Shown here: positions 1-64,000 of the stretch, one piece after another
Layout: every line of letters begins with the position of its first letter
Numbering within the stretch: the stretch's first letter is position 1
Assembly: GCF_028606985.1 (NCBI RefSeq)
Contig: NZ_CP117416.1
Coordinates: forward strand, 5,147,001 to 5,211,000
Origin: Paenibacillus kyungheensis
Lineage (GTDB): Bacteria > Bacillota > Bacilli > Paenibacillales > Paenibacillaceae
Direction: 5' to 3'
DNA length: 64,000 nt
Made by a program: the position numbers and the translations under genes
The notes under the pieces: model-generated
The model's database searches: none
The model's input: the letters and a program-made list of their open reading frames with translations, nothing else
What the model was told of the DNA's origin: nothing

Positions 1-500
1 ATCCAATCCCAGCCTGTCGCTCCACTTCCACCGATCGCATTACTGTAAGATGGCTTGGCATGAAATGGCTCGTTGACTACATCAACAAAAGCAGATTTCG
101 AATACTTCTGACCTGCTAACTGTATCCATTGGGTTACTTCTGCTTTTTGCTCTGCCGCAGATAGACCACTTACCCATCCAGGTTCTTGACTTCCCCAGAC
201 TAAAGTATGGAATTTGAAAGGGTAGCCTTTACTTTGCGCATAATTGTACGCCATATCGGCTTGTCCCCAGTTCATCGAATTGCGATTGCCTTCAACGGCT
301 CCCCATTTGGTCGAATTTTCCGGTGTCACTTGATTCCAGTAGTTACCGTAACTTGCGGGAACATTCCCAGCAATAATATTACCTAAAAACTTACTTCCAC
401 TGGTTAGACTCGCATAGCTGTACTCTGCAAAAGTAGATGTACATAATACCCCTGTTAATGCGACCGTTCCAATCACTTTCCATAGGCTTGATTTTGACAT
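1..500 (-). CDS. Secreted GH10 endo-1,4-beta-xylanase (5' part, cut by window edge)
   Basis: The first 166 codons are in the window and the C-terminus lies beyond base 1. The start ATG at 500 follows a perfect AGGAGG seven bases upstream. A signal peptide (MSKSSLWKVIGTVALTGVL..., cleaved near residue 25-30) points to secretion. The mature part reads as the front of a GH10 TIM barrel: KFLGNIIAG, the VTPENSTKWG substrate-binding block, the HTLVWGSQ histidine segment, and FVDVVNEP, whose Glu is the family's acid/base catalyst. The enzyme would cut internal xylan bonds outside the cell. A cre-like palindrome upstream (571-580) suggests CcpA control. GH10 assignment is confident; the modules after the catalytic domain cannot be seen. 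Confidence 0.93.
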   Translation of the reverse strand, partial: MSKSSLWKVIGTVALTGVLCTSTFAEYSYASLTSGSKFLGNIIAGNVPASYGNYWNQVTPENSTKWGAVEGNRNSMNWGQADMAYNYAQSKGYPFKFHTLVWGSQEPGWVSGLSAAEQKAEVTQWIQLAGQKYSKSAFVDVVNEPFHAKPSYSNAIGGSGATGWDW

Positions 501-567
501 CTCATTTCCTCCTCTGGATAAATAGATGGACTGCGTATGTTTCGATATCGAACATTACCAAAATATG

Positions 568-583
568 AGATAAGCGCTTACAT
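568..583. promoter_or_regulatory. cre-like CcpA site upstream of xylanase
   Basis: TAAGCGCTTA (571-580) is a perfect 10-bp palindrome inside GATAAGCGCTTACATT. One half (CGCTTACAT) matches the cre consensus WTGNAARCGNWWNCAW and the other half deviates. It lies 70 bp upstream of the xylanase start. Similar sites precede other glycanase genes in this window. Carbon catabolite repression is inferred. Confidence 0.55.
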
Positions 584-662
584 TTGTAAGTTTAACAACT
601 TATCTTCATTTTTTCGCTATAAACATAAGGAAATAATAGAATATGCTATATAACCACATAAC

Positions 663-694
663 AAAAAAAGAGAAAGCACTGTATATGCTTTCCC
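663..694 (-). terminator. Rho-independent terminator of the SDR gene
   Basis: On the minus strand a 9-bp stem (GGGAAAGCA / TGCTTTCTC, one G-U pair) with a 7-base loop is followed by CTTTTTTT. It starts 18 bases after the stop of the SDR gene. Confidence 0.85.
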
Positions 695-711
695 TTTAAT
701 GAAATAAAATT

Positions 712-1728
712 TTAAGAACGAACAGATTGAACCGCATTTTCCAAAGCTGTAATCACTTTATCGCACCATGTATCAAATTCAGGATCTTCTTTTTGCAATT
801 CAGGATGATTCAGGATATGATTCACTACCTGCTTCACTCCTTGATCGAAGCGAGTCGTAGCTACAAAGTCAGGTACTAGCCGTTTAAGCTTACTATTGTC
901 AAATACAACCGAATTGGCTTTGTCTCCAAGCAGACTTCCACGATAATCTTCTGTACTGCAAGCATCCAAAAATGTAGAAGAGACATAGACTGCATTCAGC
1001 TTCACACCAAGCGCATCTGCCACTGCTCCATAAATCTGATTCCAGGTCAGCGATTCATCTGATGTGATCTGTACCGCTTCTCCAATCGCTTGAATATTAC
1101 CCATCAACCCGATAAATCCTTTGGCAAAATCAGTATTATGAGTCATCGTCCACAACGATGTACCGTCTCCATGAATAATTACCGGTTTATTTTCTAGCAT
1201 CCGCTTGGCGACTTGCCAGCTTCCTTCACTACCATGTACACCCATAGGAATCGAACGTTCATCATACGTATGGCTTGGACGTATAATCGTGACCGGGAAA
1301 TGGTGTTCACGATACATTTTCATCAAATAATCTTCACAATCGATTTTGTTACGTGAATATTTCCAATAGGGATTGGATAAAGGAGTGCCTTCATTAATGC
1401 GATAATCCGCAGGTGGGGACTGGTACGCAGAAGCGGAGCTGATAAAGATAAATTGCTTTGTTTTACCTGCAAATAGTCGATAATCTCGTTCCAACTGAGA
1501 AGGTTCAAATGCAATAAAATCAGCAACAACATCAAATTCTAGATCTGCAATCAATGCTGCTACTTGCTGTTCATTATTAATATCTGCTTGCAACAGATGT
1601 GCATTAGCAGGTAAATCTTGATTACGATTTCCTCGATTCAGCAGATACAATTCGCAATCAGTGGTTAACAATTGTTGCGTGATCGCCGAACTGATAATCC
1701 CTGTACCTCCAATAAATAGCGCTTTCAT
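712..1728 (-). CDS. NAD-dependent epimerase/dehydratase (extended SDR)
   Basis: A 338-residue extended short-chain dehydrogenase/reductase. The N-terminal Rossmann motif GGTGIISSAI binds NAD(P), SSASAYQSP supplies the catalytic Ser region, and YSRNK (about residue 124) is the YxxxK active site. The length and RPSHTYDERS block resemble nucleotide-sugar epimerases, but the substrate cannot be told. The start ATG at 1728 follows GGAGGT. The gene is monocistronic with its own terminator and lies between the xylanase and a divergent lipid kinase. It could be a sugar epimerase or a distant reductase; only the family is sure. Confidence 0.85.
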   Translation of the reverse strand: MKALFIGGTGIISSAITQQLLTTDCELYLLNRGNRNQDLPANAHLLQADINNEQQVAALIADLEFDVVADFIAFEPSQLERDYRLFAGKTKQFIFISSASAYQSPPADYRINEGTPLSNPYWKYSRNKIDCEDYLMKMYREHHFPVTIIRPSHTYDERSIPMGVHGSEGSWQVAKRMLENKPVIIHGDGTSLWTMTHNTDFAKGFIGLMGNIQAIGEAVQITSDESLTWNQIYGAVADALGVKLNAVYVSSTFLDACSTEDYRGSLLGDKANSVVFDNSKLKRLVPDFVATTRFDQGVKQVVNHILNHPELQKEDPEFDTWCDKVITALENAVQSVRS

Positions 1729-1986
1729 AAATACACCTCCGTTGCAAAATAGCCAAGCTTTTGAGCAATAATCTGAAATCTCCTATACGATACCATTTCT
1801 AGAGGAAGCAAACAAATGATAAAGGAAGGACTTTTATTATTATATTTTTCAATAATTTAGGCGAAAAGGTAATATTCTTGTATCATCACTGCTATTTTGG
1901 GTAATGGTAATTGATGTCGAATTCATTTCCAACTTTTCAAAATTGCTTACATGCACTTATATAAATTGTAGAGGGGAATTCATCTC

Positions 1987-2874
1987 ATGAAGGCAACGAT
2001 CATTATTAATCCATCTTCAGGTAAAGAACAAGCCTTAGAATATGTCAAAAAAGCAGAAGATATTCTCAGCGAACAAGGATACCATGTCACAGTCAACGAG
2101 ACTGCCAAAGAATTAGATGCTACTCAATTCTGCACAGACGCTTGTAAAGAGTGTCATGATCTGGTCGTATCGATTGGTGGAGATGGTACTCTGCACGAGA
2201 CGATTAATGGATTGATGGATCAAGACTATCGTCCGAAATTAGCGGTTATTCCACTTGGAACAGTCAATGATTTTGCACGTGCTCTTCAGATTCCATTGAA
2301 CCCTGATCAAGCGATAGAGACACTGCGATCTTCTCATGTCAAAAATGTAGATATGGGTAAATTAAATGATCAATTATTTGCCAATGTGATCGCTGCTGGT
2401 TCTCTGGCAGAAGCATTATCGTCTGTTCCTTCTGAAGACAAATCCAAATTAGGCGCATTTGCTTATTTTAGAGATGGGATGAAAGAATTGATGAGCAATT
2501 CGGCTTCTCCTTTAAAAATCGAACACGACGGCGAAATTTGGGAAGGGGAAGCTCCTCTTTTTCTAGCGGCACTTACCAACTCGGTTGGAGGATTCGAAAG
2601 TATGGTTCCTGATGCTGAAGTAGATGACGGTTTATTACACTGCTTTATTATGACGAACCTGAATATGTTCAATACATTAACCGCAGGATTATCGTTATTG
2701 CTTGGCAATCTAAAAGAACACAAAGATGTTATTTATTTTACTGCCAAGCATGTTAAAGTCAGTTCAACCGATCCTGTCAAAACCAATGTAGATGGCGAAG
2801 AAGGCCCTCCTTTACCTGTGGATCTGCGGATTATTCCCGGTCATATTCGTGTAGTTGTACCTGAAGAATCGTAA
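1987..2874 (+). CDS. YegS/Rv2252/BmrU-type lipid (diacylglycerol) kinase
   Basis: A 295-residue DAGK-catalytic-domain protein that transfers phosphate from ATP to a membrane lipid such as diacylglycerol. Visible hallmarks are INPSSGK near the N-terminus, the nucleotide-binding VSIGGDGTLHE (about residues 61-71), and PLGTVNDFAR, the conserved GT.NDFAR block. Length fits the BmrU/DgkB class (290-310). There is no signal peptide, as expected for a cytosolic, membrane-associated kinase. The start is supported by GAGGGG ten bases upstream. It is transcribed alone, divergent from the SDR gene, and ends in a strong hairpin. Confidence 0.9.
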   Translation: MKATIIINPSSGKEQALEYVKKAEDILSEQGYHVTVNETAKELDATQFCTDACKECHDLVVSIGGDGTLHETINGLMDQDYRPKLAVIPLGTVNDFARALQIPLNPDQAIETLRSSHVKNVDMGKLNDQLFANVIAAGSLAEALSSVPSEDKSKLGAFAYFRDGMKELMSNSASPLKIEHDGEIWEGEAPLFLAALTNSVGGFESMVPDAEVDDGLLHCFIMTNLNMFNTLTAGLSLLLGNLKEHKDVIYFTAKHVKVSSTDPVKTNVDGEEGPPLPVDLRIIPGHIRVVVPEES

Positions 2875-2934
2875 AAGATAAACGATAGGCAAACGTTAGA
2901 TGTCTATATCATTTCTGTATTCATCGCTATATTC

Positions 2935-2977
2935 AAAAAAACACCGACGACATATTTTGTGTCATCGGTGTTTTTTG
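2935..2977. terminator. Rho-independent terminator (bidirectional)
   Basis: ACACCGA...TCGGTGT stem, extended by GACA/TGTC after one mismatch, flanked by A7 on the left and T6 on the right. It can end the lipid kinase (+) and the repeat-rich gene (-). Confidence 0.85.
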
Positions 2978-3031
2978 ATTGATCTTATTTTGGAGATATT
3001 TATCTGATCTATTTGGGTAATTGATGTGTGA

Positions 3032-3643
3032 TTAAAGAGGTCTATTAGTGTCACGTGGATCATGACGTCGTCCTCGAAGACCTAACAATCCAAGAAGACC
3101 TAACAACCCGAGCCATCCCCAATCCATATCATTATCGTCATCATCCATATCGGTAGTCATCGGTGCATCATTTCCAGAAGTTGTTGTAGCCACACCAGTT
3201 GCTCCAGTAGAAGTTGTTCCTGTTGTTCCTGTCGTACTCGTTTCTGTTGTATCGGTACCTGTTACGCCAGTGGAGTCTGTTCCGGTCGTTCCTGTGGCAT
3301 CCGTTCCTGTTACTCCAGTAGAATCTGTTCCGGTCGCATCCGTTCCTGTTACGCCAGTAGAGTCTGTTCCGGTCGTTCCCGTTGCATCCGTTCCTGTTAC
3401 GCCAGTAGAATCTGTTCCGGTCGTTCCTGTAGCATCCGTTCCTGTTACTCCAGTAGAATCTGTTCCTGTTGTTCCCGTTGCATCCGTTCCTGTTACTCCG
3501 GTAGAGTCTGTTCCTGTGCTACTTGTAGTACCTGTGCTTCCTGTTGTTCCAGTAGTTCCTGTTGTCGAAGCGAATGTCGGCGTTGCCCCAACGGTCAATA
3601 CGATTAATAATGAGAGAAAAGTAGTCTGAAATTTTTTCTTCAT
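3032..3643 (-). CDS. Repeat-rich secreted protein with WGxxGxxG C-terminal segment
   Basis: A 203-residue secreted protein of unknown role. After a signal peptide (cleavage near TFA-ST, residue 26) comes a Thr/Gly/Ser/Asp-rich region with six copies of GTDSTGVTGTD. Most copies lie in a 16-residue unit; the fourth lacks three residues. The tail carries an acidic DDDDNDMD patch, then WGWLGLLGLLGLLGLRGRR, a WGxxGxxG-CTERM-like hydrophobic segment followed by arginines, resembling a sorting or anchoring signal. The start has AAGGAGA upstream. The repeats make copy number likely to vary between strains. A cell-envelope location is inferred. Confidence 0.75.
   Translation of the reverse strand: MKKKFQTTFLSLLIVLTVGATPTFASTTGTTGTTGSTGTTSSTGTDSTGVTGTDATGTTGTDSTGVTGTDATGTTGTDSTGVTGTDATGTTGTDSTGVTGTDATGTDSTGVTGTDATGTTGTDSTGVTGTDTTETSTTGTTGTTSTGATGVATTTSGNDAPMTTDMDDDDNDMDWGWLGLLGLLGLLGLRGRRHDPRDTNRPL
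3250..3515 (-). repeat. In-frame tandem repeat, about 48-bp unit, six copies
   Basis: The repeats encode GTDSTGVTGTD-A/T-T with or without GTT. Copies differ mainly at synonymous third positions, so the peptide is more conserved than the DNA. One copy is 9 bp shorter, as expected from slippage or recombination within the array. Confidence 0.85.
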
Positions 3644-3768
3644 GATGTCATAATCTCCTTGAATTAATGTATTTTGATGTTAGGCTATATTAACCGTTAG
3701 TTTACTATTCAAACACTATTTTTTACATTTTTATGAATAAATTGTATAAATGTAGTGGAATAATCTTA

Positions 3769-4311
3769 CTACTTCAAGGATGTAGATTTTTCTTGTAGTC
3801 TACGATTTTGGGCATTAAGACGAGTAATCCCGTACAAAAATAGTGCGAAAATCAACAGATAAACGACCAAAATCGTCGTGCGAATTTGCCACATCGGTTG
3901 TAACATCATATTCATAATTAGAATAGGTATTAATACTAGACCTACCGTAAGCAATGTTGTTTTGATTCGATTGTTACGCTGAACTATTGAGTCCACATCT
4001 GAATAAATTTCTGGACGTTGCTCTGGATGATCTGCTAGATAGGATTTACGCCATAAATACCAATTATTTTTCGCATACATCTGTTCCCAGCCTGCATCTT
4101 CATACAACTGCTTATAATCCTCATCTACGTCATGCTGATAATCAAATACATATCGCATTGTGCGTGGAGAACCTTTTGCAAATTGAAATCTCAGCAATTT
4201 ACTTTTTACTTGGACTAAATGCCAGCCTTGTATTTCCTGTGCTTCGATCCACCGCTCTATTTTTTCAGATTCCCAACTCCACCACCAACGGAATACATTC
4301 TTGTTACTCAT
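3769..4311 (-). CDS. DUF2812 domain membrane protein
   Basis: A 180-residue protein. The N-terminal soluble half carries the DUF2812 pattern (FRWWWSWESEKIERWIEAQEIQGWHL, RYVFDYQ, YEDAGWEQMYAKNNWYLWR), and two transmembrane helices follow at roughly residues 118-137 and 145-163. Function is unknown. It is the second gene of a two-gene operon: its ATG overlaps the end of the upstream PadR gene by 8 bp, implying translational coupling. DUF2812 genes are commonly controlled by an adjacent PadR repressor, and the two palindromes upstream fit that. Confidence 0.85.
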   Translation of the reverse strand: MSNKNVFRWWWSWESEKIERWIEAQEIQGWHLVQVKSKLLRFQFAKGSPRTMRYVFDYQHDVDEDYKQLYEDAGWEQMYAKNNWYLWRKSYLADHPEQRPEIYSDVDSIVQRNNRIKTTLLTVGLVLIPILIMNMMLQPMWQIRTTILVVYLLIFALFLYGITRLNAQNRRLQEKSTSLK

Positions 4312-4630
4312 TGTTATTCCCCTCCATTTGGATAGCGTTATGATATAATTCGCTAATTCGTGCGATTTCTTGCTGAAGCAAACTTTTGCCCAAATCTGTG
4401 GCTATATAAGACTTACGTCGATTTTCTTCACCTACTACCTCAATCAGCCCATCCTTTTCCATTCGAGATAGACTGCCATAAATAGTTCCTGCACCAAGCT
4501 TAATCCGACCTTTAGTTAACTTCTCTACATCCTGCATAATGCCGTAACCGTAACGAACTTTCTGCAAAGTTAGTAGAATATAAAAGGCAGTCTCTGTCAT
4601 TGGTAGGTAACTGCTTATTTTTTTGTTCAT
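4304..4630 (-). CDS. PadR-family transcriptional repressor
   Basis: A winged-helix regulator of about 108 residues: LPMTETAFYILLTLQ...YGYGIMQDVEKLTKGRIKLGAGTIYGSLSRMEKDGLI is the PadR DNA-binding domain. The ATG at 4630 is preferred because GGAGG lies five bases upstream; an in-frame GTG at 4642 would put that motif inside the gene. It is short, with little beyond the wing, typical of the DUF2812-linked subgroup. It probably represses its own operon through the two tandem palindromes at 4654-4713. The effector is unknown. Confidence 0.9.
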   Translation of the reverse strand: MNKKISSYLPMTETAFYILLTLQKVRYGYGIMQDVEKLTKGRIKLGAGTIYGSLSRMEKDGLIEVVGEENRRKSYIATDLGKSLLQQEIARISELYHNAIQMEGNNNE

Positions 4631-4653
4631 AAATTCCTCCACTTTTCTACCCC

Positions 4654-4678
4654 AACTATATCGTACCTCGATATAGTT
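4654..4678. promoter_or_regulatory. PadR operator 1 (perfect inverted repeat)
   Basis: AACTATATCG - TACCT - CGATATAGTT: perfect 10-bp arms with a 5-bp spacer, 24 bp upstream of the PadR start. It shares the half-site ACTATATC with operator 2. Confidence 0.75.
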
Positions 4679-4686
4679 TAATGCAG

Positions 4687-4713
4687 TTACTATATCACGC
4701 CACGATATAGTAA
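4687..4713. promoter_or_regulatory. PadR operator 2 (perfect inverted repeat)
   Basis: TTACTATATC - ACGCCAC - GATATAGTAA: perfect 10-bp arms with a 7-bp spacer. Its centre is 34 bp (about three helical turns) from operator 1, so two PadR dimers could sit on one face of the DNA. Confidence 0.7.
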
Positions 4714-4827
4714 TTCAATAGTAAACTCCATCATTGAGAAAATATACAAAAGCTTATGGGTGCTAGTTTTTACATTCTTCTGTGTTATAAAGCTCACTAC
4801 TCAATACTTTTATTTGATTAGTCTCAT

Positions 4828-4876
4828 AAAAAAATCCACAGTCTAAACCTGTAATATACAAGTCTACATTGTGGAT
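4828..4876 (-). terminator. Terminator-like hairpin
   Basis: On the minus strand an ATCCACA / TGTGGAT stem with a long, partly self-pairing loop is followed by TTTTTT. It lies 50 bases past the stop of the 4925-5479 gene. Confidence 0.65.
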
Positions 4877-4924
4877 GCTTACTTTTATTTATTCTTATTT
4901 ATTGTTGTACAGACTATATGAGAA

Positions 4925-5479
4925 TTAGCGACTTTCTTCAGACTTCACTGCATACTCACTTAACTTGCCTTCATAGATCAATTGCAATCGGTCACTTTGG
5001 CGAAAGTCGTCTGGAGTAACAAGTGCAGGAAGCTTGTTCCAGATTTTGATACCAGAACGTTGCAATATTTCAGCGACAAATTGAGAGCAAAAATAAGAAT
5101 TACTGAACTCGACAGGTTCTTTGAGCGTGATGCTGATTACACCTAGAATATTGTATAAATATTTCTGATGCTTACGGATAAACAGTTGCAACACCCGTTG
5201 CATTTTCTCTACTTCACGCTCGGTAACTTGAAGTTCATAGATCACACAAGTGGTATTCGGATATTTGCTATATGTACCTGTTTTAATATCTTCTTTCACA
5301 AAACCACCATTCAGCGGATTGCTCGGATGCTTCCGTCCAAAGCTATACAACTCCGATAATTCACGGTCAAACGAAATCGAAGCATGATTGTACGGTGCTT
5401 TCGTATAAGTCTGAATCATTTTGGTAAATAACGTTCCTGTATTGGTCAATAAAATAAAAACTGATCGCTCTGCCGCCAT
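4925..5479 (-). CDS. Permuted papain-like (YiiX/NlpC-P60-type) protein
   Basis: About 184 residues. A histidine in APYNHASISF near the N-terminus and a cysteine in NSYFCSQFVAEIL near the C-terminus give the His-then-Cys order of circularly permuted papain-like hydrolases (YiiX/NlpC-P60/LRAT superfamily). It has no signal peptide, so it may act in the cytosol; the substrate is unknown. The start is uncertain: ATG at 5479 or GTG at 5482 sit 10 or 7 bases after AAGGGG, while a TTG at 5500 has a worse-spaced AAAGGTG. It is monocistronic and divergent from the CdsA-like gene. The family call is by motif order only. Confidence 0.65.
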   Translation of the reverse strand: MAAERSVFILLTNTGTLFTKMIQTYTKAPYNHASISFDRELSELYSFGRKHPSNPLNGGFVKEDIKTGTYSKYPNTTCVIYELQVTEREVEKMQRVLQLFIRKHQKYLYNILGVISITLKEPVEFSNSYFCSQFVAEILQRSGIKIWNKLPALVTPDDFRQSDRLQLIYEGKLSEYAVKSEESR

Positions 5480-5575
5480 CACAACATTTCCCCTTATCAA
5501 TTCACCTTTATTCCTTCATAATAGCATATGATCCCTTTTATGGAATCCTAATTCAAGGTAAGTTGGTGCCGATTT

Positions 5576-6490
5576 ATGAATAGTTCGCTAATAACATTAA
5601 TCCTTATTTTTATTGCTTTACTTGTTATCCATTTTATTTACATTATCGTCAGTAAAATTCAAAAAAATCAAGATTATAGTGTGATTGGATTACGAATCAA
5701 AACGTGGTGGGGAATGTTCTTTATTTTCTGTCTGGCTACGCTATTTAATCCAATTGTATCGCTATTGTCGCTGATGGTTCTGACCTTTTTTGCACTAAAA
5801 GAGTACTTTTCGATGATCCGTTCACGCAAAGCCGATCGGCGTTTATTTTTATGGGCGTATCTAGCCATTCCGATTCAATTTTATTGGATCTATATCGGTT
5901 GGTACGGCATGTTTATCGTATTTATCCCGATCTATGTGTTTTTGCTGTTACCATTGCCACGCTTAATTAACAAAGGCACCGGTGGATTTCTACGGAGTGT
6001 TAGTTCAACCCAATGGGGATTGATGCTAATGGTATTCGGACTCAGTCATCTCGCTTATTTTCCATTTGCGACGGCTCAATATGGAGGAAGATTGGTATTA
6101 TTTCTGGTGTTACTTACCCAGCTTAATGACGTCGTGCATTATGTCGCCTCTATGTATATCGGGAAACGCAAAATTGTACCGACATCCAATGCCAGCTTAA
6201 CTTGGGAAGGATTCGCGTGTGCTTTTGTAGTGACGGCTGTGACTTCTTACTTTGTAGCTCCTGTGCTTACACCACTCGGTGCTAACTTTGGTCTGGTCAC
6301 CGGGATGCTGATTAGTTTGAGTGGCTTTTTCGGTAGTCTAACCGTTTCTGTACTCAAACGAGATCTGCTCATAGGCGAAGATCAGAAAGTAGATAATGAA
6401 AAACAAAGTTATCTCAGCCGTATCGACAGCTTAACGTATACTGCTCCTGTCTTTTTCCATGTAGTACGTTATGTGATGGACTTTATGTAA
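5576..6490 (+). CDS. CdsA-like phosphatidate cytidylyltransferase family protein
   Basis: A 304-residue polytopic membrane protein with about seven helices. The C-terminal part matches the CDP-diglyceride synthetase region: LTQLNDVVHYVASMYIGKRKIVP, SLSGFFGSLTVSVLKRDL and SYLSRIDSLTYTAPVFFH, the last being the family's D-R-x-D-S-like block. Such enzymes make CDP-diacylglycerol from phosphatidate and CTP. The length and looser signature resemble the YnbB-type paralogues rather than housekeeping CdsA, so the exact substrate is open. The ATG lies 97 bp from the divergent papain-like gene. Confidence 0.8.
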   Translation: MNSSLITLILIFIALLVIHFIYIIVSKIQKNQDYSVIGLRIKTWWGMFFIFCLATLFNPIVSLLSLMVLTFFALKEYFSMIRSRKADRRLFLWAYLAIPIQFYWIYIGWYGMFIVFIPIYVFLLLPLPRLINKGTGGFLRSVSSTQWGLMLMVFGLSHLAYFPFATAQYGGRLVLFLVLLTQLNDVVHYVASMYIGKRKIVPTSNASLTWEGFACAFVVTAVTSYFVAPVLTPLGANFGLVTGMLISLSGFFGSLTVSVLKRDLLIGEDQKVDNEKQSYLSRIDSLTYTAPVFFHVVRYVMDFM

Positions 6491-6520
6491 ATAGCGATTG
6501 TATATCAGAATAGATCAGCA

Positions 6521-6554
6521 AAAAAGCCTCTATCTTTGAAGATGGAGGCTTTTT
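6521..6554. terminator. Bidirectional rho-independent terminator
   Basis: AAAAAAGCCTC...GAGGCTTTTT hairpin between two convergent genes, with A and T runs on either side. Confidence 0.85.
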
Positions 6555-6576
6555 GTAGATAATATATATGATCCAG

Positions 6577-7332
6577 TTAGACTTCTCCCCAGAACACTTC
6601 AGTCTCATAATCGAAAAAGACTACGCCTTCTTGCTGATTCTGCTCAAAAATAACCTTTAATTGCTCCATCATATCGTGATACTTAGGATCATCTGAAGTA
6701 GGCACATAGGAAGAAGATTGTAATCTTCCTGCTAATCCATCGAAATCAAATACCTGCCGATTGCCGAACTTCGCCAGTTCCATCGTATCTTTTTTAAAAA
6801 AAGGTTCTAATTTCTCTGCTGAAATATTTTTATGGTTAACTTTCGTATAATCTGTTCCATAATCACGCAATAATTGCTCATATTGTTCTAAAAATGGAGT
6901 ACCTGTCGTCAATCTGGAATTCCAGACTAATATCACTTTACCTTCAGGTCGCAAAATACGTTTGAACTCAGTTTGAGTAGCTTGCTGATCAAACCAGTGA
7001 AAAGCCTGTGCACAAGTAATATAATCCACCGACTGATCTGCAAGACCTGTCGCTTCTGCCGATCCTGCAATCACTTCAAAGTTAGGCTCTTCTGCTAGCT
7101 TGACTGCTGCGGCTTCACGCATTTCGGTATTTGGCTCCACCCCAATCACATGGTTACCACGTTCCAAAAGCAATTCAGCAAAAATACCTGTACCTGCACC
7201 AATATCTGCAATCTTACTTTCTCGCTCGACACCAATCACATCATACAAATAATCTATAGCGGCTACCGGATAACTAGGACGGTATTTGACATATGAATCT
7301 ACTCGATCTGAAAATCTTTCTTTACTATTCAT
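6577..7332 (-). CDS. Class I SAM-dependent methyltransferase
   Basis: About 251 residues with the Methyltransf_11 pattern: IADIGAGTGIFAELLLERG (motif I, SAM binding), VIGVEPNTEMREAA (acidic residue binding the SAM ribose), AEATGLADQSVDYITCAQAFHWF (motif IV) and LRPEGKVILVWNSR. This is the common YcgJ/UbiE-like small-molecule methyltransferase layout; the substrate is unknown. The ATG at 7332 is preferred over the GTG at 7341 because AGGAG sits only one base from that GTG but ten from the ATG. Monocistronic. Confidence 0.88.
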   Translation of the reverse strand: MNSKERFSDRVDSYVKYRPSYPVAAIDYLYDVIGVERESKIADIGAGTGIFAELLLERGNHVIGVEPNTEMREAAAVKLAEEPNFEVIAGSAEATGLADQSVDYITCAQAFHWFDQQATQTEFKRILRPEGKVILVWNSRLTTGTPFLEQYEQLLRDYGTDYTKVNHKNISAEKLEPFFKKDTMELAKFGNRQVFDFDGLAGRLQSSSYVPTSDDPKYHDMMEQLKVIFEQNQQEGVVFFDYETEVFWGEV

Positions 7333-7580
7333 TGTTATCACGCTCCTATAGTTTCATCTAATAAAACCATGTTTCATTTAAATATTATAAATCAATCTGC
7401 TTTAGATAGCTAGTTCCGGTATGCTGTTATTGTGGCTTTATAATCATGTGATTTACGGTTGAACGCCCTTTTTCTTGATATCACTTTTTTATAGATATAT
7501 TTTCTTGTCGATACGTAGGTTTTCGATATATAGATATACTTTTATCCATTGAGTTATATTCCTTATATGGTCTGATTGCC

Positions 7581-7622
7581 AAAAAAGACGATCCTCTACT
7601 ATATCAGGGATCGTCTTTTTTG
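7581..7622 (-). terminator. Rho-independent terminator
   Basis: AAAAAAGACGATCC...GGATCGTCTTTTTT, an 8-bp GC-containing stem plus A/T flanks, 50 bases downstream of the esterase stop. Confidence 0.85.
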
Positions 7623-7672
7623 TATGATGCTATATTCAATTATGGATGCACGGTAAATTCTATATTCAATTA

Positions 7673-8566
7673 TTAATGTGCCGTAAATGCTTCTTTTAGT
7701 TTATCGCTCATTAGATGCCAGGCATCTTCTGCTACAGCTAGCTCACCGTTATGAGTAAATCCATGTGCGGCTCCTGCATATTGCTTCGCTGTAACCTGCA
7801 CACCTGCTTCTTCCAACTGCTTAGCATAGCCTACAGTTTCTGCTGCCAATGAATCGCGTTCTGCGGTAATAACCAGTGCAGACGGAAGCCCTGTTAAAGA
7901 TGGAGCAAATACAGGTGAAGCTAACGGATTACGTGCATCTTCTGGATTTTCCAAATAACAAGCGTTAAAGATGCGAGAAATATCATTAGGAATCGCTTCA
8001 GGAAATTGTGGCTTTTGCTCAGGATCGGTAGCTAGATCAAGCGGTGCATAATCCAGCACCTGATACACAATATTGAGTTCATCGCCACGCTCTTTGTTCA
8101 ATAGACAGATCGCTGCTGCTAGATTACCACCTGCGCTATGCCCGCCGACTGCTATACGTTTGGCATCTATATGAAGTTCTTCGGCATGTTCCGAAATCCA
8201 TTTCACCACTTCATACGATTGGTAGACTGGAGCTGGAAATTTATGTTCAGGCGCTAATACATAATCCACATTAATAACAATACATTCTGCCCGATCGGCA
8301 ATCACACTACACCACGGATCATCCATTTTGGGATCACCCATCACAAATCCACCACCATGAAAGTTAACGAATACCGGTAACGGATGAGCAACCTCTCGAT
8401 CAGGGATATGCACAGTCACAGGGGCATCGCCATACGTTGTTGGGATGACGTGCTGTTCTTGCTTCACCTGTGGTGTGTAGCTTGGTTGTAATGTAGAGCC
8501 ACTGACATTATTCATCGATGCTTCTCTTACTTTTTTCACCATTGCAAGTTGTTGGTCTTTATCCAT
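7673..8566 (-). CDS. Alpha/beta hydrolase, HSL-type esterase
   Basis: A 297-residue cytosolic esterase of the hormone-sensitive-lipase family. The oxyanion-hole motif HGGGF (about residue 69), GHSAGGNLAA with the nucleophile Ser in GxSxG, a late acidic region (VITAERDSLAAE) and a C-terminal His (AAHGFTHN) make up a complete Ser-Asp-His triad. Such enzymes hydrolyse short-chain acyl esters, for instance acetyl groups from plant polymers or drugs; the substrate is inferred only. The start is supported by GGAGTGAG upstream. Monocistronic with a strong terminator. Confidence 0.9.
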   Translation of the reverse strand: MDKDQQLAMVKKVREASMNNVSGSTLQPSYTPQVKQEQHVIPTTYGDAPVTVHIPDREVAHPLPVFVNFHGGGFVMGDPKMDDPWCSVIADRAECIVINVDYVLAPEHKFPAPVYQSYEVVKWISEHAEELHIDAKRIAVGGHSAGGNLAAAICLLNKERGDELNIVYQVLDYAPLDLATDPEQKPQFPEAIPNDISRIFNACYLENPEDARNPLASPVFAPSLTGLPSALVITAERDSLAAETVGYAKQLEEAGVQVTAKQYAGAAHGFTHNGELAVAEDAWHLMSDKLKEAFTAH

Positions 8567-8685
8567 TGGTTCTCACTCCTATTCGTCTGGTGCATGATCT
8601 AATTATAAAAAAGATAACGGAAGATAATCAAATTTGGCGCTCAGACAGCGTATGGCTGCTACTATTTACGCAAAATCCACAAACT

Positions 8686-8718
8686 AAAAAGTGATTTCTA
8701 CGATCAGAAATCACTTTC
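8686..8718 (-). terminator. Rho-independent terminator
   Basis: AAAGTGATTTCT - ACGATC - AGAAATCACTTT, a perfect 12-bp stem followed on the minus strand by a T run. It ends the ABM gene. Confidence 0.85.
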
Positions 8719-8733
8719 GTGGTGAGCTTGCTT

Positions 8734-9024
8734 TTACTGTTCTACTTTGTGCAAACGGAACGCTTCACGAGAATCGACCAGTGAAGCAATATTTTCCCGA
8801 TACGATTTGAAATGAGGCGTATTCATATGAAATTCAAGCGCAGCTTCATCTTCCCATATTTCATAAAATACAAACACACCCGGTTCAACCGATTCATGTA
8901 ACGTATATTGAATACAACCACTTTCACTACGAGAAGGCTCCAACATTTTGATCAATTCTGCTTTCAACTGCTCTTCATGCCCTGCTTTTGCTTTCAAAAT
9001 CGCATTATTCACAAGATTCGTCAT
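8734..9024 (-). CDS. Antibiotic biosynthesis monooxygenase (ABM) domain protein
   Basis: A 96-residue dimeric ferredoxin-like-fold protein of the putative quinol monooxygenase group (YgiN-like). AGHEEQLKAELIKML, SGCIQYTLHES, FVFYEIWEDEAALEFHMNTPHFK are the diagnostic stretches. The ATG at 9024 has AAGGAGAA upstream; the ORF can be opened 17 codons further but that extension lacks a ribosome site and is not conserved in type. It probably acts in quinone or reactive-carbonyl metabolism, but only the fold family is supported. Confidence 0.85.
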   Translation of the reverse strand: MTNLVNNAILKAKAGHEEQLKAELIKMLEPSRSESGCIQYTLHESVEPGVFVFYEIWEDEAALEFHMNTPHFKSYRENIASLVDSREAFRLHKVEQ

Positions 9025-9113
9025 GGATCTATTCTCCTTCTGGCGGATAAGTTTGGTGGTGCTATGTATTATCATACCCGTTTTGAAGGAAGATCAAAAA
9101 TCGATACTTTAAA

Positions 9114-9596
9114 TTACAACATATCCCTAGCTTCGGATAGAAGATCGTGTTTCTCCTCTAAACGCTCAATCTCATCTTTTAATCTCTCTAGATATTCTTG
9201 TTTTGTTCCTTCCGATATATTTTCGATGATAGATTCAATTAATAAAAAAGACTTTCTACTTACTTCAAAATTACCTTCAATTAAAAAACCGAAAAGCATA
9301 TCAATATGATTAGAATAATCAAACGGTTCTAAAGAAGCTAATAAAGTCCCTCTATACCCTAGCGTTTTAGGATCTTTTAATACATGTACTATAGGTTCAA
9401 CCGCATCTGAATTTCCGATATCACGTAAAGCAAGAGCAATTGAATTTCTCAATACATGACTTTTGGTGAGTTGTAATTGTTCAATAAGATAAGGAACAGC
9501 TTCATTCAGCCTTTTCTCTCCTATTTCTTCTATCATACATATGGCTTCATCGATATGATTTGTATTTATTTTTTCTTTTAATATAGAAATTAACAA
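9114..9596 (-). CDS. HEAT-repeat protein (putative immunity protein)
   Basis: A 160-residue all-helical protein. Internal repeats of the type AVPYLIEQLQLTKSHVLRNSIALALRDIGNSDAVEPIVHVLKD are HEAT/PBS-lyase-like helix pairs. It has no signal peptide and no catalytic motif. It is the last gene of the A+T-rich island of immunity-type genes, and HEAT-repeat proteins of this size recur in polymorphic-toxin immunity loci, so a toxin-neutralising scaffold role is inferred. Only 16 bp separate it from the upstream unknown gene, suggesting cotranscription. Confidence 0.65.
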   Translation of the reverse strand: MLISILKEKINTNHIDEAICMIEEIGEKRLNEAVPYLIEQLQLTKSHVLRNSIALALRDIGNSDAVEPIVHVLKDPKTLGYRGTLLASLEPFDYSNHIDMLFGFLIEGNFEVSRKSFLLIESIIENISEGTKQEYLERLKDEIERLEEKHDLLSEARDML

Positions 9597-9612
9597 TAGC
9601 CTTTCTCCTATT

Positions 9613-10305
9613 TTATATAATCGTAATGCTGTTATAATAAATATCTTGTTTATTAAGGCATAAATTTAATCGGTATGTAGATATACCTTCTATTATTTTT
9701 TTCAGATGTTGTAAGCGTGTCTTTTCATCGTTGACACTTATCGTTGTAATTCCGCCTAGATTTCCGATAGATATAATCTTATTTTGTTGATGTCTTAATG
9801 CATCGTGAAGATGTAATACAGTTACGACTGTCTCATGTAAAATACAATGACTTCCAGTCTGAATAACGAAAGAGGATACCCAACGTTCAAGTTGATCTAC
9901 TTCTAATACAGACAAATACTGATCATCTAGCACTTTATTAGCGAGAAAATATATTTCTTCTACATATTTAATCTTTGCTTCAAGTACGTTCTCTTGGACT
10001 ATCATTACTTCTATAAAATTTCTTTTTCCAACTAAAAATTCATATATTTCATTAAGCTCTTCTATATAAATAGATTGTTTGCTTTCTGTATAACCCCATT
10101 CCCAATCATCTAACAAAGGATCGTTAATATCTCGAAGTCTCAACAAAATATCTAGTATTAATCGGTATCTCAAAAATGTATTGTACCCTTGCTTATACAT
10201 GAAATGATGTTTCTCATCTGCCCAACGAGATAATGATTCTATTTCAGTGAGATTTTGAATAGTGTATTTTACTTTGATATTAAGTTCATTTATCATTTTT
10301 TCCAT
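9613..10305 (-). CDS. Hypothetical helical protein in immunity island
   Basis: A protein of 230 residues that I do not recognise. It appears largely alpha-helical, with no membrane segment, signal peptide or recognisable catalytic motif. The ATG at 10305 has GAGG six bases upstream, while a GTG at 10317 would overlap that motif. It is followed after 16 bp by the HEAT-repeat gene, probably in one transcript. Its place in the immunity-gene array suggests an immunity or toxin-related role, but nothing in the sequence proves that. Confidence 0.55.
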   Translation of the reverse strand: MEKMINELNIKVKYTIQNLTEIESLSRWADEKHHFMYKQGYNTFLRYRLILDILLRLRDINDPLLDDWEWGYTESKQSIYIEELNEIYEFLVGKRNFIEVMIVQENVLEAKIKYVEEIYFLANKVLDDQYLSVLEVDQLERWVSSFVIQTGSHCILHETVVTVLHLHDALRHQQNKIISIGNLGGITTISVNDEKTRLQHLKKIIEGISTYRLNLCLNKQDIYYNSITII

Positions 10306-10484
10306 CAAGTACCTCACTAATTCCTAAAATTTATTCTATATCTATCCATATACGTTATCAGCTTGTAGCTTAATAAGATCAATTAGTTAAATATATAAAA
10401 AAGACTTTAAAAATAGCTATATGACTTACAACATACTCATAAAGAACTAATATATGTAACGTGTTTATCTTTATCGCTCTATTC

Positions 10485-10919
10485 CTATTCATTACCTTTC
10501 TCTGATTCTTCTTTAATCATTTCAAATAATTCCTCAACAGTCAATCGTACAGAATCTGTATATTCCCACGAGAAATAAGGTTTAAGAGATATAGCAACCT
10601 CTTCCCAGGTTTCGCCTTGATGCTTTGATAAGATCTGATTAATCGTTTCTGTAATCACTTCAAAGTCTAACTTATTTACAATAAAATGTTGTGCACCTAG
10701 AATAATTTGTTTTCCATCTTCCAATTTTTTGGCTAATGCTTTGGGTGTGATGATAACAAAATCGAAATTATCTTCACCTATCGAATCTTCTTCTCCTATA
10801 CCCGCCGTTCCGAATAAACAAAAATCGTCCCCAATATCTTCAGTTTCTGTAAATTGTAGCTTTCCATAAATATTAGGATTCCCTGTGATAGTAAGGTCTT
10901 TCAGTACGGGTTGGATCAA
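10485..10919 (-). CDS. Imm8 family immunity protein (copy A)
   Basis: A 144-residue protein with the Imm8 pattern: DDFCLFGTAGIGEEDSIGEDNFDF, the TPKALAKKLEDGKQIILGAQHFIV block, and GETWEEVAISLKPYFSWEY near the end. Imm8 proteins neutralise toxin tips of the polymorphic toxin systems. The start is a TTG with GAAGGAG eleven bases upstream. It is roughly 80% identical to copy C (15356-15790) over its whole length, with differences crowded between residues 54 and 82. The flank upstream of the start is also shared with copy C, so a whole cassette was duplicated. Confidence 0.8.
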   Translation of the reverse strand: MIQPVLKDLTITGNPNIYGKLQFTETEDIGDDFCLFGTAGIGEEDSIGEDNFDFVIITPKALAKKLEDGKQIILGAQHFIVNKLDFEVITETINQILSKHQGETWEEVAISLKPYFSWEYTDSVRLTVEELFEMIKEESEKGNE

Positions 10920-10976
10920 ATGCTATTTCACTCCTTCAAATATAATTATACTATCTGTACCATTTATTATAATCCT

Positions 10977-11258
10977 CTAATCGAAATGAATAGCTATTAA
11001 CAACTGCTTTACTTTAGGCAATAGAATCTCTAATTTGGAGCTATCAAACCACTCTATGTCTTTCAATAGTTCAACAGCTAATTCAAATTGCTCATAAGCA
11101 TAGACGATATCTTCTCGCTGATAAATATCATTTCCATGTATGAGATCGTCTATGATTTCAAAGCAAGTTACTTCGATATCATCAACCTTCATATCTTCAA
11201 ATAATTCTCTGCAATCTTTCAATTCTTGTATTTCATCTGTAGAGAATAATATTTCCAT
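10977..11258 (-). CDS. Small acidic hypothetical protein (putative immunity protein)
   Basis: A 93-residue, strongly acidic helical protein with many Asp/Glu residues and no recognisable domain. The start is supported by AAGGAGA seven bases upstream. It lies 57 bp before Imm8 copy A in the same orientation. Small acidic proteins in such arrays often mimic nucleic acid or bind basic toxin domains; that role is inferred from context alone. Confidence 0.5.
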   Translation of the reverse strand: MEILFSTDEIQELKDCRELFEDMKVDDIEVTCFEIIDDLIHGNDIYQREDIVYAYEQFELAVELLKDIEWFDSSKLEILLPKVKQLLIAIHFD

Positions 11259-11529
11259 AACAATTCTCCTTCTTTAAACCATCTAAATAGCTTCTATTTT
11301 AGATCAAAAAAAGCAAACTAATTATGAATGTACCTAAACATAATCATCTGAGGATGTTACTTGATAGGGTTATTTGTGAATCAAAATGTAAGTATTACCT
11401 TGCTTAACATACTATGCTACTTCGTAATCAAGAAAATCTTGAAAGACACAAAGCTAATCAATATCATATTTAATATGTTAAAATCTAATTCTTACTTTTC
11501 TACAAATTCAGATGAAAGACTATAAAAAT

Positions 11530-11748
11530 TTAGGTATCCATCTCCCATCTAAAATATTTGGAGAGCTCCTTCATTGCTACATCATAATCAGCATTCTGAC
11601 ATTTTGAGATAATCTGATTTACTGTAGATTCTATATGTTTTATATTAAAATCATTCATGATTAAATATCCTCTACCTATTTCGATATCGATTTGAAATAT
11701 TTCCAATTTCTCATCTTTTGTTAAGAATTATTGTACTTTATTTTTCAT
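11530..11748 (-). pseudogene. Truncated Imm8 fragment (copy of 13427-13583)
   Basis: Bases 11532-11688 match 13427-13583 at all but one of 157 positions (G versus A at the GGAGAGCTCC/GGAAAGCTCC step). They encode the last third of the Imm8 protein (GRGYLIMNDFNIKHIES...YFRWEMD). Upstream the frame continues into unrelated codons (KDEKLEIFQ) and meets a TAA six codons after an ATG at 11748. The piece therefore has the end of one immunity gene joined to the start of another and an internal stop. It is almost certainly non-functional. Confidence 0.8.
11532..11688. repeat. 157-bp direct repeat, copy 1
   Basis: Identical to 13427-13583 except for one base, in the same orientation, 1.9 kb apart. 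Both ends coincide with abrupt loss of similarity: one base inside the Imm8 stop codon, and in mid-gene at GATATC. Confidence 0.9.
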
Positions 11749-11840
11749 GTTCATTCCTAAATTTTATAAACTGATTTCGAGCTTCTTTCAGGAAATTTTG
11801 GAGTACTGCATCAACGTACGATTCTGTAATATGACCTACG
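11738..11840 (-). pseudogene. Start-less ORF tail, likely cassette remnant
   Basis: An open frame without a start codon reads VGHITESYVDAVL...FIKFRNEHEK and stops at 11738. Its composition is protein-like (amphipathic, charged C-terminus) and it overlaps the ATG of the next fragment. It is probably the 3' end of a lost toxin or immunity gene. The family is not recognised. Confidence 0.35.
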
Positions 11841-11844
11841 AATA

Positions 11845-12177
11845 TTACTCAAATTGAATATTTATCATTTTGATTCCTTCTAACATAAAAATACAGTTTT
11901 CAGTTGTATCAGAGGCTAGAAGTTCAGTTACAGGGTCGCCAAATCGTATCCATTTGTTTGCAATACATTCCAAAATTCTATTTAGTTTCGATTCAGTTTG
12001 ATTTTCCGAAATTAACATTGTAATTTCTACAATATATACTTCGTCCATCTTCCAATAAGGTTCTATCTTCTTAATTTCTTTATTCTCTAGTATAGGGGAA
12101 AATATTCTAAAAACTTTTTCTAAAACTACACGCGCTTCAGTTTCACTCTTTGCATTTACAAAAAGTCGAACAAACAT
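11845..12177 (-). CDS. Hypothetical protein, putative immunity partner of Ntox17 tip
   Basis: A protein of 110 residues with alternating strand/helix pattern and no recognised domain. It starts 11 bp after the stop of the orphan Ntox17 toxin tip, with AAGGTGAT upstream of the ATG. In polymorphic toxin loci the gene immediately downstream of a toxin tip is normally its immunity gene, so this is the best candidate to neutralise the Ntox17 RNase-like domain. That pairing is inferred from position only. Confidence 0.5.
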   Translation of the reverse strand: MFVRLFVNAKSETEARVVLEKVFRIFSPILENKEIKKIEPYWKMDEVYIVEITMLISENQTESKLNRILECIANKWIRFGDPVTELLASDTTENCIFMLEGIKMINIQFE

Positions 12178-12188
12178 ACTCGATCACC

Positions 12189-12371
12189 TTATTTATGAGT
12201 TATTTTACCATCTAATGATACATTTAAATGCGAACCATCTCTATTAAAATGCCCCAATTGATTTTTTCCTGTTCTTGAAAGTTGGACATCCCATTCAAAG
12301 GATTGTCCTTGAGTTCTAGATGGTCCTTTAGTCCAAAGATTTCCAAACCTATCTTTATAACCACCATTCAT
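12189..12371 (-). CDS. Orphan polymorphic toxin type 17 (Ntox17) C-terminal tip
   Basis: 60 residues (69 if the ATG at 12398 is used). The whole length is the Ntox17 toxin domain core: YKDRFGNLWTKGPSRTQGQ, EWDVQLSRTGKNQLGH and RDGSHLNVSLDG, which is the signature of predicted RNase tips of polymorphic toxins. The N-terminal delivery parts are missing. The ATG at 12371 overlaps the stop of the upstream gene in an ATGA arrangement; there is no good ribosome site. Orphan tips like this serve as donors for tip replacement by recombination. Expression is doubtful. Confidence 0.7.
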   Translation of the reverse strand: MNGGYKDRFGNLWTKGPSRTQGQSFEWDVQLSRTGKNQLGHFNRDGSHLNVSLDGKITHK

Positions 12372-12748
12372 CTTAGGTAAGGGTTCAGATGGAGACATTC
12401 AGCACTGAATAGTTCTTGTTTGGTTAACATTTTTCCCAATATACAGCCTGTGCTATGATGTTCACCCAGCAGTATGATTTCGATAACCCTATTTTCAGGA
12501 TAAATTTTCGCTTTGAGAATTTCACTACTGTTTATCAAAAACGAAAGTGGCTCTATTGTAAATGACTCTACATCAGTGAAAGATAATACGCCTTCCTGCA
12601 TTTCGGATTCAGATTCATCATAATCAGCTTGCTTCCATTGGCATAATTCCAATGTGATAAGAACCTTTTTCTCAGACGGTAAATATTCAATATTCTCTAC
12701 TACACTATCATGCAGATCATAAATCGCTAATAATTCGCTTATTTTAAT
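12368..12748 (-). CDS. Immunity-type hypothetical protein with apparent ATT start
   Basis: The open frame can be read from an ATT at 12748: (M)KISELLAIYDLHDSVVENI... down to ...CLHLNPYLR, 126 residues. The DLHDS...TLELCQW opening and strand-rich body look like a small immunity protein, but the family is not certain. AGGAGG lies eight bases before the ATT, whereas no ATG, GTG or TTG is in frame until a TTG 33 codons later, inside the conserved fold. Either ATT is the start or the start codon has mutated from ATG. The 3' end overlaps the Ntox17 tip. It follows a decayed toxin tail (12766-12960). Confidence 0.5.
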   Translation of the reverse strand: MKISELLAIYDLHDSVVENIEYLPSEKKVLITLELCQWKQADYDESESEMQEGVLSFTDVESFTIEPLSFLINSSEILKAKIYPENRVIEIILLGEHHSTGCILGKMLTKQELFSAECLHLNPYLR

Positions 12749-12765
12749 TTCAATCTCCTCCTGAA

Positions 12766-12960
12766 TTAAGGTAAGATATAGGACATTTTTGAACCTTTTG
12801 CAATAACATCAAATCTTGTTCTCATTTCAGACTCAGGGTTAATATACTCTCTAGAAATTGTATTTGATTATTATCTGCATTTGCTTTCGAATCTGTGCCA
12901 GCTAGGTCATATGTATACATTTCTTTGGGTACATTGGAACAAACCAATACACCTTAGTAA
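12766..12960 (-). pseudogene. Frameshifted toxin-tail remnant
   Basis: Two overlapping frames can be joined. The first reads VPKEMYTYDLAG...NQIQFLESI, then stops. The second begins at the same point and reads NPESEMRTRFDVIAKGSKM...ILP before TAA at 12766. The RTRFDVI element and position directly before an immunity-type gene suggest the C-terminal tip of a polymorphic toxin broken by a frameshift. The next gene's AGGAGG overlaps this tail's end, as in an original toxin-immunity pair. Confidence 0.4.
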
Positions 12961-12966
12961 ATAACT

Positions 12967-13251
12967 TTATTTCTTTAGGCTATTGAGTTTTCTCTTAATT
13001 TCTAAGACTTCTCTTTTTACTTCTTGTTCAGTATAGTACATATTTTGAAAAACAAAATCTTTTTCATATGGAGAAAACCTTGTAGTAACCGAACTCAACT
13101 CTAAGAATAATTTATTTTCTACTTCATTTAAATCTTCATAATCAGTTTCTGTATTGAATATGATTGTAAATTGATCACAGAAAGTTTTTGTATCGTAATT
13201 ACCTTTGATATACTCATTAATTAGGTAATAGAGCTGCTCTTTTGATGTCAT
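12967..13251 (-). CDS. Colicin-D-immunity-like protein
   Basis: 94 residues, predicted as a helical bundle: YYLINEYIKGNYDTKTFCDQFTIIFN, then LNEVENKLFLELSSVTTRFSPYEKDF and a C-terminal charged helix. The spacing of the first two helices and the F..YE..... element resemble bacterial self-protective colicin-D-like immunity proteins. AGGAGG sits well placed before the ATG. It directly follows a decayed ORF tail at 13274-13424 that may be its lost toxin. The family match is moderate. Confidence 0.55.
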   Translation of the reverse strand: MTSKEQLYYLINEYIKGNYDTKTFCDQFTIIFNTETDYEDLNEVENKLFLELSSVTTRFSPYEKDFVFQNMYYTEQEVKREVLEIKRKLNSLKK

Positions 13252-13273
13252 AAGCGATTCCTCCTTTATTCAT

Positions 13274-13424
13274 TAGTGATTCATTGTAATTGTTGAAGAT
13301 CTATCTGTTTCAACTATATGTGCTACTGCTAATTTTTTAAAATCAATTCTGTTATTCCTATTTATCATGCTATAAAACTCTGATTCGTACTTTTTTCTAA
13401 TTTTAGATACAATAATATTAAATT
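13274..13424 (-). pseudogene. Start-less toxin-tail remnant
   Basis: An open frame running out of the preceding Imm8 gene in another phase reads KKYESEFYSMINRNNRIDF, then KKLAVAHIVETDRSSTITMNH and TAA at 13274. It has no start of its own. The composition and the conserved-looking end, directly ahead of the colicin-D-immunity-like gene, suggest a toxin C-terminus cut off by the recombination that made the 157-bp repeat, whose edge lies at 13427. Confidence 0.4.
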
Positions 13425-13757
13425 TCAGGTATCCATCTCCCATCTAAAATATTTGGAAAGCTCCTTCATTGCTACATCATAATCAGCATTCTGACATTTT
13501 GAGATAATCTGATTTACTGTAGATTCTATATGTTTTATATTAAAATCATTCATGATTAAATATCCTCTACCTATTTCGATATCACTATCCTGTATAATTC
13601 TTGCTAATCTTTTAGGACTCACCACCTCAAAACTAAACATATCTCCTGAACCTAAAATATCTTCACATCCAATATCAACTTGAAAACAAACGTAAAAATC
13701 GTCTACATCTTCACCCCAATCTTCAAAATCTTGAGTTAATACTTTGATTGTTAGCAT
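13425..13757 (-). CDS. Imm8 family immunity protein (copy B)
   Basis: A 110-residue Imm8: DDFYVCFQVDIGCEDILGSGDMFSFEVVSPKRL is the family core, followed by GRGYLIMNDFNIKHIESTVNQII and YFRWEMD at the C-terminus, aligning with copies A and C. Its sequence is much more divergent from these two than they are from each other. The ATG has AAGGAG eight bases upstream. Its last 157 bp recur almost perfectly at 11532-11688. Target toxin unknown. Confidence 0.8.
   Translation of the reverse strand: MLTIKVLTQDFEDWGEDVDDFYVCFQVDIGCEDILGSGDMFSFEVVSPKRLARIIQDSDIEIGRGYLIMNDFNIKHIESTVNQIISKCQNADYDVAMKELSKYFRWEMDT
13427..13583. repeat. 157-bp direct repeat, copy 2 (intact Imm8 end)
   Basis: See copy 1 at 11532-11688. 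This copy sits in the intact Imm8 gene and is the likely donor. Confidence 0.9.
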
Positions 13758-13798
13758 TCATCCCACTCCTTCCGATTCAATCGCTACTGGATGGGAGT

Positions 13799-13838
13799 AA
13801 AAAAAGAGCTTGGAGAATTAGCTCCCTCAAGTTCTTAG
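13799..13838 (-). terminator. Cassette terminator 1
   Basis: On the minus strand a stem of GAACTTG with CAAGCTC and inner GGAG/CTCC is followed by T7. It starts two bases after the stop of the DUF7336 gene. Confidence 0.75.
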
Positions 13839-13840
13839 AA

Positions 13841-14083
13841 TTATTCAGTGATTCGTTTATCATCTAGAACAAACGAACTTACGAATCCTTCTTCCCAATT
13901 GTCCTCATCTAATTCATATCCATCAATAAAAAACTCATTCGGATAATTTCGAAATCCTGGAATTTTCTTGTATTTTATTATAGTTGATTCGGCTATTTCC
14001 CTAGAAGAGTAGATGCCGATTATTTTGGGATTTTCCACTCCATTAACTTCATAGCTATGTTGCAATAAAAATACCGTTATCAT
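13841..14083 (-). CDS. DUF7336-type small protein (putative immunity)
   Basis: An 80-residue protein with the pattern MITVFLLQHSYEVNG...KIIGIYSSREIAESTI, PGFRNYPNEFFIDGYELDEDNWEEGF, typical of the DUF7336 group that is frequently found among immunity genes. GGAGGTGA precedes the ATG. It has its own terminator immediately after the stop. Biochemical role unknown; neutralising a toxin is inferred from context. Confidence 0.65.
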   Translation of the reverse strand: MITVFLLQHSYEVNGVENPKIIGIYSSREIAESTIIKYKKIPGFRNYPNEFFIDGYELDEDNWEEGFVSSFVLDDKRITE

Positions 14084-14181
14084 ATTTAATCACCTCCAAA
14101 ATCAAGATTATTCGAACCCTCTATCTTGAGGAGTAAGTTGTTTGGTTCGTACTGCGTGACTCATTCGATATTAGGTAGGAA

Positions 14182-14223
14182 TAAAGAAAAGACTTTGAAA
14201 GATTGTTGTCCTCAAGGTCGAAG
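14182..14223 (-). terminator. Cassette terminator 2
   Basis: Minus-strand stem GACCTTGA / TCAAAGTC (one mismatch) followed by TTTTCTTT; 28 bases downstream of the 14252-14584 gene. Confidence 0.6.
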
Positions 14224-14251
14224 TTTGATAAATCTCTCTTAGAAATGTTCA

Positions 14252-14584
14252 TTAAATCCTTTCCTCTTCCATAGTAAAATAGTCATCATCCATTTTTCCA
14301 TCTAAAGTAAATAGCAAGCGATATAATCCTATTCTTTTTCCATTATAAATTATTGGAACATAGGATATGACATGATTATAATTGCATTCTGGATAATTAC
14401 CTAGCATCAATGCTATTTGTGTTATTTTCACATCAAGATTATCTCTATTAAAATTCTTAAAAAAATAGTTGAATTCATCAGGATCTTCTGTTTGATAATT
14501 ATTCAAGTTCAACCAAAATCCTTGTAACGTTCTTTTTTCAATTTCTTGTTCAACTATCCATTGTTTAAATTCATCGATAGGCAT
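14252..14584 (-). CDS. Hypothetical protein (putative immunity)
   Basis: A 110-residue protein of unrecognised family with a helical N-terminus (DEFKQWIVEQEIEKRTLQGFWLNLNN) and a strand-rich C-terminus ending LDGKMDDDYFTMEEE. The ending resembles that of the neighbouring 14853-15191 protein (IDGEFSDEYFDTY), so the two may be distant relatives. GGGGTGG lies four bases before the ATG. It is followed by its own terminator. Confidence 0.5.
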   Translation of the reverse strand: MPIDEFKQWIVEQEIEKRTLQGFWLNLNNYQTEDPDEFNYFFKNFNRDNLDVKITQIALMLGNYPECNYNHVISYVPIIYNGKRIGLYRLLFTLDGKMDDDYFTMEEERI

Positions 14585-14802
14585 TCAACCACCCCAGTCT
14601 AATGTTTTCTTTTGGCAAACAAATTAAATAATACTAGAAAATGCTACTTTCTTTTCACCCTCTCTATCGAAAAAAAGTGTTTTACTATTCTACAGTTGCG
14701 ATTCATTTTTGAAAAACTATAATAAAGTGAAGATAACAAAAATAGGTCAATCATGATAATATCCACGTAATCAACTCATTAAACGGAATAGTGCTATTTG
14801 GG

Positions 14803-14841
14803 TAAAAAAAGACCTTAAAGAAAATAATCTCCAAGATCAGA
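14803..14841 (-). terminator. Cassette terminator 3
   Basis: Minus-strand stem GATCTT / AAGGTC flanked by T7, 12 bases after the stop of the 14853-15191 gene. It resembles the other cassette terminators. Confidence 0.65.
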
Positions 14842-14852
14842 CAGACTATCTT

Positions 14853-15191
14853 TTAATATGTATCAAAGTATTCATCTGAGAACTCACCATCAATATTATA
14901 ATCAACATGATAGTAGAAAAGTTGTATTCCCGTTTTGGGATGAACCAAGTCAAAACAAATCCTAAAATAAGGAAACTCTCTATCAAAGCTATTTACAAAT
15001 ATACTTACATATCTATATTGTATTTTTAAATCTGAATAGCTTAAGTCTTTTGGCAAACTCATCTCCTTATCTTTTAAAAAATTGTTCGAGCATTTACGTA
15101 CAAGTCCTTCAAGTATTGCTTGGGTAGAATCCTTCAATTTTTCGAAGTCATAAATGAGATTAAAAGTGTTTTCTATTGACTTCAAGTCCAT
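14853..15191 (-). CDS. Hypothetical protein (putative immunity)
   Basis: About 112 residues: a helical first half (KSIENTFNLIYDFEKLKDSTQAIL) and a beta-rich second half with repeated aromatic residues (YRYVSIFVNSFDREFPYFRICFDL), ending IDGEFSDEYFDTY. I do not recognise the family. The ATG at 15191 or a GTG at 15203 could start it; neither has an ideal ribosome site. Role inferred only from its place in the array and from the shared ending with the 14252-14584 gene. Confidence 0.5.
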   Translation of the reverse strand: MDLKSIENTFNLIYDFEKLKDSTQAILEGLVRKCSNNFLKDKEMSLPKDLSYSDLKIQYRYVSIFVNSFDREFPYFRICFDLVHPKTGIQLFYYHVDYNIDGEFSDEYFDTY

Positions 15192-15270
15192 TCTTCTCAC
15201 CACTCTCTATTTGCTATTTCCCACTGGTCATATAATCAAATATCATAGCACCATTATTACACGAGTATTT

Positions 15271-15306
15271 AAAAAACCCAGAAGAGCATAAATACTCATC
15301 TGGATT
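15271..15306 (-). terminator. Cassette terminator 4
   Basis: Minus-strand AATCCAGA-GAG / CTC-TCTGGGTT stem followed by T6, 50 bases after Imm8 copy C. Confidence 0.75.
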
Positions 15307-15355
15307 AACTGAAAAAACTATATTCAATACAATTATTTCTAAATGTTAATTCATA

Positions 15356-15790
15356 TTATTCATTATCTTTCTCAGATTCTTCTTTAATCATTGCAAAGAA
15401 TTCCTCAGCATTCAAGTGTACAGAATCTGTATACTCCCACGAAAAATAAGGATTAAGAGATATAGCAACCGCTTCCCATGTTTCACCTTGATGCTTTAAT
15501 AAGATCTGATTAATCGTTTCAGTAATCACTTCAAAATCTAACTTATCTACAATAAAAATTCCTTTACCTATAATAATTTGAGTTCCGTTCCTCAGTTGTC
15601 TTTCTAATTCTTTTGGAGTCATAATAGTAAAATCAAAATTATCTTCACCAATCGAATCTTCTGTCCCTATACATGCTGTTCCAGATAAGTAAAAGTCGTC
15701 CCCAATATCTTCTGTTTCTGTAAATTGTAGCTTTCCATGAATATTAGGATTCCCTGTGATGATAAGGTCTTTCAGTACGGGTTGGATCAA
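15356..15790 (-). CDS. Imm8 family immunity protein (copy C)
   Basis: A 144-residue close paralogue of copy A at 10485-10919. The first 53 residues and the last half are nearly the same (GKLQFTETEDIGDDF, DKLDFEVITETINQIL, GETWEAVAISLNPYFSWEY), while the stretch around residues 54-82 is markedly different. That middle part lies where Imm8 proteins vary between relatives, so it may set toxin specificity. The start is TTG with GAAGGAG eleven bases upstream, identical to copy A. A decayed toxin tail precedes it. Confidence 0.8.
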   Translation of the reverse strand: MIQPVLKDLIITGNPNIHGKLQFTETEDIGDDFYLSGTACIGTEDSIGEDNFDFTIMTPKELERQLRNGTQIIIGKGIFIVDKLDFEVITETINQILLKHQGETWEAVAISLNPYFSWEYTDSVHLNAEEFFAMIKEESEKDNE

Positions 15791-15811
15791 ATGCTAATTC
15801 ACTCCTTCAAA

Positions 15812-15904
15812 TTATGATGAAACTGCTGTACCGTTTATTGTAGTTGTATAATCAACGTTTTTTGGGATTTCGTTTAATCTACATTGATCAAGCAAACAAT
15901 TCAT
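15812..15904 (-). pseudogene. Toxin-tail remnant ahead of Imm8 copy C
   Basis: A 30-codon frame ending NEIPKNVDYTTTINGTAVSS and TAA. The last part and the following GAAGGAG are also recognisable, in degenerate form, upstream of Imm8 copy A (10920-10971). This is consistent with a former toxin tip whose immunity gene was Imm8. Confidence 0.35.
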
Positions 15905-15921
15905 TCTTTAATATTTGGGAT

Positions 15922-15955
15922 AAAAAATCTTGAAGATTTGCGTCTCCAAGATCAA
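15922..15955 (-). terminator. Cassette terminator 5
   Basis: Minus-strand ATCTTGGAG / CTTCAAGAT stem (one mismatch) followed by T6, close behind the stop of the 15961-16266 gene. Confidence 0.75.
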
Positions 15956-15960
15956 GATAT

Positions 15961-16266
15961 TCAATCACCTGCAATATGTATAGCTTTGACATTTGCACCA
16001 CTTAAAGCTTGGAGCAAACGATCTAACGACGAATGATGCATGCAGTCAATAAATGTACGTATTTGCCTCAGATCTTCTACAAAGCATGAGAGTTCATATA
16101 GATTAAGGTAAATATTAGTTTTGTAATAATCTTTAACTTTCTTTAAATAGCTATAACTACTCCAATTGGATGTGTTCGCAAATATAGCATCATGCAAATT
16201 ATTTGGCATTTCTATTAGTCCTATTCTGACTTTTCCTTCATCAAATAATACAATATCTAGTCCCAT
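15961..16266 (-). CDS. Hypothetical protein (putative immunity)
   Basis: A 101-residue protein starting MGLDIVLFDEGKVRIGLIEMP. The ATG at 16266 follows a perfect AGGAGG by four bases, so a longer reading from 16311 is unlikely. MGLDIVLF openings followed by a helical region with paired aromatic residues occur in several uncharacterised small proteins of toxin-immunity clusters. Family not named with confidence. It has its own terminator. Confidence 0.5.
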   Translation of the reverse strand: MGLDIVLFDEGKVRIGLIEMPNNLHDAIFANTSNWSSYSYLKKVKDYYKTNIYLNLYELSCFVEDLRQIRTFIDCMHHSSLDRLLQALSGANVKAIHIAGD

Positions 16267-16444
16267 GGCTCCTCCTAACAATAGTTTTAACCCTAATCTC
16301 TTTGCTCGCAATTGGACTTTGAGAATAAATTCTTTTTAAAACGAAAATCCTTTATCTGCTAATGTAACATTATTTTGAGTTTTAGCTATAAACATAATAA
16401 GTATTAGAGAGAACGTTCTGCTTCTAATAACAGCAGATATAGAC

Positions 16445-16478
16445 AAAAAAGACCTTAAGATGGATTCCCTAAAATTAT
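16445..16478 (-). terminator. Weak cassette terminator 6
   Basis: A6-GACCTTAAGATGG...CCCTAAAATT beginning 11 bases past the barstar stop. It has the same A6-GACCTT edge as terminator 3, but its stem is imperfect. Confidence 0.35.
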
Positions 16479-16488
16479 GAGTTGTTTC

Positions 16489-16992
16489 TTAAATGATTAC
16501 TAGATCAATTCCTAGCTCTTGAAACTTATTTATAACTTTTTGTGCATTACCTTCTGTACTATGGAAAATAATTTTAAAAGGAATTGGAGATGTTTTCATC
16601 GCTCCAAAATCTCTATCCTGTTCCCATTCCATAATAGTATTCTTCATTATATTTAAGAACGTCACTAGACTTTCCATGTTTAACTCTAAAAGAGCCTCTG
16701 AATTGCTAATGAATAACACATAACTCTCAGCATTTAACCAACTAAAATCATTTATGCACTCGTCAAAAGCATTCCAATTCTCTCCGAAATACCAGGGAAA
16801 CTGAAACACCGCAGAAAACTCATTAAATAAATTTTCAGTTGTATTACATTTTGTTCCTCTAACCAGTCTAGCTATCCATTGTTCATTAACCCTTCTCAAA
16901 TCCCATAGTAGGTTTGTAAACTCGGATAAATCACCTTTTTTGATATAAAAATAAGGTTGACCTAAAGTTAGATCTATATTGTTATTAATCAT
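16489..16992 (-). CDS. Barstar-family ribonuclease inhibitor
   Basis: A 167-residue protein with a barstar fold core: FNEFSAVFQFPWYFGENWNAFDECINDFSWL is the diagnostic helix-loop that inserts into the active site of barnase-type RNases, including the acidic residues (FDEC, DFSW). A C-terminal strand (SPIPFKIIFHS) completes the fold. It would act in the cytosol as an immunity protein against an RNase toxin. No barnase gene is in the window, so it either defends against rivals or has lost its partner. It is the first gene of the minus-strand array. Confidence 0.85.
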   Translation of the reverse strand: MINNNIDLTLGQPYFYIKKGDLSEFTNLLWDLRRVNEQWIARLVRGTKCNTTENLFNEFSAVFQFPWYFGENWNAFDECINDFSWLNAESYVLFISNSEALLELNMESLVTFLNIMKNTIMEWEQDRDFGAMKTSPIPFKIIFHSTEGNAQKVINKFQELGIDLVII

Positions 16993-17220
16993 GTATTCGA
17001 CAACCTCATTTCTAGCTAATTTTCACTTTAGAGAATTTTATTTTTGCTGCTCTCGAATAGATTCCCCAATTTTTAAAGAGTCTATCAATATTTGAATCAG
17101 TCGATTATTTCCATTGACCTACGATTCTATTATTTAAGCCAATTACACACTTTTATCCATATTTCTTACAATATATTTATAATATGAAATAGAACTTCAA
17201 TGCAAAAGGAGAGTTTAACG

Positions 17221-17490
17221 ATGCAGCTCACAGCAAATGCGACGTTAATTATCGAAATAGAAGATGTGGATGCGATATGTTGTTATCGGGATCGAGATGG
17301 GTATACATTCGAAGAATCATTACGATTTGAAATTCTATTGCAGGATCTCATTTTGACGCCAAATTGTATATTAACTATCGACTTTCCAGCAGAGATGTTT
17401 ATCGATCCTTATTATGAAGCTGAAAAAATAATGGATGCAGTACAGCATGTGATACAAGAACTCTATACTGCTCCTATTTCGATCTATTAA
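17221..17490 (+). CDS. Hypothetical acidic protein
   Basis: An 89-residue acidic protein (MQLTANATLIIEIEDVDAICCYRDRDG...). The ATG at 17221 is chosen because AAAGGAGAG lies eight bases upstream, inside a longer reading from 17200. No domain, signal or membrane segment recognised. It is the only plus-strand gene near the island edge and is convergent with the 17496 gene, with only five bases between their stops. Confidence 0.55.
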   Translation: MQLTANATLIIEIEDVDAICCYRDRDGYTFEESLRFEILLQDLILTPNCILTIDFPAEMFIDPYYEAEKIMDAVQHVIQELYTAPISIY

Positions 17491-17495
17491 TCACT

Positions 17496-17897
17496 TTACA
17501 GATAATATAACTTGGCTTGCTCTATCCACTCTTCCTTACTAAAATCTTCAAAATCTCCTGCGGATTCACACTTTTCTAAATAAGCCAGTTCGGCTGTAGC
17601 TTCTTCTTCATCTATATCTAGTAGATATAACTTGGTCTGCTCCAAGCCAGCCCCGCATAACAATTGCACATCAATCATCACAAATGAGTCCATACTGAGA
17701 CGTTTGGCTTGCCAGATCAACCTTGTATCTTCTATCTGTCCTAGCGAAAACAACTGCATACATAACAGTCTCATATATTCATGATCTTCCCGCCCAGTAT
17801 TGGCGCATTCTTTCTGTAGTAATGTGCGAATCGTCTGCAAATGCTCTATCTGTGGTGTTAATCCATATATTTCGATAACCTGTTCTAATTGATTCAT
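17496..17897 (-). CDS. Hypothetical helical protein
   Basis: A 133-residue, probably TPR/ARM-like all-helical protein (LEQVIEIYGLTPQIEHLQTIRTLLQKE..., ELAYLEKCESAGDFEDFSKEEWIEQAKLYYL). The start has AAGGAGA upstream. No family is recognised and no catalytic motif is visible. Base composition is closer to the core genes than to the immunity island, so it may mark the island's outer border. Confidence 0.55.
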   Translation of the reverse strand: MNQLEQVIEIYGLTPQIEHLQTIRTLLQKECANTGREDHEYMRLLCMQLFSLGQIEDTRLIWQAKRLSMDSFVMIDVQLLCGAGLEQTKLYLLDIDEEEATAELAYLEKCESAGDFEDFSKEEWIEQAKLYYL

Positions 17898-17937
17898 GTT
17901 TGGTCTCCTTTATCTAAATCAAATAGACTACAGATGC

Positions 17938-18396
17938 CTACTCTCTGCCATGAAGTGTCTCCCATTCTTGCCAGGACATGATTTCCAGATCGGCTCTAGG
18001 CTCATCTTCTAACATCGCTAGTAACTCGACCGAATGACCATCTGGATCTGCAAAATAAATTGAGACCGCAGGCATAAATGGAAATACCGATAACTGTTCA
18101 GCACTTTCTCCAAAAAAGTTCGTCGTCTCAATACCCAAGCCCTCCAGATAACTACGAGCTTGTGGCATATCTTCGAGCTTAATACGAAAAGCAAAATGCT
18201 GTCTTTGCACAAGTGGCGACGGATAATTTTCCCGAATTCCAAGCATCGCCTCTCCCGGCTTACCTACCCAATAAAACTTCGATTTGCGAAAAGGATCATG
18301 ATGGAGCGGAGTGATATGTAACAATTTCTCATAAAATGCTGCGGATCTCTGGTAGTCACTCACATTAATATGCGTTTCAAAAATTCCTTGTATCAT
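17938..18396 (-). CDS. VOC family (glyoxalase/bleomycin-resistance) protein
   Basis: 152 residues with two beta-alpha-beta-beta-beta modules: FETHINVSDYQRSAAFYEKLL at the start and VSIYFADPDGHSVELLA at the end hold the His/Glu metal ligands of the vicinal-oxygen-chelate fold. This family contains metal-dependent lyases, dioxygenases and resistance proteins; the substrate is not predictable. AGAGGAG lies upstream. It may be cotranscribed with the downstream helical protein gene (40 bp gap). Confidence 0.85.
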   Translation of the reverse strand: MIQGIFETHINVSDYQRSAAFYEKLLHITPLHHDPFRKSKFYWVGKPGEAMLGIRENYPSPLVQRQHFAFRIKLEDMPQARSYLEGLGIETTNFFGESAEQLSVFPFMPAVSIYFADPDGHSVELLAMLEDEPRADLEIMSWQEWETLHGRE

Positions 18397-18426
18397 TTAA
18401 AAATCTCCTCTCTATATAAGCAAATA

Positions 18427-19024
18427 TTACAGATGTGATGTATTAGCAAAATCGATTAATGTAAAGTGATCTTTTTCAAAAGATACGATTGTAATCGAAC
18501 ATTCTTTAACAAGGCATGTTTGTAGATGAATAAAATTAGGATGCACTTGATCTAGTTCACTTTCACTTATCACATTTATTAGAAAATCAGTAATCAAACC
18601 TCCATGTGTCACAATAATAGTAGAACTTTCAGGATATTTGAATGATATATCAGATAAACACAAAGCTAATCGATCTCCTGCCATTCTAGCAGAATCTCCT
18701 TGAGATGGCACATAGTCTCTTTCTTGAGTACATTTATCCCACAGAGCAACAAACTCATCAAATGTTTGATCAGGTATATCTCCCCAATTAGCACGCTCAC
18801 GCAATCGAAAATCTTCTATAACCGGTATGTATATAGAATCACTAATAATATGAGCGGTATGTTTAGCTCTTTGAAGAAGGCTTGAATAGATTTGATTGAT
18901 ATTTAATAGTTGAAAATAATGTGCTGTTTTTTTTAGCTTCTATGATACCTTGAGCAGTAATGTCTACATCACCGATCAACTTTTCTTTGATCGCATGTCT
19001 AACAATATAAAATAGATTAGTCAT
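18427..19024 (-). pseudogene. Histidine phosphatase (PGM-like) split by frameshift at an A8 tract
   Basis: The gene starts at the ATG at 19024 (AAGGAG upstream): MTNLFYIVRHAIKEKLIGDVDITAQGIIEAKK, then the frame fails at eight consecutive A (T8 at 18927-18934 on the plus strand). With seven A the reading continues TAHYFQLLNINQIYSSLLQRAKHTAHII...DFRLRERANWGDIP and on through IIVTHGGLITDFL to the stop at 18427. The RHA and THGG motifs are the two catalytic histidines of the phosphoglycerate-mutase-like phosphatases. The break is one added base in a homopolymer: a real mutation, a phase-variable or slippage site, or a sequencing error. Confidence 0.8.
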
Positions 19025-19298
19025 CTTCACTTCTCCTTATCCTATTATTGCATGTATTCTAAAACATTCTTTGTTCTAGATAATCTGAAGAAGAATTAAT
19101 AAATGAAAACATATCTCATGCATTTAAGATATTGAAAGAATATATGGTACGATGAAATATATGTTTACTAATGAGAATATTAGTAAAGAACACTTACATA
19201 TATCTTATTAATATCATTTTAGCAAAGGAGGACATAGTTGTAATACATATATCTAAGAAACGAAGTAACTATTTTATAGAAAAAAGAAGGTATATTAT

Positions 19299-19772
19299 AT
19301 GAAATCTAGCAAGTTAATTTTCCTATTATCTATAACATTATTCTGTGTATCTGCTTGTAATTCACACGATAGTACAAATCAAATATCAAATTCAAATCAT
19401 CAATCGATCACTGATAAAAAAGCATTTAATCCAGAAACTCAAGATCATCAAACATCTGATCAACTTTCATTTGAAACTATACTTGCAGGCAAAAATCCTA
19501 CATCAAACTTTTCAATCGATGCTGAACACAACTTTTTTCAATTGAAAATAATAAACAAAAGTAAATTAATAATTACTTTTAGTCTTGTAAATAATGAAAC
19601 AGGAAAAGAAATTCTTGTAGATCAAGTAAAGCCAAATAAAATATGGACTTGGAACAGCAGTACCACTTATCCGAAAGGGTTAGATTCAGGAAAGTATACT
19701 ATTCAATATAGATCGAATGGTAACAACATGAATGGCATTGCTTACGGGCAACTCAGCTCAACACCTAAATAA
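19299..19772 (+). CDS. Hypothetical lipoprotein
   Basis: A 157-residue secreted lipoprotein: a signal peptide with lipobox VSAC (Cys near residue 20), then a low-complexity Ser/Asn/His/Gln stretch, then a beta-rich domain (FFQLKIINKSKLIITFSLV...KYTIQYRSNGNN). It would be anchored on the outer face of the membrane. Function unknown; a carbohydrate-binding or envelope role would be speculation. The start has GAAGG upstream. It is convergent with the RG-lyase gene and shares a terminator with it. Confidence 0.65.
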   Translation: MKSSKLIFLLSITLFCVSACNSHDSTNQISNSNHQSITDKKAFNPETQDHQTSDQLSFETILAGKNPTSNFSIDAEHNFFQLKIINKSKLIITFSLVNNETGKEILVDQVKPNKIWTWNSSTTYPKGLDSGKYTIQYRSNGNNMNGIAYGQLSSTPK

Positions 19773-19842
19773 TTAGACTAAATGAGATCTTACTTTGAAA
19801 TAAATATAGCTACTAAACTCTATCTAATATCATATTATCATC

Positions 19843-19886
19843 AAAAAGCGGCTTCAAGTTCTATTACGAACTTAAAGCCGCTTTTT
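19843..19886. terminator. Bidirectional rho-independent terminator
   Basis: AAAAAGCGGCTT...AAGCCGCTTTTT with inner AGTTC/GAACT pairing; ends the lipoprotein gene (+) and the PL4 gene (-). Confidence 0.9.
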
Positions 19887-19913
19887 AATCATTTATATAT
19901 CTACTTTCATGCC

Positions 19914-21566
19914 TCAATTCAACAACTCCACCGCATCATATACCCATCCTGCACTAAGCCAATTTCCAAGATCGCTTGAACCGCTAATCGGAGTGAGCGA
20001 GATTGTATTGGTGCCTTCTACTAGAGCGGAAGCGGGGATCGTCCATGAAAATGTAGTGTTGTTGCCACGATAGGTTCCAATCGTAAAGCTACGTGAATTC
20101 GGTTGTGTCGAGGCTGCTGGATTACTTAATATGGTGTTGTTCACAGTCACACTAGGACGACCATTATTGTATGCCGCTGTAATTCCGATATTCAGCACAT
20201 GTGGTAAAGACGCTTGAGCGGCTGTTAGATTAAATGTGATCTTAGTTGGTGAATTTTGCCCTCTAAATTGAATCGCAGGGAACTTATTGGTTGCTCCACC
20301 GACGGCATACGTCACAGGGCCCCAACTTGCATTACGACTATCCGATGGATGACGAACAGCAATAGTCTGTCCATTCAAGAATTCTAGCGGTGTGCCATCC
20401 CATGTGCCGATACGCCATAGTGCTGGTTTGCTTGCAGGATCACCTGAAATGGTTCTTGTATTGATCGTTGTTGTGTTACCTGCGGTGACATTGACACTTT
20501 CTTTATAGACACCTAACTCGCCTTTGTAGACGGTCATGGTATATGTGCCAGGGATCATATCGCGACGGACAGCGGCTCCACTCGATGATGCTGTTGTCCA
20601 GTATTGAGCATTATCATTTGCAAATCCGATAGTATACGGCGAACCACTCACCATGCCAGATAGTCCATTCAATACAACTGTTCCACGACTGGATACCCAA
20701 CCTGTTAATCCCAGTCCAGACATCCAGCTAAAGTCTGGTACACTTGGCGTTGACCCTGTAGTAAAGATCAGCGCATAAGGCCCATGTAGACCAAGTCGCC
20801 AATCTTCTGTCTGCTCATGACCGGAGTTCATATAGTTGTAGACTTCGGTATCTCCACCACTTTGAAATTGAATATCTCGAAAGAAAGGACCTCCTGAACT
20901 TTTCTCCCGATTGCCATACGCCATAAATACACCTACCCCATTACCAGTCACACCGCGAATGCTCAAATCTTTCGCCTGATCGTTGCCAAAATATTTGGAT
21001 ACGGTCTGACCGTTAGATAATCCAAACACATCCTGACTTTCAATCGCTCCTGTATTGTTGCGGATATTCGAATTGGCAGGAACACCTGTTAATACATTGC
21101 CATTTCCTCTGAAAATATAACGCAATTCTCCGACAGAAGGCTCTGCTGTAATATATGTCGCCATATAAATAATATTTTCGCCACTACGTGAGACATAATA
21201 GTGTGTTAACGTGCTTGTTTTGGTAATAATGGTCACTGTGGCACCGGATGGAGATGTATTCCATGTGACGTCTGCCCCTGATCCCAGACCAGAACTGATA
21301 TGAGAACCTTTGCCTGCGGAGCTACTTAATTCGATTCCATTCATTTTGCTAGATGTAATATCTCCATTGTCTTTGTTTACGGTATAGACTAGCCCTGCGC
21401 CTGTATTGACAACAATCGTTGATCCATTGTCTGTTACACCGATAGCCGCGGCATGTCCGGTAGAAGTAGGAAATACACTCGATACACCTATCAATATCAC
21501 TACAATCCACAGCATCAACCATTGGCGCCATCCCCATTGTCTTGCTTGCGATTCAACTTTGTTCAT
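19914..21566 (-). CDS. Secreted rhamnogalacturonan lyase, PL4 family
   Basis: About 550 residues. After a signal peptide (...LIGVSSVFPTSTGHAA) comes the RG-lyase catalytic beta-sandwich domain. It holds NREKSSGGPFFRDIQ, with the Lys corresponding to the catalytic lysine of fungal RG lyase 4, and NSGHEQTEDWRLG, with the catalytic His. A fibronectin-III-like domain follows (RGTVVLNGLSG...), then a C-terminal CBM-like domain (RIGTWDGTPLEFLNG to the end). It cleaves the rhamnogalacturonan-I pectin backbone by beta-elimination outside the cell. The start at 21566 has GGAGGG six bases upstream; a longer frame to 21668 would include the cre box and is rejected. Confidence 0.85.
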   Translation of the reverse strand: MNKVESQARQWGWRQWLMLWIVVILIGVSSVFPTSTGHAAAIGVTDNGSTIVVNTGAGLVYTVNKDNGDITSSKMNGIELSSSAGKGSHISSGLGSGADVTWNTSPSGATVTIITKTSTLTHYYVSRSGENIIYMATYITAEPSVGELRYIFRGNGNVLTGVPANSNIRNNTGAIESQDVFGLSNGQTVSKYFGNDQAKDLSIRGVTGNGVGVFMAYGNREKSSGGPFFRDIQFQSGGDTEVYNYMNSGHEQTEDWRLGLHGPYALIFTTGSTPSVPDFSWMSGLGLTGWVSSRGTVVLNGLSGMVSGSPYTIGFANDNAQYWTTASSSGAAVRRDMIPGTYTMTVYKGELGVYKESVNVTAGNTTTINTRTISGDPASKPALWRIGTWDGTPLEFLNGQTIAVRHPSDSRNASWGPVTYAVGGATNKFPAIQFRGQNSPTKITFNLTAAQASLPHVLNIGITAAYNNGRPSVTVNNTILSNPAASTQPNSRSFTIGTYRGNNTTFSWTIPASALVEGTNTISLTPISGSSDLGNWLSAGWVYDAVELLN

Positions 21567-21599
21567 CATTATCCCTCCATTATTAGAATAGAAGTCATT

Positions 21600-21615
21600 T
21601 TGATAACGCTTACAA
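21600..21615 (-). promoter_or_regulatory. cre (CcpA) site of the RG-lyase gene
   Basis: On the minus strand TTGTAAGCGTTATCAA matches WTGNAARCGNWWNCAW at every position, 34 bp upstream of the start. A roadblock or promoter-proximal catabolite repression site is expected. Confidence 0.85.
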
Positions 21616-21887
21616 AAAACTGAACGACAGGACATTACTCTCAAAGGGCGATGTTTAGTGATTATCATTTATTAGTATAATAAGGAATAAAAAGTAATTT
21701 TCTATATATTATATGAAGTTACCATCGTTTTGAATGGATTTTCGGAATTGTTATACGGTAACTCTGTTTTTTCATCTGCTTTGTATAGTAGAGGTAATTA
21801 TTGTCTAAATATTATAGATAAACGAGGTATAGTAAAAATTTTAGATCATCATTTAAAATAGTAATTTGGATTCATTAATTAAAACAT
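21616..21887. other. Intergenic stretch without gene
   Basis: An A+T-rich upstream region of the RG-lyase gene. I see no ORF, RNA structure or repeat beyond presumed promoter elements. Confidence 0.5.
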
Positions 21888-21920
21888 AAAAAAGCCTTCA
21901 TGCTTACAACGAAGGCTTTT
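21888..21920 (-). terminator. Rho-independent terminator
   Basis: AAAAAAGCCTTC...GAAGGCTTTT hairpin about 100 bases downstream of the siderophore-binding lipoprotein gene. Confidence 0.75.
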
Positions 21921-22017
21921 CTTTGTGTAGATTATATGGTGCTTATATATCTGCTCTTCTATGACTGATAATTGTCTGTCTGCTTACTGTACATCTATGA
22001 TCTGGATAACAGATAAA

Positions 22018-22914
22018 TCACTTCTCATCTAACATCTTTTCCAACTGTTCTAACGCTTGTAGATTACCTGAAGCAGAATAGTCTAACCATGGTTGCTCTG
22101 TGATCATATAGATTTGTTTGTTTTTAACAGCTTTGAGACCTAACCAGATTGGATCGGATTGTAGCTTTTCAAATACTTGATCACTGCCTTCGTCTACCGA
22201 AGAGACCAGTACAAAGATCGCATCTGCATCCAAATCAGGTAAGATTTCTTTGGAGATATTTTCCCAGTTCTTATCGATGGTGGTGACGTTGGGAGAAGGG
22301 GTTAATTTCAAATCTTCAAACAAAATAGGGCCAAGCGGGCGATCCATACCATAGATACGGAATCCTTTTGCTGATACACGCATCGCTAACACTTTACCAT
22401 TGCCAATCTTTTGTTGGAATCGCGTACTGACTTCTTTTGCTTTGGCTTCGTAAGCAGTAATAAATGATTTTGCGTTCTCTGTGCGATCTACGATTTGGGC
22501 GATTGTGCGTAAGTGATCTTGCCATCTTCCTTCATCCAAATTAATCACATGTGTAGTAGCTATCTGCTCAAATTTATCTAATCCATGCTTATCTGCAAAT
22601 TCAGCATCTATAAAAATCTCATCCGGTTGTAATCCGATCAATGCTTCCATATCCGGTTCTTTGGTAAATCCTAAATACTGTATCCCTTGATATTGCTCCC
22701 CTGTAATCGGTAAATAATCGCTTGTTGTTGTTGCCGCAGGTTTAATACCCAATGCCATCAGATCACCTGTTAGAAAAATAGAAATCGAAGCAATCTTTTT
22801 GTTCTCTGTAGCTTCTGTTGTGCTTGTTGTTTCAGTCACTGCTGGTGCTGACCCACAAGCACTCAGTATCCAGATCATACAAATTCCTAGTGTTAACCCT
22901 ATCCACTTTTTCAT
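22018..22914 (-). CDS. Iron-siderophore ABC transporter substrate-binding lipoprotein (stand-alone)
   Basis: 298 residues: signal peptide with lipobox LSAC (Cys about residue 20), then a class III periplasmic-binding-fold protein (IASISIFLTGDLMALGIKP, LIGLQPDEIF, LDEGRWQDHLRTIAQIVDRTENAKSFI, PLGPILFEDLKLTPSP). This layout is that of FhuD/YfiY-type binding proteins that capture Fe-siderophores outside the membrane. A perfect Fur box lies about 100 bp upstream. No permease or ATPase genes adjoin, so it must share components, possibly with the complete system at 53-57 kb. Confidence 0.88.
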   Translation of the reverse strand: MKKWIGLTLGICMIWILSACGSAPAVTETTSTTEATENKKIASISIFLTGDLMALGIKPAATTTSDYLPITGEQYQGIQYLGFTKEPDMEALIGLQPDEIFIDAEFADKHGLDKFEQIATTHVINLDEGRWQDHLRTIAQIVDRTENAKSFITAYEAKAKEVSTRFQQKIGNGKVLAMRVSAKGFRIYGMDRPLGPILFEDLKLTPSPNVTTIDKNWENISKEILPDLDADAIFVLVSSVDEGSDQVFEKLQSDPIWLGLKAVKNKQIYMITEQPWLDYSASGNLQALEQLEKMLDEK

Positions 22915-23012
22915 ACTTAACCCCTTTATGTGTTTATTTCTCTCTGTGGAACGATTGACATATTGTAATGTATATAGAATTAATCTGTGTACTCATCTAT
23001 ATACTCAAACAA

Positions 23013-23039
23013 CCTAATTGATAATTATTATCAATTAGG
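23013..23039. promoter_or_regulatory. Fur box in a 27-bp perfect palindrome
   Basis: The core TGATAATTATTATCA (23019-23033) fits the 7-1-7 Fur consensus TGATAATNATTATCA exactly. The symmetry extends six bases further on both sides (CCTAAT/ATTAGG). It controls the binding-protein gene at 22914. Confidence 0.9.
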
Positions 23040-23147
23040 TTGAATTTTATAGTAGCTTCTATTCGTTGTCAATGGAAATGATTGTTATCATGTAACTCTA
23101 TACATATCACACTTGTTCTGTATCATAATCGATAATTGTAGCTCATT

Positions 23148-23525
23148 CTAATCGTCATTTATATTGTTGAGCAGTTCTTTTCTATATTTCTCTTTGAACT
23201 GATCAGGAATCTGATCAAAAATATGTAAAGGTATTCCACATATAGACTTTAAGATTGTAATCTGCTCATTTGTATAACTATCAAGGAAATCCCAATATAT
23301 CAAAAGAAAATTTTCTTCATGAATATAGTCGAGCCAACCATCTGCAATCCTCTGATCATTTTGGTCAAACACCGCAATCCCTGAAAAATTATCTAGCGGT
23401 TCACCCATATATGTAGTCATTTTTCCTTCTATACAACTATCTGACCAATCGAATTTATAGATATCCTTTTGAATATGATAAAAATTCAAATTCTTTACTA
23501 ATTGACGTTCGATTTCTGCTCTCAA
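23148..23525 (-). CDS. Hypothetical protein
   Basis: A 125-residue cytosolic protein, aromatic- and acidic-rich (FDWSDSCIEGKM..., GWLDYIHEENFLLIYWDFLDSYT), of unrecognised family. The only possible start in the 5' region is a TTG at 23525 with no clear ribosome site, directly preceded by an in-frame TAG. The 5' end may therefore be truncated. No cotranscribed neighbour is evident. Confidence 0.45.
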   Translation of the reverse strand: MRAEIERQLVKNLNFYHIQKDIYKFDWSDSCIEGKMTTYMGEPLDNFSGIAVFDQNDQRIADGWLDYIHEENFLLIYWDFLDSYTNEQITILKSICGIPLHIFDQIPDQFKEKYRKELLNNINDD

Positions 23526-23612
23526 CTAGTTACTCAACGGATAACTTAACCCCAGATCTATATAGTTTGGTTTCAATATATACCTCCATCTATGTGCCTA
23601 TTATAGTTATCT

Positions 23613-23858
23613 TCATTTCTTACTTAGCAAATATATTCCCAAAATGACTACGATTAGAATAGCTAGTATTCGTATCTCATAAGGCAAAAATTTTGTCATC
23701 CATAAAGCTGTAAATATTGTGGATATCGCTAGATAGCCTATCCATTCTGTAGCATCAATATTCTTTTTATTAAGAAATATATTTATATATCCTATTGGGG
23801 GAACTACAATCGATAATACAATAATAACTATTGGTCGCAAATACCATTTTGTTTTCAT
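23613..23858 (-). CDS. Small membrane protein
   Basis: 81 residues with three hydrophobic helices (LRPIVIIVLSIVVPPIGYI; WIGYLAISTIFTALWM; ILAILIVVILGIYLL) and a Lys-rich end. GGAGG lies before the ATG. The family is not recognised; it is somewhat like small inner-membrane DUF proteins adjoining stress genes. Confidence 0.55.
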   Translation of the reverse strand: MKTKWYLRPIVIIVLSIVVPPIGYINIFLNKKNIDATEWIGYLAISTIFTALWMTKFLPYEIRILAILIVVILGIYLLSKK

Positions 23859-23964
23859 TTAACCTCCGTATATTTAATTCTTGTTACATGTATTTAATAA
23901 TAACAGATACTATACCCACCTCTTTAACTGCAATGTCTGTTCCTTAAAATATTTTCTATGTTTT

Positions 23965-24528
23965 TCAAAAGAAAATCAGTTTCAGTCCTACGATTAAAAT
24001 CACTATCCCTATTACTCGTAACCGGATAGCTCCTTTGGGTTCTTCCAATATTAATAAACCTCCTACAGCTCCGATCACATGTAAGCCAATCGTGGTGATT
24101 AAGAACCCAGTAATGTAGACGGCTGGACTGAGCAGTAGAGGAATTTCAAGCCCATGTGCGTAACCATGTGCAAATCCGAAAAGAGCGACTCCACAACTTG
24201 CAATCCATACGGACTGTTGGCGATTCCAGACAATCGCTAATCCTAACAAACACACAGAACAAGCAATATACACTTCCAGATGTGACCATAGCCATCCCTC
24301 TAATCCAACTACACCACCTAGCAACATCATCAAGACAAAGCAAGATGGCACGATATAGATCGCTTTGCCACCAATCTGCGCGCTCCATACTCCAACAGCA
24401 AGCATCGCTACCAGATGATCCACCCCTGTTAATGGATGCAAAAAACCACTGCCCCCAAATCCATGTGCATCGGCAATATTTGTATAGAGTCCTCCTAATA
24501 TCAGTACAAGCACTATAATTCTAATCAT
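23965..24528 (-). CDS. HupE/UreJ family metal permease-like protein
   Basis: A 187-residue membrane protein with signal-like N-terminus and five or six helices. HPLTGVDHLVAMLAVGVWSA and GFAHGYAHGLE are the histidine-rich signature blocks of HupE/UreJ, a family linked to nickel or cobalt uptake for hydrogenase and urease. No urease or hydrogenase genes are in the window. The ATG overlaps the last codons of the upstream 400-residue membrane protein by 8 bp, so the two are translationally coupled and probably cooperate. Confidence 0.85.
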   Translation of the reverse strand: MIRIIVLVLILGGLYTNIADAHGFGGSGFLHPLTGVDHLVAMLAVGVWSAQIGGKAIYIVPSCFVLMMLLGGVVGLEGWLWSHLEVYIACSVCLLGLAIVWNRQQSVWIASCGVALFGFAHGYAHGLEIPLLLSPAVYITGFLITTIGLHVIGAVGGLLILEEPKGAIRLRVIGIVILIVGLKLIFF

Positions 24529-25723
24529 GTGACATCATCTCTTTTTGCTTTAGACGATCTTTTACACTTACGATCAAACTTAGAATCGCAGGGATCATCG
24601 GAAACAGCGACGTATACATGCCTGAGAAATACTCATATCCTACTCCTTCTTGCACCATTCGTACGATAGGAAATACAAGCAAATGTGTAGGTTCCCCTAG
24701 AATCATACCTACAATCATAAACCACAAAATAAAATTGCCAAATGCTTGTCTTTTCCATAGACTATACGCACCCAATATCCAGAAAAATGGGCCTATCAAA
24801 GTAATCAAATAATCGAAATCTCGATCTGTCCATGTCTGTCCGGTAATCGATGTGATGCCTTGATTAAAATGAGTCAGTACTTCTTCTCCAACATGAATAT
24901 AAAAAAGAGCTTGTAACAATAAATATAGCGGTACTACTGTATATGGATCAGCCGGTAGATACGAAGTTGTTTTGCGCCAGCAGACCAATCCACCCATCAT
25001 AGAACCGATAATCACACCTACTGGTAATAAGCTACCTGTTTGCGTATAAAAAGTCATCCCATAGATCGCAATACAAGTTACAATCAAAATCGTCCATAGA
25101 TTTTTTTTACGTCGACTTAGTGGTTGTATCGATTCATGATGTACAGCTTGTTCTTGTGGTCGAATAAGCTTCAGTATCCCTGTACTTCCTAGATAAAATA
25201 ATAACATTGCTACCCAGACTCCGCCGAAATAATGATGCATATATAACGAATAGTGCCCTAATTCTACAATCAGTTGAATCACTGATTCCACAGCCACATA
25301 CGCATATCCCCACCATGCAAAAAATGCACCGACTATATAGCCTTTGCTCAAAAAATAACCACCAAATAACAAAATCACAACAGGTAATCCAACCATCCAG
25401 ATAAACCAATGGGTATGACTCACTACAAAACCATTAGCAAATCCTGCTGAATAATGTATTGCTATAAAACTTGCATACATCGATGTATAACGAAGCGTAT
25501 TCAGTGCTATTAGCAATACGATACAGATGATATAGACAGGTAAAAGTGAATCCATACGAGGAGCTGAGCGATAGGAGTAAGTTAGCCATCCTACCAAAGC
25601 AAATCCAGTTACCAGCCCATATTCTACACTTATTCCCCATCCTACATGAATCAATAATAAGACTGACAAGGTAACAGATATCGAAATAACGGTCAGCAAA
25701 CTTTTACTATTGGAAGTGTCCAC
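24521..25723 (-). CDS. Polytopic membrane protein with HxxEE motif
   Basis: 400 residues, about 11 transmembrane helices, GTG start with AGGTGA upstream. The C-terminal half contains ALFYIHVGEEVLTHF, ILGEPTHLLVFP and YFSGMYTSLFPMIPAIL, resembling HXXEE-domain membrane proteins. The N-terminal half has further membrane-facing histidines (SHTHWFIW, ELGHYSLYMHHYFGG), suggesting two related modules. Clustered His/Glu in helices fits metal binding, in line with its coupling to HupE. No named function; the domain resemblance is by motif only. Confidence 0.6.
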   Translation of the reverse strand: MDTSNSKSLLTVISISVTLSVLLLIHVGWGISVEYGLVTGFALVGWLTYSYRSAPRMDSLLPVYIICIVLLIALNTLRYTSMYASFIAIHYSAGFANGFVVSHTHWFIWMVGLPVVILLFGGYFLSKGYIVGAFFAWWGYAYVAVESVIQLIVELGHYSLYMHHYFGGVWVAMLLFYLGSTGILKLIRPQEQAVHHESIQPLSRRKKNLWTILIVTCIAIYGMTFYTQTGSLLPVGVIIGSMMGGLVCWRKTTSYLPADPYTVVPLYLLLQALFYIHVGEEVLTHFNQGITSITGQTWTDRDFDYLITLIGPFFWILGAYSLWKRQAFGNFILWFMIVGMILGEPTHLLVFPIVRMVQEGVGYEYFSGMYTSLFPMIPAILSLIVSVKDRLKQKEMMSHD

Positions 25724-25925
25724 CTTTTATCACCTATCTCCCCTCAAAATGTGATCTATATCTGAAGTAAATAAACAACATGTTGTTGCTTAAATTGTAG
25801 CAATCTGACGCCTATATTCAACAAACAATACCGTTAGAATTGTTGCTTAACCTACACTTTATCGTACAGTGATGATTTTCTCTGGAATTACGCACAATAC
25901 TGATAATAGTGACGATCACCAGCAC

Positions 25926-25957
25926 AAAAAAAAGCCACTTCATTGATAGAAGTGACT
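25926..25957 (-). terminator. Rho-independent terminator of the TetR gene
   Basis: Minus strand AGTCACTTC - TATCAAT - GAAGTGGCT followed by T8. Confidence 0.85.
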
Positions 25958-25973
25958 GTTGTCTGAAAAAGGA

Positions 25974-26576
25974 TTAAGTTGAAGTCTGTTGTAAAGTTTG
26001 TAGTGGCCCTTCCACAAAAAGATGCGCCATTTGAGTAGCCATAAATTCGGCTGAATAAGGCATTACACCTGTTAACCATTGTGTAAGTAACCCTACATTA
26101 GCTGTTGCTACATACGTAATAGCTATATCTTGCATCATCTGTTGTTGAGGATTAGAAGAAAAGTGTTGCCCGATCACTTCATAAAGATTAGCTTTGATTA
26201 ACTGGATAAGTTGAGATTGAAAAGAAGGCAACCCTTTATCTCCAAGCATTACTTTAAAATAAAGCTGATGACGAGAAATAATCGTAAGTACACGCAAAAA
26301 TAAAGCTTCTAACGAGTGAATATCTAATTGTACTTTTTTCATATCACTTACTTTCACTTCAGCTTGGAGTGAAGTTAACATATCAGTCATACTTTTTTCT
26401 AATAGATCGTATTTATCCCGGTAATGTTGATAAAAAGTAGCTCGATTAATCCCTGCTTCGCGGGTTAGACTTTGTACAGTTACCGCATCGAATCCTACTT
26501 GATCTATTAATTTGATCAATGCTTCTCGTAGCCAACTTTGTGTTCGTACCACACGTAAATCATTGACATTCACCAT
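25974..26576 (-). CDS. TetR/AcrR family regulator
   Basis: 200 residues. The N-terminal HTH is clear: TQSWLREALIKLIDQVGFDAVTVQSLTREAGINRATFYQHYRDKYDLLEKSM. The rest is the helical ligand/dimer domain, with a C-terminal LTQWLTG typical of the TetR_C subgroup that covers DhaS-like regulators. The ATG at 26576 has GGGGAG upstream; the longer frame to 26675 is rejected. It lies directly downstream of the efflux operon but has its own terminator and is separated from it by another, so a regulatory link to the pump is possible but unproven. Confidence 0.88.
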   Translation of the reverse strand: MVNVNDLRVVRTQSWLREALIKLIDQVGFDAVTVQSLTREAGINRATFYQHYRDKYDLLEKSMTDMLTSLQAEVKVSDMKKVQLDIHSLEALFLRVLTIISRHQLYFKVMLGDKGLPSFQSQLIQLIKANLYEVIGQHFSSNPQQQMMQDIAITYVATANVGLLTQWLTGVMPYSAEFMATQMAHLFVEGPLQTLQQTST

Positions 26577-26684
26577 GCATTCTCCCCATCCTTGGTGGTA
26601 TAAGTCTAGCCATGTAAATAGGAAATGACTGAAGATTAGACATATAAAAGATTCATTACTATCTATTTTATACAATTACACAGT

Positions 26685-26718
26685 AAAAAACCGCTCTATA
26701 CAAAGATAGAACGGTTTT
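26685..26718 (-). terminator. Rho-independent terminator of the efflux operon
   Basis: AAAAAACCG-C-TCTAT / ATAGA-A-CGGTTTTT hairpin 28 bases past the adaptor stop. Confidence 0.8.
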
Positions 26719-26745
26719 TAGAACTAATTAAATATACTGAACAGT

Positions 26746-28254
26746 TTAATCTCCACTTACTGTAACAGCACCTTGATCACTAAGAAGCGCTATATTATTT
26801 TGAATAACTTTATCGCCATCTTTTAACCCGCTGGTAATCAACGTCTGAGAACCTACTTCACTGCCTACTTTTACTTCTTTACGAATCGCTTTGTTATTGA
26901 CAGCTACATAGACATAAGAAGTGTTACCGTCTTTTTGAATTGCTTTGGTAGGTACGATAATGCCTTCTTTGGCATCTTTACCGATAAAGCTTACATCCGC
27001 CAACATCCCCGGTTTGAGCTTATTATCTGCGTTGGAGACAGCTACTTGAACAGGATAACCATTTCCACTGCTATCGATAGAGTTAATATTTTTCACTTTA
27101 CCTGTTGTCAAAATATTGGATGAAGCTACACGCACCTGTACACGATCTCCTGCTTGGATACGATTGATCTGATCTGCCGGTACATAGATCAACATATTCA
27201 CTGTACTAAGATTTGCAATCACAAGCGAAGGCGCAGAAGGAGCGACCATTTCACCGGTTTCTGCATTTTTGGTAGTAATGATGCCGTTAATCGGTGAAGT
27301 GACTACTGCATTTTTGAGATTATCTTGAGCGATATTGACATTCAATCGAGCTTGCGCTACTTTTTGCTCGCTTGCCGAGATACCTGCTGTACTTTGAGCC
27401 ACATCCAGTTGACGTTGAGCATTACTGTAACCGCTATTGGCATTCTCATAACTGCTGGTTGCATTTTCATATGCACTTTGAGCAGTGGATAAGCCTTTTT
27501 GCGCAGTACCTAAAGCATTTTGAGCAGCGACTAATTGTTCTTCTGCATTGGCTTTGGTATTTAGAGCATTTTGATAAGCAGTCTGGGCGGTAACGACAGC
27601 AGCAGTTACCTGTTCTAATTCTGCTTGTGTCGCTAGACCGTTATTGAATAATGATTGCGTACGTGATGCTGTTTTTTGCGCAGTAGTTACATTTTCTTGA
27701 GTCTGCTTAATCGTATTGGTTGCTGTAGAGATAGCAGTCTGTGCTTGCTTGAGCGCTGTTTGAGCTTGATTGACTCCTGCTTGCGCTTGATTCATTCCGC
27801 CTGTCGCTTGATCAATCGCGCTTTTGGATGAAATAACGCCACCTTTAGAACTGACTACACCTGAATTGGCAGAGACCATTCCGGATTCACGTGAATCTTT
27901 AGCAGTGGTCACTCCTGCTGCTGCCGCTTCTACATTCGATTGAGCAATTTTGAGATTGTTACGAAGATCGTCGTCCTCTAATTTGAATAAGACCTGCCCT
28001 TTTTTCACTTCTGTTCCGATATCCACAGAGATAGCCGAGACTTTACCTGATATTTTGGGCATAATATTTACTGTCTCTGAAGGGGTGACTGTGCCTGTAT
28101 AGATTTCACCTTGTCCGATCAATCCTTTTTGCGCCTGACTGACTTTGACAGTGACATTCATCGCTTGAACCGGTTCACCACTAGAACAACCTGCTAACAT
28201 CATACTACTTACTATTAAGGCGGCGGCTGTAACTTCCCACTTTTTGATTTTCAT
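26746..28254 (-). CDS. Efflux RND-type/MacA-like membrane fusion (adaptor) lipoprotein
   Basis: About 502 residues. Lipobox LAGC (Cys about residue 22); barrel-sandwich hybrid halves (ISGKVSAISVDIGTEVKKGQVLFKLEDD and VVTSPINGIITTKNAETGEMVAP); between them an unusually long Ala/Gln/Thr-rich coiled-coil hairpin (roughly residues 80-300, with a run of AQTAL/AQ heptads); and a beta-barrel plus membrane-proximal domain (IQAGDRVQVRVASSNILTTGKV, IVPTKAIQKDGNTSYVYV). It links an efflux pump to the cell wall side. It is the last gene of the operon, 17 bp after the MFS pump. The start is at 28254, after AAGGAAAG. Confidence 0.88.
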   Translation of the reverse strand: MKIKKWEVTAAALIVSSMMLAGCSSGEPVQAMNVTVKVSQAQKGLIGQGEIYTGTVTPSETVNIMPKISGKVSAISVDIGTEVKKGQVLFKLEDDDLRNNLKIAQSNVEAAAAGVTTAKDSRESGMVSANSGVVSSKGGVISSKSAIDQATGGMNQAQAGVNQAQTALKQAQTAISTATNTIKQTQENVTTAQKTASRTQSLFNNGLATQAELEQVTAAVVTAQTAYQNALNTKANAEEQLVAAQNALGTAQKGLSTAQSAYENATSSYENANSGYSNAQRQLDVAQSTAGISASEQKVAQARLNVNIAQDNLKNAVVTSPINGIITTKNAETGEMVAPSAPSLVIANLSTVNMLIYVPADQINRIQAGDRVQVRVASSNILTTGKVKNINSIDSSGNGYPVQVAVSNADNKLKPGMLADVSFIGKDAKEGIIVPTKAIQKDGNTSYVYVAVNNKAIRKEVKVGSEVGSQTLITSGLKDGDKVIQNNIALLSDQGAVTVSGD

Positions 28255-28307
28255 CGCTTCTTTCCTTTCTATAAAAACGTTCCTGAACATATTTATCTGT
28301 TGTCACC

Positions 28308-29846
28308 TTAGGCTTTGGCTAAAATAACTTCTTCTTTCGGTGCTTTCGGTTTGCGTTTGCTGATAAACAACAAAATTAACGGAATCGAGCAAAATAGTGG
28401 AATCGACGAGATCACAAATGTATCGGCAATTCCGCGTGAGTACGCGTCCAGAGAAATCATACTGGTTAACGAAGATACCCATGAGCTACCGAGTGTAGAT
28501 TGCAAAGTCTGTGCACCATCTGTCGTAATCGATTCAGCAATATGTTGACCATGTAAAGCAGTTCGACTTTGCATAATAAAGGTCAAAATCGCAATAGCGA
28601 TAGAACCAGCAATTGTACGAATCAGATTGGATGCCGCAGAAGCATTAGCTACTTTTTCCGGTGCAACAGCATTCATGCCTACAGTAGATAAAGGCATAAG
28701 ACACATTCCGATCCCAATTCCGCGTAGCACTGTAACCGTTTCGAACCACGTACGAGAAGTCTGAGGAGACAGGCTGTACATATGGAATGTCATCAGACTG
28801 GTTAACGTCAAGCCGACTAGCCCTATAGGCACAATCCCTACTTTATCGAGTAATTTACCTGCAAATGGCATCACAATCGCCATCGCTAATGCTTGCGGAA
28901 GTAAGATCAAGCCGGTATCAATCGCCGAGTACGACTGTACACTTTGCAAAAATACAGGAGCCAAAAATGTTCCGCCATACATCCCCATCATGACAAAGCT
29001 AGAGGTAATAACACTGATCGTAAATTTATAATTTTTAAATAAAGATACATCGATAACAGCATTGTCTTTGCCAGATTCGACAACGATCAAAAAGATCAAT
29101 GACCAGATAGAGATAAACAGTAAGCCTACAATTTCAAAAGATGTCCATCCTTTAGAAGAGCCATTCGATAATGCATACAACAATGTACCTGCACATGTTC
29201 CTGCTAATATAAAGCCCAGCATATCGAATTTAATCGGTTCACTTTTGGGTGGTTCTTTGATCAACAGAATCACCATCAGAATAGCGAATAATGCAATCGG
29301 CACACAGGCGATAAATAGAAAGCGCCAGTTAAGCCATTCGATCAAATATCCACTTAGTGTAGGCCCGATCGCAGGAGCTGCCATTGCTGAAATTCCCCAA
29401 ATACCGATCGCCATCCCTACTTGCTCACGCGGAATAATTTTATAAATAATCGTCATACTTAGTGGAATAATAACCCCACCGCCAAGCCCTGCAATAATAC
29501 GAGCAATAATCAGCGACATATCATTCCATGCAAAAATACAAAAGGCTGTGCCCAGAGTAAACACTGATAAAGCACCTATCAGGAATTTTTTATAACCGAC
29601 TTTGCGCTCCATAAATCCGGTGATCGGCACGATAATACCTGAAGCCAGTGTATACCCTGTAATCACCCATTGAATTCGAGTGGTCGTTGATCCTAGATCT
29701 GTTGTTAATTGTGGAATAGCTACATTGATCAGACTGTTATTCAGTACAGCGATAAAAGCACCAAGAACAATAGCGAAGAAAGCAAGCCAGCGTTCTTTGG
29801 ATGAGGTATCCAAGGAAGGAGCAACAGCGATTTCATTAGAAGCCAC
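28308..29846 (-). CDS. DHA2-type (EmrB/QacA) MFS multidrug efflux pump
   Basis: A 512-residue 14-TM major facilitator. Motif A-like GFMERKVGYKKF follows TM2, motif B-like ARIIAGLGGGVIIP and motif C GISAMAAPAIGPTLSGYL (antiporter signature) are all visible, and the EmrB N-terminus VLNNSLINVAIPQLTTDL is characteristic. It would export lipophilic drugs by proton antiport. It lies between two adaptor genes, 14 bp after the HlyD gene, in the PadR-controlled operon. Confidence 0.92.
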   Translation of the reverse strand: MASNEIAVAPSLDTSSKERWLAFFAIVLGAFIAVLNNSLINVAIPQLTTDLGSTTTRIQWVITGYTLASGIIVPITGFMERKVGYKKFLIGALSVFTLGTAFCIFAWNDMSLIIARIIAGLGGGVIIPLSMTIIYKIIPREQVGMAIGIWGISAMAAPAIGPTLSGYLIEWLNWRFLFIACVPIALFAILMVILLIKEPPKSEPIKFDMLGFILAGTCAGTLLYALSNGSSKGWTSFEIVGLLFISIWSLIFLIVVESGKDNAVIDVSLFKNYKFTISVITSSFVMMGMYGGTFLAPVFLQSVQSYSAIDTGLILLPQALAMAIVMPFAGKLLDKVGIVPIGLVGLTLTSLMTFHMYSLSPQTSRTWFETVTVLRGIGIGMCLMPLSTVGMNAVAPEKVANASAASNLIRTIAGSIAIAILTFIMQSRTALHGQHIAESITTDGAQTLQSTLGSSWVSSLTSMISLDAYSRGIADTFVISSIPLFCSIPLILLFISKRKPKAPKEEVILAKA

Positions 29847-29860
29847 AGAGACTCCTCCTT

Positions 29861-30514
29861 TTACTGTGTATAGATTTTTATTTCAACATTTGTGCCGGGA
29901 ATCAGTGTCAATCCATCCGGTACATTTAAAGCAATTTCGATCGGAATCCTTTGGGTGACTTTGTTAAAGTTACCGCTTGTATTGGTAGCAGGAATCGCAG
30001 AAAATACCGAATTTGAAGCTTGTCCGATTTTACGAACTTTCCCTTGAATACTTTCGCCTTCGATAGTATCCAGAGTGATATCTACCCGTGCACCTAGCTT
30101 AATACGGTTAATATCTGTTTCTTCGATATTGGCAGAGACGTATAGATTTTTCATATCAGCCATAATGGCTATCGCTGCACTGGGTGATCCCATTTCACGT
30201 TCTTTGGATTGTACTTTAAGTACAGTGCCGTCAATCGGTGCACGTACTACAGATTTGCTAATATCACTGGCTTCTAGACCGGAGACATCTTGTTCAGCGA
30301 TCGGTTCATTCTTTTTGAGAATATCGCCTTCTTCTACATCAATATGATCTAAGCGTGCGGTTAGCTGAGGCATGACTTTATACTGATCTGCACTGATACG
30401 TGCATCTTCTGTTTTGACAAAATGACTTCCTTGATACCAATAGTAATAACCGAGCGCTCCACCGCTTACTACCAGTAGCACCAATAAAATGATTAAAACA
30501 ATCTTTTTCTTCAC
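29861..30514 (-). CDS. HlyD/EmrA-type adaptor with no coiled-coil hairpin
   Basis: 217 residues: one N-terminal transmembrane anchor (IVLIILLVLLVVSGGALGYYYW), then lipoyl halves (MPQLTARLDHIDVEEGDILKKNEPIAEQDV; VVRAPIDGTVLKVQSKEREMG) joined by only a few residues, then a beta-barrel (VSANIEETDINRIKLGARVDI). Compared with EmrA (about 390 residues) the hairpin is missing, the YknX/short HlyD type found in Firmicutes. The start is GTG at 30514 after GAGGTGG. It is the first structural gene of the pump operon. Confidence 0.85.
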   Translation of the reverse strand: MKKKIVLIILLVLLVVSGGALGYYYWYQGSHFVKTEDARISADQYKVMPQLTARLDHIDVEEGDILKKNEPIAEQDVSGLEASDISKSVVRAPIDGTVLKVQSKEREMGSPSAAIAIMADMKNLYVSANIEETDINRIKLGARVDITLDTIEGESIQGKVRKIGQASNSVFSAIPATNTSGNFNKVTQRIPIEIALNVPDGLTLIPGTNVEIKIYTQ

Positions 30515-30594
30515 ACACTCCACCTCAGCAGTCTAAAAGTTTTGAATAATTGATAGCTCTCATATTGATCTTCAGCGCCAAAAGACACCGTAGA

Positions 30595-31137
30595 TCAAGA
30601 CTGTTTTTGCTCTAATAAAGATAGTAATTTTTTAAAAGATTTCAGTTCGACTTTTTGCTTTTCGGATTTGTAATCTTTCATAAAAAGGGCCATTTCTTGT
30701 TGCTCTGGTGAAATATATTCCGGCAACGGATGATCGGCATTCGCTTCTAAGTACGCCAGCTCTTTTTCGATGTTCTCAATCACTTCAAGTGTGGAATAGA
30801 TCAGCTTATTCGTATCGACCAAATGCACAAATAACAAAGAAGCAAATAAAGACCGCACATCATCAGCATTTTTAAAACTTTTATAAATCATATCTTTGAG
30901 TGCTTGTTTGCCTTTTTCGGTAATCGCGTAATTGGTTTTTTCAGGACGGTTGTCGTTTTGCACTGTATTTACTTTTTGAACATATCCTTTTTTCTGTAAG
31001 GCTTCGAAATTGTAATACAGATTACCGTCTGTTACGCGAACTAGATTTTCACCAGCATTGTTAATACTTTTTTTGATATCGTACGGGTGATAATCCTGTT
31101 CATGAAGTCGTCCTAAAATAAAAATTTGTAAAGACAA
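30595..31137 (-). CDS. PadR-family regulator of the efflux operon
   Basis: 180 residues. The winged helix FILGRLHEQDYHPYDIKKSI...DGNLYYNFEALQKKGYVQ is followed by the C-terminal dimerisation helices (Vir_act_alpha_C type) rich in Glu/Lys. It starts with TTG seven bases after AAAGGATG. It precedes the HlyD-MFS-adaptor genes in the same direction (80 bp gap) and likely represses them and itself through the palindrome at 31243-31262, with the pump's substrates as probable inducers, as in LmrR/PadR systems. Confidence 0.88.
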   Translation of the reverse strand: MSLQIFILGRLHEQDYHPYDIKKSINNAGENLVRVTDGNLYYNFEALQKKGYVQKVNTVQNDNRPEKTNYAITEKGKQALKDMIYKSFKNADDVRSLFASLLFVHLVDTNKLIYSTLEVIENIEKELAYLEANADHPLPEYISPEQQEMALFMKDYKSEKQKVELKSFKKLLSLLEQKQS

Positions 31138-31242
31138 TAGAGTTCATCCTTTCATTGCACGTTCATTTTTTATAAAAGACATATTGATGTCGCTTATTTT
31201 TATACAGTAGATGTCTTTCCCCCGAAAATATACTTTGTATAG

Positions 31243-31262
31243 ATTACTCTGTACAGAGTAAT
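31243..31262. promoter_or_regulatory. Putative PadR operator (20-bp perfect palindrome)
   Basis: ATTACTCTGTACAGAGTAAT is perfectly symmetrical and lies 105 bp upstream of the PadR start, just beside a TATAGATT-like promoter region. Confidence 0.7.
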
Positions 31263-31363
31263 GAACAGATTTATTCTATGTAATTTTTTGAAGACTGTCA
31301 ATACTTTTAGCCATTTAATTAGGTATGTAATGTATTTGAGTATGAATAGGGCAATATATGCAC

Positions 31364-31410
31364 AAAAAAGAGTAGAATCTTTTACGTAGATGTAAAAGGT
31401 TCTACTCTTT
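31364..31410 (-). terminator. Rho-independent terminator of the PTS operon
   Basis: AAAAAAGAGTAGAA-CTTTTAC / GTAAAAG-TTCTACTCTTT long hairpin, 33 bases past the PTS stop. The 31138-31363 interval holds only the PadR operator and promoter. Confidence 0.85.
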
Positions 31411-31442
31411 GCGCTAGCTGTGTATCTATATAATATTTGACA

Positions 31443-33371
31443 TTAAGCAGATTTGATCGTTGGAGATACTGGATTAGAATCGACTTTGTCTTCGGTTTGC
31501 TTAGTAGCGCTATACATCGGCTTTTTCAAAAAGCCAATAATACAAGCAGTCACTACAGACCCGACAGCAATACATAGGATATACAGTAGTGGATTACTTG
31601 CCGCAATCGGTATTACGAAGATTCCTCCATGTGGAGCTTGAAGCGAAATGCCCAGTGCCATACACATTCCGCCACCGATCGCTGCCCCGATAATATTCGC
31701 TGGAATAATCCGTAAAGGATCATTAGCGGCAAAAGGAATAGCGGCTTCGGTAATAAAAGATGCGCCCATTACATAAGCAGCTTTGCCTGCATTACGTTCT
31801 TCGATCGAGAATTTATTTTTAAATAATGTGGTCGCTAGTGCGATCCCTAGCGGTGGAACCATTCCGCCTACCATCAGAGCTGCTGACGGTTCAAAAATCT
31901 GATTGGCAAACATCGCCAATCCAAAAGCAGACGCTGTTTTGTTAATCGGGCCACCCATATCGGATGCCATCATACCTGCAAGTAAAGCACCTAACAATAT
32001 CGCATTGGTACCTGTTAAGCTATTCAGCCAGCCTTGCAACGATACGTTAATCCATGCCATCGGTGTATTGACGACAAAGTACATAATCAGAGCGGTCACA
32101 AACGAACCAACTAATGGCAAAATCAGTACTGGTGATAAACTTTGCAAAGAGTCTGGAATCCCTCTCACCAATCGTTTGATCGCTAAAATACTATAACCTG
32201 CGATAAATCCAGCTAACATCCCACCGAGAAATCCTGATCCGCCAAGTGTAGCCAACATTCCGCCAATCATACCAGGCGCTAGACCCGGACGGTCTGCAAT
32301 ACTATACGCAATATAACCTGCAAGTACAGGAACCATTAATGCAAAGGCTGCACTACCACCTGCTGTACTGAGAAAAGCAGCAAAGGCATTATAATCAGGG
32401 CTATTAGGATCAGCCGCGTGAATGCCGAACATAAATGAGAGCGCAATCAATATTCCGCCAGCGACAACGAATGGAATCATAAAGGAGACACCATTCATAA
32501 TATGGCTGTAGATTTTAGGCTGTTTGAGACGTGTTTTTTCTTTGGCTTCTTTGAGATTGGATTGACCTTGATTCTGAGCGACCCCTTTACCTGCAATCGC
32601 TTCTTCAATCAGATCTTTGGCATGATGAATCCCGTTTTTGACTGAAGTCTGGACTACTTTACGGTCGCCAAATACACTCATATCGACTTTGACATCAGCA
32701 GCGACTACAATCCCATCGGCTTGCTCAATATCGTCTGCGGTTAACTCATTTTCAACACCTGTGGAGCCATTGGTCTGGACTTTAATCTGTACGCCTAATT
32801 CTTGAGCGGCATTTTTTAATGATTCTGCCGCCATAAAAGTATGTGCAATCCCGGTAGGGCAACCGGTAACGCCGACTATTTTTTTGCCTGCATGCTTCTT
32901 ATGGCTATGCAGAGCGGCTGTATCTTGTTCTTCTGCTTGTTCAAATAATCGTACAATCTCTTCCCGATCACGAGCCAGAATCAGCTTCGCTCTGAATAAT
33001 TCATCCATCAAAAAGGTCGAAATTTTGGATAAAGTCTGCAAATGTTCAGACGAAGAATGTTGATCGACCGCAATCATAAAAAACAGATTGCATGATTCTG
33101 TACTGTAATTAATACCGCTGAGCGATCGCCCCATAATAATCGCCGGGGCTTTTACACCTGCGGACTTGGCATGAGGAATAGCTATACCAAATCCTACTTC
33201 TGTTGGCACCTGTTCTTCACGCGCCCAGATATCTTTTTTAAATTGCTCCATATCGCTTAAATAACCATTATCATTTAACTTTTGCGCCAATTCATCGATC
33301 AATTCTGCTTTGGTGGTAGCTGTGACATCCAATATGATATTTTCCGGTTGTAACACACTAGAAATCTTCAT
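31443..33371 (-). CDS. PTS fructose-type transporter, fused IIABC
   Basis: 642 residues. EIIA domain at 1-150 with the phospho-His in GFGIAIPHAKS; EIIB at about 165-260 with the phospho-Cys loop GVTGCPTGIAHTFMAAESL; EIIC at about 285-620 with eight or more helices and the GGPINKTASAF substrate motif. It takes up and phosphorylates a ketose, most likely fructose to fructose-1-phosphate. The order IIA-IIB-IIC matches the FruA type of Firmicutes. AAGGAG lies upstream. It is the last gene of the PRD regulator-aldolase-PTS operon; no 1-phosphofructokinase (fruK) is in the operon. Confidence 0.92.
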   Translation of the reverse strand: MKISSVLQPENIILDVTATTKAELIDELAQKLNDNGYLSDMEQFKKDIWAREEQVPTEVGFGIAIPHAKSAGVKAPAIIMGRSLSGINYSTESCNLFFMIAVDQHSSSEHLQTLSKISTFLMDELFRAKLILARDREEIVRLFEQAEEQDTAALHSHKKHAGKKIVGVTGCPTGIAHTFMAAESLKNAAQELGVQIKVQTNGSTGVENELTADDIEQADGIVVAADVKVDMSVFGDRKVVQTSVKNGIHHAKDLIEEAIAGKGVAQNQGQSNLKEAKEKTRLKQPKIYSHIMNGVSFMIPFVVAGGILIALSFMFGIHAADPNSPDYNAFAAFLSTAGGSAAFALMVPVLAGYIAYSIADRPGLAPGMIGGMLATLGGSGFLGGMLAGFIAGYSILAIKRLVRGIPDSLQSLSPVLILPLVGSFVTALIMYFVVNTPMAWINVSLQGWLNSLTGTNAILLGALLAGMMASDMGGPINKTASAFGLAMFANQIFEPSAALMVGGMVPPLGIALATTLFKNKFSIEERNAGKAAYVMGASFITEAAIPFAANDPLRIIPANIIGAAIGGGMCMALGISLQAPHGGIFVIPIAASNPLLYILCIAVGSVVTACIIGFLKKPMYSATKQTEDKVDSNPVSPTIKSA

Positions 33372-33386
33372 GATCGATCACTCCTT

Positions 33387-34265
33387 TTATAGCTCTCCCA
33401 ATTTGTAAAGTGGCGCTTTGCCTGTTGATCCGAATAGATCCATTTTTTTCTTCACCAATTCTGTTGCCGCTTGCGTCGCTTCAGGCATTAAGAAATCAGG
33501 CTCATACGCATTTGGATTCGCATCCAGTGTTTTTCTTAATTGATTGTAAAAGGCTCGCTTCATATCTGTAGATAAGTTAATTTTGGCAATACCATGCTTC
33601 ACGGCTTCTCGAATCTCTTCATCTGGATTATCTGATCCACCATGTAAGACTAACGGAATTTTTACTTTTTCATGGATTTGTTTGAGTCGATCGATTTTGA
33701 TCGAATGGTCTTTCGTTTGCGGATAAATACCATGAGACGTTCCTACTGCAACCGCCAGTGTATCGATACCTGTCTGTTCTACAAAAATCGCAGCTTCATC
33801 TGGGTTGGTATACAAAATCTCGTCTGCTCCACCTTCGGAGCTACCTTCATTACTACCGATCGTACCCAGTTCACCTTCAACCGATACATCCACCAGATGT
33901 GCAAGTTCTACAGCTTCACGAGTAGCTGCAATATTTTCTTCAAATGGTAAATGCGAAGCATCCATCATGACAGAGGTATAACCGTTACGAATCGAGCGGG
34001 TAATATCTTTGATACTTGCGCCATGATCCAGATGAATAACAAATGGCACTTTCGATTTGGATGCGGCTTCACGTACATAAGCGACAAAACTATCTGTCAC
34101 CAGATCAATTTCATTGGGATGAATCTGCATAATAGCAGGAGAATTTTGCGCTTCTGCGGCATTGATCACGACTTTGACAAACTCACTATTCGCTACATTA
34201 AAAGACCCGACTGCAAATTTATTTTCATACGCCACTTTAAGTAAATCTCTCATATTGATTAACAT
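33387..34265 (-). CDS. Class II (zinc) ketose-bisphosphate aldolase
   Basis: 292 residues. PFVIHLDHGA contains the zinc/catalytic Asp-His, VSVEGELGTIGSNEG the Glu of the flexible loop, GTSHGIYP and VLHGGSDNPDEEI the other zinc histidines, and INLSTDMKRAF the phosphate site. It splits a ketose-(bis)phosphate into dihydroxyacetone phosphate and an aldehyde, like FbaA, GatY or IolJ. Which ketose cannot be fixed from sequence; being next to the PTS it probably acts on its product after a second phosphorylation or directly. AGGAGG before the ATG. Confidence 0.92.
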   Translation of the reverse strand: MLINMRDLLKVAYENKFAVGSFNVANSEFVKVVINAAEAQNSPAIMQIHPNEIDLVTDSFVAYVREAASKSKVPFVIHLDHGASIKDITRSIRNGYTSVMMDASHLPFEENIAATREAVELAHLVDVSVEGELGTIGSNEGSSEGGADEILYTNPDEAAIFVEQTGIDTLAVAVGTSHGIYPQTKDHSIKIDRLKQIHEKVKIPLVLHGGSDNPDEEIREAVKHGIAKINLSTDMKRAFYNQLRKTLDANPNAYEPDFLMPEATQAATELVKKKMDLFGSTGKAPLYKLGEL

Positions 34266-34283
34266 ATCATTTCCTCCTAAGGG

Positions 34284-36149
34284 TTATTTGGAAGACCAGA
34301 CTTCCAAAAATTCATCGTAATTTGTAATATTGAGTAGTTTCTCTGTCATATTGGTCTGCTTGAACACATCGTAAATTTCTTCAAAAAATTTGGTATTGTT
34401 CACTTTTTGATTTTTGGGTGGGATAAAAAGAAAAATGATCTGTGCCATCTTATCGCCCCATAATATTTTTTGCTTATTGATCGCCACGAGTACACGTAAT
34501 TTTTTGTTATCTCCACAATCAAATGGATGGGGCATAGCAACCAGATTTCCAATATTGGTACTCGACATTTTTTCCCGTTCCAGAATACTGGTATACAAAT
34601 GTTGAATGTCTCCTAATTCTGTAAGGGTTTTCAATAAATCGATAGGTTGATCTTCATCCAAGAAAAAGAGATCATTCGGTGATAAATAATATTTCAGCAA
34701 TCCTCGATTTAACTGGATCGAAATATTTTTCATATCTTCACTGGTAATCATTTCACTAACGACAATAATATTTTGAGCATCCAGATGGTGTTGCTCGGCA
34801 ATCTCGCTTGTCGTAATAATCGTTTCAATCCCTTCAGGTAGAAGATGAATTTCATGATTGGCGAGCAGACTATCAATTTTGATATTCGGAAAATATAAAT
34901 TGATCTTGCGTTCTAACAGCTTCCCGACTAACGGATTTTTGCCATAAATAATAGCGATTCGTTTGCGGGTTTCTTGAGAGTTCTCGATAATACCCATAAT
35001 ATGGAGGGTCAAATAACCGATCTCATTTTCAGGGATTTTGATATTTAAGCAAAATTGCAATTCTTTTGCTAACACAACCGCGATATTATAAGCATTGGTA
35101 TATTCTGATTTTATTTGAGCAATAAAAGGATTTTCGACAGGAAAGTAATATTTTAATGGATATAAAGACTTGGTAATATGAGCCAGTAGTCGATCAAATA
35201 GTTCTTCGTTTTTATAACTCACAAATCCATACTGCTCTCCAACATGCTGGATGACTGCTCTGATTTTGGCTTCAATCTCATTGGATTGTTCATGCTCGAT
35301 GCCTTCATTTTTTTTCGGTAAAATCTGTAGCGCAATCAGCAGATAGCCTAAATACTGATATTCGTATTCATCAAATGGAGTCTTTAATTCCTGAGTCAGA
35401 CGGTTCAAAATAGAGCGTGCGATACGCAATTCTTCAAAACTTGTATGATCGAGTCGCATATCTTGTTCTGCGATAGGTTGTCCCAATTCAACCCGCTTGA
35501 GGCTGATCAGTACATTGACACAGATCGAAAATAATTCCTGCGAACTCAGTAGCAATTGATATCGTGCCACTTCTTCCTCAATACAATTGTAGATAAAAGT
35601 AATCGCTGATTCGTTAAACCAATCGCCAAAATAATACTGTAATGCTTCATCTAATGACATGCGTTTGAGACAATCAGCAGTGACCAGCTTTTTGAGCAAA
35701 ATCCGTTTTTCGACTTCGCTTCCTTTCAGCCGTATCCCTTGAAAAATAATCGCTTCGATCTCAATATTTTGCTTTTCCGCTTGAATCGTCTGTAGTAATT
35801 TTTGTACATCTTTACGAATTGTTTGTGTAGAAAAGTAAAGATTTTTGGCTAAGTCTTCATAGGTGATAAAATCTGTCTGAGACAGCAACGCTTTAATAAT
35901 ATGAAAAGCTCGCTCTTCGTAATCATCTTCATTCTGATGGAGATTCGATAAATCTCCGACAAGCTTATATCCTTTGCGAGTGTTACCCGTGATGATCGCT
36001 TTATCTAAATAATTCTCGTTGATTTCTTTGATGTCATTGCGTATCGTTCTCGTCGTTACATCAAATAGATTAGCTAATTCGCTCCCACTCACAAAGTCAT
36101 GCTCCGATTGTTTTAAATGCTCCAATAGCTTAATGTAACGTTTCCGCAT
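34284..36149 (-). CDS. PRD-containing PTS-regulated transcription activator (MtlR/LicR type)
   Basis: 621 residues. N-terminal HTH domains (LLEHLKQSEHDFVSGSELANLFDVTTRTIRNDIKEI and LAKNLYFSTQTIRKDVQKLL), two PTS regulation domains (about 190-400), a GatB-like EIIB segment (about 405-490) and a C-terminal EIIA module with the phosphorylatable His in LVAMPHPFDCGD. The multi-site phosphorylation lets it sense PTS flux and switch on its operon. The start at 36149 has AGGAGG seven bases upstream; the ATG at 36167 is inside the leader. First gene of the aldolase-PTS operon. Confidence 0.9.
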   Translation of the reverse strand: MRKRYIKLLEHLKQSEHDFVSGSELANLFDVTTRTIRNDIKEINENYLDKAIITGNTRKGYKLVGDLSNLHQNEDDYEERAFHIIKALLSQTDFITYEDLAKNLYFSTQTIRKDVQKLLQTIQAEKQNIEIEAIIFQGIRLKGSEVEKRILLKKLVTADCLKRMSLDEALQYYFGDWFNESAITFIYNCIEEEVARYQLLLSSQELFSICVNVLISLKRVELGQPIAEQDMRLDHTSFEELRIARSILNRLTQELKTPFDEYEYQYLGYLLIALQILPKKNEGIEHEQSNEIEAKIRAVIQHVGEQYGFVSYKNEELFDRLLAHITKSLYPLKYYFPVENPFIAQIKSEYTNAYNIAVVLAKELQFCLNIKIPENEIGYLTLHIMGIIENSQETRKRIAIIYGKNPLVGKLLERKINLYFPNIKIDSLLANHEIHLLPEGIETIITTSEIAEQHHLDAQNIIVVSEMITSEDMKNISIQLNRGLLKYYLSPNDLFFLDEDQPIDLLKTLTELGDIQHLYTSILEREKMSSTNIGNLVAMPHPFDCGDNKKLRVLVAINKQKILWGDKMAQIIFLFIPPKNQKVNNTKFFEEIYDVFKQTNMTEKLLNITNYDEFLEVWSSK

Positions 36150-36175
36150 TTGTTTTCCTCCTCGCATTTATACTA

Positions 36176-36191
36176 ATGCAAGCGCTTTATT
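36176..36191. promoter_or_regulatory. cre-like site upstream of the PTS operon
   Basis: ATGCAAGCGCTTTATT matches the cre consensus at 14 of 16 positions (CA replaced by AT near the end), 27 bp upstream of the regulator start. Confidence 0.6.
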
Positions 36192-36301
36192 TACACCAAG
36201 CCTATAGTGTTTCCTAATAGTTAGGAAGTGATTCGTTATTTGTTCTATGATACCTACTTTTTAAATATCTAAGGGACTTCACTATTTAAGAATCCCTGAT
36301 A

Positions 36302-36364
36302 AAAAAATAAATAGCAAACAAGCCTTGAAAAAGTAACGAATAGATATCATCACTTTTCAAGACT
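36302..36364 (-). terminator. Terminator-like hairpin of the VOC gene
   Basis: CTTGAAAAAGT...ACTTTTCAAG stem followed on the minus strand, after about 12 bases, by ATTTTTTT. The U tract is a little distant, so moderate confidence. Confidence 0.5.
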
Positions 36365-36425
36365 CACGTTTATGATTTTAAATTAAAGAAATCCTACATC
36401 CTATTTTAGAAAATGTATTCAATCT

Positions 36426-36887
36426 CTACGATATAGCATTAACATCAAAACTGACTTCTTCTAAGAATTCAATGACTTCTCCATTTGGACTTTGAATAAC
36501 AGCATTATGCACTACCAATTCTGGATGACCTAATACAAGATGCGCCGGTTTGATATAAGGAGAGGCTCCATACGCCAAAGACTGCTGATATATAGCTTCT
36601 ACATCATCTACATAAAAAGCAAAGTGTAACATCGCTCCATAGCGAACCTCATCGCGTGATTGTGCACGCTCTCCTTGCGCAGGAATAACTGCGCCTGTAT
36701 CAAATAACTCGATACAAGTACGCTGATCCGGTGAAATAAGCATACAAGCATGTTCAATATGAAAATCAGGTAAACTCCATTGATGACCTATTCGAAATCC
36801 AAGAACTTCTTGATAAAAAAGAAGCGTTTTTTTATAATCTTCTGCTTGAATCGCTACGTGTGCTAATCCATTAATGCCTATTTTAAT
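36426..36887 (-). CDS. VOC family protein with apparent ATT start
   Basis: 153 residues when read from ATT at 36887: (M)KIGINGLAHVAIQAEDY...FYQEVLGFRIGHQW, with the conserved metal-ligand His in HVAI, and LHFAFYVDDVEAIYQQSLAYG plus NGEVIEFLEE for the second module, a full VOC lyase/dioxygenase-like fold. There is no ATG, GTG or TTG in frame between an upstream TGA and an internal ATG at 36743 that would delete the first beta-alpha module. GAAGGGG lies just before the ATT. So ATT is the probable start, or the gene has lost its start codon. Divergent from the Lrp regulator. Confidence 0.65.
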   Translation of the reverse strand: MKIGINGLAHVAIQAEDYKKTLLFYQEVLGFRIGHQWSLPDFHIEHACMLISPDQRTCIELFDTGAVIPAQGERAQSRDEVRYGAMLHFAFYVDDVEAIYQQSLAYGASPYIKPAHLVLGHPELVVHNAVIQSPNGEVIEFLEEVSFDVNAIS

Positions 36888-37052
36888 CGCCCCTTCATGA
36901 TATGATCATTTTATTATAAGAGAATATAAAGGAGTCATATATAAAGAAACAACGGACTTTAGCAAATAATAATAAAGAAAAAAAGTTGATTTATATGATT
37001 TGCCTTTTATTCAAATAATTCAAAAAATAAATTCTAAAGGAGAAAATATAGC

Positions 37053-37490
37053 ATGCCTTATTCAATAGATAGTACCGATCGCAAGTTGATGCTCAAGCTT
37101 CAACACAATGCTCGTATCACCGTTGTTCAACTGAGCAAAGAACTCCATATGTCTGCTCCTTCGATCAGAGAACGAATACTACGTTTAGAAGAACAAGGAA
37201 TTATTACAGGATATCATGCAGCTTTTGATGATAAACAATTAAATCTTCATTTGACAACTTTTATAATGATCAAAACAGAACGCTGTCAAGAATTTGTAGA
37301 GTTTTGTGAACAAGCTTTGGAAGTTACTGATCTGCATCGAATCAGTGGTGAATATAATTATTTGCTAAGAATTCAGACAACTTCGATGGAAGAACTTGTA
37401 CAATTTCAGGAGAATATCAACCATTTAGGTGTTTCCAAATCGCATGTAAGTATCAAAAGTATATTTGAACATCGCTATCCTAGTTTTTAA
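37053..37490 (+). CDS. Lrp/AsnC family regulator
   Basis: 145 residues: AsnC-type HTH (IDSTDRKLMLKLQHNARITVVQLSKELHMSAPSIRERILRLEEQGIITGYHA) followed by the RAM effector domain (TTFIMIKT...VTDLHRISGEYNYLLRIQTTSMEEL). It binds DNA as an octamer and responds to amino acids or related metabolites. It is divergent from the VOC gene, with AAAGGAG upstream, and may control it. Size and layout are typical. Confidence 0.9.
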   Translation: MPYSIDSTDRKLMLKLQHNARITVVQLSKELHMSAPSIRERILRLEEQGIITGYHAAFDDKQLNLHLTTFIMIKTERCQEFVEFCEQALEVTDLHRISGEYNYLLRIQTTSMEELVQFQENINHLGVSKSHVSIKSIFEHRYPSF

Positions 37491-37681
37491 TACTCTGTTC
37501 TAGCCTTTGTGTAGGAAATAAGTTAACATCAAGGCTATTTTGTTTGACAATTCCTGTATTGATCTTTTGTATAGAGATCAAGTCTGTTGCAACTGCTTCG
37601 ACTCCTGACTAGATCGCATAGGTCATATTTACACAAAGAGCAAACAGTTCTATCTTTATTTATAACGAATAGAAGCAAGAT

Positions 37682-37718
37682 AAAAAAACGTTCCAGCATA
37701 TAGCCAGAACGTTTTTTT
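37682..37718. terminator. Bidirectional rho-independent terminator
   Basis: AAAAAAACGTTC...GAACGTTTTTTT between the convergent galactanase and Lrp genes. Confidence 0.85.
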
Positions 37719-37738
37719 AGTTTATCGTCGTATGCTTT

Positions 37739-41719
<3,981 letters not shown>

Positions 41720-41854
41720 ATAGCTGTGATCACTATAGCATCCTCTTTTCACTAACGACATGGGACGATTGCAACATTTTGTGTTTTTAGACAAGCATTT
41801 TAGTAATCCATATCATTCCTACGATTTTGATTGGTTATTTATGTCATTTTGAGC

Positions 41855-41893
41855 AAAAAAAGAACCTTTTATCTGTAATAGATCAAAGGTTCT
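41855..41893 (-). terminator. Rho-independent terminator of mqo
   Basis: AAAAAAAGAACCTTT...AAAGGTTCT with inner ATCT/AGAT pairing, 58 bases past the mqo stop on the minus strand. Confidence 0.8.
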
Positions 41894-41950
41894 GCTGTAT
41901 TTAATATCCTTTTTATCCTACCTATTCGCATAGTAAGCCTAGCTGTGAAG

Positions 41951-43480
41951 CTATACTTTTTTGAATACTTTAGTATCCATATCTAGCTCGGTTGCTGGAT
42001 AATCGCTTAGACCTAACGTTTCGGAAGTTGACGCATGAATAGTCTGGAACAGGTCTGGATGTTCCGCTAATCTTTTACCATAAGAAGGAATCATATCTCT
42101 TAGCTTCGGCTCCCACTCTGGCATCCGTTGCGGGAAGCACTTCTGGAACAGATCGAGCATTACATGTACTGCTGTCGAAGCACCCGGAGAAGCCCCTAGC
42201 AAAGCAGCAATCGATCCGTCCGCCGCACTAACGACTTCTGTCCCGAATTGAAGTGTGCCTTTGCCATCCTCGGTGTCTTTGATAACCTGTACACGTTGAC
42301 CTGCAACAACGATTTCCCAATCTTCGCTTTTCGCATTAGGAACGAACTCACGTACTTCTTCCATCCGTTTATCGTTTGACAGCATTACTTGTTGAATCAA
42401 ATATTTGGTTAGTGCCATCTCTTTCGCACCTGCGGCTAACATCGTGAACAAGTTGTTCGGTTTGACCGAATTGATCAGATCCATATTTGAACCCGTTTTC
42501 AAAAATTTTGGTGAAAAGCCTGCAAACGGCCCGAACAATAACGCTTTTTTGTTGCCAATATATCGGGTATCCAAATGCGGTACAGACATCGGCGGAGCGC
42601 CCAATTTTGCTTTACCATACACTTTCGCATGATGTTGCTCAATCACTTCAGGATTTTTACACGACATAAATACGCCACTCACCGGAAAGCCACCGATATG
42701 CTTGGACTCGGGAATACCTGTTTTTTGTAGCAACGGTAGACTACCGCCACCACCGCCAATAAAGACAAATTTGGCAATATGATGTTCGGTTGTGCCTGTG
42801 CTAATGTTGTGGACTTTGACTTCCCAGCCACCGTCAGAAGAACGTTTGATATCTTTAATAATATGGTTATAGTGTATTTCTACATTTTTAGTTTTGAGAT
42901 CTTCGAATAATATACGGGTTAATGCTCCAAAGTTCACATCAGTTCCGTAATCGATTTTGGTCGCGGCGATCGGTTCATTCGATGTACGGCCTTCCATCAT
43001 CAAAGGAATCCATTGTTTTAACTTGTTTGGATCTTCTGAATATTGCATTCCTTGAAATAATGGATTTGCCGAAAGCGCTTTAAATCTTTTATTGAGAAAA
43101 GTAACATTACTTTGTCCTAATACAAAACTCATATGTGGAATTGGCTTGATAAAGTCTTGTGGTTGACGGATAATATTGCGCTTCACTAGATGAGACCAGA
43201 ACTGCTTGGACAATTGAAATTGCTCGTTGATATTCACCGCTTTGCTAATATCGATCGACCCATCTGGCTTCTCAGACGTATAGTTCAGTTCACACAGTGC
43301 AGCGTGACCGGTTCCTGCATTATTCCATTCGTTAGAGCTTTCTTCTCCTGCACTGGCTAGCTTCTCAAACACTTTAATTTCCCACTCCGGTGCTAACTCT
43401 TTAAGCAATGACCCCAAAGTCGCACTCATGACTCCGGCACCAATTAAGATAATGTCTGTTTTTTTCGGTATGCTGTTCAT
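41951..43480 (-). CDS. mqo: Malate:quinone oxidoreductase
   Basis: 509 residues. The FAD-binding N-terminus [43 protein letters not shown] (the Mqo signature), [21 protein letters not shown] and the C-terminal [18 protein letters not shown] are all those of membrane-associated malate dehydrogenase (acceptor). It oxidises malate to oxaloacetate and passes electrons to quinone, on the inner face of the membrane. Length matches the 490-510 of the family. AAAGGAAGG upstream. Monocistronic. Confidence 0.95.
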
Positions 43481-43776
43481 AAAAACCTTCCTTTATCTCT
43501 TTATATTTGCAAAAAAGAGCAGGCGCTTCTATCCAGGTCATTCCAGAAGCAAAGCTCCACTCAGGAATATACGTTATCTGTATTCATTATAACCAAATTA
43601 TCTTCTATTTAAAATATTATCGGCATGTATCTCTTCATTATAAACTATTTTGATCTGGTAAAAAATGAGAAGATTGACTGAAAAAGCCGTACAACTTAAA
43701 GTCTATCGGGTTACTTTGCTTTTGTCTAGCAATACCCTTCTTTTATTATGTTATATTATACATAATATGTAGGTCA
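43481..43776. other. Upstream region of mqo, no gene seen
   Basis: About 300 bases containing the mqo promoter region. I see no ORF, structured RNA or repeat worth reporting. Confidence 0.5.
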
Positions 43777-43819
43777 AAAGGATACCCTAACTCGTCTAAG
43801 TTAGTCATGTATCCTTTAT
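43777..43819 (-). terminator. Hairpin downstream of the GH43 gene
   Basis: AAAAGGATAC...GTATCCTTT outer stem and CTAACT/AGTTAG inner stem; the minus-strand exit is TTTT only, so the terminator is moderate. Confidence 0.6.
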
Positions 43820-43845
43820 AATACAACGCTACCTTCTCTCTATCC

Positions 43846-44847
43846 TTAGACAGTTTGAGCAGGATATTTTAATAGAAATTGATCTCCAGTATCTTCTATT
43901 TCATATAGATAACAACGGGATGCTGGCATGTCAAAAGGTCGGTGTAAGATTAACATCCATTGCTGATCAAACGTCTGGAACAGCATGCCGTGACCGCTAT
44001 CTTCTTTCACTAATGGCTCCAATTGTTCCCACGGACCTGCGAGTGTACCACTGATCGAACGAGCTATCGTCTGTACATAACTATTGCCTTCATAGCTTGA
44101 CCACAACATCATCAAATGTCCGCCAGATGTACGATATAACTGACAACCATCGGTTACATAGACTGTACCATCTGGATGATCTGATATGTTTTGTTCACGA
44201 TCCTGCTGAATCCATGGTGCAGAAGATGCTTGTAACAAAGTGATCGGCTCCCCTACAGCAGTAGACAAATCTTCGGTAAGACGCACTGCTTCAATCGTAC
44301 CATCAATTGTCTGAATCCATTCATGGCAATAGACCATCCACGGTTGATTCTGTTCATCTAGATATAGCGTACCATCTAATGTCATCTGGGTTGGAGAGAC
44401 AACAGGAGCTTCTTGATTAATCAATTCAAAAGGACCTGTCGGTGAATCGCTCACAGCAATCACAGTGCCTCTCCAATGCTTAGCATAGCCTTGAACAGGC
44501 TCACCTTCTAACGGCCGATCCTGATGATGCAATGTCACAAATAAATAATAACGCCCTTGATAAGCATGCACCTCAGGAGCCCATGCTCCATGTTGTGGAT
44601 GCGCCCAACTATCCTCAGGTACTGTAAAGACCACATAAGGCCCTTCCCAATGCTCCAAGTCTTGGCTACTATACGTTAATACTCCATAAGCTTCTACCCC
44701 ATGTAGCGAAGGCACTGCGCCCGTATACAAATAATAGGTACCTGTAGATGCATCTGCCAGCACAAATGGATCATGAGCAGGAATATCGGTAAGCAGGTGA
44801 CCTTGCTTCGGTTGACTTACATCACAAGCACTATTATAGACAGTCAT
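43846..44847 (-). CDS. GH43-type arabinosidase/xylosidase-like enzyme
   Basis: 333 residues without signal peptide: a five-bladed propeller of GH43. IPAHDPFVLAD gives the general-base Asp, TLDGTLYLDEQNQPWMVYCHEW carries the blade with the pKa-modulating Asp and the acid Glu (HEW), and DSGHGMLFQTFDQQWMLILHRP is the conserved closing histidine blade. It should act inside the cell on short arabino- or xylo-oligosaccharides that enter after extracellular digestion. It could be exo-arabinosidase or xylosidase. A cre site is 19 bp upstream; AAGGAG before the ATG. Confidence 0.85.
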   Translation of the reverse strand: MTVYNSACDVSQPKQGHLLTDIPAHDPFVLADASTGTYYLYTGAVPSLHGVEAYGVLTYSSQDLEHWEGPYVVFTVPEDSWAHPQHGAWAPEVHAYQGRYYLFVTLHHQDRPLEGEPVQGYAKHWRGTVIAVSDSPTGPFELINQEAPVVSPTQMTLDGTLYLDEQNQPWMVYCHEWIQTIDGTIEAVRLTEDLSTAVGEPITLLQASSAPWIQQDREQNISDHPDGTVYVTDGCQLYRTSGGHLMMLWSSYEGNSYVQTIARSISGTLAGPWEQLEPLVKEDSGHGMLFQTFDQQWMLILHRPFDMPASRCYLYEIEDTGDQFLLKYPAQTV

Positions 44848-44865
44848 AGCGATCAGCTCCTTTTA

Positions 44866-44881
44866 TTGAACACGCTTTCAA
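44866..44881 (-). promoter_or_regulatory. cre (CcpA) site of the GH43 gene
   Basis: Minus strand TTGAAAGCGTGTTCAA fits WTGNAARCGNWWNCAW at 15 of 16 positions. Confidence 0.8.
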
Positions 44882-45129
44882 ATCAATAGAGAAGGTAACT
44901 TGTATTAATAATGAATTATCTTTATTCAAAATAGTTGGATAGTACGTACTATTCTTTTAAAGTCTATTCAAATCATTTTCAATCTGCAAGTAAAATGATC
45001 TAAATTAGATAGGTTTACTACTTATTTAGTATTATACCGTAATTAAACACTTTTCGGTATACACGATTTGTTAGATCACTTTTTGATATCGAGCAGATGG
45101 ATTCTATAATTCTTCTATCTCTACCTCAA

Positions 45130-45145
45130 TGTTTCACGTGAAATA
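45130..45145. other. parS-like ParB (Spo0J) binding site
   Basis: TGTTTCACGTGAAATA differs from the Bacillus-type parS TGTTNCACGTGAAACA at one position (C to T at base 15). It is intergenic, between two divergent genes, as many parS sites are. If real it places this region in the origin-proximal part of the chromosome. The remaining part of the 44882-45302 interval shows no other feature. Confidence 0.65.
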
Positions 45146-45302
45146 ACAGTATCTTGCTCATAATTCATCTATGCACTTGGAATCATTTATAGCTTACAAG
45201 AGTGTAAGGCAAATGTAATCTAAATCAATGTGTAACACTTTGTTCATTCTTCTATATTAATCTTATCTATTGGATCAACATGTATTGGTAGGAGGAATGA
45301 AT

Positions 45303-46808
45303 ATGAGACTTTTCGAAATACTATTGTTGTTTTTGAATATTTGTTTATTATCCAGTCTGTTTGTAACTAATCCTCGTCTACGTAAATTAGCTTTGCTTCT
45401 CACCAGTGGAATCAGCTTTATTTTGGTCATCATCCATCTGCTTTTGGAAGGATACCGGATACAGTTACTCTTTTTATATGGATTGACGATACTGATGCTT
45501 ATACGGTCTGTTATTGATGCTCGCAGAACACCGAAAGCTACACCATATACATCGAAAACAGGCAAAGTGCTAGGGCGGCTTGTTAGTATGATTGGACTGA
45601 TTGCGACAGCGTGCTTGCTGTACATCTTTCCTGTATTCGATCTTCCTGCTCCTACCGGTTCATTGCCTGTCAGCACTACCACTTTTCATTTCACTAATGA
45701 TCAACAGCAAGACATATTTGGTACCTCTAGTAAAGGCAACAGAGAATTGATGGTTCAGGTATGGTACCCCTCAGAAGCTAACACAGATAAATACGTTCCT
45801 TTTATACCGGACGCTTCTATTCTTCCATATATGGCGAAGAATTATAGTCTTCCCGAGTTTACTTTTCAACACTTACAATACGTATCCAGTCATTCTTATT
45901 CAGAAGGTGCTCTCTCTTCCACACAGACCTCATATCCGCTTATTATTGCCAATCCGGGTAACGCTTCTTCCCGATTTCTTCATACTTCACAAGCTGAGAA
46001 TCTCGCAAGTCATGGCTATATTGTCGCTGTTATCGATCATACGTATAATACGTTTGCTACAAAGTTCCCCGATGAGCGAATCACCACCAGTACAACAGAC
46101 CACTTATTCTCTCCTGACCATGATTATCCAACAGAAAAAGCGAATCGTGACAAGTTAGGAAAAGTATTAACCGATGATGTCACCTTTGTATTGGATCAAT
46201 TTCAACTTCTTCAATCCGGCTCTATTCCAAGTCTATTCAAAGGCAAACTAGATCTTGCTCATATCGGAGTATTCGGTCATTCGATCGGCGGAGCGACGGC
46301 TTATGATGCTTCTTATGATCCACGAATTACAGCAGGCATAGACCTTGATGGCGGTCTTTATCGCCTCCAACATAGAGTAGCATTACGCAAACCATTTTTG
46401 TTTATAAACTCGCAGAGCAATTTTGAGCAATTCAAAATGGTGATCGATCATCACATCTATACCGATGAAGAGATTCAACGTACAGGCAATAGCAAAGAAT
46501 GGGTTATGCAAGAACGAAAAAACAAAAAGCTAGAACGGCAACGAATCCATGAAACGATGGCTTTTGGTGGACAAGTGTTATATATCCAAAATACAGAGCA
46601 TTTAAATTTTACAGATGTGCAGTTCATTTCACCACTATTCCAAATGATAGGCATTACAGGCAAAATAGCTCCTGAACGAGCTTCTTCTATTATAGATGCG
46701 TATATGCTTGATTTCTTTGATATGCATTTAAAAAACAAAGGTGGAACGTTAATCAAAGGATCAGATCATACCTTTCCAGAGGTGAAATTTGTTACTTCAC
46801 TATTTTAA
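45303..46808 (+). CDS. Membrane-anchored PAF-acetylhydrolase-like alpha/beta hydrolase
   Basis: About 501 residues. The N-terminal 110 residues hold four hydrophobic helices; the extracellular or C-terminal domain is an alpha/beta hydrolase of the platelet-activating-factor acetylhydrolase type II group: LMVQVWYPSEAN, YPLIIANPGNASSRFLHTSQAENLASHGYIV, then IGVFGHSIGGATAYDA with the nucleophile Ser, IDLDGGLYR with the Asp, and IQNTEHLNFTD with the His. It hydrolyses short acyl esters; the natural substrate is unknown. The ATG at 45303 has AGGAGG upstream, preferred over the ATG at 45297. Confidence 0.8.
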   Translation: MRLFEILLLFLNICLLSSLFVTNPRLRKLALLLTSGISFILVIIHLLLEGYRIQLLFLYGLTILMLIRSVIDARRTPKATPYTSKTGKVLGRLVSMIGLIATACLLYIFPVFDLPAPTGSLPVSTTTFHFTNDQQQDIFGTSSKGNRELMVQVWYPSEANTDKYVPFIPDASILPYMAKNYSLPEFTFQHLQYVSSHSYSEGALSSTQTSYPLIIANPGNASSRFLHTSQAENLASHGYIVAVIDHTYNTFATKFPDERITTSTTDHLFSPDHDYPTEKANRDKLGKVLTDDVTFVLDQFQLLQSGSIPSLFKGKLDLAHIGVFGHSIGGATAYDASYDPRITAGIDLDGGLYRLQHRVALRKPFLFINSQSNFEQFKMVIDHHIYTDEEIQRTGNSKEWVMQERKNKKLERQRIHETMAFGGQVLYIQNTEHLNFTDVQFISPLFQMIGITGKIAPERASSIIDAYMLDFFDMHLKNKGGTLIKGSDHTFPEVKFVTSLF

Positions 46809-46835
46809 ATGCTAGGTTAAACATCTTTTTAATCT

Positions 46836-46881
46836 AAAAAGCACATGTAAAGCCAGCAATACCCTCCGGCTTTACATGTGC
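46836..46881 (-). terminator. Rho-independent terminator of the ara operon
   Basis: GCACATGTAAAGCC / GGCTTTACATGTGC: perfect 14-bp stem, then TTTTTAG on the minus strand. Confidence 0.9.
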
Positions 46882-46915
46882 AATCATCTATCACATCTAT
46901 ACTTGATTCAATTGA

Positions 46916-48337
46916 TTATTTAATAATGACATAATCCAAGTTTACTAATTTTGCATACGTTACGATTTGGTCTGTTGTAAGGTTCAACGATACAACTGTA
47001 TGGTGACCGCCACCATTTTCGATCCAAGCGCGCACGCCATCTTGGAAGTTAGGTTTTACTTGCCATAGTACACGTGCTACCGGTAAGTTCGGTGCAGGAA
47101 CTGTTGGTTCGAATGCAGACACTTCGTTGATTAGCAATTTGTAATGAGTACCAAAGTCAGCCATCGATACCACTACACCTTCGCCTGCTTTACCGTCAAA
47201 TACAAGACGTGCAGGATCTTCGCGATCGCCAATTCCTAATGGAGATACAACCACTTTTGGTTTGCTACTTGCTAGAGTCGGATCGACTTCCAACATATGA
47301 GATTGCAAGATCGCTTCTTGACCTGCTGCCATTTCATACGTGTAATCTTCCATAAAGCCTGTATTTTCGTTATGGCTCATCACTTTCATTAGACGATCCA
47401 ATGCTGCTGTTTTCCAATCGCCTTCACCTGCAAAACCATAACCTTGCGCCATTAGACGTTGCACAGCAAGACCTGGAAGTTGCTTCATACCATGCAAATC
47501 TTCAAAGTTAGTTGTAAATGCAGTGTATCCACCGTTATCTAAGAAACGCTTGATTGCGATCTCGTAACTTACTTGTACACGTACACTCGCTTCCCAAGCT
47601 TCTTGACTATACGTACCATATTCGAAGTCATATAACTCTTTGTATTCTGCAAGTAGTGCATCGATTTCTTGTTCAGTCACAGCATTCACATATTCTACAA
47701 GATCGCCAATACCATAGTAATCGACTGTCCAGCCAAATTGAATTTGTGCTTCGACTTTATCGCCTTCGGTTACACCCACATTACGCATATTGTCGCCAAA
47801 GCGAGCAACTTTGATATTGAAGCTTTCGTTGTAAGCAAATGCTACATCCATCCAATCAGCGATCTGCTGTTGTACTTCTGGGCGTTCCCAGTAGCCGACA
47901 ACGATTTTGTTTTGTTTACCCAGACGAGCATTGATAAATCCATATTCACGGTCACCGTGTGCCGCTTGGTTCAAGTTCATAAAGTCCATATCAATTGTAG
48001 ACCAAGGAATACTTTCATTATATTGTGTTGCTAGATGAAGCAACGGTTTTTGTAGCAATTTCGTACCGCGAATCCACATTTTTGCAGGAGAGAATGTGTG
48101 CATCCATGTGATCACACCTGCTACTTCGTCACGATAGTTAACTTCTTTCATAATGCTTGTGATTTTGTCTGCGGTTACAGCCAAATCTTGCAATACCAAT
48201 GGATACGGCAATACTCCGCTTGCATTTAAAGAATCTGCGATTTTTTGAGCATTCGCTTTTACCTGTCCCAATGCTTCTTCTCCGTACAAATGCTGTGAAC
48301 CGACTACGAACCAAAATTGTTTAGTTGCTGCTGACAT
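46916..48337 (-). CDS. araA: L-arabinose isomerase
   Basis: 473 residues. [19 protein letters not shown] and [12 protein letters not shown] are diagnostic; metal/catalytic residues are visible in [31 protein letters not shown], the SHMLEV histidine and GGGHHTV. It converts L-arabinose to L-ribulose in the cytosol, the first step of arabinose catabolism. It is the third gene of araB-araD-araA, 154 bp after araD, with AGAGGAT upstream. The larger gap may allow separate control of araA. Confidence 0.97.
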
Positions 48338-48491
48338 ATCATTTCATCCTCTTTTCATCATTATATTAGTGAGCGTTATTTACAAGTGAGTTAATTGAAA
48401 AAATTTAGTGGATAAAGAGACCTGTATATATAGTTACTTTAATAAATCATCATAATCTTGTACTCTCTACATTCAAAAAGATTCCAGTGGA

Positions 48492-49187
48492 TTACTTTTG
48501 ACCGTAATAAGCGTCTTTACCATGTTTGCGTAGGTAATGTTTGTCCAAAATATTCTGTGGCAATTCTTTCGCAAAGTTGTTCAATTGACGTGCATATAGA
48601 TTCATTTTGCAGACTTCTTCAAGTACTACACTGTTCACTACAGCAGACTTTGCATCTTTGCCCCATGTAAATGGTGCATGACCATGAAGCAATACGGCTG
48701 GAATCGCCATCACATCAAGTCCACGTTGTTCAAATGTCTCAATAATCACATTGCCTGTCTCTGCTTCATAGCCACGATCAATCTCTGCTTGATTCAGAAA
48801 GCGTGCACAAGGCACAGCCCCATAAAATGTATCTGCATGTGTTGTTCCCATTACAGGAACATCCAGACCTGCTTGTGCCCAGATCGTCGCCCATGTAGAG
48901 TGGGTATGCACAATTCCGCCGATTTGCGGATAATGTTTGTACAGAACCGCATGAGTCGCTGTATCGGAAGAAGGTCTCATATCGCCTTCGACTACATTGC
49001 CATCCAGATCCACAACGACCATATCGCTAGGTTTCATCGTCTCATAATCTACACCGCTTGGCTTGATGACAAATAGATTACTTTCACGATCGACAGCACT
49101 GGCATTACCCCATGTGAATTTGACCAATCCATGCTTAGGTAATTCCAGATTCGCTTGATAGACTTCTTCTTTTAACTGCTCTAACAT
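48492..49187 (-). CDS. araD: L-ribulose-5-phosphate 4-epimerase
   Basis: 231 residues, class II aldolase/epimerase fold. [56 protein letters not shown] with the zinc histidines, and [11 protein letters not shown] with the third are all seen. It turns L-ribulose-5-P into D-xylulose-5-P, feeding the pentose phosphate pathway. Only two bases separate it from araB, so the two are tightly coupled. Confidence 0.96.
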
Positions 49188-49189
49188 GC

Positions 49190-50812
49190 TTAATTCCTCC
49201 CATTCTCTAACAAATGATCTACAGCCGCTTGTTCAATAGCCAGTCCTTGCTGGTAACGCTCGATAAATGCTTCAAATCCTTTAACATCCGATGCATCCGG
49301 TTGTACTTGTTCACCGACAACATCATGGAATACTTTTTGCTCCAAAAAGACATCCAGACTTTCCTGTTCGTCTTTGTTGATCATGTATGAAGCAAGTAAC
49401 GCCATTCCCCATGCGCCACCTTCGCCAGCCGTAGACATAACCGAGATCGGAACATTCATAGCGGCTGCTACGATTCGCTGTCCGACTACAGGCGTTTTGA
49501 ACAGACCACCATGAGCGAGAATACTATCGATCGCTACATTTTCATTTTTCGTCAAAATATCCATCCCGATCTTCAATGCACCGAACGCAGAGAATAGATG
49601 AGTACGCATAAAGTTCGCTAGATTAAAGCGACTTTCTGGTGAGCGTACAAATAACGGGCGACCTTTTTCGATACCTGTAATATTTTCACCGGAATAATAA
49701 CCGTAGCTAAGCAGTCCGCCACCATCTGGATCAGCTTCAAGCGCTTTGTTAAACATCACGCTGAACAATTTGGCATTATCAGCTTCATATCCCATCGCTT
49801 CGGAAAATTCTCTGAACAATCCTAACCATGCATTGATATCACTAGAGCAGTTGTTAGCATGTACCATGCCGACAGGGCTACCATCTGGTGTTGTTACGAT
49901 ATCAATCTCTGGATGAACTTTAGACAATTCTTTTTCCAGTACAATCATTGCAAATACTGATGTACCTACCGAAATATTACCGGTACGCTTTTTGACACTG
50001 TTCGTTGCTACCATACCGGTTCCAGCATCACCTTCCGGTGGACAGAACGGAATACCTGGTTGTAGTGCTCCTGTCGTATCGAGCAATTTAGCGCCTGCTT
50101 CTGTTAATGGACCCGCTTGTTCGCCTGCACGATACACAGTAGGAAGCAAATCTTCAATCTTCCATGCGTACCCTTTATCTGCAATCAGTTCGTTAAATTG
50201 AGTTAACATTGATGGATGGTAATTGTGAGTCGCTTCTTCAATCGGGAATATGCCGGAAGCATCGCCGATACCGACTGCTTGATTGCCTGTTAACAACCAG
50301 TGTATGTATCCAGCTAATGTTGTTAGAGAAGCAATCTGAGGCAAATGATCTTCTTGATTCAAAATCGCTTGATATAGATGCGCAATACTCCAACGTTCAG
50401 GAATATTGAACTGGAACAATTCGGTTAATTCTTTGGCTGCGACACCTGTGGTCGCGTTGCGCCATGTACGGAAAGGAACCAGTAGTTGCCCTTGTTGATC
50501 CAGTGCTACATAGCCATGCATCATCGCTGAGAATCCGATTGAGCCTACTGTCTGTAACGTGATTCCATATTGACGCTCTACTTCTTGCTTCATTTCACGA
50601 TAAGCTGTCTGCATTCCTGTAATAATGTCTGCTTGATCGTATGTCCAAAATCCGTCTTTCAGTAGATTTTCCCATTCATAACTTCCCGAGGCGATCGTCT
50701 CAAATTGCTTGTTGATCAATACCGCTTTGATTCGGGTAGAACCAAATTCAATCCCGAGCGAAGTCTCGCCACTCATAATCGCTTCTTTCATATCCACATG
50801 ACTCATGCTCAT
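49190..50812 (-). CDS. araB: FGGY-family kinase, presumed L-ribulokinase
   Basis: 540 residues. FGGY fold: [18 protein letters not shown] at the N-terminus is the ATP/phosphate-binding start, [13 protein letters not shown] an FGGY signature segment, and [28 protein letters not shown] the C-terminal one. By operon position it phosphorylates L-ribulose. It is not the classical Bacillus AraB type (no GVDFGTLSGR opening), but a sequence variant that in relatives is also called xylulokinase-like. The ATG at 50812 has GAGGGG upstream; two AraR boxes are upstream. Substrate by context. Confidence 0.8.
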
Positions 50813-50972
50813 GTAGTCCCCTCTCTTCTTGCAGTCTGGTGTTACTAAGATTGCTGTGCTGAACAAAGCATATATTTCCGAACAAAGTCTCTACGTTATC
50901 TATAAGTATGGTAATCTCCAATATTCTTTTTAAAAAGAATGCGTTTTCTTTTTGTAACAGTTACAGTATATT

Positions 50973-50988
50973 TTTTGTACGTACATTT
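50973..50988. promoter_or_regulatory. AraR box 1
   Basis: TTTTGTACGTACATTT, with the TGTACGTACA core (50976-50985), close to the AraR operator ATTTGTACGTACAAAT. It lies about 160 bp upstream of araB. Next to it is a 13-bp palindrome TGTAACAGTTACA (50953-50965) of unknown meaning. Confidence 0.8.
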
Positions 50989-51203
50989 GTCAACGTGATA
51001 TGTATTTTTTGATCATAAAAAGAATAAAAATAGGTATTTATGTTGCAGTACAAGTAAGACAGATTATCTGCGATATTCCTTTTTAAAATCTTAAATCAAG
51101 TAAAAATGCGCTAAAAAAGACTTTTTAACTCTTTTATTAACGTATTTAAGTTCATTTATAGCTTTCTTGCTAGTATTTCTGAAAAAGTTTTAAGACAGAT
51201 AAA

Positions 51204-51219
51204 ATATGTACGTACAAGT
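51204..51219. promoter_or_regulatory. AraR box 2
   Basis: ATATGTACGTACAAGT with the same TGTACGTACA core (51207-51216). Its centre is 231 bp from box 1, about 22 helical turns. No araR gene is in the window. Otherwise the 50813-51254 interval holds only A+T-rich promoter DNA. Confidence 0.75.
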
Positions 51220-51254
51220 TAGTGATGTTAATCTGCAATTGTCTGTTTATGGGC

Positions 51255-51300
51255 AAATAAAAGAAGCATTAAAGAGATACTATGTCTCTTTAATGCTTCT
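51255..51300 (-). terminator. Rho-independent terminator
   Basis: AGAAGCATTAAAGAGA - TACTATG - TCTCTTTAATGCTTCT, a perfect 16-bp stem, then TTTATTT on the minus strand; ends the MidA-like gene. Confidence 0.85.
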
Positions 51301-51337
51301 GAATATTAAGCTTATATCTATCTAGTCATGCCAGCGA

Positions 51338-52906
51338 TTATTGTTCAGCTACCAGCACCGACATTAACGCTAATGCTTCTTCATGATCAGGTTCAAGAAC
51401 AAGTAGTTGGTTCAAGTACTCTTCTGCTTGTTCCATCAGATCGAGTTCCAGACAAGCAATCGCCAGACAATAATAGACCGTCGATACCACTTCATCTTGC
51501 TCTTGAGCAACCGATATTTCTAGATATTGCTTCGCTTCTTCAAACATATCCATTTCAAATAAAATCAGACCAGCATCCAGTGCCAGATCATACCGCTGTG
51601 GCATTACATAGAACGATGACCACATTTTCTGAATGCCCATCCAGAGGTCTTTCTTTTCCTCGTCATTGGCTTCTGTTAATAATGCTGATAGCTGCTTGGT
51701 CGTCTGAATAAAGAATTCAGCATCATACCCGCCTAAGCGCCAAAAGCTTAAAATTTGTTGCATACCTAGCTCATCCAGATGGCGATCAATCCACATTTTC
51801 AGACTAAAGAAATCATCCGGTCCAAAGCGTTCAACTGAACGACGATAAGCTAATCGTGTATTCGTATAGGCTTTGGGCTGACCTACATGTAAAATACAAC
51901 CCACATTAATATTGTTGTAATGATGAGGAACGAATAAGATTTCAGCACCTTTTTGCTGGAATACATATTGCACCGCATGGTAATTTGCGATTAATGAAAA
52001 GCTACCATGTAAGACCAGTTCAGGCGGTTCTGCAAACTCCCAATTTTCGATCAAATGATCTCCTTTATCAGCAGTCAGCAACATAAATCCTGATTGAGAT
52101 AACGCATCTAAACGATCCAGACATTCCAATCCTACTTTGGGAAATAAAATATGCGCATCTTCCAGACGTTCTTGATAGATCGCAATCAGATCACGATAGA
52201 TATAATCATCTTGCTCATATTCCGGTGCTTTGCGGTATTCATAACTTAAATGAATATGATTCAGTTGTTGCGATGTAGTCAGCGCTTCAAATTCTGCGCC
52301 TGTTTTGGAATATTCGATATATACATCTGCTTCATAAATACTACCTTCATCCACATAGATCAATTCTTGCGGAATCGCATCGAAAAAGTAGTTTGCAATA
52401 ATCAGTAACGGTTGCGTAAGATCCCCTTGCTTAATCACCTGACCCGATACAGTTAGATGAAGCGCATCACTTTGCATCGCATCGAATTGGGCAAAATCAA
52501 GAATCCCTTGCTCAATAAATGGTTGTAAAGCAGGATGCTCTCTCCACCCGATCACATTGTTCATCGCTAGATCGGTCATCACATAATGATACTCTGGCAG
52601 ATCGATCCCGGCGTATTCTTTAAGCTTTTGCAATTCATATAACACATGGTACGCAAGACGACCTGCGCCTGCACCCAGTTCTACAATATATACAGGTTCT
52701 GCCACTAATCCTTGATTCATCTGATCTTGTAAAAAAGCAAAAATCATTTCCGCATAAGCAATCGCTGTTGCTGGATTGCTGGTGATATATTGCGGAACCT
52801 GATCGTTTCTCCATGCTTCTAAGCCTGCATCTTCGTAATATTTGCGTTGTAGACTCCATATCGGTGCTTCACTAAAACGGTAACGTTGTTGGTGCTGTTC
52901 TGTCAT
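51338..52906 (-). CDS. MidA-like SAM methyltransferase with C-terminal TPRs
   Basis: 522 residues. YIVELGAGAGRLAYHVL is SAM motif I, YHYVMTDLA follows, and LLIIANYFFDAIPQELIYV resembles the NDUFAF7/MidA motif (N.FFDAIP). The C-terminal 120 residues form tetratricopeptide repeats (YDLALDAGLILFEMDMFEEAKQYLE; YYCLAIACLELDLMEQAEEYLNQLLVLEPDHEEALAL). A protein-arginine methyltransferase-like catalytic domain joined to TPRs suggests a protein substrate held by the repeats. The ATG at 52906 is preferred over 52939 because a ribosome-site-like AGGAT is upstream. Confidence 0.7.
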   Translation of the reverse strand: MTEQHQQRYRFSEAPIWSLQRKYYEDAGLEAWRNDQVPQYITSNPATAIAYAEMIFAFLQDQMNQGLVAEPVYIVELGAGAGRLAYHVLYELQKLKEYAGIDLPEYHYVMTDLAMNNVIGWREHPALQPFIEQGILDFAQFDAMQSDALHLTVSGQVIKQGDLTQPLLIIANYFFDAIPQELIYVDEGSIYEADVYIEYSKTGAEFEALTTSQQLNHIHLSYEYRKAPEYEQDDYIYRDLIAIYQERLEDAHILFPKVGLECLDRLDALSQSGFMLLTADKGDHLIENWEFAEPPELVLHGSFSLIANYHAVQYVFQQKGAEILFVPHHYNNINVGCILHVGQPKAYTNTRLAYRRSVERFGPDDFFSLKMWIDRHLDELGMQQILSFWRLGGYDAEFFIQTTKQLSALLTEANDEEKKDLWMGIQKMWSSFYVMPQRYDLALDAGLILFEMDMFEEAKQYLEISVAQEQDEVVSTVYYCLAIACLELDLMEQAEEYLNQLLVLEPDHEEALALMSVLVAEQ

Positions 52907-53084
52907 TTTATAATATCCTGCTTTCTTGAAATTAATCATTTACGATTTCGTGGAAATATCTATAAATATATTGTAAACCACTACCTGCTTGTGATGTAAA
53001 AAAGTTTATTATACCAATGCATACATACTTTAGCGAAAAGAGAAGAATTATCGCGAATTTCCTTGTAAAATTGCCATTTTTTTA

Positions 53085-53114
53085 TTGACACTATAGAAGA
53101 TAAAACGCTATATT
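53085..53114 (+). promoter_or_regulatory. SigA-type promoter of the siderophore operon
   Basis: TTGACA (53085-53090), an 18-bp spacer, TATATT (53109-53114), immediately followed by a Fur box. Confidence 0.75.
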
Positions 53115-53122
53115 GTTGAGGT

Positions 53123-53137
53123 TGATAATCATTATCA
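53123..53137. promoter_or_regulatory. Fur box
   Basis: TGATAATCATTATCA is a perfect 7-1-7 Fur site, covering the transcription start region just behind the -10 element. Confidence 0.92.
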
Positions 53138-53248
53138 TGTATTACATATCTTTATATTTCATTTGAGTTTACTCATTTAAGATAATCAACACCACATTAG
53201 CGATAAAGTGCTACGACCGATACGGATCGAGTACGAAAGGGGATCATT

Positions 53249-54322
53249 ATGAATACTAGACAGAAGTTATCTTTTACCGCGGTACTGATGTTAATGTTAT
53301 CGATTGTTGCGCTTGTTGGTTGTTCCAACAATCAAACAGCATCTACAACTACTCCAGCTCCGACAGAATCGACCACTACGGAGACTGCTGCACCGGCAGA
53401 TACGACACAATATCCGATTGTAATCAAGCATGCGCTTGGCGAGACAGTGATCGAAAGCAAGCCTGAACGTGTAGCTACTGTACAATGGGCGAATCAGGAT
53501 GTAGCTCTTGCGCTTGGTGTTGTGCCTGTAGGATTTTCGGCAGCGAACTTTGGTGTTCAAGATGGTAGCGGGCTTTTGCCATGGACAGCCAAAAAGCTAG
53601 ATGAGCTTGGCGTGAAAAATCCAAACGTTTTCCAGGATACCGATGGACTTGATTTTGAAGCCATCTCCGATTCCAATCCAGATGTAATTCTGGCTGCTTA
53701 TTCCGGTATTACACAAGAAGATTACGATACACTTAGCCAGATTGCTCCTGTAGTCGCTTATCCAACTGCTCCTTGGGCAACCACATGGCGTGAACAAGTT
53801 CTACTGAATGCAACAGGTATGGGCATGAAAGCTCAAGGCGAACAATTGATCAAAGATACTGAGAAATTAGTGAATGACAAGTTAAGTGCTTACCCGCAAA
53901 TCAAAGGTAAAACTGTTGTGTGGGTGAATTTCTCTGATACCGATATGTCGAAGCTTCATATCTATACACCTGCTGATTCGCGTGTCGCTTTCTTAAAAGA
54001 ATTAGGTATGGAAGCACCTGCAAGTATTACAAAAGAAATCAAAGATCCTAAAAGCTACTCTTTAAGCTTGAGTGCTGAAAATGCAGAAGCGTTGAATGAT
54101 GCAGATATTTTAATCGGCTATGGTGATGACAAATTGTATCAAGCCGTCAAAGCTGATCCATTGTTAGGCAAAATTCCTGCAATCCAAAGAGGTTCTGTAG
54201 CGTTTATTACAAGCGATACACCTTTGGTGGCTGCTGGAACACCTAATCCACTTTCGATCTCCTACACCATCGATGAATATTTGAAATTAATCGGTGCTGC
54301 TGCTGATAAAGTAAATGGATAG
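53249..54322 (+). CDS. Iron-siderophore ABC transporter substrate-binding lipoprotein
   Basis: 357 residues. Lipobox LVGC (Cys about residue 25), Thr-rich tether, then the periplasmic-binding fold: VIESKPERVATVQWANQDVALALGVVPVG, DFEAISDSNPDVILAAYSGITQEDYDTLSQIAPVVAYPTAPW, the pattern of FeuA/YfiY-type catecholate or mixed siderophore receptors. It captures the ferric siderophore outside the membrane and hands it to the two permeases downstream. The gene overlaps the first permease by 8 bp. Induced at low iron through the Fur box. Confidence 0.93.
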   Translation: MNTRQKLSFTAVLMLMLSIVALVGCSNNQTASTTTPAPTESTTTETAAPADTTQYPIVIKHALGETVIESKPERVATVQWANQDVALALGVVPVGFSAANFGVQDGSGLLPWTAKKLDELGVKNPNVFQDTDGLDFEAISDSNPDVILAAYSGITQEDYDTLSQIAPVVAYPTAPWATTWREQVLLNATGMGMKAQGEQLIKDTEKLVNDKLSAYPQIKGKTVVWVNFSDTDMSKLHIYTPADSRVAFLKELGMEAPASITKEIKDPKSYSLSLSAENAEALNDADILIGYGDDKLYQAVKADPLLGKIPAIQRGSVAFITSDTPLVAAGTPNPLSISYTIDEYLKLIGAAADKVNG

Positions 54323-55355
54323 TTCAACTCTTTCTCATGATAAACAGGTACATTCACATCTACCTAAACATTTCATATGGGTGCTGATTAGTTGCTTGGT
54401 CTTACTGATTCTCACTATTGTTGCCTCACTGGTCTTAGGTTCACGATCAGTGGGGTGGCATGAATTAATAAATGGTTTATTTCATCCCAATGTCGATACC
54501 TATGGCGCTAATATCGTACGCAAACGAATTTCTCGTACCGTATTCAGCTTATGTTGCGGAGCAGCACTGGGTGTATCGGGAGCATTAATGCAAGCAGTTA
54601 CCCGTAACCCGATCGCTGATCCTAGTATACTGGGAGTCAATACAGGGGCATCGTTATTTGTTGTATTCGGGATTGCTTTTCTTCATATTAGTCATGCTGG
54701 TCAGTATATCTGGTTAGCATTGGCGGGAGCGGCGATCACAGCCATATTCGTATTTGGAATCGGCTCGATGGGGCGTGGCGGAGCTACACCGATCAAGCTT
54801 GTGTTAGCAGGAGCAGCGACCAGTGCGGCACTTTCTTCACTCGTTACAGCCATTATGATTCCTCGTTCGTATGTAATGGATCAATTTAGATTCTGGCAAG
54901 TGGGTAGCGTCGGCTCTGCCAATTGGAGCGCGATTGCTACCTTTATCCCGTTTTTGGCGGTCGGATTGTTAATCGGTCTGATCACAGCACCTGCACTGAA
55001 CGCACTTGCACTTGGTGATGATGTTGCTACAGGACTCGGTGTACGCACCGGAACATTGCGATTCATCGCGGCATTAGCAGGGGTTCTATTATGCGGAGCG
55101 GCTACAGCATTGGCAGGCCCGATAGGTTTTGTCGGCTTACTGGCTACTCATGTCATACGGCTGATTTTGGGAGCTGATTTACGATTGGTGATCCCGATGT
55201 CGGCGATTACAGGTGCTATTATTTTGACGGTATCTGATGTCGGCGGCAGACTGATCAGTAACCCAGGTGAGCTTGAAGTTGGTGTAGTCACTGCCTTTAT
55301 CGGTGCTCCTATCTTAATCGTCTTGGCGATGCGCTCGAAAGTGCGTTCACTATGA
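54315..55355 (+). CDS. FecCD-type siderophore permease 1
   Basis: 346 residues, about 9-10 helices. RISRTVFSLCCGAALGVSGALMQAVTRNPIADPSILGVNTGAS is the FecCD hallmark, and GLGVRTGTLRF lies in the coupling loop to the ATPase. Together with the next protein it forms the transmembrane channel. Starts inside the end of the binding-protein gene; its end overlaps the next gene in an ATGA. Confidence 0.94.
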   Translation: MDSSTLSHDKQVHSHLPKHFIWVLISCLVLLILTIVASLVLGSRSVGWHELINGLFHPNVDTYGANIVRKRISRTVFSLCCGAALGVSGALMQAVTRNPIADPSILGVNTGASLFVVFGIAFLHISHAGQYIWLALAGAAITAIFVFGIGSMGRGGATPIKLVLAGAATSAALSSLVTAIMIPRSYVMDQFRFWQVGSVGSANWSAIATFIPFLAVGLLIGLITAPALNALALGDDVATGLGVRTGTLRFIAALAGVLLCGAATALAGPIGFVGLLATHVIRLILGADLRLVIPMSAITGAIILTVSDVGGRLISNPGELEVGVVTAFIGAPILIVLAMRSKVRSL

Positions 55356-56383
55356 GCCAGTCTGCAATTGAATTTATCCAAGCAGGTAGACGTCAACGAC
55401 ACCGCCGCTGGTTGCTTGTGACCGGACTGCTTGGGATACTTGCTGTGGTGCTTTGCTGCGCTATGCTTGTACTGGGAAATACAATCTATCCTCTTGAAGA
55501 TGTACTTCGTGCACTATCAGGGGAAAAGATCAAAGGCGTTTCATTTGCTGTCAGTACGATTCGTTTGCCACGTATGTTAGCAGGTCTTTTTGCCGGGTTT
55601 GCTTTTGGCGTAGCTGGCTATACTTTTCAGACCATATTACGCAATCCACTGGCGAATCCGAATGTGATCGGGATTACGTCAGGTGCAAGTGCAGCAGCCG
55701 TATTTTGTATTGTTATTCTTCATGCTAATAACGCAGTCATCTCGATGGCTTCAGTGATAGCAGGGTTAATGACAGTTATTTTTATTTATATCTTATCTAG
55801 AGGTAAAGTCTTTTCCATCGGGCGCTTAATTTTAGTCGGTATCGGGATTCAGGCGATGCTGGATGCGGTGATCTCTTATCTGTTACTTATCAGTGCTCAG
55901 CAAGATATTCCGTCCGCCCTTCGGTGGTTGACAGGAAGTCTGAATGGTTCACAGATGCGTGAATTGCCACCGCTGATTATTATTGTGCTGATCGGTGCGC
56001 CGCTGATTATGGGGCTTAGCAAACATTTGAGCATTTTAGAATTGGGCGAACAATCTGCTTTTTCTTTAGGTGTAAATACAGATATGACACGAATTGTGCT
56101 GATCGTTAGCTCGGTATGTATGGTAGCCATTGCGACAGCCACTACAGGGCCAATCGCTTTTGTATCATTTCTAGCCGGCCCGATTGCCAAACGGTTAGTC
56201 GGTGTAGGTTCATCCAATATTCTGCCCGCAGGGTTAGTCGGCGTTAATCTTGTGCTGGCAGCCGATCTGATCGGACAATTTGCTTTTGAGTACAGATTCC
56301 CCGTAGGTATCATTACCGGATTACTCGGAGCGCCTTATCTCATCTTCTTGCTTATCCGAATGAATCAAAAGGGGGAACTATAA
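55352..56383 (+). CDS. FecCD-type siderophore permease 2
   Basis: 343 residues. RLPRMLAGLFAGFAFGVAGYTFQTILRNPLANPNVIGITSGASAA and SLGVNTDMTRIVLIVSS are the family motifs. Partner of permease 1; stop and the start of the ATPase gene overlap by one base (TAATG). Confidence 0.94.
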   Translation: MSQSAIEFIQAGRRQRHRRWLLVTGLLGILAVVLCCAMLVLGNTIYPLEDVLRALSGEKIKGVSFAVSTIRLPRMLAGLFAGFAFGVAGYTFQTILRNPLANPNVIGITSGASAAAVFCIVILHANNAVISMASVIAGLMTVIFIYILSRGKVFSIGRLILVGIGIQAMLDAVISYLLLISAQQDIPSALRWLTGSLNGSQMRELPPLIIIVLIGAPLIMGLSKHLSILELGEQSAFSLGVNTDMTRIVLIVSSVCMVAIATATTGPIAFVSFLAGPIAKRLVGVGSSNILPAGLVGVNLVLAADLIGQFAFEYRFPVGIITGLLGAPYLIFLLIRMNQKGEL

Positions 56384-57195
56384 TGAAGCCGACACATCTG
56401 TTTCAAGCAGAACAATTAGTCGCAGGTTATGAACATAAAACCGTTATTCATGGCGTAGACCTGACGATACCCAGTCATCAGATCAGTGTCATTATCGGGT
56501 CAAATGGTTGCGGTAAATCGACGCTACTCAAAACACTGGCACGATTGATTAAGCCAACATCCGGTCATGTTACTTTGGATGGTAAGCCGATTAGCAAATT
56601 TCCTGCTAAATCGTTAGCACGTATCATTGGACTGCTTCCCCAGTCGCCTATTGTGCCTGAAGGAATTTCAGTAGCTGATCTGGTCGGACGAGGACGGTTC
56701 CCTCACCAGAAAATGTTCGGAAGCTGGAGCAAAAAAGATTACGAAGCTGTTGCAGAAGCGATGACCATTATGGATATAACGCAATTCGCTAATCATAATA
56801 TCGACGAATTGTCCGGTGGACAACGTCAACGGGTCTGGATCGCAATGGCACTCGCTCAACAAACAGATATTTTATTTTTGGATGAACCGACTACTTTTCT
56901 AGATATTACGTATCAAGTAGAGATTCTCGATCTACTAACCGATCTGAATCGCAAGCATGGTACTACTATCGTAATGGTACTTCATGATATCAACTTATCT
57001 GCGCGCTATGCGAATCATATGTTTGCTCTTCATACCGGTAAGCTCGTTGCTCAAGGTACACCTGCGGAAGTGGTGACCAGTGAGCGGGTGAAAGAGATTT
57101 TTGGATTGGATTGTACTGTAATTCCCGACCCTATCTCTGGCTCACCATTAGTCGTGCCAAAGGGACGTTATCATGGAAGTAGTGTTACAGTGTAA
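56383..57195 (+). CDS. Siderophore ABC transporter ATP-binding protein
   Basis: 270 residues. Walker A GSNGCGKSTLLK, Q-loop LLPQSP, signature LSGGQRQRVWIAMALAQ, Walker B ILFLDEPT, H-loop VLHDINLS. FepC/FhuC-type. Unlike many Bacillus siderophore loci, which share an ATPase, this operon carries its own. That makes it able to serve the stand-alone binding protein at 22 kb too. Confidence 0.95.
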   Translation: MKPTHLFQAEQLVAGYEHKTVIHGVDLTIPSHQISVIIGSNGCGKSTLLKTLARLIKPTSGHVTLDGKPISKFPAKSLARIIGLLPQSPIVPEGISVADLVGRGRFPHQKMFGSWSKKDYEAVAEAMTIMDITQFANHNIDELSGGQRQRVWIAMALAQQTDILFLDEPTTFLDITYQVEILDLLTDLNRKHGTTIVMVLHDINLSARYANHMFALHTGKLVAQGTPAEVVTSERVKEIFGLDCTVIPDPISGSPLVVPKGRYHGSSVTV

Positions 57196-57228
57196 AGGTA
57201 GCTGTAGCGTAGATTCATAAAATACAAC

Positions 57229-57280
57229 AAGAGGTTCTCCTAGATACTATATATCTGGAAGAACCTCTTTTTTATTTATT
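57229..57280 (+). terminator. Rho-independent terminator of the siderophore operon
   Basis: AAGAGGTTCT-CTAGATA / TATCTGG-AGAACCTCTT stem followed by T6. Confidence 0.88.
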
Positions 57281-57347
57281 GTTCATTTATGCTGGCGATT
57301 ACATAGGTTCTATTATGAGAATATATAGCGTTAAATGGTCTAGTCTT

Positions 57348-58187
57348 CTACTCATTTAAATAATGAATAAGTTCTTGCTGGATGTGTTCCCAAGAGTAGG
57401 TTGAGTTAGCCAACTGCAATTTGCTCATATTTAATTGCTCGAAAATCTCTAATTCTAATGTTCTTCGCACTTGCAGACATTCTATCAGTCCATCCAGTCC
57501 GCTCCATTGATGTGCTTTGCCATATTCCTGTTCTGTATAATACCAGATCACAAAATCCAACCATTCAGATGATCGTTCTACACTCACTTTATGAAGTGTC
57601 TGGCGGATATTTTCTTGATACAAATAAATAAGCACCGGTTGAAGTGGCTTAATGATATCGCTCAGTTCCAGAATATACTCCGTAATTACGGCTTGATCTG
57701 CGTTATTTTTTGCTAATAACATACACATTGGATTTTGAAAAAAACAACATTCTACAATAACTACTTCATCTGTAGATACTAATCGCTCTGCAAAATCTCT
57801 CCAACTCTGTAACATCAATTCGCAATGTCGAGCTAACGGTAATTCGTAAATATCATAAGTCGCTATATATGTATATAGATCGTCTGGAAAGGTATCCTGT
57901 AATATCTGTTTTGCTTTTTTGTACGAGAAAAAGTAATTGTGACCCTCAACACGAACCATCTGCTGAATACATTGTTGTTCATGTACAAACTGATGCAATA
58001 GTAAATTGTACTCTTGTTCATTTAGAAAAGCAACACCTTCAAAATCAACCGGATGATCCAGATCTCCTTCCAAAAATACACTTGCTTTCCTATGCTGTTG
58101 TTCTACATATTTCCCGATAAAAGAAGCTGTAGAGGTTTTGCCTGTCCCCATCAGACCTTCGACAATAATCAACTGAGTATTTTTCAT
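57348..58187 (-). CDS. P-loop NTPase, kinase-like
   Basis: 279 residues. MKNTQLIIVEGLMGTGKTSTASFIGKYV holds a Walker A (GLMGTGKTS) of the nucleoside/nucleotide kinase-like type; VVIVECCFFQNPM resembles a Walker B; KPVLIYLYQENIRQTLHKV resembles a lid or substrate part. The substrate is unknown, possibly a small phosphoryl acceptor. AGGAG before the ATG at 58187. Monocistronic. Similar proteins are common in Paenibacillus/Bacillus as uncharacterised ATP-binding proteins. Confidence 0.7.
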   Translation of the reverse strand: MKNTQLIIVEGLMGTGKTSTASFIGKYVEQQHRKASVFLEGDLDHPVDFEGVAFLNEQEYNLLLHQFVHEQQCIQQMVRVEGHNYFFSYKKAKQILQDTFPDDLYTYIATYDIYELPLARHCELMLQSWRDFAERLVSTDEVVIVECCFFQNPMCMLLAKNNADQAVITEYILELSDIIKPLQPVLIYLYQENIRQTLHKVSVERSSEWLDFVIWYYTEQEYGKAHQWSGLDGLIECLQVRRTLELEIFEQLNMSKLQLANSTYSWEHIQQELIHYLNE

Positions 58188-58244
58188 ATCTGCTCCTCTC
58201 CTACTGTATTCCATTAGATCATACCACTTTGATGTAGATCATAG

Positions 58245-58291
58245 AAAAAGAAGTAATCCAGCACAAACCTCATGCTCGGATTACTTCTTTA
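58245..58291. terminator. Bidirectional terminator
   Basis: AAAAAGAAGTAATCC-AGCA / TGCT-GGATTACTTCTTT hairpin; mainly serves the sugar dehydrogenase gene (-). Confidence 0.8.
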
Positions 58292-58336
58292 TTATTTAGA
58301 TCATCAAGTAGTAAATCTATCTATAATGACCTTTAC

Positions 58337-59485
58337 TTATTTTAAAATCAGCAAGCGATCATCGTTCTTCTCTGGTGTTCCGCCTGCGGTATTGTTAGTA
58401 ATCACATAAATCTTACCGTTGTGGATCGCTACATCACGTACACGTCCCACATCTGTTAAGATATCAGTCATTTTTTTGGAGATAGGATCGAATTCTTTCA
58501 GACTTTTGCCTGCCAGTGTAGCGACAAGTATTTTATCGTCTGGAGTCGTCGCGATACCGGATGGAGCAATCGCTTTGGAACTAGCTACATAGAGCGGTGA
58601 AACCATATTTGGCGCTGTTTCGGTTCCCATAATCTTAGGCCAGCCATAGTTGGAACCTGGCTTGATTAGATTCATTTCATCTAGTCCTGTGCGATCAGTG
58701 CCACCGCCTGGTATTGGTGCACCACTTGGCCCATGATCGGATGCATACAATTTGCCGTCAGATGTCCATGCGATCCCTTGCGAATTACGTAGTCCATAAG
58801 CATAGACGTATGAATTTTTGATCGGGTTGTCTTTAGGAATTTTACCGGTAGAAGTCATCCGTAAAATCTTGCCACCCAAGCTATCCAGATCTTGAGAAAG
58901 CTCTCTGACATTTGTTTCACCGGCTGTACTATACAGCATACCGTCCGGCCCAAAAGCTAAACGTCCACCTTCATGAATACGTCCGCCGGGAATACCTTCT
59001 ACCAATTTGCTTTGCTCTTTCCAGACGTTGCCAACTAACTTCACTTTAACGATTCGATTGAATCCTTGTCCATTTTTCTCATACGCATGATAAATATATG
59101 CCATTTTATTTTTAGTAAATTTAGGATCAAGTACAAATCCTGTCAATCCTGCTTCACCTACAACACGAAGTGGCTTTTTGGTTTGCACTTTTTGTACGGT
59201 TTGCTTCCCATTCTTAATCTGTACGATACCACCACCACGTTGTGTGATATACACGGTATTGCCAGAGAACTGCATAGACCACGGTACATCTAGCTTCGTT
59301 CCTGCTACTGTGTAGCCACCTTTTAACGCACTGGTAATTTTGGATGGAGTAGTCGTCGATGTTGTAGCAGCGATTGCCGTTTCTGATGAGGATATAGATG
59401 GTATGATACCTGCGACAGTAGATAGCGGTAGAGCAATCAATACGGCTACTGTTAATGCTTTCCCTTTTGATTTCATATTAAACAT
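58337..59485 (-). CDS. Secreted PQQ-dependent sugar (glucose/sorbosone-type) dehydrogenase
   Basis: 382 residues. Signal peptide (LTVAVLIALPLSTVAGIIP), then a six-bladed propeller: LDVPWSMQFSGNTVYITQRGGGIV, GEAGLTGFVLDPKFTKN, GRIHEGGRLAFGPDGMLYSTAGE with the catalytic His, YAYGLRNSQGIAW, ASDHGPSGA, EMNLIKPGSNYGWP. The family oxidises aldoses with PQQ at the cell surface. No PQQ synthesis genes are seen. GAGGAGG before the ATG. Monocistronic. Confidence 0.9.
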   Translation of the reverse strand: MFNMKSKGKALTVAVLIALPLSTVAGIIPSISSSETAIAATTSTTTPSKITSALKGGYTVAGTKLDVPWSMQFSGNTVYITQRGGGIVQIKNGKQTVQKVQTKKPLRVVGEAGLTGFVLDPKFTKNKMAYIYHAYEKNGQGFNRIVKVKLVGNVWKEQSKLVEGIPGGRIHEGGRLAFGPDGMLYSTAGETNVRELSQDLDSLGGKILRMTSTGKIPKDNPIKNSYVYAYGLRNSQGIAWTSDGKLYASDHGPSGAPIPGGGTDRTGLDEMNLIKPGSNYGWPKIMGTETAPNMVSPLYVASSKAIAPSGIATTPDDKILVATLAGKSLKEFDPISKKMTDILTDVGRVRDVAIHNGKIYVITNNTAGGTPEKNDDRLLILK

Positions 59486-59603
59486 TATATTCCTCCTCTT
59501 CCTTTTAGTTGTTCTTTACCCTTTGCAGGTGTGTTTAATCGGGAAAAGCTATTAGAAATATGTATTTACTTGTTTTTATTTCATAATTTCAAATTTATAC
59601 ACC

Positions 59604-59852
59604 TTATTCAGAAGGAATCTCTACTAAATATTCATCATCTCCCATTATTTCAAGTGTAGGTTTATCGAAAGCTTCTCGAATATAATCGATATTAGATTTT
59701 AATCCTTCATAGTCATATGTATTCATTACGTTTTTTTCCCAAATCCATGCTGTAGGTTTTCCTTCATTGTCATAATAAACCTCACACAAAGCAAAAGAAG
59801 TGAAATTTTCATTCCATTTTTTCTTTAAAACTCTATAATTCCAATGGCTCAT
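59604..59852 (-). CDS. Small hypothetical protein
   Basis: 82 residues: MSHWNYRVLKKKWNENFTSFALCEVYYDNEGKPTAWIWE..., strand-rich, acidic C-terminus. A W-Y-R-V opening with an F..CEVYYD-like strand is shared with various small uncharacterised proteins, but no named family is certain. GGAG before the ATG. Confidence 0.6.
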   Translation of the reverse strand: MSHWNYRVLKKKWNENFTSFALCEVYYDNEGKPTAWIWEKNVMNTYDYEGLKSNIDYIREAFDKPTLEIMGDDEYLVEIPSE

Positions 59853-60008
59853 TTCTTTTCTCCATTCTATTTAAAATAGTATTGTAAAAATGTAGTAGCT
59901 CGTAAATACATTTCTGATTTACATCGTTTGATAGTTTTCAATTTAATAATGTATATGCAACAAATACTATGTATAAAATGATTTCTCTTTAATTCTAATA
60001 TAATCAAC

Positions 60009-60041
60009 AAAAAGAGACCACCTTATAGATGATCTCTTTTT
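60009..60041 (-). terminator. Rho-independent terminator
   Basis: AAAAAGAGA...TCTCTTTTT hairpin with internal partial pairing, 36 bases beyond the OYE stop. Confidence 0.7.
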
Positions 60042-60076
60042 CATAATACTACTTCCATCCGAACTATCACTCTATA

Positions 60077-61189
60077 TTATTCGCTAATATTAAACCAACC
60101 TGGTGAGTTTTTAAGAATAGTTACCAATTTTTCTGGAAGTTGAATACGGGACAGATTTAATTCGGAAGTAATCTCTGATTCGCGTCCGCTTTCTACTTTC
60201 TCCACCCAATCAGGATTCATAATTATTGTATGTCCAAGCGCAATCAATGGTAATCCTGATTCTACATGTTCAAGAGCTTGATCTGCTGTTGTCACCGAAC
60301 CTGCTGCTAATACAGGTACTCTGCCGTTTGCTTTTTCCAAAATCAATTCAAGTCTGGTGCGATCATCTTGAGCATCTACTGGCTTGGAGGACAAGTGATC
60401 TAAGGAAGCATGAATATAATCCAGATCTTGTTCGACCAGAAAATCGATTAATTGATACGTATCTTGCATACGCAATCCATCGGCTTTGGATGATTCTTCG
60501 GGTGACAAGCGATAGCCTACCATGAATGGCTTGGTAGCATATTTTGCTATAACAGATTTGATCTCTTCAATAATAGCTAATGGAAAACGTAGTCGGTTCT
60601 CAAGCGTACCGCCCCATTGGTCTGTCCGTTGGTTCGTAGATGGTGACCAGAAGTTTTGAATTAAAAATCCATGTGCTCCATGAATCTCAACTCCGTCGAA
60701 TCCTGCTTCTATCGCTCTTCTGGTTGTATCTCCAAAAGCTTGAATCATCGAAAGCACTTCTTCATGTGACAATTCTCTTGCTGCTGCGGTTGCTCCAAGA
60801 GCTGTACTTTCAGAAGGTAATGCACTTGCACTGACAACATCCAAGTCTGGCAATGCTTTATTACCTGCATGGAAAATCTGTAAAATAGCTGGTGCGCCTC
60901 CACTTTGGGTGACTTTCGCTAATTTTTGTAGACTCGGTACAAACTCATCAGCATATCCTGCAAATTCATGTGTAAACCCTTGTCCATTCGGAGTCACATG
61001 CGTACATCCTGTAATTACAAGTCCCACACCATTTACACGTTCTTGATAATAGTCCACTTCTTCATCGGAAACGGTAAGATCTTCATTGCTTGCCCATGTG
61101 GTCATCGGTGCCATAACCACTCTATTGTTAATGGTGACTCCACTTTTAAAAGTAAACGGTTCAAATAACTTGCTATATTTTGTATTCAT
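60077..61189 (-). CDS. NADH-dependent flavin oxidoreductase (Old Yellow Enzyme family)
   Basis: 370 residues. NNRVVMAPMTTWASNEDLTVSDEEVDYYQERV, GCTHV, FDGVEIHGAHGFLIQNFWSPSTNQRTDQWGGTLENRLRFPL and AAGSVTTADQALEHVESG place it in the FMN-binding OYE (YqiG/NemA-like) group. It reduces activated C=C bonds of enones or similar electrophiles. Divergent from a MerR regulator, with an 18-bp MerR-type palindrome in its promoter, so it is probably induced by reactive electrophiles. Confidence 0.92.
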   Translation of the reverse strand: MNTKYSKLFEPFTFKSGVTINNRVVMAPMTTWASNEDLTVSDEEVDYYQERVNGVGLVITGCTHVTPNGQGFTHEFAGYADEFVPSLQKLAKVTQSGGAPAILQIFHAGNKALPDLDVVSASALPSESTALGATAAARELSHEEVLSMIQAFGDTTRRAIEAGFDGVEIHGAHGFLIQNFWSPSTNQRTDQWGGTLENRLRFPLAIIEEIKSVIAKYATKPFMVGYRLSPEESSKADGLRMQDTYQLIDFLVEQDLDYIHASLDHLSSKPVDAQDDRTRLELILEKANGRVPVLAAGSVTTADQALEHVESGLPLIALGHTIIMNPDWVEKVESGRESEITSELNLSRIQLPEKLVTILKNSPGWFNISE

Positions 61190-61219
61190 ATCGGTATCCC
61201 TCTTTATGTTATATTTTCT

Positions 61220-61237
61220 TTACAATACTTATTGTAA
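61220..61237. promoter_or_regulatory. MerR-type operator of the OYE gene
   Basis: TTACAATA-CT-TATTGTAA, perfect 8-bp arms. On the minus strand TTACAA could serve as a -35, spaced 18 bp from TATAAC. Confidence 0.6.
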
Positions 61238-61326
61238 TTGGTTGACGTAAGGGGAAGTAAAGAAAAATTTTTTATAGCTTTACTAATATTTTTCTAGTTT
61301 CCACTTCTGCTTTTATGATATGATCT

Positions 61327-61345
61327 AGTTACAGTAACTGTAACT
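61327..61345. promoter_or_regulatory. Palindrome upstream of MerR regulator 1
   Basis: AGTTACAGTAACTGTAACT: perfect 9-bp arms around a central A, 19 bp before the start codon. It shares TTAC/GTAA half-ends with the OYE operator. Confidence 0.6.
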
Positions 61346-61364
61346 AAAAGGTGGAGAAAATAAT

Positions 61365-61787
61365 ATGGTCTATACCATGAATTATGTTATCGAAAATGTA
61401 AATATTTCTGCGAAAACGCTAAGATTTTATGAAGAGCAAGGCATCTTACCTAATATCTCCCGCGATGAAAAAGGAAGACGAGTCTATACCGAACAAAATA
61501 TAGATTGGCTTGCTTTTATTCGTTGTCTTCGAGAAACAGGAATGTCTATTGCCAAAATCAAAGAGTATAAAGAGCTTTTTGAAGCAGGTAATTCTACTTT
61601 TTTGGAAAGAGAAGAAATGTTAAAGATTCATAAATTAGAAATACAAAAACATATTGAAGAAGAATTAAAACATCTGGAAGAGATCAATTACAAACTAGCG
61701 ATGTATGATCTGCAGAAAGAAGATATTAAAAACAACCCTGATCATGTTTTCAAATGTCATGGTATGGAAGTAAATATTGTTAATTAA
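61365..61787 (+). CDS. MerR-family regulator 1
   Basis: 140 residues: MerR winged helix with NISAKTLRFYEEQGILPNISRDEKGRRVYTEQNIDWLAFIRCLRETGMSIAKIKEY, followed by the dimerisation coiled coil (KIHKLEIQKHIEEELKHLEEI) and a Lys-rich end with one Cys (HVFKCHGMEV). It lies divergent from the OYE gene and is its likely regulator. GGTGGAG before the ATG. No metal-binding Cys triplet, so a small-molecule or electrophile sensor is more likely than a metal sensor. Confidence 0.88.
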   Translation: MVYTMNYVIENVNISAKTLRFYEEQGILPNISRDEKGRRVYTEQNIDWLAFIRCLRETGMSIAKIKEYKELFEAGNSTFLEREEMLKIHKLEIQKHIEEELKHLEEINYKLAMYDLQKEDIKNNPDHVFKCHGMEVNIVN

Positions 61788-61824
61788 TCGAAAAAAGATC
61801 ATTTTATATTAAGTATTGTGACCT

Positions 61825-61870
61825 AAAAAAGTGCCCTGCATCCTAACAGTATTGAGTTAGCGTGCAGGGC
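61825..61870 (-). terminator. Rho-independent terminator
   Basis: GCCCTGCA-CTAAC / GTTAG-TGCAGGGC hairpin with T6 on the minus strand; ends the DinB gene. Confidence 0.85.
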
Positions 61871-61880
61871 TATATGTATT

Positions 61881-62354
61881 TTATTCAAACAACTGCACAT
61901 TTGGCTCCCGCTTCAACACATGAACGAGCATCGCATGTAGTTGTCCACGATGATGGTAGAAGTGTGCTTGAGTATCCAAAAGCCATTCATACCGGGAATG
62001 TGTACCACCCCAGAATGCTGTGGTTTGTTGTAAAAGCTCTGATTCTTCTAGCTCTGCTATCCCTTCTTTGAGAAAAGCATAATGATGTAGTAAACCCTCT
62101 GCGATAGCACTTAGATGAGGCGCAGGTTCCGCTTCTTCATAGAAACGATCGATTTCCTCTTCTGTGACACCTTTTCCGATCAGAAAGTCTGCTTTGCAAA
62201 GTACAGACATATGCGCAAGCAATTCTCCAATAGACATTTTCTCTGCCGTTGGTCTAACACTCAGATCATCGTCACTCAATGTGTTAATAAGCTTAATTAC
62301 AGAATCGACAGCCATATCCATCTGCTTAAAAATCCCCTGACAATAGATGTTCAT
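61881..62354 (-). CDS. DinB-family (putative metal-dependent) protein
   Basis: 157 residues: four-helix bundle with the three histidines of the DinB/YfiT fold (LLAHMSVLC; DTQAHFYHHRGQLHAML). These proteins bind a divalent metal; several are thiol S-transferases (bacillithiol) or hydrolases. The natural role is not known. The ATG follows AGAGGAAG. Monocistronic; divergent from MerR regulator 2. Confidence 0.85.
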   Translation of the reverse strand: MNIYCQGIFKQMDMAVDSVIKLINTLSDDDLSVRPTAEKMSIGELLAHMSVLCKADFLIGKGVTEEEIDRFYEEAEPAPHLSAIAEGLLHHYAFLKEGIAELEESELLQQTTAFWGGTHSRYEWLLDTQAHFYHHRGQLHAMLVHVLKREPNVQLFE

Positions 62355-62546
62355 GCGTATCTTCCTCTTTTCTTCCAGCAGAATATTTGAATTTTTTGCA
62401 ACTGCTCTACTGTATTTTACCTCTTATTATTTCATACTCTTTCTTATTAATCCTCTAGTTATACAGGTCATATGTATAGATTACAGCAATCTCACTATCC
62501 TTATTCTACTATGCTCTTCATCATAAAATGCACCGCGAAAAAAAAC

Positions 62547-62577
62547 TTGCATTAGAGTTTACTCGAAGGTATATACT
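62547..62577 (+). promoter_or_regulatory. MerR-type promoter with 19-bp spacer
   Basis: TTGCAT (62547-62552), exactly 19 bp, TATACT (62572-62577). The spacer holds AGAGTTTACTC, a typical MerR-class half-site pair. The expected transcript start falls at about 62583-62585, i.e. at the ATG of the next gene. Confidence 0.75.
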
Positions 62578-62584
62578 TTGTCTC

Positions 62585-62980
62585 ATGGAAACATTATTAA
62601 CAATTCGACAAGTAGCTACTGTCACAGGTCTTAGTGTCCACACCCTTCGATATTATGAAAATATCGGACTGTTGTCTTCGATTGATCGCAATGAGCTCGG
62701 GTATCGTTGCTATTCTTCAGCAGACTTAACATGGATTCAATTTCTCACCCGTCTTAAAGCAACAGGAATGTCTATTACCAACATGCTTGAAATTGCCGAA
62801 CTTCGAAGACAAGGTGATTCTACTCTAACAACAAGGAGGATTCTTCTCGAAGAGCATTACGCAGAAGTACAGCAGAAAATGAGAGAATTACAGCACAATA
62901 TGGATTTACTCGCTGATAAGATCGTTACCTACAAAGGAATGGAACACGATTACCAATCAAAACAATCATCTGCCGAGTAA
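62585..62980 (+). CDS. MerR-family regulator 2 (possibly leaderless)
   Basis: 131 residues: LLTIRQVATVTGLSVHTLRYYENIGLLSSIDRNELGYRCYSSADLTWIQFLTRLKATGMSITNM, then a coiled coil. It lacks cysteines for metal binding. The ATG at 62585 is chosen because the 19-bp-spacer promoter occupies the DNA immediately upstream, which rules out a start at 62528. With the transcript beginning at or next to the ATG there is no ribosome site, so leaderless translation is likely. It precedes the MFS gene and may control it and itself. Confidence 0.82.
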   Translation: METLLTIRQVATVTGLSVHTLRYYENIGLLSSIDRNELGYRCYSSADLTWIQFLTRLKATGMSITNMLEIAELRRQGDSTLTTRRILLEEHYAEVQQKMRELQHNMDLLADKIVTYKGMEHDYQSKQSSAE

Positions 62981-63122
62981 ATATCGTCTGCTTTTCTTCA
63001 CCATGTCCTCAACCTATCCAGCTAGAATACATTCCCTGCTAGTTCTTATAGGGTGGTTGAGGCTTTGTGATAAAACCAACTAAATCAATTGAATTAGTCA
63101 ACTAAATTTCGAAAGGATGATT

Positions 63123-64000
63123 GTGTTGTACTCCAATAAAACATTTTTCACTTATGCGATAGCACTCGGCGTATTTGGGATTACAAATACAGAGTTTGGC
63201 ATCGTTGGTATTTTGCCAAAAATCGCTGAACATTTTCAAATCAGTGTATCTCAAGCAGGAATGTTAGTGAGCATGTTTGCTTTGATCATTGCTATTTTTG
63301 GGCCTTTTATGACTCTTTTACTTTCAAGGTTCAATCGAAAAAGGGTTCTAGTTAGTGTACTTCTTGTATTTACAATCGCTAATATTTTCTCTGCTTTTGC
63401 TCCCAGTTATGAAGCTTTGATGATCTTTCGGCTTTTACCTGCTTTTCTACACCCTGTCTATTTTTCTGTCGCTTTTGCAGCTGCGGCAAGCTCTGTACCC
63501 AAAGAGCAAAGTGCAATCGCCGTAGGCAAAGTATTTACTGGCTTAACGATAGGTATGGTATTAGGTGTTCCGATCACTGCTTTTATAGGCGACCAGTTTT
63601 CACTTGAAACCGCATTTCTATTTTCAGCGGTAATCAATGCGATCGCGCTACTTGGCATTGTGGTCTTTATACCGACTTTACCAGTTGAAACAAAGTTATC
63701 TTTTGGCAAACAGTTAACGGTGTTGAGAAAACCACAACTCTGGCTTACGATTGCAACAGCTTGTTTATTTCTAGCTTCTTTATATTCTGTTTATTCTTAT
63801 TTTGCAGAATATCTTCAAGTCGTAACCGGGATGAGTGGCAAAGTAGTCAGTATTATGTTAATTCTTTTTGGTGCGAGCGGAATCGTTGGCAATATACGAG
63901 CAGCTACATATTTAAGTAGAAATATGCTAAAAACCACTATTGTCTATCCTTTTGCACTCGGTATTATTTATATACTGGTCTATTATATGGGCAGTTATGC
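63123..64000 (+). CDS. MFS transporter, DHA1/AraJ-type (3' end cut by window edge)
   Basis: 292 residues in the window, continuing beyond 64000. About ten helices are seen: TFFTYAIALGVFGITNTEFGIVGILPKIAEHF, then motif A-like LLSRFNRKRVL and VGKVFTGLTIGMVLGVPITAFIGDQFSLETAF (motif C, antiporter type). This is the Bcr/AraJ-like drug/sugar exporter subfamily. The start codon is GTG at 63123 (six bases after AAAGG); ATG at 63117 or TTG at 63126 are alternatives. It probably shares a transcript with MerR regulator 2 (about 140-bp gap). Confidence 0.85.
   Translation, partial: MLYSNKTFFTYAIALGVFGITNTEFGIVGILPKIAEHFQISVSQAGMLVSMFALIIAIFGPFMTLLLSRFNRKRVLVSVLLVFTIANIFSAFAPSYEALMIFRLLPAFLHPVYFSVAFAAAASSVPKEQSAIAVGKVFTGLTIGMVLGVPITAFIGDQFSLETAFLFSAVINAIALLGIVVFIPTLPVETKLSFGKQLTVLRKPQLWLTIATACLFLASLYSVYSYFAEYLQVVTGMSGKVVSIMLILFGASGIVGNIRAATYLSRNMLKTTIVYPFALGIIYILVYYMGSY

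What the first reader, a model, noticed from the sequence alone, without database searches (positions are those of the whole stretch)
9114..16992. Orphan immunity-gene island without any full-length toxin
Twelve or more short minus-strand genes in 7.9 kb include three Imm8, a barstar, a colicin-D-immunity-like, a DUF7336, a HEAT-repeat protein and several unrecognised ORFs. There is visibly higher A+T than the flanks and no toxin longer than a tip fragment. Imm8, barstar and DUF7336 are established families of polymorphic-toxin loci. I infer a stockpile of immunity cassettes that protects against relatives' toxins or feeds tip exchange. The unnamed members (10977, 11845, 14252, 14853, 15961, 9613) are candidate new immunity families.
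Basis: partly seen in the sequence, partly recalled or inferred. Interest (0 to 1): 0.78.

Follow-up and report, generated by a model that had tools for sequence, protein, structure and literature searches.

The report
Orphan immunity genes with toxin scars
A 7.9-kb stretch of a bacterial chromosome carries fifteen small genes, most of them predicted to be antidotes to neighbours' toxins, with only short leftovers of toxin genes in front of several of them; it likely shields the cell from rivals and adds several new predicted antidote families to a known kind of locus.

Summary
In detail: 15 minus-strand ORFs in 7.9 kb at 30.6% GC (39-40% around), Imm8 x3 plus an Imm8 fragment, barstar, colicin-type immunity, DUF7336, and no toxin but a 69-aa Ntox17 end piece. 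The immunity reading is supported and sharpened. Five of the six unnamed ORFs have a relative directly behind a toxin elsewhere in the family: 14252 and 14853 at many places, 15961, 11845 and 10977 at one place each. Four keep a toxin remnant upstream: scars before 14853, 14252 and 15961, and the Ntox17 piece before 11845. A Rhs-linker relic also remains. The sister species P. nuruki has an island at the same site with another gene order and other scar end points, so toxins were likely lost at least partly independently. Intact shared genes show purifying selection (dN/dS 0.12-0.43); a truncated one shows none (0.72). In the complete own genome, Rhs toxins lie elsewhere with non-matching neighbours; LXG and PT-HINT are absent. 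Best filed as a heterogeneous polyimmunity locus (immunity islet), a kind already described, likely built by toxin loss with immunity genes kept. Protection is inferred. 9613 and the HEAT gene remain without a toxin partner.

The parts
9114..9596 (-). HEAT-repeat protein, 160 aa; relatives lie in or near toxin/immunity arrays; no toxin partner shown
   Evidence: dN/dS 0.21 to sister
9613..10302 (-). unassigned ORF, 229-234 aa; no toxin partner found
   Evidence: nothing in Pfam/NCBIfam; 3 homologues; 2 of 344 genomes; dN/dS 0.18
10421..10500 (-). relic: 5' end of a DUF2247/Imm38 gene that is intact in the sister species
   Evidence: 85% over 80 nt; intact gene 123 bits
10485..10919 (-). Imm8 immunity gene (85% DNA identity over 300 nt to 15356 copy)
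   Evidence: 68.1 bits
10977..11258 (-). candidate immunity gene; one distant relative lies 10 nt behind a 1700-aa HINT toxin
   Evidence: dN/dS 0.25
11530..11727 (-). truncated Imm8 copy (3' half)
11771..11836 (-). relic of the linker behind the Rhs core of a lost toxin
   Evidence: best hit of the window to a linker HMM of 9 sequences, E 4e-4, next E 2.6
11845..12177 (-). candidate immunity gene for Ntox17
   Evidence: directly behind the Ntox17 piece here and, as a 37% relative, 25 nt behind an intact Ntox17 toxin in L210
12189..12398 (-). Ntox17 toxin end piece (profile 27-98 of 98), no toxin body
   Evidence: 86.6 bits; only Ntox17 in 16 genus genomes
12399..12741 (-). truncated gene (12368 ORF), homologous to the sister's 15893 gene; homology to the sister stops shortly before the Ntox17 piece
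   Evidence: dN/dS 0.72, no constraint detected
12967..13251 (-). Colicin_immun family gene
   Evidence: 26.7 bits, cut-off 22
13425..13757 (-). Imm8 immunity gene
   Evidence: 71.8 bits
13841..14083 (-). DUF7336 gene; a relative (48%) lies in a HINT toxin array in another species
   Evidence: 47 bits
14252..14584 (-). new candidate immunity family
   Evidence: 11 of 29 places elsewhere lie about 14-42 nt behind a homologous toxin tip; dN/dS 0.12
14600..14638 (-). scar: 3' end of the 14252 toxin tip
   Evidence: stretch -54 to +59 85% identical to toxin end and immunity start in G001
14853..15194 (-). new candidate immunity family
   Evidence: relatives lie about 10-18 nt behind a tip in 8 of 10 other genomes (one of the 8 tips is partial); dN/dS 0.18
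15214..15258 (-). scar: last 14 codons and stop of the 14853 toxin tip
   Evidence: upstream 65 nt identical at 60 of 65 sites to L188; E 2e-5
15356..15790 (-). Imm8 immunity gene
   Evidence: 64.8 bits
15961..16266 (-). new candidate immunity family
   Evidence: 80% relative directly behind a 1415-aa HINT toxin in P. vietnamensis N4; model pLDDT 89.5; dN/dS 0.43
16302..16326 (-). decayed scar of the 15961 toxin's 3' end
   Evidence: stretch -60 to +58 79% identical to toxin end and immunity start in L196; longer scar in sister
16489..16992 (-). Barstar family gene
   Evidence: 68.2 bits
17023..17094 (-). relic: 3' end of a DUF2247/Imm38 gene
   Evidence: 82% over 72 nt

Best explanation
This is an island of predicted immunity genes (a heterogeneous polyimmunity locus) in which several genes still carry, just upstream, short scars of the 3' end of toxin genes, and which likely protects the cell against toxins of neighbouring relatives. 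Shown: the families, toxin-linked relatives of five of the six unnamed ORFs in other genomes, the scars, the reshuffled island at the same site in P. nuruki, and purifying selection on the intact shared genes. Inferred: toxin-immunity modules of Rhs/HINT toxins entered this site one after another; deletions then took away the toxin bodies and tips, while the immunity genes were kept because relatives still deliver those toxins; unneeded ones (truncated Imm8, Imm38, the 12368 gene) decay. Untested: that any of these proteins binds or neutralises its toxin.
For: Families. Toxin partners: 14252 relatives behind toxins or tips in L167 (87% identical), L168, L182, L185; 14853 relatives in L187, L188, L190, L191, L193; 15961 in L196; 11845 behind an intact Ntox17 toxin in L210; 10977 behind a 1700-aa HINT toxin in L111. 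Tip HMM: 8 of 10 other genomes for 14853 (one search lists 10; misses G331, G082), 11 of 29 places for 14252 among the 30 best loci. The HMM was built from 10 of these 19 tips, so 9 are independent of it. Scars; Rhs-linker relic. Sister island at the same site: with a PT-HINT piece (46.5 bits). Orphan state: own genome 0 PT-HINT, 0 LXG, Ntox17 only here; Rhs toxins at three other loci, whose ORFs match no island gene except one weak Imm8-like hit, E 8e-3. Selection: dN/dS 0.12-0.43 for six intact genes, p 1e-8 to 0.011.
Against: A scan with 1004 ORF ends from the fetched loci gave no convincing scar before barstar, DUF7336, Colicin_immun, 10977, 9613 or HEAT (toxin-linked close relatives of most were not in hand). 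Before two Imm8 genes 59-71 nt resemble the region before an Imm8 relative in L185 (70-72% including the gene start), but that stretch is not shown to be a toxin end. 18 of 29 places of the 14252 family show no such tip. For three families only one place is toxin-linked: 15961 in L196 but not in L198 or L194; 11845 in L210 but not in L209, L211 or L212; 10977 in L111 but not in L213 or L214. 9613 and HEAT lack a toxin partner. dN/dS covers the whole divergence, including time when a toxin may still have been present. Other toxin classes were not searched in the own genome.
Confidence: 0.78

Rival explanations
1. A graveyard: the immunity genes are passive leftovers of displaced toxin modules and give no present benefit.
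For: Truncated Imm8, two Imm38 relics, truncated 12368 (dN/dS 0.72) and toxin scars show continuing decay.
Against: Six intact shared genes are under purifying selection; but part of that selection may predate toxin loss.
Confidence: 0.2
2. A cassette reservoir: immunity genes (with tip remnants) recombine into the Rhs toxin loci elsewhere in the genome.
For: The same genome has Rhs toxin genes at three other loci, one with several Rhs pieces and small genes in a row.
Against: No island gene matches those loci beyond a weak Imm8-like hit, E 8e-3; the tip remnants here are short.
Confidence: 0.1
3. Unrelated small genes of a decayed mobile element; the immunity look is chance.
For: AT-rich; eight of 15 ORFs are under every Pfam cut-off.
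Against: Six ORFs are over cut-off in immunity or toxin families and DUF7336 recurs in a toxin array; five more have toxin-linked relatives. No integrase or phage family among the Pfam hits over cut-off of the 15 island ORFs or the three flank genes scanned; the wider flanks were not scanned.
Confidence: 0.02

Closest known systems
Heterogeneous polyimmunity loci (Zhang et al. 2012, PMC3482391, passages seen)
   Same: Same-strand array of many unrelated immunity families, varying between close relatives, without a working toxin; soil bacilli incl. P. polymyxa are named there as having excess immunity genes.
   Different: That text says such loci are never interrupted by toxin genes or cassettes; this one keeps a 69-aa tip piece and several toxin scars. 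It also says that several such loci adjoin recombinase genes; none was seen among the island ORFs and three flank genes scanned.
S. Typhi immunity islet SAIDI-1 (PMC7400221, abstract and passages seen)
   Same: Chromosomal islet of orphan immunity genes (8 of 14 ORFs) against toxins absent from the genome, with degraded Rhs remnants, replaced by other genes in a sister lineage.
   Different: T6SS/CDI toxins in a Gram-negative; here Rhs/HINT toxins in a relative of P. nuruki, with toxin-end scars tied to individual genes.
V. cholerae T6SS immunity arrays by sequential effector displacement (PMC5361080, passages seen)
   Same: Old immunity genes kept while effectors are lost; the shifted 3' end of an effector is described there as well.
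   Different: Those arrays sit behind a resident effector in a T6SS cluster; here no toxin heads the array.
Recombinase-associated orphan immunity arrays (rAID) of Bacteroidales (PMC12247911, abstract seen)
   Same: Orphan immunity arrays; that abstract reports that divergent orphans bind and protect.
   Different: No recombinase seen here; that abstract concerns SUKH-domain orphans against T6SS effectors, and no SUKH family was hit here.

Membership tests
[quoted passage not shown]
   Imm8 x3, barstar, Colicin_immun plus toxin-linked new families, all minus strand
Heterogeneous polyimmunity locus | no complete toxin gene within | tested here: met
   longest toxin piece 69 aa
Heterogeneous polyimmunity locus | never interrupted by toxin cassettes (as worded in PMC3482391) | tested here: inconclusive
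   no complete cassette, but an Ntox17 end piece and scars are present
Heterogeneous polyimmunity locus | varies between close relatives | tested here: met
   different gene set and order in P. nuruki at the same site
Heterogeneous polyimmunity locus | short intergenic distances, possibly one transcript | tested here: inconclusive
   gaps of about 10 to several hundred bases; 2 terminator-like sites, 1.9 expected in shuffles
Heterogeneous polyimmunity locus | neutralises toxins | not testable with these tools
   needs co-expression
Orphan immunity islet | cognate toxins absent from the genome | tested here: inconclusive
   no PT-HINT or LXG, Ntox17 only as the island piece, ORFs at the Rhs loci do not match; other toxin classes not searched
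Orphan immunity islet | homologues next to toxins in other genomes | tested here: met
   5 of 6 unnamed ORFs, three of them at one place only

The most novel reading that the evidence does not exclude
A fixed chromosomal site that repeatedly takes in Rhs/HINT toxin-immunity modules and sheds the toxin while keeping the antidote, independently in sister species, leaving datable toxin-end scars; it brings at least four immunity families without a Pfam model, two of them paired with one toxin-tip family that has no name yet.
Probability: 0.4. Interest if true: 0.62.

Novelty: new member of a known kind. Interest (0 to 1): 0.5.

Why it matters
The orphan immunity islets and displaced arrays that I read about in some detail are in Gram-negatives with T6SS, with shorter notes on T7SS orphans in firmicutes. 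This one belongs to Rhs/HINT toxins in a Paenibacillus relative and keeps fragments that identify which toxin several of the antidotes once belonged to, so the history can be read gene by gene. It gives likely toxin partners to immunity families without a Pfam model, and a partner candidate for Ntox17. The two sister islands make the question of whether orphans are kept for protection or merely linger directly testable.

Tried and rejected
Rejected or without result: NCBIfam gave nothing over cut-off for the unnamed ORFs; PADLOC gave only weak hits, the best E 6e-4 on the HEAT protein. Cassette-plus-terminator architecture: 2 terminator-like sites, 1.9 expected in shuffles. Homology of 14252 and 14853: BLASTP E 0.009 over 23 residues, hhalign probability 23%, E 9e-4, so only suggestive, although their toxin tips align (31-37% identity across the two groups). 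Toxin-tip activity: in 10 toxin ends and 10 tips alone nothing useful besides PT-HINT (with other Hint-type models) and Ntox17; one tip is weakly like Gp49/RelE (15.3 bits, cut-off 23.9); no PDB sequence match. 'RelE-like' is therefore not claimed. Structures: 15961 (pLDDT 89.5) and 14853 (88.7) had no Foldseek match at E <= 0.001. The best VIA-align Z for 15961 was 6.5 (DMP12, rmsd 3.4, 91 aligned), then YfbM 6.4 (3.8, 97) and a CdiI 5.5 (3.3, 85); for 14853 6.9 (a designed cystatin fold, 3.1, 72). All lie in the range that may mean only a common arrangement. Plasmid searches with Imm8 and Colicin_immun found 2 distant records each. VOC-flank loci of 10 other congeners hold none of the island genes; in 8 of them the VOC gene is the only flank gene matched, in L040 and L041 a relative of methyltransferase 6577 (46%, 58%) lies about 10-11 kb on, as in the window, so these two may be the same region.

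Not followed: contexts of barstar and Colicin_immun in other genomes; a search for other toxin classes in the own genome; the strain Paenibacillus sp. SORGH_AS306, which holds a 94% relative of 15961.
Full report
OBSERVATION. The window lies at 5,147,001-5,211,000 of a 5.26-Mb single-contig genome. Fifteen minus-strand ORFs of 60 aa or more fill 9114-16992. Seven are over a Pfam cut-off: three Imm8, Ntox17, Colicin_immun, DUF7336 and Barstar. HEAT_2 is just below. GC is 0.306 against 0.394/0.395, and none of 162 overlapping stretches of that length elsewhere in the window is below 0.368.

SISTER ISLAND. Of the 15 other genomes of the genus held, I compared the VOC-flank locus in 11. One, G006 (Paenibacillus nuruki TI45-13ar by its contig), has an island at the same place, with flanking blocks on both sides conserved (76-88% DNA). 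Shared: 10977, 14252, 14853, 15961, 12368, 9613, HEAT and a Colicin_immun fragment. The order differs (14252-14853-15961 against 15961-14853-14252, all in one orientation). The P. nuruki island lacks barstar, Imm8, DUF7336, Ntox17 and 11845 and has a surface protein with SLH domains, other small genes, an intact Imm38 and a PT-HINT piece (46.5 bits). The other 10 loci hold no island genes; in two of them (L040, L041) a relative of the 6577 methyltransferase lies about 10-11 kb from VOC as here, so these may be the same region without the island.

TOXIN PARTNERS. 14252 relatives (91 of 394 genomes of the family, own included) and 14853 relatives (12 of 394) often lie directly behind toxins: for 14252 in L167 (87% identical, toxin frame of 1761 aa, open at the locus end), L168 twice, L182 and L185; for 14853 in L187 (91%), L188 (88%), L190, L191 and L193. 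Their tips belong to one unnamed family (alignment A2, 10 tips). With an HMM of A2, a tip ends about 10-18 nt before the immunity gene in 8 of 10 other genomes for 14853 (one search lists 10; G331 and G082 lack it; one of the 8 tips, L133, is partial) and about 14-42 nt before it in 11 of 29 places for 14252, among the 30 best loci without G000 and G006. Ten of these 19 tips made the HMM; 9 are independent of it. A 15961 relative (80%) follows a 1415-aa HINT toxin in P. vietnamensis N4; relatives in L198 and L194 do not directly follow one. An 11845 relative (37%) follows a toxin frame of 1857 aa that ends in Ntox17 (L210), as 11845 follows the Ntox17 piece here; in L209 (69%), L211 and L212 no intact toxin is directly upstream. 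A distant 10977 relative (29%, E 3e-7) starts 10 nt behind a 1700-aa HINT toxin; those in L213 and L214 do not directly follow a recognised toxin. DUF7336, HEAT and Imm38 relatives lie in HINT-bearing loci of other species. 9613 has no partner; it was found in 2 of 344 genomes, own included.

SCARS. The 65 nt before 14853 match the end of its toxin tip in L188 at 60 of 65 sites; the last 14 codons are legible (E 2e-5). Before 14252, 54 nt align to the end of the G001 toxin, 85% over the stretch that includes the gene start. Before 15961 about 25 nt of a decayed end remain; P. nuruki keeps a longer, frameshifted remnant. The Ntox17 piece is the longest. A piece of the linker behind the Rhs core survives at 11771-11836: E 4e-4, next best in the window 2.6 (HMM of 9 linkers). 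In P. nuruki a linker piece (E 3.5e-7) abuts the stop-codon region before 14853, whereas the window keeps 14 tip codons and no linker there. If that linker belonged to the 14853 toxin, neither junction can come from the other by further loss, and the two deletions are independent. Support for this is limited: the linker was found in 2 of 12 toxin frames tested, one of them (L189) a 14853-type toxin. For 15961 P. nuruki keeps more, for 14252 the window does. No convincing scar was found before the other intact genes.

ORPHAN STATE. The own genome has no PT-HINT (12 of 16 genus genomes do), no LXG (the B. subtilis control rings), and Ntox17 only here. RHS repeats mark toxins at three other loci; compared with the ORFs there, the island genes give only one weak Imm8-like hit, E 8e-3. 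Other toxin classes were not searched.

SELECTION AND EXCHANGE. Window against P. nuruki: dN/dS 0.25 (10977), 0.12 (14252), 0.18 (14853), 0.43 (15961), 0.18 (9613), 0.21 (HEAT), and 0.72 for truncated 12368. Eight flank genes give 0.02-0.10, ABM 0.05, and 17200 0.21. Fisher p for constraint on rounded counts is 3e-5, 1e-8, 3e-4, 0.011, 1e-8, 1e-4 and 0.29, in the same order. Synonymous differences of 14853, 15961, 9613, HEAT, 12368 and the neighbouring ABM gene (0.14-0.27 per site) are below those of the eight flank genes (0.455; p 2e-3 to 6e-11), but not for 10977 and 14252 (p 0.26, 0.08). This fits exchange of parts of the island after the species split; AT-rich codon use could lower it too, but ABM lies in DNA of ordinary GC.

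WHAT IS KNOWN. PMC3482391 (passages) defines polyimmunity loci and proposes back-up protection. PMC5361080 (passages) gives the displacement model with retained effector ends. PMC7400221 (abstract, passages) describes an orphan immunity islet with Rhs remnants. PMC9484751 (abstract and outline) shows recombination among immunity paralogues in firmicutes, and PMC10327511 (passages) orphan immunities in Listeria. PMC12247911 (abstract and outline) reports that orphans can protect. PMC5576092 (passages) added nothing. Seven searches listed no paper whose title is about this locus; most listed papers were not opened. So the locus is a new member of a known kind; the immunity families with partners and the gene-by-gene scars are what it adds.

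VERDICT. Observation confirmed, interpretation supported and made specific. Origin by toxin loss is well supported for four genes and inferred for the rest; protection is inferred.

Noticed in passing
L035 6141-9920 (P. nuruki): A 1259-aa surface protein with three SLH domains and Ig-like domains sits at the head of the sister island, where the window has the barstar end; no toxin domain hit on it.
   Followed up: no
window 8734-9075; L167 9322-9612: The ABM gene beside the island has low synonymous divergence like several island genes, and a 92% homologue lies about 3.7 kb behind a toxin plus 14252 relative in G001: it may travel with the island.
   Followed up: partly
L229, L230, L231 (own genome 0.30, 0.76 and 4.81 Mb): Three Rhs toxin loci, one with several Rhs pieces and small genes in a row.
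   Followed up: partly
L035 11536-12138; L217 3180-3773: Another unnamed gene of the sister island has a 57% relative overlapping the end of a HINT toxin in G176: a further candidate immunity family. The genes at L035 13720 and 14483 have a relative directly behind a large toxin-like ORF in L213.
   Followed up: partly
window 3032-3643: A 203-aa protein made largely of TGTTGTDSTGV-type repeats.
   Followed up: no
L158, L133, L147: Broken or partial tips in front of 14252/14853 relatives in other species: toxin decay beside a kept immunity gene may be common in this family.
   Followed up: no
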